Shown here piece by piece: positions 1 through 14,931 of a DNA stretch of 14,931 bases. This DNA comes from an uncultured Eubacteriales bacterium (GTDB lineage: Bacteria > Bacillota > Clostridia > Peptostreptococcales > Anaerovoracaceae): positions 1 through 14,931 of the forward strand of contig CACXFN010000110.1 of the NCBI GenBank assembly GCA_902766915.1. Reading direction: 5' to 3'. Position 1 is the first letter of the stretch, and each line of letters starts with the position of its first letter. The notes under the pieces were generated by a model, which saw nothing but the letters and a program-made list of their open reading frames with translations, ran no database searches and was not told where the DNA came from. The translations under genes and the position numbers were made by a program.

Positions 1-25
1 AAAAGCATTCAGAAAGGAGTTTACA

Positions 26-1477
26 ATGAAAAGAATCATGTCGCTAGTTTTAATAGCAATCTTAATAGTAGTTTTGCCAATATCTGTTTTTGCTGAGACT
101 AAGCAAGTGAAAATTGATACTACTGATGTTAGAGTAGCGGGACAGAATAGATTTGGAACGTCATATGCTGTCTGTGAGGCGTTAAACAAGAAGGTGGGTA
201 AGTTTGATAATATTGTGGTTGCAAATGGAATGAACTTTCCAGATGCTCTTTCTGGAGGATATTTATCAAAAGTGAAAAATGCACCCTTGCTTTTGGTTAA
301 TCCGTCGGAGGAGGCCAAGGTAAAGTCATACATAGGTAGGTATATGAAGTCTGGTGGGACGGTATTTCTTTTAGGTGGTACTAGTGCTGTAAGAGGAGAG
401 TTTGAAGCATCTCTTAAGGCAGGCGGATTCAAAGTTGAGAGACTAGCTGGTCCAGGAAGATATGACACCAATCTTGCTATCCTTAATGAAGCTTTTGATT
501 CAGGGCAAGAACTTGTTGTAGCATCAGGGAAGAATTATCCTGACAGTTTATCTGGATCTTCAGTTGGTAGAGGGATGCTTTTGGTGGGTGATATACTAAC
601 AAAAGATCAGATTAAATGGCTGGAGTCAAATAGAATTAATAAAATATATATCCTTGGTGGAACAGGTGCTGTGAATAGCACGATTGAATCTTCGCTTAAA
701 AAATATGCAACAGTCGAACGAGTAGGTGGAAAGAATCGATGGGAGACTTCATATCTGATAGCAAAGAAGTTCTTCCCTAAGGCTGATACAGTAAGCCTAG
801 TTTGTGGAACGAATTTCCCGGATGGATTGTCAGGTGCTCCTCTTGCAATGTCGTATAATTCACCAATCATTCTTATTGCGAATAATAATTGGAATTATGC
901 TCACCAATTTGTTGTCGACAGAAAGATTACCAAGGATTATGCTATTGGAGGCACTGGCGCTATTTCAAATGCTACAGTTAGCAAGATTATGGAACAGTAC
1001 AAAACTGTGGAAGTTGTTGAAGTCTCAACAGAGTATAAGAATGCACTGGTAAAAGCTAAATCATATAGTGATTTGCTTAATATGTCAAAGGCAGGTTTAT
1101 ATGATCAGCTGACTTCAGCGTATGGAGAAAAGTTTCCTGCTGATGCGGCACAGTATGCTATTGATAATCTTGATGTAGATTATAAACAAAACGCATTAAA
1201 GAAAGCAAAGAGCTATTCGGACACTATGCATATGTCAAAAAAAGGTTTATACGATCAATTGGTGTCGGAATATGGAGAAAAATTTACTGAAGCAGAAGCA
1301 CAATATGCAATAGATAACTTAAAGGTTGATTATAAAACTAATGCACTAGAAAAAGCAAAGAGCTATCAGAAAACCCTCAACATGTCTAAGGCGGCCATCT
1401 ATGATCAGTTGATATCAGAATACGGTGAGGGTTTCACACCAGAAGAAGCGCAATATGCAATAGATCATCTGAATTAA
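26..1477 (+). CDS. Secreted CWB2 cell-wall-binding protein with three Ltp-type repeats
   Basis: A 483-residue exported surface protein. Residues 1-23 form a signal peptide (KR, hydrophobic core, cleavage after VFA). Residues about 36-325 hold three cell wall binding repeat 2 units, recognisable by RVAGQNRFGTSY, RLAGPGRYDTN and RVGGKNRWETSY starts, NFPDALSG/NYPDSLSG/NFPDGLSG cores and LLGGTSAV/ILGGTGAV/AIGGTGAI ends. In the family these bind anionic wall polymers non-covalently. Residues 337-483 are three copies of an exactly 50-residue unit (NAL.KAKSY at 339, 389 and 439; YDQL..YGE.F; AQYAID.L) matching the Ltp family (PF07553). That family includes lipoproteins of lactococcal phages that block superinfection. 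The start is set by AAAGGAG six bases before the ATG. No lipobox or LPXTG is present, so CWB2 is the anchor. The role is unknown; phage exclusion or host-surface binding are only possibilities. Confidence 0.9.
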   Translation: MKRIMSLVLIAILIVVLPISVFAETKQVKIDTTDVRVAGQNRFGTSYAVCEALNKKVGKFDNIVVANGMNFPDALSGGYLSKVKNAPLLLVNPSEEAKVKSYIGRYMKSGGTVFLLGGTSAVRGEFEASLKAGGFKVERLAGPGRYDTNLAILNEAFDSGQELVVASGKNYPDSLSGSSVGRGMLLVGDILTKDQIKWLESNRINKIYILGGTGAVNSTIESSLKKYATVERVGGKNRWETSYLIAKKFFPKADTVSLVCGTNFPDGLSGAPLAMSYNSPIILIANNNWNYAHQFVVDRKITKDYAIGGTGAISNATVSKIMEQYKTVEVVEVSTEYKNALVKAKSYSDLLNMSKAGLYDQLTSAYGEKFPADAAQYAIDNLDVDYKQNALKKAKSYSDTMHMSKKGLYDQLVSEYGEKFTEAEAQYAIDNLKVDYKTNALEKAKSYQKTLNMSKAAIYDQLISEYGEGFTPEEAQYAIDHLN

Positions 1478-1492
1478 TATAGCTAATCAACC

Positions 1493-1520
1493 AAAAGGAG
1501 GAGCACAGGCTCCTCCTTTT
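1493..1520 (+). terminator. Rho-independent terminator of the CWB2 gene
   Basis: A perfect 12-bp inverted repeat (AAAAGGAGGAGC / GCTCCTCCTTTT) with a 4-base ACAG loop, 15 bases after the CWB2 stop. The A/T ends supply a T-run on both strands, so it can also terminate minus-strand transcripts entering from the right. Confidence 0.9.
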
Positions 1521-1668
1521 AGTCATTTATATATCTTAAGTTTTGTTTAGTTCCTGTTTCTTTCTTTAATTTCCAATTAGTATAAAGAGAATTAATACTG
1601 TTTCTATAGCTTGAATTAGTGTATCCAATTATCTTTACTGTGGGTCTAATGAGTATAGTTTGGTTATT
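1519..1668 (-). pseudogene. Possible 3' remnant of an unrecognised gene
   Basis: Minus-strand reading from 1668 down to a TAA at 1519 is open for about 49 codons in very AT-rich DNA. It has a protein-like composition (includes SLYTNWKLKKETGTKQ and ends LRYIND). It stops right at the bidirectional terminator and its upstream end runs into the 93-bp repeat, where no start is credible. It could be the tail of a gene broken by the repeat. It could equally be chance. I do not recognise a family. Confidence 0.2.
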
Positions 1669-2066
1669 TGCGTTCGGCATCGCATCAAAAAAGGCTGTTG
1701 CTTGTGGCAGAGGCAAAAATAAGGGCAATGCCGAACGTGAGTTATAAGTTTAAGGGAGCATTGCGTTCGGCATCGCATCAAAAAAGGTTGTTGCCCGTGG
1801 CAGAGACAAAAATAAGGGCAACGCCGAACGTGAGCTATAGGAATAAGGGCATATTATGCCAAAAGTAAAAGATAAAACACAAAGAGCATTAGAGAGTTTA
1901 TAACAAAGTCTTTGAGCCACAGAGTTACGCAAGCACGAGAAATGAGCTTGAGAATAGAAGTGTGAGGAGACATTATCGAGGGAAGATACGAGCGTTTTCA
2001 ATCCCATGTTCGGGGGTTTATGATTCCGGATACGAATGTTTTCAATCCCATAGTAGAATGTTTTTT
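1521..2066. other. Gene-free intergenic stretch rich in repeats
   Basis: About 545 bases between the CWB2 terminator and the sanA-like gene. It holds the possible gene remnant (1519-1668), two copies of a 93-bp hairpin repeat (1670-1855) and a degenerate 22-bp repeat (1986-2073). Several small open frames exist on both strands, but each is explained by the repeats and lacks a ribosome binding site. I see no gene, tRNA or recognisable RNA in 1856-1985. Confidence 0.6.
1670..1855 (+). repeat. 93-bp hairpin-forming repeat, two tandem copies
   Basis: Two direct copies with period exactly 93 (GCGTTCGGCAT at 1670 and 1763). Each has a 67-bp core bounded by CGTTCGGC and GCCGAACG (1671-1737 and 1764-1830) followed by a less conserved 26-bp tail. 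An inner stem, GTTGCYY with GGGCAAY, abuts the right outer arm; on the left an 18-base bulge separates the two stems. All differences between copies inside the inner stem exchange G-C for G-U pairs on plus-strand RNA. The period is a multiple of three and both copies are open in one frame, but there is no usable start signal. It may be a MITE/REP-like element or an RNA. I believe similar sequences recur in Lachnospiraceae genomes, but this is from memory. Confidence 0.75.
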
Positions 2067-2073
2067 TTAATCC
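1986..2073. repeat. Degenerate 22-bp tandem repeat
   Basis: Units start at 1986, 2008, 2030 and 2052. Units 1 and 3 differ at 2 of 22 positions (ATACGAGCGTTTTCAATCCC versus ATACGAATGTTTTCAATCCC). Unit 4 keeps GAATGTTTT and AATCCCA. Unit 2 is weak (about 12 of 22). The last unit runs into the 3' end of the sanA-like gene, whose final codons and stop lie in it. Confidence 0.55.
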
Positions 2074-2816
2074 CAGGTTGCCCTTCCGTCTCCTGTTAGA
2101 TCAAAGGGGTCACCTAGATAGGTGGGTTTTGGCTTTACAATCGATTTTACAAAGTCTTTATTTCTGGCGGCGATTTCTCTAAGATCGCGATAAATCTGTC
2201 CGCTGTAATCAATGTCTTTTGCTGCAACTCCGGCAACATCCATACCAAGCTTTTTCCCAATATGGATTGCTCTGTACTCGTGATACTTCTGGGTGACCAC
2301 TATTAGCTTTGATGCACCAAAAATGTCCCTGGCGCGGTACATGGATTCATAAGTGGAGAATCCGGCATGGTCCAGGAACAAATCCTCGGGCAATACTCCT
2401 GCATCCATACAATAATCCTTCATGGTACCAACTTCATTGTAGTATTCCTGGCCATTGTCCCCGGAGAGCAGAATCTTTGGCGCAAAACCAAGCGTATATA
2501 ATTGAATGCCGCGGTCCAAGCGGTCCTTAAGCATTGGAGTAGGTGAGCCGTCGGGTCTAACACCGCAGCCCAAAACCAGAATGCATTCATAATCATGATA
2601 ATCTGCAAGCAGGTTTAGATCGTGTTCTGTATACTCATCGACCATAAGGGAATCAGTTTCTTGACTGTCATCTACCAAGCATAATTCATCCAGAGTCTTA
2701 CTTAACTCCATATCTATAAATCTGCTTGAACTTTTAATAACATAATAATTAAGACCAAAAACCAAGATAATAGACAAAACAATTATTACTAGTAAAATGG
2801 GCATTAGCTTTTTCAT
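2067..2816 (-). CDS. SanA/YdcF-like DUF218 membrane protein
   Basis: A 249-residue protein with an N-terminal membrane anchor (residues 5-27, KKLM start then hydrophobic) and an extracytoplasmic DUF218 domain. Family motifs are ILVLGCGVRPDGSPTP (79-94), RLDRGIQLY (99-107), ILLSGDNG (115-122), the ST-YES-RA segment (154-163) and IVVTQKYHEYRA (172-183). SanA and ElyC of enterobacteria share this fold and affect envelope barrier function and peptidoglycan or ECA precursor handling; the biochemical activity is not settled. It starts 11 bases after the asparaginase stop with no clear Shine-Dalgarno, so translation is probably coupled. The last residues (ATWD) and TAA lie in the 22-bp repeat. No gene symbol is given because SanA, ElyC and YdcF cannot be separated here. 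Confidence 0.85.
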   Translation of the reverse strand: MKKLMPILLVIIVLSIILVFGLNYYVIKSSSRFIDMELSKTLDELCLVDDSQETDSLMVDEYTEHDLNLLADYHDYECILVLGCGVRPDGSPTPMLKDRLDRGIQLYTLGFAPKILLSGDNGQEYYNEVGTMKDYCMDAGVLPEDLFLDHAGFSTYESMYRARDIFGASKLIVVTQKYHEYRAIHIGKKLGMDVAGVAAKDIDYSGQIYRDLREIAARNKDFVKSIVKPKPTYLGDPFDLTGDGRATWD

Positions 2817-2827
2817 AGTCTGTGGTA

Positions 2828-3868
2828 TTACACCATTGTTAAATCATGGTTAATAGGACGGTAGAAGTCAAATTTGAATTCTTTATGATTAATTGTGTGA
2901 CTATCGACAAAGGACTGTTTCCCCAGAATCCAACAAGCTTTAGCGAATGCGGATTCCGGCGTCATGTCATATGTTTCGATTAGATCAAAGTCAGCTTTTA
3001 CATCATGACCAACTCCATATACAGTCATGTCGCTTCCTTCATTTGCAACCTGCGTCGAGATAATTACTATGGTATTATGAGATTCCATAAGTCTTCTAAA
3101 CTCGTCCATCAGATATGATGGGATTCCGCCTAAGCCAAAACTTTCAACGATAATGCAATCATATTTATCAAAGATTACAGAGAGAAGAGATTTATCAAAG
3201 CCCGGGGTCATTTTTAGAGTGAATACTTTATCACTTACCCCATCAGCAAAGCAGGGTAGGTGGGTTTCTTTCATTGAGGCCGCAAGTATAAAGTCATCTT
3301 TGATATAGCGGATGATACGGCCGTCACGAATTATCGCCAGATATGGGTAATTGATGCTGGAAAAGGCATCGTAACTTTTGCTCTTTTCTTTTTTTGCTCG
3401 GGTGCCTGCGATAACCTTGCCGTCGAAAACGATGGATACTTGGTGAGAATTGTCGTTGGAGGCATATAAGATGCTGTCTCTTAGGTTTCTCCTGGCATCG
3501 GTATCCTCGGCATCGATTGGTTTTTGGGCGCCGGTTATCACAATGGGTTTAGAAGAATCCTGAACGAGGTAGGAAAGGGCTGCTCCTGTATATGCCAATG
3601 TATCGGTTCCGTGGCAAATAACGAATCCGTCGTATTTATCATAATTATCCTTTATAGCTATAGCGAAGTTCATCCAATCGGAAGGAGTGATATCTGTGCT
3701 ATCAAGATTACATACTTGAACTGCAGCAATCTCTGCATATTCCAGCACGTCCGGAACGTGGGACACGAGTTCCTCCGCGGACATCAAAGGTATAAGTCCT
3801 GATTCCGATTGCTTACTGGCAATAGTGCCGCCGGTACCGATTACGAGAATTCTTTTTTTGTTATTCAT
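2828..3868 (-). CDS. ansA: Type I (cytoplasmic) L-asparaginase
   Basis: A 346-residue protein hydrolysing L-asparagine to aspartate and ammonia. The first catalytic Thr lies in IGTGGTIASK (T15 from the chosen start) and the second motif is CHGTDTLAYT (residues 85-94, T88/D89). ITGAQKP and DARRNLRDS follow, then a C-terminal domain with SFGLGGIPS and ISTQVANEGSDM. There is no signal peptide, which with the length fits the cytosolic AnsA type rather than the periplasmic AnsB type. The chosen ATG (3868) has GAGG five bases upstream. An in-frame GTG at 3874 would sit directly on that site and is less likely. A strong promoter lies 49 bases upstream and the sanA-like gene follows in the same transcript. 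Confidence 0.93.
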   Translation of the reverse strand: MNNKKRILVIGTGGTIASKQSESGLIPLMSAEELVSHVPDVLEYAEIAAVQVCNLDSTDITPSDWMNFAIAIKDNYDKYDGFVICHGTDTLAYTGAALSYLVQDSSKPIVITGAQKPIDAEDTDARRNLRDSILYASNDNSHQVSIVFDGKVIAGTRAKKEKSKSYDAFSSINYPYLAIIRDGRIIRYIKDDFILAASMKETHLPCFADGVSDKVFTLKMTPGFDKSLLSVIFDKYDCIIVESFGLGGIPSYLMDEFRRLMESHNTIVIISTQVANEGSDMTVYGVGHDVKADFDLIETYDMTPESAFAKACWILGKQSFVDSHTINHKEFKFDFYRPINHDLTMV

Positions 3869-3916
3869 AGTCACCTCAACATTTGTTAATTATCTTAAAT
3901 AACTATGTCGCAATTA

Positions 3917-3945
3917 ATTATAGCATTCATAACAGGGTTCATCAA
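3917..3945 (-). promoter_or_regulatory. Sigma-A promoter of asparaginase operon
   Basis: -35 TTGATG (3940-3945), 17-base spacer, perfect -10 TATAAT (3917-3922) with an extended TGC just upstream. It faces the asparaginase gene with a leader of about 40 bases. Confidence 0.8.
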
Positions 3946-3975
3946 ATTTACCTAGGATTGAACTGATATAAGCTA

Positions 3976-4004
3976 TTGATAAAGCCAATAATCTGTATTA
4001 TTAT
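3976..4004 (+). promoter_or_regulatory. Likely sigma-A promoter of guaB
   Basis: -35 TTGATA (3976-3981), 17-base spacer, -10 TATTAT (3999-4004). Transcription would begin near 4011, giving an unusually long leader of about 190 bases before guaB. Confidence 0.6.
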
Positions 4005-4065
4005 ATTAACAATTTATCGACAGATAAAAGGTATCTTAAATGTCTCATGAGATTTGTAGCGAAGA

Positions 4066-4122
4066 ATTAATGCAATTAAAAAAGATTAGTGCAATTAAAA
4101 AGGATTAATGCAATTAAATGAG
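4066..4122 (+). repeat. Three tandem 19-bp repeats in the guaB leader
   Basis: Units start at 4066, 4085 and 4104 with the core ATTARTGCAATTAAA. Units 1 and 3 share all 15 core bases and unit 2 has one A-to-G change. They lie downstream of the predicted start of transcription, so they would be in the mRNA leader. Function unknown. Confidence 0.8.
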
Positions 4123-4203
4123 ACAAAGTAAAAAAGACAAGATAAAAAAGATAAGATAAAAGAGACAAGGTAGAGGAAACAAGAGGAAACAAAGGAGAGC
4201 AAA
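4123..4203 (+). promoter_or_regulatory. Purine-rich leader and ribosome binding site of guaB
   Basis: About 80 bases almost without T or C, built of loosely repeated AGACAAGRTA and AGGAAACAAG units and ending in AAAGGAG six bases before the guaB ATG. Such a leader should stay unstructured. No riboswitch fold or terminator was found in it. Confidence 0.5.
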
Positions 4204-5712
4204 ATGGCACAATTCATTAACGAACCATCCAGGACTTTTAACGAATATTTACTGCTTCCGGGTTATACCAGTAAAGACTGTACAATGGATAATGTCAGTC
4301 TTAGGACACCCATTGTAAAGTTTAAAAAAGGAGAGGAGTCAGCTCTCTATGCAAATATCCCCCTTGTTTCTGCAGTGATGCAGGCTGTATCCGATGATAG
4401 GATGGCCGTTGCATTAGCCAAAGAAGGCGGGATTTCTTTTATCTTCGGATCTCAGCCAATTGAGAGCCAGGCTGAAATGATTAGAAGAGTAAAATCATAT
4501 AAAGCTGGTTTTGTAAAGAGCGACAGTAACCTAAGACCGGATCAAACTATGCAGGATGTTCTGGATTTAAAGAGGCGAAGTGGCCATTCTACCATCGCAA
4601 TTACAGAGGATGGTACCGCCGAAGGGAAAATAGTAGGAATTGTTACCAGCAGAGATTACAGAGTAAGCCGTATGGATCCTGCAACTAAGATAAGCGAGTT
4701 TATGACTCCCTTTGATAAATTGATTTATGCTGAGGATGGAGTGACGCTTTCTGAAGCAAACGATATTCTTTGGGATTATAAACTGAACGCACTTCCGATA
4801 ATAGATAAGAATCAAAGGCTTACTCATTTTGTTTTCAGAAAGGATTACGACAACCACAAATCAAATCCTTTTGAACTCCTTGATGAAGGTAAACGTTATG
4901 TTGTAGGTGCAGGAATCAACAGTCGTGATTATGAGGAAAGGGTACCTGCGCTAGTTGAAGCAGGCGCAGATATTCTCTGTATAGATTCTTCTGAAGGATA
5001 CTCGGAATGGCAAAAGGATACAATAGCCTGGATTCGTTCAAAATATGGAGACAGTGTAAAGGTTGGTGCAGGAAATGTTGTTGATGCCGACGGTTTTAGG
5101 TATCTGGTAGATGCCGGTGCTGACTTTGTAAAAATCGGAATCGGTGGTGGTTCCATATGCATAACCCGTGAGCAAAAGGGTATTGGACGAGGTCAGGCTT
5201 CAGCAGTTATTGAAGTCGCTGAGGCAAGAAAGAAGTATTACGAAGAGACTGGAATCTACGTTCCAATATGCTCGGATGGCGGTATAGTATATGACTACCA
5301 CATGACTTTGGCTTTAGCAATGGGAGCAGACTTCATTATGCTTGGAAGATATTTTGCAAGATTTGATGAATCGCCGACAAACAGACTGAACATCAACGGA
5401 AACTATGTTAAAGAGTATTGGGGAGAAGGCTCCAATAGAGCAAGAAACTGGCAACGTTATGACTTGGGTGGGGATCCAAAAATGAAGTTTGAAGAAGGGG
5501 TGGATTCCTATGTTCCATATGCAGGTCCACTTCATGACAATGTTCAACTCAGTTTAAACAAGGTGAAATCAACTATGTGTAACTGCGGTGTGCTCTCCAT
5601 TACGGAACTACAGGAAAAAGCAAAGCTTACTCTGGTTTCGGCAACATCTATAGTTGAAGGTGGGGCACATGACGTAATCCTTCGTGATTCCAGCCAAAAT
5701 GCAATTAGATAA
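4204..5712 (+). CDS. guaB: IMP dehydrogenase, Tritrichomonas foetus-like type
   Basis: A 502-residue enzyme oxidising IMP to XMP with NAD+, the committed step to GMP. The barrel is interrupted by a CBS pair (about residues 102-220). Catalytic Cys319 lies in [12 protein letters not shown], the flap Arg418-Tyr419 in NWQRYDLGG, the NAD-contacting Asp261 in CIDSSEG and the IMP phosphate site around SDGG (Asp358). These numbers coincide with those of the T. foetus enzyme, and the recalled parasite sequence matches across long blocks. Lys310 and Glu431, which in T. foetus are linked to low mycophenolic acid sensitivity, are also present. The start has AAAGGAG at good spacing. It stands alone with its own promoter, long leader and a downstream terminator. 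The enzyme call is secure. The closeness to the protozoan enzyme rests on memory. Confidence 0.97.
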
Positions 5713-5765
5713 ACCCAACACGTTTTGTCATATAACCCACGTTTTATCCTATTAGCCTAATAATA

Positions 5766-5794
5766 GAGGTGTAGCCGCATATGGACTACACCTC
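5766..5794. terminator. Bidirectional terminator between guaB and trxA
   Basis: GAGGTGTAG and CTACACCTC form a 9-bp stem, extended by CC/GG with one bulged A around a GCATAT loop. It lies between two convergent genes. The T-tracts are modest on both sides (GTATTAGTTTT on plus, CTATTATT on minus). Confidence 0.75.
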
Positions 5795-5807
5795 GTATTA
5801 GTTTTAA

Positions 5808-6119
5808 CTAGATTCCCAATTGTGATTTAAGCATTTCCTTAGGCATGTGGCCAACTGCGCGAGCCTTTTCTTCGCCACCTTCAATCTTAACGATTGTTGG
5901 AATGCTCATAACCCCATATTTCTGTGCAAGTTCCGGTTCCTCATCTACATTAACCTTACCAACCTTAACGGTTCCGGCCATTTCTTCTGAAAGCTCTTCG
6001 ATGATTGGTCCGGTCATTCTGCAAGGACCACACCAAGGGGCCCAAAAATCTACTACTACAGGAAGCTCGGAATTCTGTACTTCTGTTTCAAAATTTGCTT
6101 TTGTAATTTGTAATGCCAT
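5808..6119 (-). CDS. trxA: Thioredoxin
   Basis: A 103-residue single-domain thioredoxin, the usual length. The redox motif [10 protein letters not shown] follows VVVDF, and the cis-proline segment MSIPTI and a C-terminal GHMPKEML helix are in place. It reduces cytoplasmic disulfides. The frame stays open 30 codons further upstream, but the true start is the ATG at 6119: AAAGGAG lies 8 bases before it and the predicted -10 element (6198-6203) lies inside the longer frame. The longer form also adds a low-complexity, non-thioredoxin head. It is apparently monocistronic, with no thioredoxin reductase beside it. Confidence 0.95.
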
Positions 6120-6197
6120 CTCTATTCTCCTTTGCATATTATTAATTGATTTGATTTCAAAACTATAACTGTTTTTTTTTTGTTTTATTACAATTGG

Positions 6198-6226
6198 ATT
6201 ATACCTCATTCATTAGTATAAAAACA
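6198..6226 (-). promoter_or_regulatory. Promoter of trxA
   Basis: Perfect -10 TATAAT (6198-6203), 17-base spacer, weak -35 TGTTTT (6221-6226). The leader is about 70 bases and includes a run of ten T or more on the minus-strand complement (A-tract in RNA). Confidence 0.6.
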
Positions 6227-6256
6227 TATAATAATAAAATTAACAGTGACTAAATC

Positions 6257-6278
6257 ACATATGAAGGTCGGCATATGT
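6257..6278 (-). terminator. Weak inverted repeat after the importer operon
   Basis: ACATATG / CATATGT with an 8-base loop lies 3 bases beyond the last permease stop. There is no good T-run after it, so terminator function is uncertain. Confidence 0.3.
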
Positions 6279-6280
6279 AC

Positions 6281-7273
6281 CTAGCGATCTTCTCTAAAAT
6301 ACGGAAGCCCTAGACTTTCCGGTGGCTGATTCTCTCTTTTGTTTCTGGTACTTGTTAGTATTAGAACTATGATGGTAACCAAGTATGGGAGCATTTTATA
6401 TAATTCCTTGTTTGCCAAATTCATTCCTGTGGGGATAAAAAGATATAGAATATACAGTCCGCCAAAAAGAATTGAGGCAGGAACACTTAGGCTTGGTCTC
6501 CAGATTGTGAAGATAACCAATGCAATAGCCAGCCAACCTCTGTCGCCAAAACCATCGTTTGACCAAACTCCGTTGGCATAATCCATAACATAGTACAGAC
6601 CGCCCAGACCTGCGATCATACAACCGATGCAGGTGGCGAGGTATTTATATCGGGTAGTATTTATTCCGGCAGCATCTGCAGTGGCTGGGTTTTCGCCAAC
6701 GGCTCTAAGATGAAGTCCTTGACGTGTTTTCTTAAGAAAGTATCCGGCAATGAAAGCTATAATAATTGCCAGATAGGCAAGAAATCCATATGAAAGGAAG
6801 ACTTTCCCGAACCAACCTGTGGATTTTGCAAAGGGGAGGGTTGTTCTAAAAACATTGCTTGTTGCTGAAAGTGCTATGGAAGGCACGTCAGCCCCAGTGA
6901 TTTTAATAAGGGATCCTCCGAAGAAATTTCCAAAACCAACACCAAAGGTTGTCATGGCAAGACCTGTTACATTTTGGTTTGCTCTCAATGTAACTGTTAG
7001 GAAGCAATAAAGTAGACCCATTAAAAGGGATCCTATCAGGCAACAGATGATGGGAATCAGTATTGCCAAAGCGCTGTTCATTCCCGTGCCCTGGGTACTT
7101 CTTTCATATAGAAATGCACCTATAACACCTGATATTCCGCCTACATACATAACACCGGGAATTCCCAGATTAAGGTTGCCTGATTTTTCGGTTATGGTTT
7201 CCCCGACACTTCCGTATAGGAGGGGAATGCTCTGAGCAACGGCTCTTGGTATAAAAGCAATTAAATCAAACAT
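6281..7273 (-). CDS. nupQ: Nucleoside ABC importer permease, NupQ-like
   Basis: A 330-residue polytopic permease of the BPD_transp_2 family (branched-chain amino acid/ribose/BMP type). The signature SGNLNLGIPGVMYVGG (residues 31-46) corresponds to the family's N-LG-EG segment. A cytoplasmic loop, RAVGENPATADAAGI (near residue 200), matches the segment that contacts the ATPase. Nine or so hydrophobic helices are visible. It is the second membrane subunit and its ATG overlaps the stop of the upstream permease (TGATG), with GGAGGG seven bases before it. By order and family it corresponds to NupQ of the Bacillus guanosine importer. Substrate is inferred from the purine context, not from sequence. 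Confidence 0.88.
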   Translation of the reverse strand: MFDLIAFIPRAVAQSIPLLYGSVGETITEKSGNLNLGIPGVMYVGGISGVIGAFLYERSTQGTGMNSALAILIPIICCLIGSLLMGLLYCFLTVTLRANQNVTGLAMTTFGVGFGNFFGGSLIKITGADVPSIALSATSNVFRTTLPFAKSTGWFGKVFLSYGFLAYLAIIIAFIAGYFLKKTRQGLHLRAVGENPATADAAGINTTRYKYLATCIGCMIAGLGGLYYVMDYANGVWSNDGFGDRGWLAIALVIFTIWRPSLSVPASILFGGLYILYLFIPTGMNLANKELYKMLPYLVTIIVLILTSTRNKRENQPPESLGLPYFREDR

Positions 7274-8364
7274 CAGGATTCCCTCCTATTATTCATCAGT
7301 TTATAGTTTATAAAGAATTCACTTCCAATAATGAAGAAGAGAATGATGCCCGTTAATATGTCTCCAAAGCTATGATTCAATCCGAAGGAAGTGGATATTT
7401 CACCGGAGCCTCTGGACATGAAGACCAGGAGGAAACTTGCCAATATCATAACCACTGGATTGAATTTTGCCAGCCAAGCAACCATTACTGCAGTAAAGCC
7501 TCTTCCTCCTGCAATTGTGGTGGTAATGGTATGATCTGTTCCACCGACCAGAAGAAGGCCGGTGAATCCACAGATGGCACCTGAAATCAGCATTGTTCGG
7601 ATGATAACCCGTTCTACTTTTATTCCCACGTAACGAGCGGTATTCTGGCTTTCACCAACTACGCTGATTTCATATCCTTGCTTGCTATACTTTAGATAGA
7701 CATACATTAGAACAGTCATAACAGCTACAATTAGGATATTAAGAAGGTATTTGTATGTTCCTATCTGAGGAAGCCAACCTGCTTCAGTGCTTTGATTAAT
7801 TATTCCAATCTTTCCAGAGCCTTTAGGAACTTCCCAGATGATAACAAAGTATGCAACAAGCTGAGTTGCAACATAGTTCATCATCAAGGTAAACAAGGTT
7901 TCGTTTGTATTCCATCTTGCCTTAAAAATAGCGGGGATAAGAGCCCATACTGCGCCTGCAACTATGGCGGAAATAATCATAAGGGGAATAAGTACTCCAT
8001 TTGGTAGTTTATTACCAAGTAGAATCATGCAAGCAGCTGTTGCAAGCCCGCCGATTAGAATTTGACCTTCGCCGCCCAAATTCCAGAATCGCATTCTAAA
8101 AGCCGGAGTTAAGGCAAGGGCAACTGCCAGAAGAATTGCAATTTCTTGTCCAAGTATCCAGAGCTTTCTGGGGGTGCCAAAGGCGCCTGTAAACATTGCG
8201 CCATAAACATTGAATGGGTTTAACCCGGTGAAAATAGTAGTAATAATACCACAAACTATTAGAGAAATTATGATGGCTATAGCGCGTATGAGTAAAGCCT
8301 TTTGCCAGGGTATAGCACCTCTTTTTGATATATGAAAGAGGGGAGCCTTTGTTTCTTTAGGCAT
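7273..8364 (-). CDS. nupP: Nucleoside ABC importer permease, NupP-like
   Basis: A 363-residue membrane permease of the BPD_transp_2 family. Conserved points are the GLNPFNVYGAMF periplasmic entry segment (48-59), FWNLGGEGQILIGG (93-106) and the ATPase-contact loop VVGESQNTARYVGI. It is longer than its partner because of an N-terminal tail and an extra insertion around KGSGKIGIINQ. The start chosen is the ATG at 8364, preceded by AAGGAGGTG at proper spacing; it overlaps the ATPase stop by eight bases (ATGCCTAA). A longer frame with 17 more residues would overlap the ATPase gene by 59 bases and lacks such a site. It pairs with the downstream permease as a heterodimer. Confidence 0.88.
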   Translation of the reverse strand: MPKETKAPLFHISKRGAIPWQKALLIRAIAIIISLIVCGIITTIFTGLNPFNVYGAMFTGAFGTPRKLWILGQEIAILLAVALALTPAFRMRFWNLGGEGQILIGGLATAACMILLGNKLPNGVLIPLMIISAIVAGAVWALIPAIFKARWNTNETLFTLMMNYVATQLVAYFVIIWEVPKGSGKIGIINQSTEAGWLPQIGTYKYLLNILIVAVMTVLMYVYLKYSKQGYEISVVGESQNTARYVGIKVERVIIRTMLISGAICGFTGLLLVGGTDHTITTTIAGGRGFTAVMVAWLAKFNPVVMILASFLLVFMSRGSGEISTSFGLNHSFGDILTGIILFFIIGSEFFINYKLMNNRRES

Positions 8365-9952
8365 TCTCGGCACCTCCTTCCTTTGGGGCGACTGCTTCAT
8401 TTGAGTCTGCTTCATTTGATTCTGTTAAATCGCCGCCTAGACGTGTCATCATTAACCCCACCTGATTCTTTGTGGCTGTCTTTACGTCTAAAATGCCGCT
8501 AACCTTACCATCGCAAAGAACCAGGATTCTATCGCAGAGTTCCAATAAGACATCCAAATCTTCGCCTACATAAATTACAGCCACACCTTTTTTCTTCTGG
8601 CGATTGATTAAATCATAAATCATATATGAAGAATTAATATCCAAGCCACGAACAGCATATGCAGATAGCAAAACTGTAGGGGCAGAGGAGATCTCTCTTC
8701 CTACCAATACCTTCTGGACGTTTCCGCCGGAAAGACGACGGACTGGAGTTGAGACTCCGGGAGTATTAACTTCCAATTCCTCAACTACTTTTTCTGCAAG
8801 TCCCTTTGGTGTCTTTCTGTCGGTAAACATGGAGCGACCACGTCTAAAGGATCTTAGCATCATGTTATCCGTTAAATCCATACTTGCCACCAAACCCATG
8901 CCAAGTCTGTCTTCCGGTACGAAGGAGAGGGAAACACCCAGATCAGCAATGGCCAAAGGATCTTTTCCTATTAATTGATCTTCGGAACCATCATCCTCAA
9001 TATATTTTATGCTTCCTTTTTCCACTTTCTGAAGACCCGCAATTGCTTCCAGTAGTTCTTTTTGACCACTTCCGGAGATACCTGCTATACCCAGAATCTC
9101 CCCGGTGTTTGCGGTAAAGCTCACGTCGTCCAGTTTCAAAACACCATCAAGATTACGTACAGTAAGGCCTTCGACACGGATGCGCTCCTTAGGATTCTGT
9201 GGCGCGGGTCTTTCTATGTTTAGAGATACTTGATGTCCAACCATCATATTGGTCATCTCCTGTGCATTGGTGTCAGATGTCAGCATTTCTCCAATATATT
9301 CACCCTTTCGTAGAACGGCAACTCTGTCGCTTAAGGCTTCTACTTCGTGAAGCTTGTGAGTGATTATTACAATGGCCTTGCCGTCATCACGCATATTTCT
9401 CAAAACAGCAAATAGCTTATCTGTTTCCTGGGGAGTGAGCACTGCGGTAGGTTCATCCAGAATAAGTATCTCTGCACCCCTATATAGCATTTTTACGATT
9501 TCCACGGTTTGCTTTTGGGATACAGACATATCGTAGATTTTTTGCTTCGGATCCACATCAAATCCATAGGTATTACAGATTTCTTTTATACGAGTCTCTG
9601 CGGCCTTAATGTCCAGTTTCTTTTCATCCTCGATGCCTAGTACAATGTTTTCGGCTGCAGTAAAAACATTCACCAATTTGAAGTGTTGGTGAATCATTCC
9701 GATTCCGTAATCAAAGGCATCCTTTGGGGAGGATATTGTCACCGGTTTTCCATCAACCTCAATTTCTCCACTGTCAGGAAAATATATGCCTGAAAGCATA
9801 TTCATCAAGGTTGTTTTTCCGCTGCCGTTTTCACCAAGGAGGGCAAGTATTTCGTTACGATATATTTCCAAATTAACTCCTTTGTTAGCATTAATTGAAC
9901 CAAAGGATTTGGAGATATTATTCATTCTGACTGCGATTCTCTTTTCCTTCAC
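8357..9952 (-). CDS. nupO: Double-domain ABC ATPase of nucleoside importer, NupO-like
   Basis: A 531-residue protein with two nucleotide-binding domains, powering the BMP-type importer. Domain 1 has Walker A GENGSGKT (40-47), Q-loop at Gln89, a degenerate signature MSVSQKQ, Walker B ILILDEPTA and switch His199. Domain 2 has an altered Walker A GISGSGQK (291-298), a good signature LSGGNVQK (407-414) and a degraded Walker B, TVLLSAYAVRGLD, lacking the usual Pro and acidic residue. So only one hydrolysis site looks complete, as is common in this subfamily. The start is the GTG at 9952 with GGAGG four bases upstream; an ATG nine codons earlier has no ribosome site. It overlaps the next permease by eight bases. 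Confidence 0.92.
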   Translation of the reverse strand: MKEKRIAVRMNNISKSFGSINANKGVNLEIYRNEILALLGENGSGKTTLMNMLSGIYFPDSGEIEVDGKPVTISSPKDAFDYGIGMIHQHFKLVNVFTAAENIVLGIEDEKKLDIKAAETRIKEICNTYGFDVDPKQKIYDMSVSQKQTVEIVKMLYRGAEILILDEPTAVLTPQETDKLFAVLRNMRDDGKAIVIITHKLHEVEALSDRVAVLRKGEYIGEMLTSDTNAQEMTNMMVGHQVSLNIERPAPQNPKERIRVEGLTVRNLDGVLKLDDVSFTANTGEILGIAGISGSGQKELLEAIAGLQKVEKGSIKYIEDDGSEDQLIGKDPLAIADLGVSLSFVPEDRLGMGLVASMDLTDNMMLRSFRRGRSMFTDRKTPKGLAEKVVEELEVNTPGVSTPVRRLSGGNVQKVLVGREISSAPTVLLSAYAVRGLDINSSYMIYDLINRQKKKGVAVIYVGEDLDVLLELCDRILVLCDGKVSGILDVKTATKNQVGLMMTRLGGDLTESNEADSNEAVAPKEGGAENA

Positions 9953-10006
9953 GTTTCCTCCAAAACACTTAGGGAGCATTAAAGAATGATTCCCGAAAAT
10001 GGTTAA

Positions 10007-10038
10007 GGACGGCCCGGCTATTAAGCAGCAGGCCGCCC
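10007..10038 (-). other. Intercistronic hairpin between binding protein and ATPase
   Basis: GGGCGGCCU pairs with GGGCCGUCC, continued by GCU/AGC, giving a GC-rich stem-loop between the lipoprotein and ATPase genes. No U-run follows. A hairpin here probably protects the upstream mRNA or partly terminates, yielding more binding protein than ATPase. Confidence 0.6.
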
Positions 10039-10077
10039 CGAATGTTTAATATATTTAATGATAAGTTTATTAACTAT

Positions 10078-11334
10078 TTAGAATGCTGTATCCAAGAGGT
10101 TTATTCCATCAATCTGGAGGTCGAAGTAAGGAGCTGATCTATATTCTGATTCATGGAAGAATCCATCTGCAATTACTTCTGTATCGCCTTCATATGCAGG
10201 ATCTGTATTGACGTCTGCCATATAGCTACTCATGGCTTTTCCATCTACAGTGAAGTTTGCTGTATCAAATACGTGGATTGTTCCGGATTCTAATGCTGCT
10301 TTAACTTCTTCAAGTTTTTCTGCTGTACCTGCTGCAGCAGCATTTTCATTTACTTCCGTAAGTTGTACAGAGTTGGTCTGAAGGGTTCCGGTCCAGTCAG
10401 CATCAATGGGTTCACCAGCTGCTTTTGCACTGATTACATATTCGTAATAGGGAGTCCAATTGATTTTGGAGGAAACAATGAATGTGTTTGGACAAGCATC
10501 AATTGTGCTTCCGTTATATGATACGTTTGGCACTCCTGCATTCTCACAAGCAGTAGGTGCACCCATGGAGTCAGCATGCTGACTTATAAGCTTACAACCG
10601 CCGTTAATCAGATTTGTTGCAGCTTCCTTTTCTGCCGTTTCATCATACCAAGAACCTGTGAATGTTACATCCATGGTTACTTCAGGAACAATGGACTTAG
10701 CACCAAGGTAGAAGGATGTGTAACCGGATACTACTTCTGCGTATGTGTATGCACCTATATAGCCCATTTTCGCTTCATTGGCTGTGAATTCTCCTGCATC
10801 AATCATTTCCTGAAGCTTAAGTCCTGCAGCAACACCAGCCAGGTAACGTCCTTCATAAATTGATGCAAATGCATTGTGGTAATTTGCCACACCTTCTGTG
10901 TGAGCCTTTGTTCCTGTTGAATGGCAGAACTCCACGTCCGGGAATTCTTTTGCTGCCTGAATCATATAATCTTCATGACCAAAGGAGTCAGCAAATATTA
11001 CTGTGCATCCTGCGTCTGCTAATTCTGCAGCTGAATCATAGCATTCCTGACCTTCGGGAATGTTTGTCTTTATCATGTAGTTTTCTTCTGGAATACCCAG
11101 ATTAGCGCAGGCTTCTTTTGCAGCGTTGATAAAGTTAAGATCGTAGGTTGAGTTTTCATCGTGCAGGCAGATGAATCCAACCTTAATACTATCCAACCCG
11201 CCGGCTTCCGCACCGCCGGATGCGTCTGAACTTCCGGAGCTGCCGGATCCGGAATTACCACCGCCACATGCAGTTAGCATTCCAACGGCAGCAAGGACAA
11301 CAATCAAGATTAAAACCAAACTTCTCTTTTTCAT
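10078..11334 (-). CDS. nupN: BMP-family nucleoside-binding lipoprotein
   Basis: A 418-residue substrate-binding lipoprotein of the Bmp/PnrA family. A lipoprotein signal ends in MLTAC (lipid on Cys23), followed by a Gly/Ser linker (about 24-45). The mature domain starts with SIKVGFICLHDENSTYDLNFINAA, the family's N-terminal strand with its ligand-contacting segment, and includes MGYIGAYTYAEVVSGYTSFYLGAKSI and the ISQHADSMGAP loop. PnrA/BmpA relatives bind purine or mixed ribonucleosides and hand them to the permeases encoded next. It is longer than PnrA because of a C-terminal extension. GGAGG lies six bases before the ATG; it follows xpt by 37 bases and is separated from the ATPase by a hairpin. 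Confidence 0.92.
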   Translation of the reverse strand: MKKRSLVLILIVVLAAVGMLTACGGGNSGSGSSGSSDASGGAEAGGLDSIKVGFICLHDENSTYDLNFINAAKEACANLGIPEENYMIKTNIPEGQECYDSAAELADAGCTVIFADSFGHEDYMIQAAKEFPDVEFCHSTGTKAHTEGVANYHNAFASIYEGRYLAGVAAGLKLQEMIDAGEFTANEAKMGYIGAYTYAEVVSGYTSFYLGAKSIVPEVTMDVTFTGSWYDETAEKEAATNLINGGCKLISQHADSMGAPTACENAGVPNVSYNGSTIDACPNTFIVSSKINWTPYYEYVISAKAAGEPIDADWTGTLQTNSVQLTEVNENAAAAGTAEKLEEVKAALESGTIHVFDTANFTVDGKAMSSYMADVNTDPAYEGDTEVIADGFFHESEYRSAPYFDLQIDGINLLDTAF

Positions 11335-11371
11335 TTTTTCCTCCGATCATGTTTACATTTACATATTCACA

Positions 11372-11941
11372 TTAACGGAAAATTATTTCCGTATCTGTCA
11401 TAGATTCAACAGCTGCCAATGCTTCAATTCTTACACCATCTGCGCGAAGTCTGTCACCGCCATCCTGAAAACATTTTTCTATTGCCACTGCACAGCCAAC
11501 CAGGTGAGCATTTGCTTGTTCAATAAGTTCAATTAGTCCGCGGAGAGCATTTCCATTGGCAAGGAAGTCATCAATTATCAAAACCCGGTCGTTTTCGGTC
11601 AGATATTCGCAACTCACAATAATGTTGTAATCTTCATTATGTGTGAATGAGTGTACTTTGGAAGAATAAGCATTTCCGTCCACATTGCTGGTTTTATGTT
11701 TTTTTGCGAATACAACAGGTACTTCCATGGCCATCCCTGTTGCAATAGCAAGGGGAATGCCGCTTGATTCAATGGTGAGGATTTTAGTTACATCTGAGTC
11801 CTCATAATGCCACTTAATTTCCTCAGCCATTTCTCCCAGGAATCCAGTATCGATTTGCTGATTAAGGAAATTTCCAACCTTCAGGATTCCGCCGGGAAGA
11901 ACCTTGCCTTCTGTTTGGATTTTTTCTTCCATTCTTCGCAT
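11372..11941 (-). CDS. xpt: Xanthine phosphoribosyltransferase
   Basis: A 189-residue enzyme converting xanthine and PRPP to XMP, close to Bacillus Xpt in length and sequence. Seen are VLPGGILKVGNFLNQQID near the start, TIESSGIPLAIATG, PVVFAKKHKT and the PRPP loop VLIIDDFLANGNA (120-132), with IEKCFQDGGDRL following. The start chosen is the ATG at 11941 with TTTGGAG six bases upstream. A TTG four codons earlier would lie inside that site. It is the first gene of the operon after a guanine-type riboswitch, so it should be shut off when guanine is plentiful, together with the importer genes that follow. Confidence 0.95.
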   Translation of the reverse strand: MRRMEEKIQTEGKVLPGGILKVGNFLNQQIDTGFLGEMAEEIKWHYEDSDVTKILTIESSGIPLAIATGMAMEVPVVFAKKHKTSNVDGNAYSSKVHSFTHNEDYNIIVSCEYLTENDRVLIIDDFLANGNALRGLIELIEQANAHLVGCAVAIEKCFQDGGDRLRADGVRIEALAAVESMTDTEIIFR

Positions 11942-11951
11942 GTATATCTCC

Positions 11952-11984
11952 AAAAAATCAATATGACAGACTTAATTGTCTGCC
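11952..11984 (-). terminator. Riboswitch-controlled terminator before xpt
   Basis: GGCAGAC / GUCUGUC (11965-11984, one G-U pair) with an AAUUAA loop; U-A can extend it. Seven bases then separate it from UUUUUU (11952-11957), which runs straight into the xpt Shine-Dalgarno. The left arm is also the target of an antiterminator: UAUUGGCA (11981-11988) is fully complementary to UGCCAAUA at 12097-12104. The distance to the U-run is longer than ideal, so control of ribosome access cannot be excluded. Confidence 0.7.
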
Positions 11985-12038
11985 AATACTTGAATCAATA
12001 TGCGACAACTTTCTTAACAACAAAGTCGCCCCATCGAA

Positions 12039-12102
12039 CCAATAGTCGTGCATAGGGCTGCACGGTAGAAACATTCGGGCCATTAATCCGAACCTATATT
12101 GG
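12039..12102 (-). promoter_or_regulatory. Guanine-type purine riboswitch aptamer upstream of xpt
   Basis: P1 is CCAAUA/UAUUGG. J1/2 begins UAG. P2 is GUUCGG with CCGAAU. J2/3 is the diagnostic GUUUCUACC (position 51 = U). P3 is a perfect 6-bp CGUGCA/UGCACG. J3/1 is GACUAU, with C at position 74, the guanine rather than adenine choice. Loops differ from the usual: L2 reads AUUAAUGG, L3 reads GCCCUA and is one base short. The GG/CC pair needed for loop-loop docking is kept. Numbering follows the Bacillus xpt aptamer. Binding of guanine (or hypoxanthine) should hold P1 and free the downstream terminator. Confidence 0.9.
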
Positions 12103-12123
12103 CAATTATTATTATGTGACAGG

Positions 12124-12132
12124 AGTATAGCA
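12124..12132 (-). promoter_or_regulatory. Extended -10 promoter of the xpt operon
   Basis: TGCTATACT on the minus strand (TG at 12131-12132, -10 TATACT at 12124-12129). No convincing -35 is seen, as is usual for extended -10 promoters. Start near 12117 gives a leader of about 175 bases that includes the whole riboswitch. Confidence 0.6.
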
Positions 12133-12191
12133 CTATATCTGCCACTGATGTGTGCTTTTTTTTGCAAAAACCCATGAAATAATAATATATC

Positions 12192-12220
12192 TTGTATACA
12201 TGGGCCTATAGATATATAAT
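12192..12220 (+). promoter_or_regulatory. Promoter of the barnase-barstar operon
   Basis: -35 TTGTAT (12192-12197), exact 17-base spacer, perfect -10 TATAAT (12215-12220). CCCATG (12171) and CATGGG (12199) form an inverted repeat that spans the -35 and could bind a regulator. Confidence 0.75.
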
Positions 12221-12233
12221 TCTATTGAATTTT

Positions 12234-12258
12234 AGGAAAAATAAGAAGGGCTTTTCCT
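12234..12258 (+). other. Small stem-loop in the barnase leader
   Basis: AGGAAAA / TTTTCCT with an 11-base loop, just after the predicted start of transcription. No T-run follows. It could stabilise the 5' end; function unknown. Confidence 0.35.
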
Positions 12259-12359
12259 GAATAGTTTCCTTAATATATGTACATTTTATCGGAACAAGAA
12301 TCATATTAATAACAAGAATAATACTAATTATAAGCGTACTGATTATGAGGAGAGAAGAA

Positions 12360-12938
12360 TTGAAACAAGTTTTAATATCAGAGAAAATTGTGAGGTGTGG
12401 GAAGGCTAAAGGATATAAGCTACTGGCATTGCTATTAATGGTAATGATTGTAATATCAGGTCTTTCCGGATGTAAGAAGAAGGTGGAACCGTCTGTAGAA
12501 TCATCTGCCGAGGAATCCGTAGAAGAGGAACCCGCAGAAGAGGTAGCAAATGAAGCTACGCAGGAATCGGAAAATGAATCAGAGGGTGTTAATGAACTTG
12601 ATGAGGATGGTTATTACTACAGCAAGGATGAGGTTGCCCTATATATACATCTTTACGGCCATCTTCCTGATAATTATATGACCAAAAAAGAAGCGAAAAA
12701 ACTTGGATGGTCCGGAGGGTCCTTGGAGAAGTTTGCTCCCGGTATGGTGATTGGTGGCGACCGATACGGAAACTATGAGGGGAATTTACCTGATGGCAAG
12801 AACTATACAGAATGCGACATTGATACTTATCAGAAGAAAAAGAGGGGGGCAAAACGAATTGTTTTCTCTGATGACGGATATATCTATTATACAAAGGATC
12901 ACTATGAAACATTTGAATTGCTTTATGAACCGGATTAA
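12360..12938 (+). CDS. Lipoprotein-anchored barnase-family ribonuclease
   Basis: A 192-residue protein. A lipoprotein signal ends in LSGC (lipid on Cys38), then a Glu-rich linker (about 42-85), then a barnase/N1-type RNase domain (86-192). Side by side with recalled barnase: HLPDNYMTKKEAKKLGW, APGMVIGGD, EGNLP, and TKDHYETF. Catalytic residues match: Glu151 (barnase E73), Arg162 and Arg166 (R83, R87), His181 (H102), Lys109 (K27). Barnase R59, a guanine-site and barstar contact, is Tyr here. It should cut RNA outside the membrane. Start: GAGGAG lies seven bases before a TTG at 12360; an in-frame ATG at 12345 overlaps that site and has none of its own, though it cannot be excluded. Barstar follows. 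Confidence 0.9.
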   Translation: MKQVLISEKIVRCGKAKGYKLLALLLMVMIVISGLSGCKKKVEPSVESSAEESVEEEPAEEVANEATQESENESEGVNELDEDGYYYSKDEVALYIHLYGHLPDNYMTKKEAKKLGWSGGSLEKFAPGMVIGGDRYGNYEGNLPDGKNYTECDIDTYQKKKRGAKRIVFSDDGYIYYTKDHYETFELLYEPD

Positions 12939-13022
12939 GAGGGTTTAGAATAATAAATTTATCCCTTTACAAGGAGTTAACAAACCTGAACTAATCAGAA
13001 GACAATGTATGGAGAATTAACT

Positions 13023-13358
13023 ATGTACCAAATTGATATTAGAAATATTAATACAAAAAAGGAACTACACCAGCGATTAAAAGACACGTTGCCCCTTCCG
13101 GATTATTACGGTAATAATCTGGATGCCCTATATGACGTTCTCACAGAAACTTCGGATGAAATGGAAATATGCTTTATTTGGGATGATGCCCGGGAAGATG
13201 TGCCTGAAGAAGTTAATAAAACCATCAAGGGGCTTAAGCGTCTTTCTTCAGATGTGGAAGAGGAATGTCCGAATATTAGCATTACATGGCTTGGGAGCGA
13301 GGATTCTCTGGATATATATGGTGATGATCCTGATGAGAATATAGGAGAGGACTGGTAA
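13023..13358 (+). CDS. Barstar-family ribonuclease inhibitor
   Basis: A 111-residue cytoplasmic protein without signal peptide. The barstar core is clear: LHQRLKDTLPLPDYYGNNLDALYDVLT, with Tyr28, Asp34 and Asp38 corresponding to barstar Tyr29, Asp35 and Asp39, the residues that plug the barnase active site. Trp38 of barstar is Tyr here. An acidic tail of about 20 residues extends past the usual 89-residue length. The start is the ATG at 13023 with GGAG eight bases before it; an ATG six codons earlier has no ribosome site. It lies 84 bases after the RNase gene and is probably cotranscribed. It should protect the cell from RNase that is not yet exported. Confidence 0.9.
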   Translation: MYQIDIRNINTKKELHQRLKDTLPLPDYYGNNLDALYDVLTETSDEMEICFIWDDAREDVPEEVNKTIKGLKRLSSDVEEECPNISITWLGSEDSLDIYGDDPDENIGEDW

Positions 13359-13370
13359 ACCAGTCCTCTC
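13345..13370. terminator. Bidirectional terminator overlapping the barstar stop
   Basis: Perfect 12-bp inverted repeat, GAGAGGACTGGT / ACCAGTCCTCTC with a 2-base AA centre. The left arm encodes the last barstar residues and the TAA. It serves barstar and, from the other side, pyrB, though neither side has a long T-run. Confidence 0.75.
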
Positions 13371-13410
13371 AGTTCATTAATTATACTCGCTCTATAATAA
13401 TCTATTATAA

Positions 13411-14349
13411 TTATATTCTACCCGTTACCAATCCCAGGAGAGCCATCCTCAAATACATTCCATTATGGGCTTGACGGAAATATGCTGCACCAGGGTAATC
13501 ATCTACCTCCACAGCGATTTCGTCCACTCTGGGAAGTGGATGTAAAATAATCATATCTTTCTTTGCTTTCTTTAGAAGTTTATTATCCAATATATAACTT
13601 CCTTTTACTTTTTCATAATCCTCCGGGTTTTCAAAACGCTCGCGCTGTACCCTGGTTACATACACGAAATCCGATTTGGCTAGCGCAGCAGCCACATCAT
13701 CGGTTTCTTCGATTTCTGCTCCAGCCTTTCTCAGGCGTTTGGTTTCTTCCTTAGGCATTCTTAGTTCTTCAGGAGAACAGAATATCATCTTGTTGCCAAA
13801 TTGGGTCATGAAATCTCCCAAACTGTGGACGGTACGTCCGTATTTTAAGTCACCCAGGAAGGTGATGGTTTGTCCGCCAATATGACCGGCTTCTTTTCTC
13901 ATTGTATATATATCAAGAAGTGCTTGAGTAGGATGCTGACGGGAGCCGTCTCCTCCATTGATTAATGGGTGTACAGCTATTTCCGCACCTTCTATTGCTG
14001 CACCACTTGTGGGATGTCTCATAACTATGGCATCCACATAACCGTCGACGGTCTTTAATGTGTCCTGCCATGTTTCGCCCTTTGCCTGAGATGAAACGCT
14101 TGCATTTCCCAAGTCGATGCAGCTGGCGCCCACACGACTGATGGCAGCCTGAAATGATAATCGTGTTCTGGTACTGGGTTCAAAAAAGAGCGTCGCCACA
14201 ACCATTCCATCCAGGTCTTTGATTGCTTCTCCGCTCTTTACTCTCTTTTCATATATCATGGCTGTATCCATGATGTGACATAATTCCTGATTGTTAAAAT
14301 CATAGCTGTTGATTATATCTCGTCCGGCAAATGATACATTTGGCTCCAT
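13411..14349 (-). CDS. pyrB: Aspartate carbamoyltransferase catalytic subunit
   Basis: A 312-residue enzyme joining carbamoyl phosphate and aspartate in pyrimidine synthesis. Carbamoyl phosphate site FFEPSTRTRLSFQ (55-67), the mobile loop Ser/Lys in SSQAKGET (86-93), MRHPTSGAA (110-118) and HPTQALLDIY (139-148) are intact. The C-terminal domain has ITFLGDLKYGRTVHSL and HPLPRVDEI, the aspartate-binding segment. The start has AAAAGGAG seven bases before the ATG. Promoter and leader are short, with no room for a PyrR attenuator. No pyrI (regulatory chain) follows; the next gene downstream is barstar on the other strand. Confidence 0.96.
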   Translation of the reverse strand: MEPNVSFAGRDIINSYDFNNQELCHIMDTAMIYEKRVKSGEAIKDLDGMVVATLFFEPSTRTRLSFQAAISRVGASCIDLGNASVSSQAKGETWQDTLKTVDGYVDAIVMRHPTSGAAIEGAEIAVHPLINGGDGSRQHPTQALLDIYTMRKEAGHIGGQTITFLGDLKYGRTVHSLGDFMTQFGNKMIFCSPEELRMPKEETKRLRKAGAEIEETDDVAAALAKSDFVYVTRVQRERFENPEDYEKVKGSYILDNKLLKKAKKDMIILHPLPRVDEIAVEVDDYPGAAYFRQAHNGMYLRMALLGLVTGRI

Positions 14350-14390
14350 AATAACTCCTTTTCGTATTAAACTGTAAAACTACCGCGTAT

Positions 14391-14419
14391 ATTATCACAT
14401 AGTGAACTAGTTATAGCAA
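14391..14419 (-). promoter_or_regulatory. Promoter of pyrB
   Basis: -35 TTGCTA (14414-14419), 17-base spacer, -10 GATAAT (14391-14396) with extended TGT. The leader is about 35 bases. Confidence 0.7.
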
Positions 14420-14479
14420 TACAATATTATGTTGTTTTATGATTTATTATGTGGCTTTATTCTAATGCATTTATTAATG

Positions 14480-14488
14480 TGTTATACT
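14480..14488 (+). promoter_or_regulatory. Extended -10 promoter of the amidohydrolase gene
   Basis: TGTTATACT (TG at 14480-14481, TATACT at 14483-14488), about 35 bases before the ATG. The -35 region is poor. Confidence 0.55.
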
Positions 14489-14522
14489 TGAATACGATAA
14501 TAAAAAACAAGGAGAATCTTTT

Positions 14523-14931
14523 ATGTGGGACCATGTTATAAAGGGCGGAACAATTGTTACGCCAAGGGAAACTCGAAAAGCGAACATATACATAAAAGAG
14601 GGAAAAATTGCAGCTGTTTCAAGGGATGCTTCTTTTGAAGGTGAGGCCAAGGTTGTAACTGATGCCAGCGGCAAATATGTTCTTCCGGGGTTTATAGACA
14701 CTCATGTTCATTCCAGAGATGGTAGAAAGGGTCTATATCATAAGGAGGATTTCTACCACTCTTCCATGGCGGCAGCATGTGGTGGTATAACCACCATTTT
14801 TGAAATGCCAAACTGTAATCCGGCCATTTACTCCAGAGAAAACCTAGAGGATTTAGTACAAATCATAACACCAAAGGCTTATACAGATTTCGGTGTATGG
14901 GCTATATGTTTAGGTGATTTAAATAATGATA
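14523..14931 (+). CDS. Dihydroorotase/allantoinase-like cyclic amidohydrolase, 5' part
   Basis: The first 136 residues are present; the gene runs off the window end. It begins DHVIKGGTIVTPRE and has GKYVLPGFIDTHVHSRDG, in which the two His of HVH are metal ligands and the nearby Arg is the dihydroorotase substrate-binding position. KEDFYHSSMAAACGGITTIFEMPNCNPA follows, close to the DHOase form ending in MPNTNP. It therefore hydrolyses a cyclic amide; dihydroorotase is the best guess given divergent pyrB, with allantoinase or hydantoinase as alternatives. The usual HLREPG is altered to HSRDGR, so it is not a textbook PyrC. AAGGAG lies eight bases before the ATG. Confidence 0.85.
   Translation, partial: MWDHVIKGGTIVTPRETRKANIYIKEGKIAAVSRDASFEGEAKVVTDASGKYVLPGFIDTHVHSRDGRKGLYHKEDFYHSSMAAACGGITTIFEMPNCNPAIYSRENLEDLVQIITPKAYTDFGVWAICLGDLNND

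Follow-up and report, generated by a model that had tools for sequence, protein, structure and literature searches.

A guanine-type riboswitch before xpt in an uncultured Anaerovoracaceae bacterium, with a putative third L2-L3 kissing pair and predicted P1 5'-strand switching

The window, by which we mean the whole stretch of 14,931 nucleotides that was analysed, carries a purine riboswitch aptamer on its minus strand, behind which the gene order is xpt, a PnrA-type lipoprotein gene, an ABC ATPase gene and two permease genes (Table 1). The Rfam Purine model, RF00167, matches positions 12121-12023 (-) over its full length (1-102) with a score of 49.8 bits (E 4.9e-6). This exceeds the gathering score of 37 bits in the minus-strand search that a sequence-only reading of this DNA, which had called a guanine-type riboswitch here, proposed. 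The window's genome, which is 76.93% complete, holds a single RF00167 match, the one before xpt. An IMP dehydrogenase gene at window positions 4204-5712 (+) has no Rfam match before it at the gathering score. Divergent from the riboswitch is a barnase-barstar pair, in which a barnase-like ribonuclease-domain protein with a lipoprotein-like start (PF00545, 12345-12938, +) is followed by a Barstar-family gene (PF01337, 13005-13358, +).

Table 1. Riboswitch parts and downstream genes, in window coordinates
Feature	Position	Strand	Basis
P1 5' strand ('P' strand) UGCCAAUA	12097..12104	-	RF00167 alignment and sequence
P1 5' strand plus U22 (12096), alternative pairing with 11989-11981		-	complementarity
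J1/2 UAG (U22 A23 G24)	12094..12096	-	RF00167 and sequence
P2 5' strand GUUCGG	12088..12093	-	RF00167 and sequence
L2 region A31-UUAAUGG-C39; proposed kissing strand GGC (G37, G38, C39)	12079..12087	-	covariation and sequence
P2 3' strand CCGAAU	12073..12078	-	RF00167 and sequence
J2/3 GUUUCUAC, 8 nt, guanine-type; U51 is 12067	12065..12072	-	RF00167 and sequence
P3 5' strand CGUGCA	12059..12064	-	RF00167 and sequence
L3 GCCCUA, 6 nt; proposed kissing strand GCC (G60 C61 C62)	12053..12058	-	covariation and sequence
P3 3' strand UGCACG	12047..12052	-	RF00167 and sequence
J3/1 A73 C74; C74, guanine specificity	12045..12046	-	RF00167 and sequence
P1 3' strand ('A' strand) UAUUGGUU	12037..12044	-	RF00167 and sequence
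Hairpin in the spacer that separates the aptamer from the T strand	12002..12029	-	predicted fold and sequence
Switching ('T') strand GUAUUGGCA, near copy of P1 3' strand	11981..11989	-	complementarity
Intrinsic terminator stem-loop UGGCAGAC-AAUUAA-GUCUGUCA; 5' arm overlaps T strand	11964..11985	-	predicted
U-rich terminator tail UAUUGAUUUUUUGG	11950..11963	-	
xpt, xanthine phosphoribosyltransferase, controlled gene	11372..11941	-	NCBIfam NF006671, 241.9 bits (cut-off 177)
PnrA/Bmp-type nucleoside-binding lipoprotein, second gene of probable operon	10078..11334	-	Pfam PF02608
Probable importer of purine nucleosides: one ABC ATPase, two permeases	6281..9979	-	Pfam PF00005, PF02653

The junction features of guanine-I riboswitches are present in the window aptamer, namely U22, U51 and C74 together with an intact 8-nt J2/3 and a 2-nt J3/1 (UAG / GUUUCUAC / AC). 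With these features, the Rfam score and xpt downstream, the guanine-type core described in the sequence-only reading is upheld. Its mention of a perfect P1 and P3 holds for P3 but not for P1, which has an outermost U-U mismatch and then a G-U pair. The canonical guanine-I loops (AUAUGG with CCGUAAA, joined by two base quadruples) are absent, L2 being UUAAUGG and L3 GCCCUA; the departure from the GAUAUGG/CCGUAAA pattern, the A-C opposition atop P2 and the 6-nt L3 are all as had been noted. Canonical L2 and L3 are a trait of the usual guanine-I members; what defines the class is the pocket, to which these loops do not belong.

Purine riboswitches serve as a standard model for the preparation of a binding site by docking of peripheral loops. 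In the window aptamer, both the pair at the top of P2 (A31, C39) and the pair that closes L3 (G60 and the A that ends the loop and stands opposite it) are non-standard, and C39 and G60 are complementary to one another, which would extend the GG:CC loop contact to a three-pair GGC:GCC. Among homologues this extra pair recurs. We compared two sets of aptamers, both hand-picked with their loops already known: in A1 (n=21), positions 39 and 60 pair in 19, the P2-top positions in 6 and the L3-closing positions in none; in A2 (n=35), which draws on several families, positions 39 and 60 pair in 33 (CG19, UA5, UG5, GC3, AU1), with the rival P2-top pair (columns 21-32) present in 7 of 34 and the rival L3-closing pair (columns 56-64) in 1 of 35. 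The covariation score for 39-60 in A2 is 0.921 as compared with 0.306 (sd 0.080) after shuffling, with 0 of 500 shuffles as high, and sliding the columns by one to three positions gives at most 0.324; the aptamer sequences share ancestry, and the permutation figures reported here for covariation and for strand coupling are not to be read as probabilities. The sequence-only reading had held that only the GG-CC pairs remain and had proposed looking for covariation of the loops. The covariation is there, and with C39-G60 as a covarying third pair the former statement is not supported.

A broader count agrees. The loops were parsed in 256 of 305 loci, 48 giving no fold and one no GG/CC; the 48 include some chance pattern matches and some true aptamers, such as L026, L070 (A39, G60) and L068. 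Where L3 is open, the CC is at its standard place and the parse is unique, 50 of 54 aptamers are complementary at 39-60 (CG20, UA17, UG10, GC3), and the misses are C-A, G-A, A-G and U-U. Of the open-L3 aptamers with C39, 20 of 21 have G60, as against 4 of 27 where L3 is closed. In a wider cut, which counts the A2 member L159 as closed-L3, 62 of 70 unique open-L3 aptamers are complementary and 8 are not. Since U39 complements either purine and pyrimidines are rare at nucleotide 60, a large share of these matches is automatic, and the weight of the case rests on C-G versus C-A plus a few G-C cases. The A-U of L159 might instead be a seventh P3 pair, the G-A opposition at the end of L3 could be a sheared pair and the A-C opposition atop P2 a wobble. 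On the sequence evidence, the strongest single points for a third pair are two double changes within families, C-G in L126 versus U-A in L127 (f20) and U-A in L173 versus G-C in L175 (f50). We also considered a general rule in which nucleotide 39 pairs with nucleotide 60 whenever 31-39 is open: 48 of 49 closed-L3 aptamers fit, but 47 of the 49 have U31-U39, and because U39 fits either purine we give this agreement no weight.

RF00167 matches recur too often for the one in the window to be due to chance. Of 61 genomes, comprising that of the window and 60 relatives, 26 have one; within the window's family 51 of 349 do, 50 of them above the cut-off. The 60 matches listed in the window's family score 35.1-63.8 bits, whereas in the order's other families scores rise to 98.5 bits, indicating that a low score is a family trait. 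An 18-nt P3 hairpin is found in 20 of 37 aptamers in the window's family as compared with 0 of 38 in the order's other families, counted after removal of identical loop pairs and with the 38 being mostly best-scoring matches, a sample tilted to the canonical type. L025, from another genome of the same genus, carries an identical L3 GCCCUA, which makes a sequencing or one-off error unlikely. The sequence-only reading had named two observations that would speak against atypical loops. One was a high covariance-model score with these loops common, and the window's score is in fact low beside canonical relatives. The other was a one-off change among homologues with ordinary loops; same-genus relatives share this loop type, although the wider family is mixed, L031, L035, L036 and L042 having near-ordinary loops.

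Beyond the family, we built a model, R1, from 21 aptamers (20 of the window's family and one of another). It has matches in 114 of the 391 class genomes, a set that is tilted to R1's own members since the model favours their letters, and many of the inspected matches are ordinary aptamers; L124-L127, which match best outside the family, have the same loop type. A phylum-wide search by sequence pattern matched 18 of 398 genomes and added L295, one further example in another family of the phylum. Judged by sequence, the loops of the window represent a recurrent architecture. The records matched by a related pattern in genome contigs are nearly all metagenome-assembled, and their titles include goat jejunum (2) and water deer omasum (1). 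In L022 and L026, of the window's genus, L3 is enlarged by a hairpin-like insert after GCC and GGC/GCC is kept, and L068 (G195) is a purine riboswitch with a long L2 insert and no clear GGC/GCC pair.

Downstream of the aptamer, GUAUUGGCA can pair with the P1 5' strand plus U22 at 9 of 9 positions, one of them a G-U. The same arrangement is found in L025 and L055 (9 of 9 positions) and L020 (8 of 9), and in L124 and L126, where P1 is UACCAAUA and the downstream stretch UAUUGGUA, both sides are changed relative to the window. In 32 of 51 open-L3 leaders, versus 19 of 93 others, some downstream stretch can pair with the P1 5' strand over at least 8 of the 9 positions. Permutation in 50 open-L3 leaders gave an own-strand mean of 16.36 for the 5' strand as compared with 13.91 (sd 0.35), 0 of 2000 permutations being as high; no coupling of the 3' strand was seen in the same 50 leaders (218 of 2000 as high). 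The 93 other leaders display the reverse, with coupling of the 3' strand (2 of 2000 as high) and none of the 5' strand (292 of 2000). Ten group B leaders, of genus g79, were set aside from this test; including them gives 16.89 versus 13.71, and again 0 of 2000 permutations reach the observed mean. When the window is taken by itself, its P strand finds an equally good match in 4 of 200 shuffled downstream sequences. The 5'-strand coupling thus appears as a group trend of open-L3 leaders. It is weak or absent in members of f50 and f51 and in several of the window's own family, among them L019, L023, L033, L034, L044 and L062, and because of these cases we dropped a strict link between loops and platform.

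Folding energies predict a balance that shifts as transcription proceeds. As long as the terminator lacks its 3' arm, the predicted energies favour the alternative helix by 8.3-9.2 kcal/mol; when that arm has just been made, by 1.7 kcal/mol; and in the full-length leader they favour P1 plus terminator by 1.3 kcal/mol. The unconstrained lowest-energy fold of a 164-nt piece (-49.5) corresponds to neither switch state, and that of a 181-nt piece contains both P1 and the terminator stem.

The purine connection extends to related leaders. Nine of ten first downstream proteins scanned with Pfam in the open-L3 set and its close kin belong to purine-related families (NCS2-type permease, 2; Bmp lipoprotein, 2; AIR carboxylase/PurE, 3; IMP dehydrogenase, 1; phosphoribosyltransferase, 1), and that of L125 had no Pfam match at the cut-off used. 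The first downstream ORF of L156, judged by eye, has a flavoprotein-like start and is not obviously a purine gene, and L295 has no downstream ORF within the available DNA.

We consider it probable that the element is a guanine-sensing transcriptional OFF switch before xpt, with a remodelled loop kiss and switching through the P1 5' strand. The aptamer, gene, loop covariation, strand complementarity, terminator and energy balance are computed, and from them we infer the ligand, the loop geometry and the direction of switching, in which guanine turns xpt off. In the proposed mechanism, L2 GGC would pair with L3 GCC through three Watson-Crick pairs in a compact contact, C39 and G60 being released from their usual partners atop P2 and P3, and this kiss would replace the ordinary two pairs and base quadruples of guanine riboswitches. 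Without guanine, the P1 5' strand would pair with 11989-11981, the near-copy of the P1 3' strand, and the resulting helix would sequester the 5' arm of the terminator so that transcription continues. With guanine, P1 would be held, the downstream strand would be freed and the terminator at 11985-11964 would form, turning xpt off. The purine-nucleoside transporter genes after xpt are probably under the same control. We hold this explanation slightly less firmly because 19 of the 51 open-L3 leaders have no clear 5'-strand match. As far as the sequence indicates, ligand and gene are ordinary, and loop docking and the switching strand are what is unusual.

The element can be compared with known riboswitches. 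Like guanine-I (RF00167), the window has a three-way junction, J2/3 GUUUCUAC, C74, GG-CC loop pairs, a purine-salvage gene and a downstream terminator. It differs in lacking the two-quadruple loop pattern, in its 6-nt L3, in the open top pairs of P2 and P3, in its putative third kissing pair and in an antiterminator that would use the 5' rather than the 3' strand of P1. The guanine OFF switch of B. subtilis yxjA likewise chooses between antiterminator and terminator by exchange of a P1 strand, but its central helix apparently takes the 3' side, as the available text of PMC9756952 describes it, whereas that of the window would take the 5' side. Guanine-II and xanthine-II riboswitches share the three-way junction and purine genes; they are described as having one or two extra nucleotides in J2/3 (PMC9295807), whereas the 8-nt J2/3 of the window has no insertion. 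The C51 and two-nucleotide J3/1 insertion reported for 2'-dG-II (PMC8872408) are also absent, the window having U51 and a J3/1 of AC.

The likeness to 2'-dG-I is greater than the sequence-only reading had suggested. The Mesoplasma florum riboswitch is described as having L2 AUAAUGG, which is identical to the window's loop at 6 of 7 positions, an 18-nt P3 hairpin, the same length as in the window, and a short L3, CCUA (PMC5838219). Short L3 and altered kissing loops are thus 2'-dG-I traits that the window shares. So, by complementarity and predicted energy, is an antiterminator in which the P1 5' strand joins a downstream T strand shared with the terminator, as the available sections of PMC5838219 describe for 2'-dG-I; the window's platform would follow the P/A/T/H logic set out there. 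The two differ in the junction, which is guanine-type in the window and changed in 2'-dG-I, where position 51 is C (C58; PMC8872408) and not the U51 of GUUUCUAC, and in the gene, xpt here and ribonucleotide reductase there (PMC12268651). In the parts of the literature examined, neither a three-pair L2-L3 kiss nor a 5'-strand antiterminator is described for guanine riboswitches; Pikovskaya 2011, Edwards and Batey 2009 and Stoddard 2013 fall outside that coverage, and the absence is unproven.

Given this likeness, the loops might dock as in M. florum 2'-dG-I, in the 'key and lock' manner described in the available text of PMC11251524, with no third pair. Two G-C loop pairs would form and an L3 adenine would stack into L2 (PMC11251524, PMC8872408), while A31-C39 and G60-A would close the loops as non-canonical pairs. 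In addition to the shared L2 and P3 hairpin length, 50 of 54 open aptamers have an A opposite nucleotide 60, so that an adenine contact of this sort could form in the window too. However, this model does not predict that C39/G60, U39/A60 and G39/C60 change together, and in M. florum both 31-39 and 60-67 are standard pairs (according to what is available of PMC5838219), so it has no third kissing pair. We regard docking of this kind as unlikely, though it is the most serious of the alternatives to the three-pair kiss.

Much less probable still is a changed ligand, whether 2'-dG, xanthine or another, as the sequence-only reading had entertained. The loop likeness to 2'-dG-I and G24 in J1/2 could be read in this way, but U22, U51, C74, the 8-nt J2/3 and the 2-nt J3/1 are all guanine-type, known ligand-changed variants are described as altering the joining regions (PMC9295807), and the genes downstream, xpt here and nine of the ten scanned in relatives, are ordinary purine genes. 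That the aptamer is decaying or non-functional, with eroded loops, is similarly improbable. Its 49.8 bits are low next to the 98.5 bits reached in the order's canonical relatives, but P1, P2 and P3 covary strongly among relatives, and a terminator with a switching strand (8 or 9 of 9 positions) accompanies the aptamer in L020, L025, L055, L124, L125, L126 and L161.

If the loops of the window do form a three-pair kiss, the element would be a natural union of short, 2'-dG-I-like loops with a guanine pocket, for which a third pair apparently compensates. Placing loops of the 2'-dG-I kind on a guanine riboswitch is reported to weaken guanine binding more than 50-fold (available part of PMC8872408). 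The role of loop docking could here be tested by swapping two bases in a natural switch, and the combination points to loops, platform and ligand choice as parts whose types can be recombined. More tentatively, and with less confidence than we place in the switch itself, we suggest that the three-pair kiss may be an extra L2/L3 docking mode with more than one origin in Clostridia (the window-like aptamers and those of f50/f51), in which the window-like lineage often has a P1 5'-strand platform, as 2'-dG-I does. Were this so, peripheral docking and the switching strand would be separable from the choice of ligand, and 2'-dG-I may owe its loops and platform to such a guanine riboswitch.

Two further loop types were observed among the loci collected. 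In other families, L2 and L3 are each one base shorter together by eye (for example AAUUGG/CCGUAA and AAUAGG/CCGGAA), a coupled shortening present at L284-L286, L289-L294, L296-L299 and L165-L169. Genus g79 has a second riboswitch type (L039, L040, L043, L046-L050, L052, L053, L056 and L061) in which three junction-side P3 pairs are followed by G-A, C-A and G-A opposites and a nearly constant loop, CCGAAAA. Six of the ten g79 leaders counted have all 9 of 9 P1 5'-strand positions matched downstream, and L039 lies upstream of purE.
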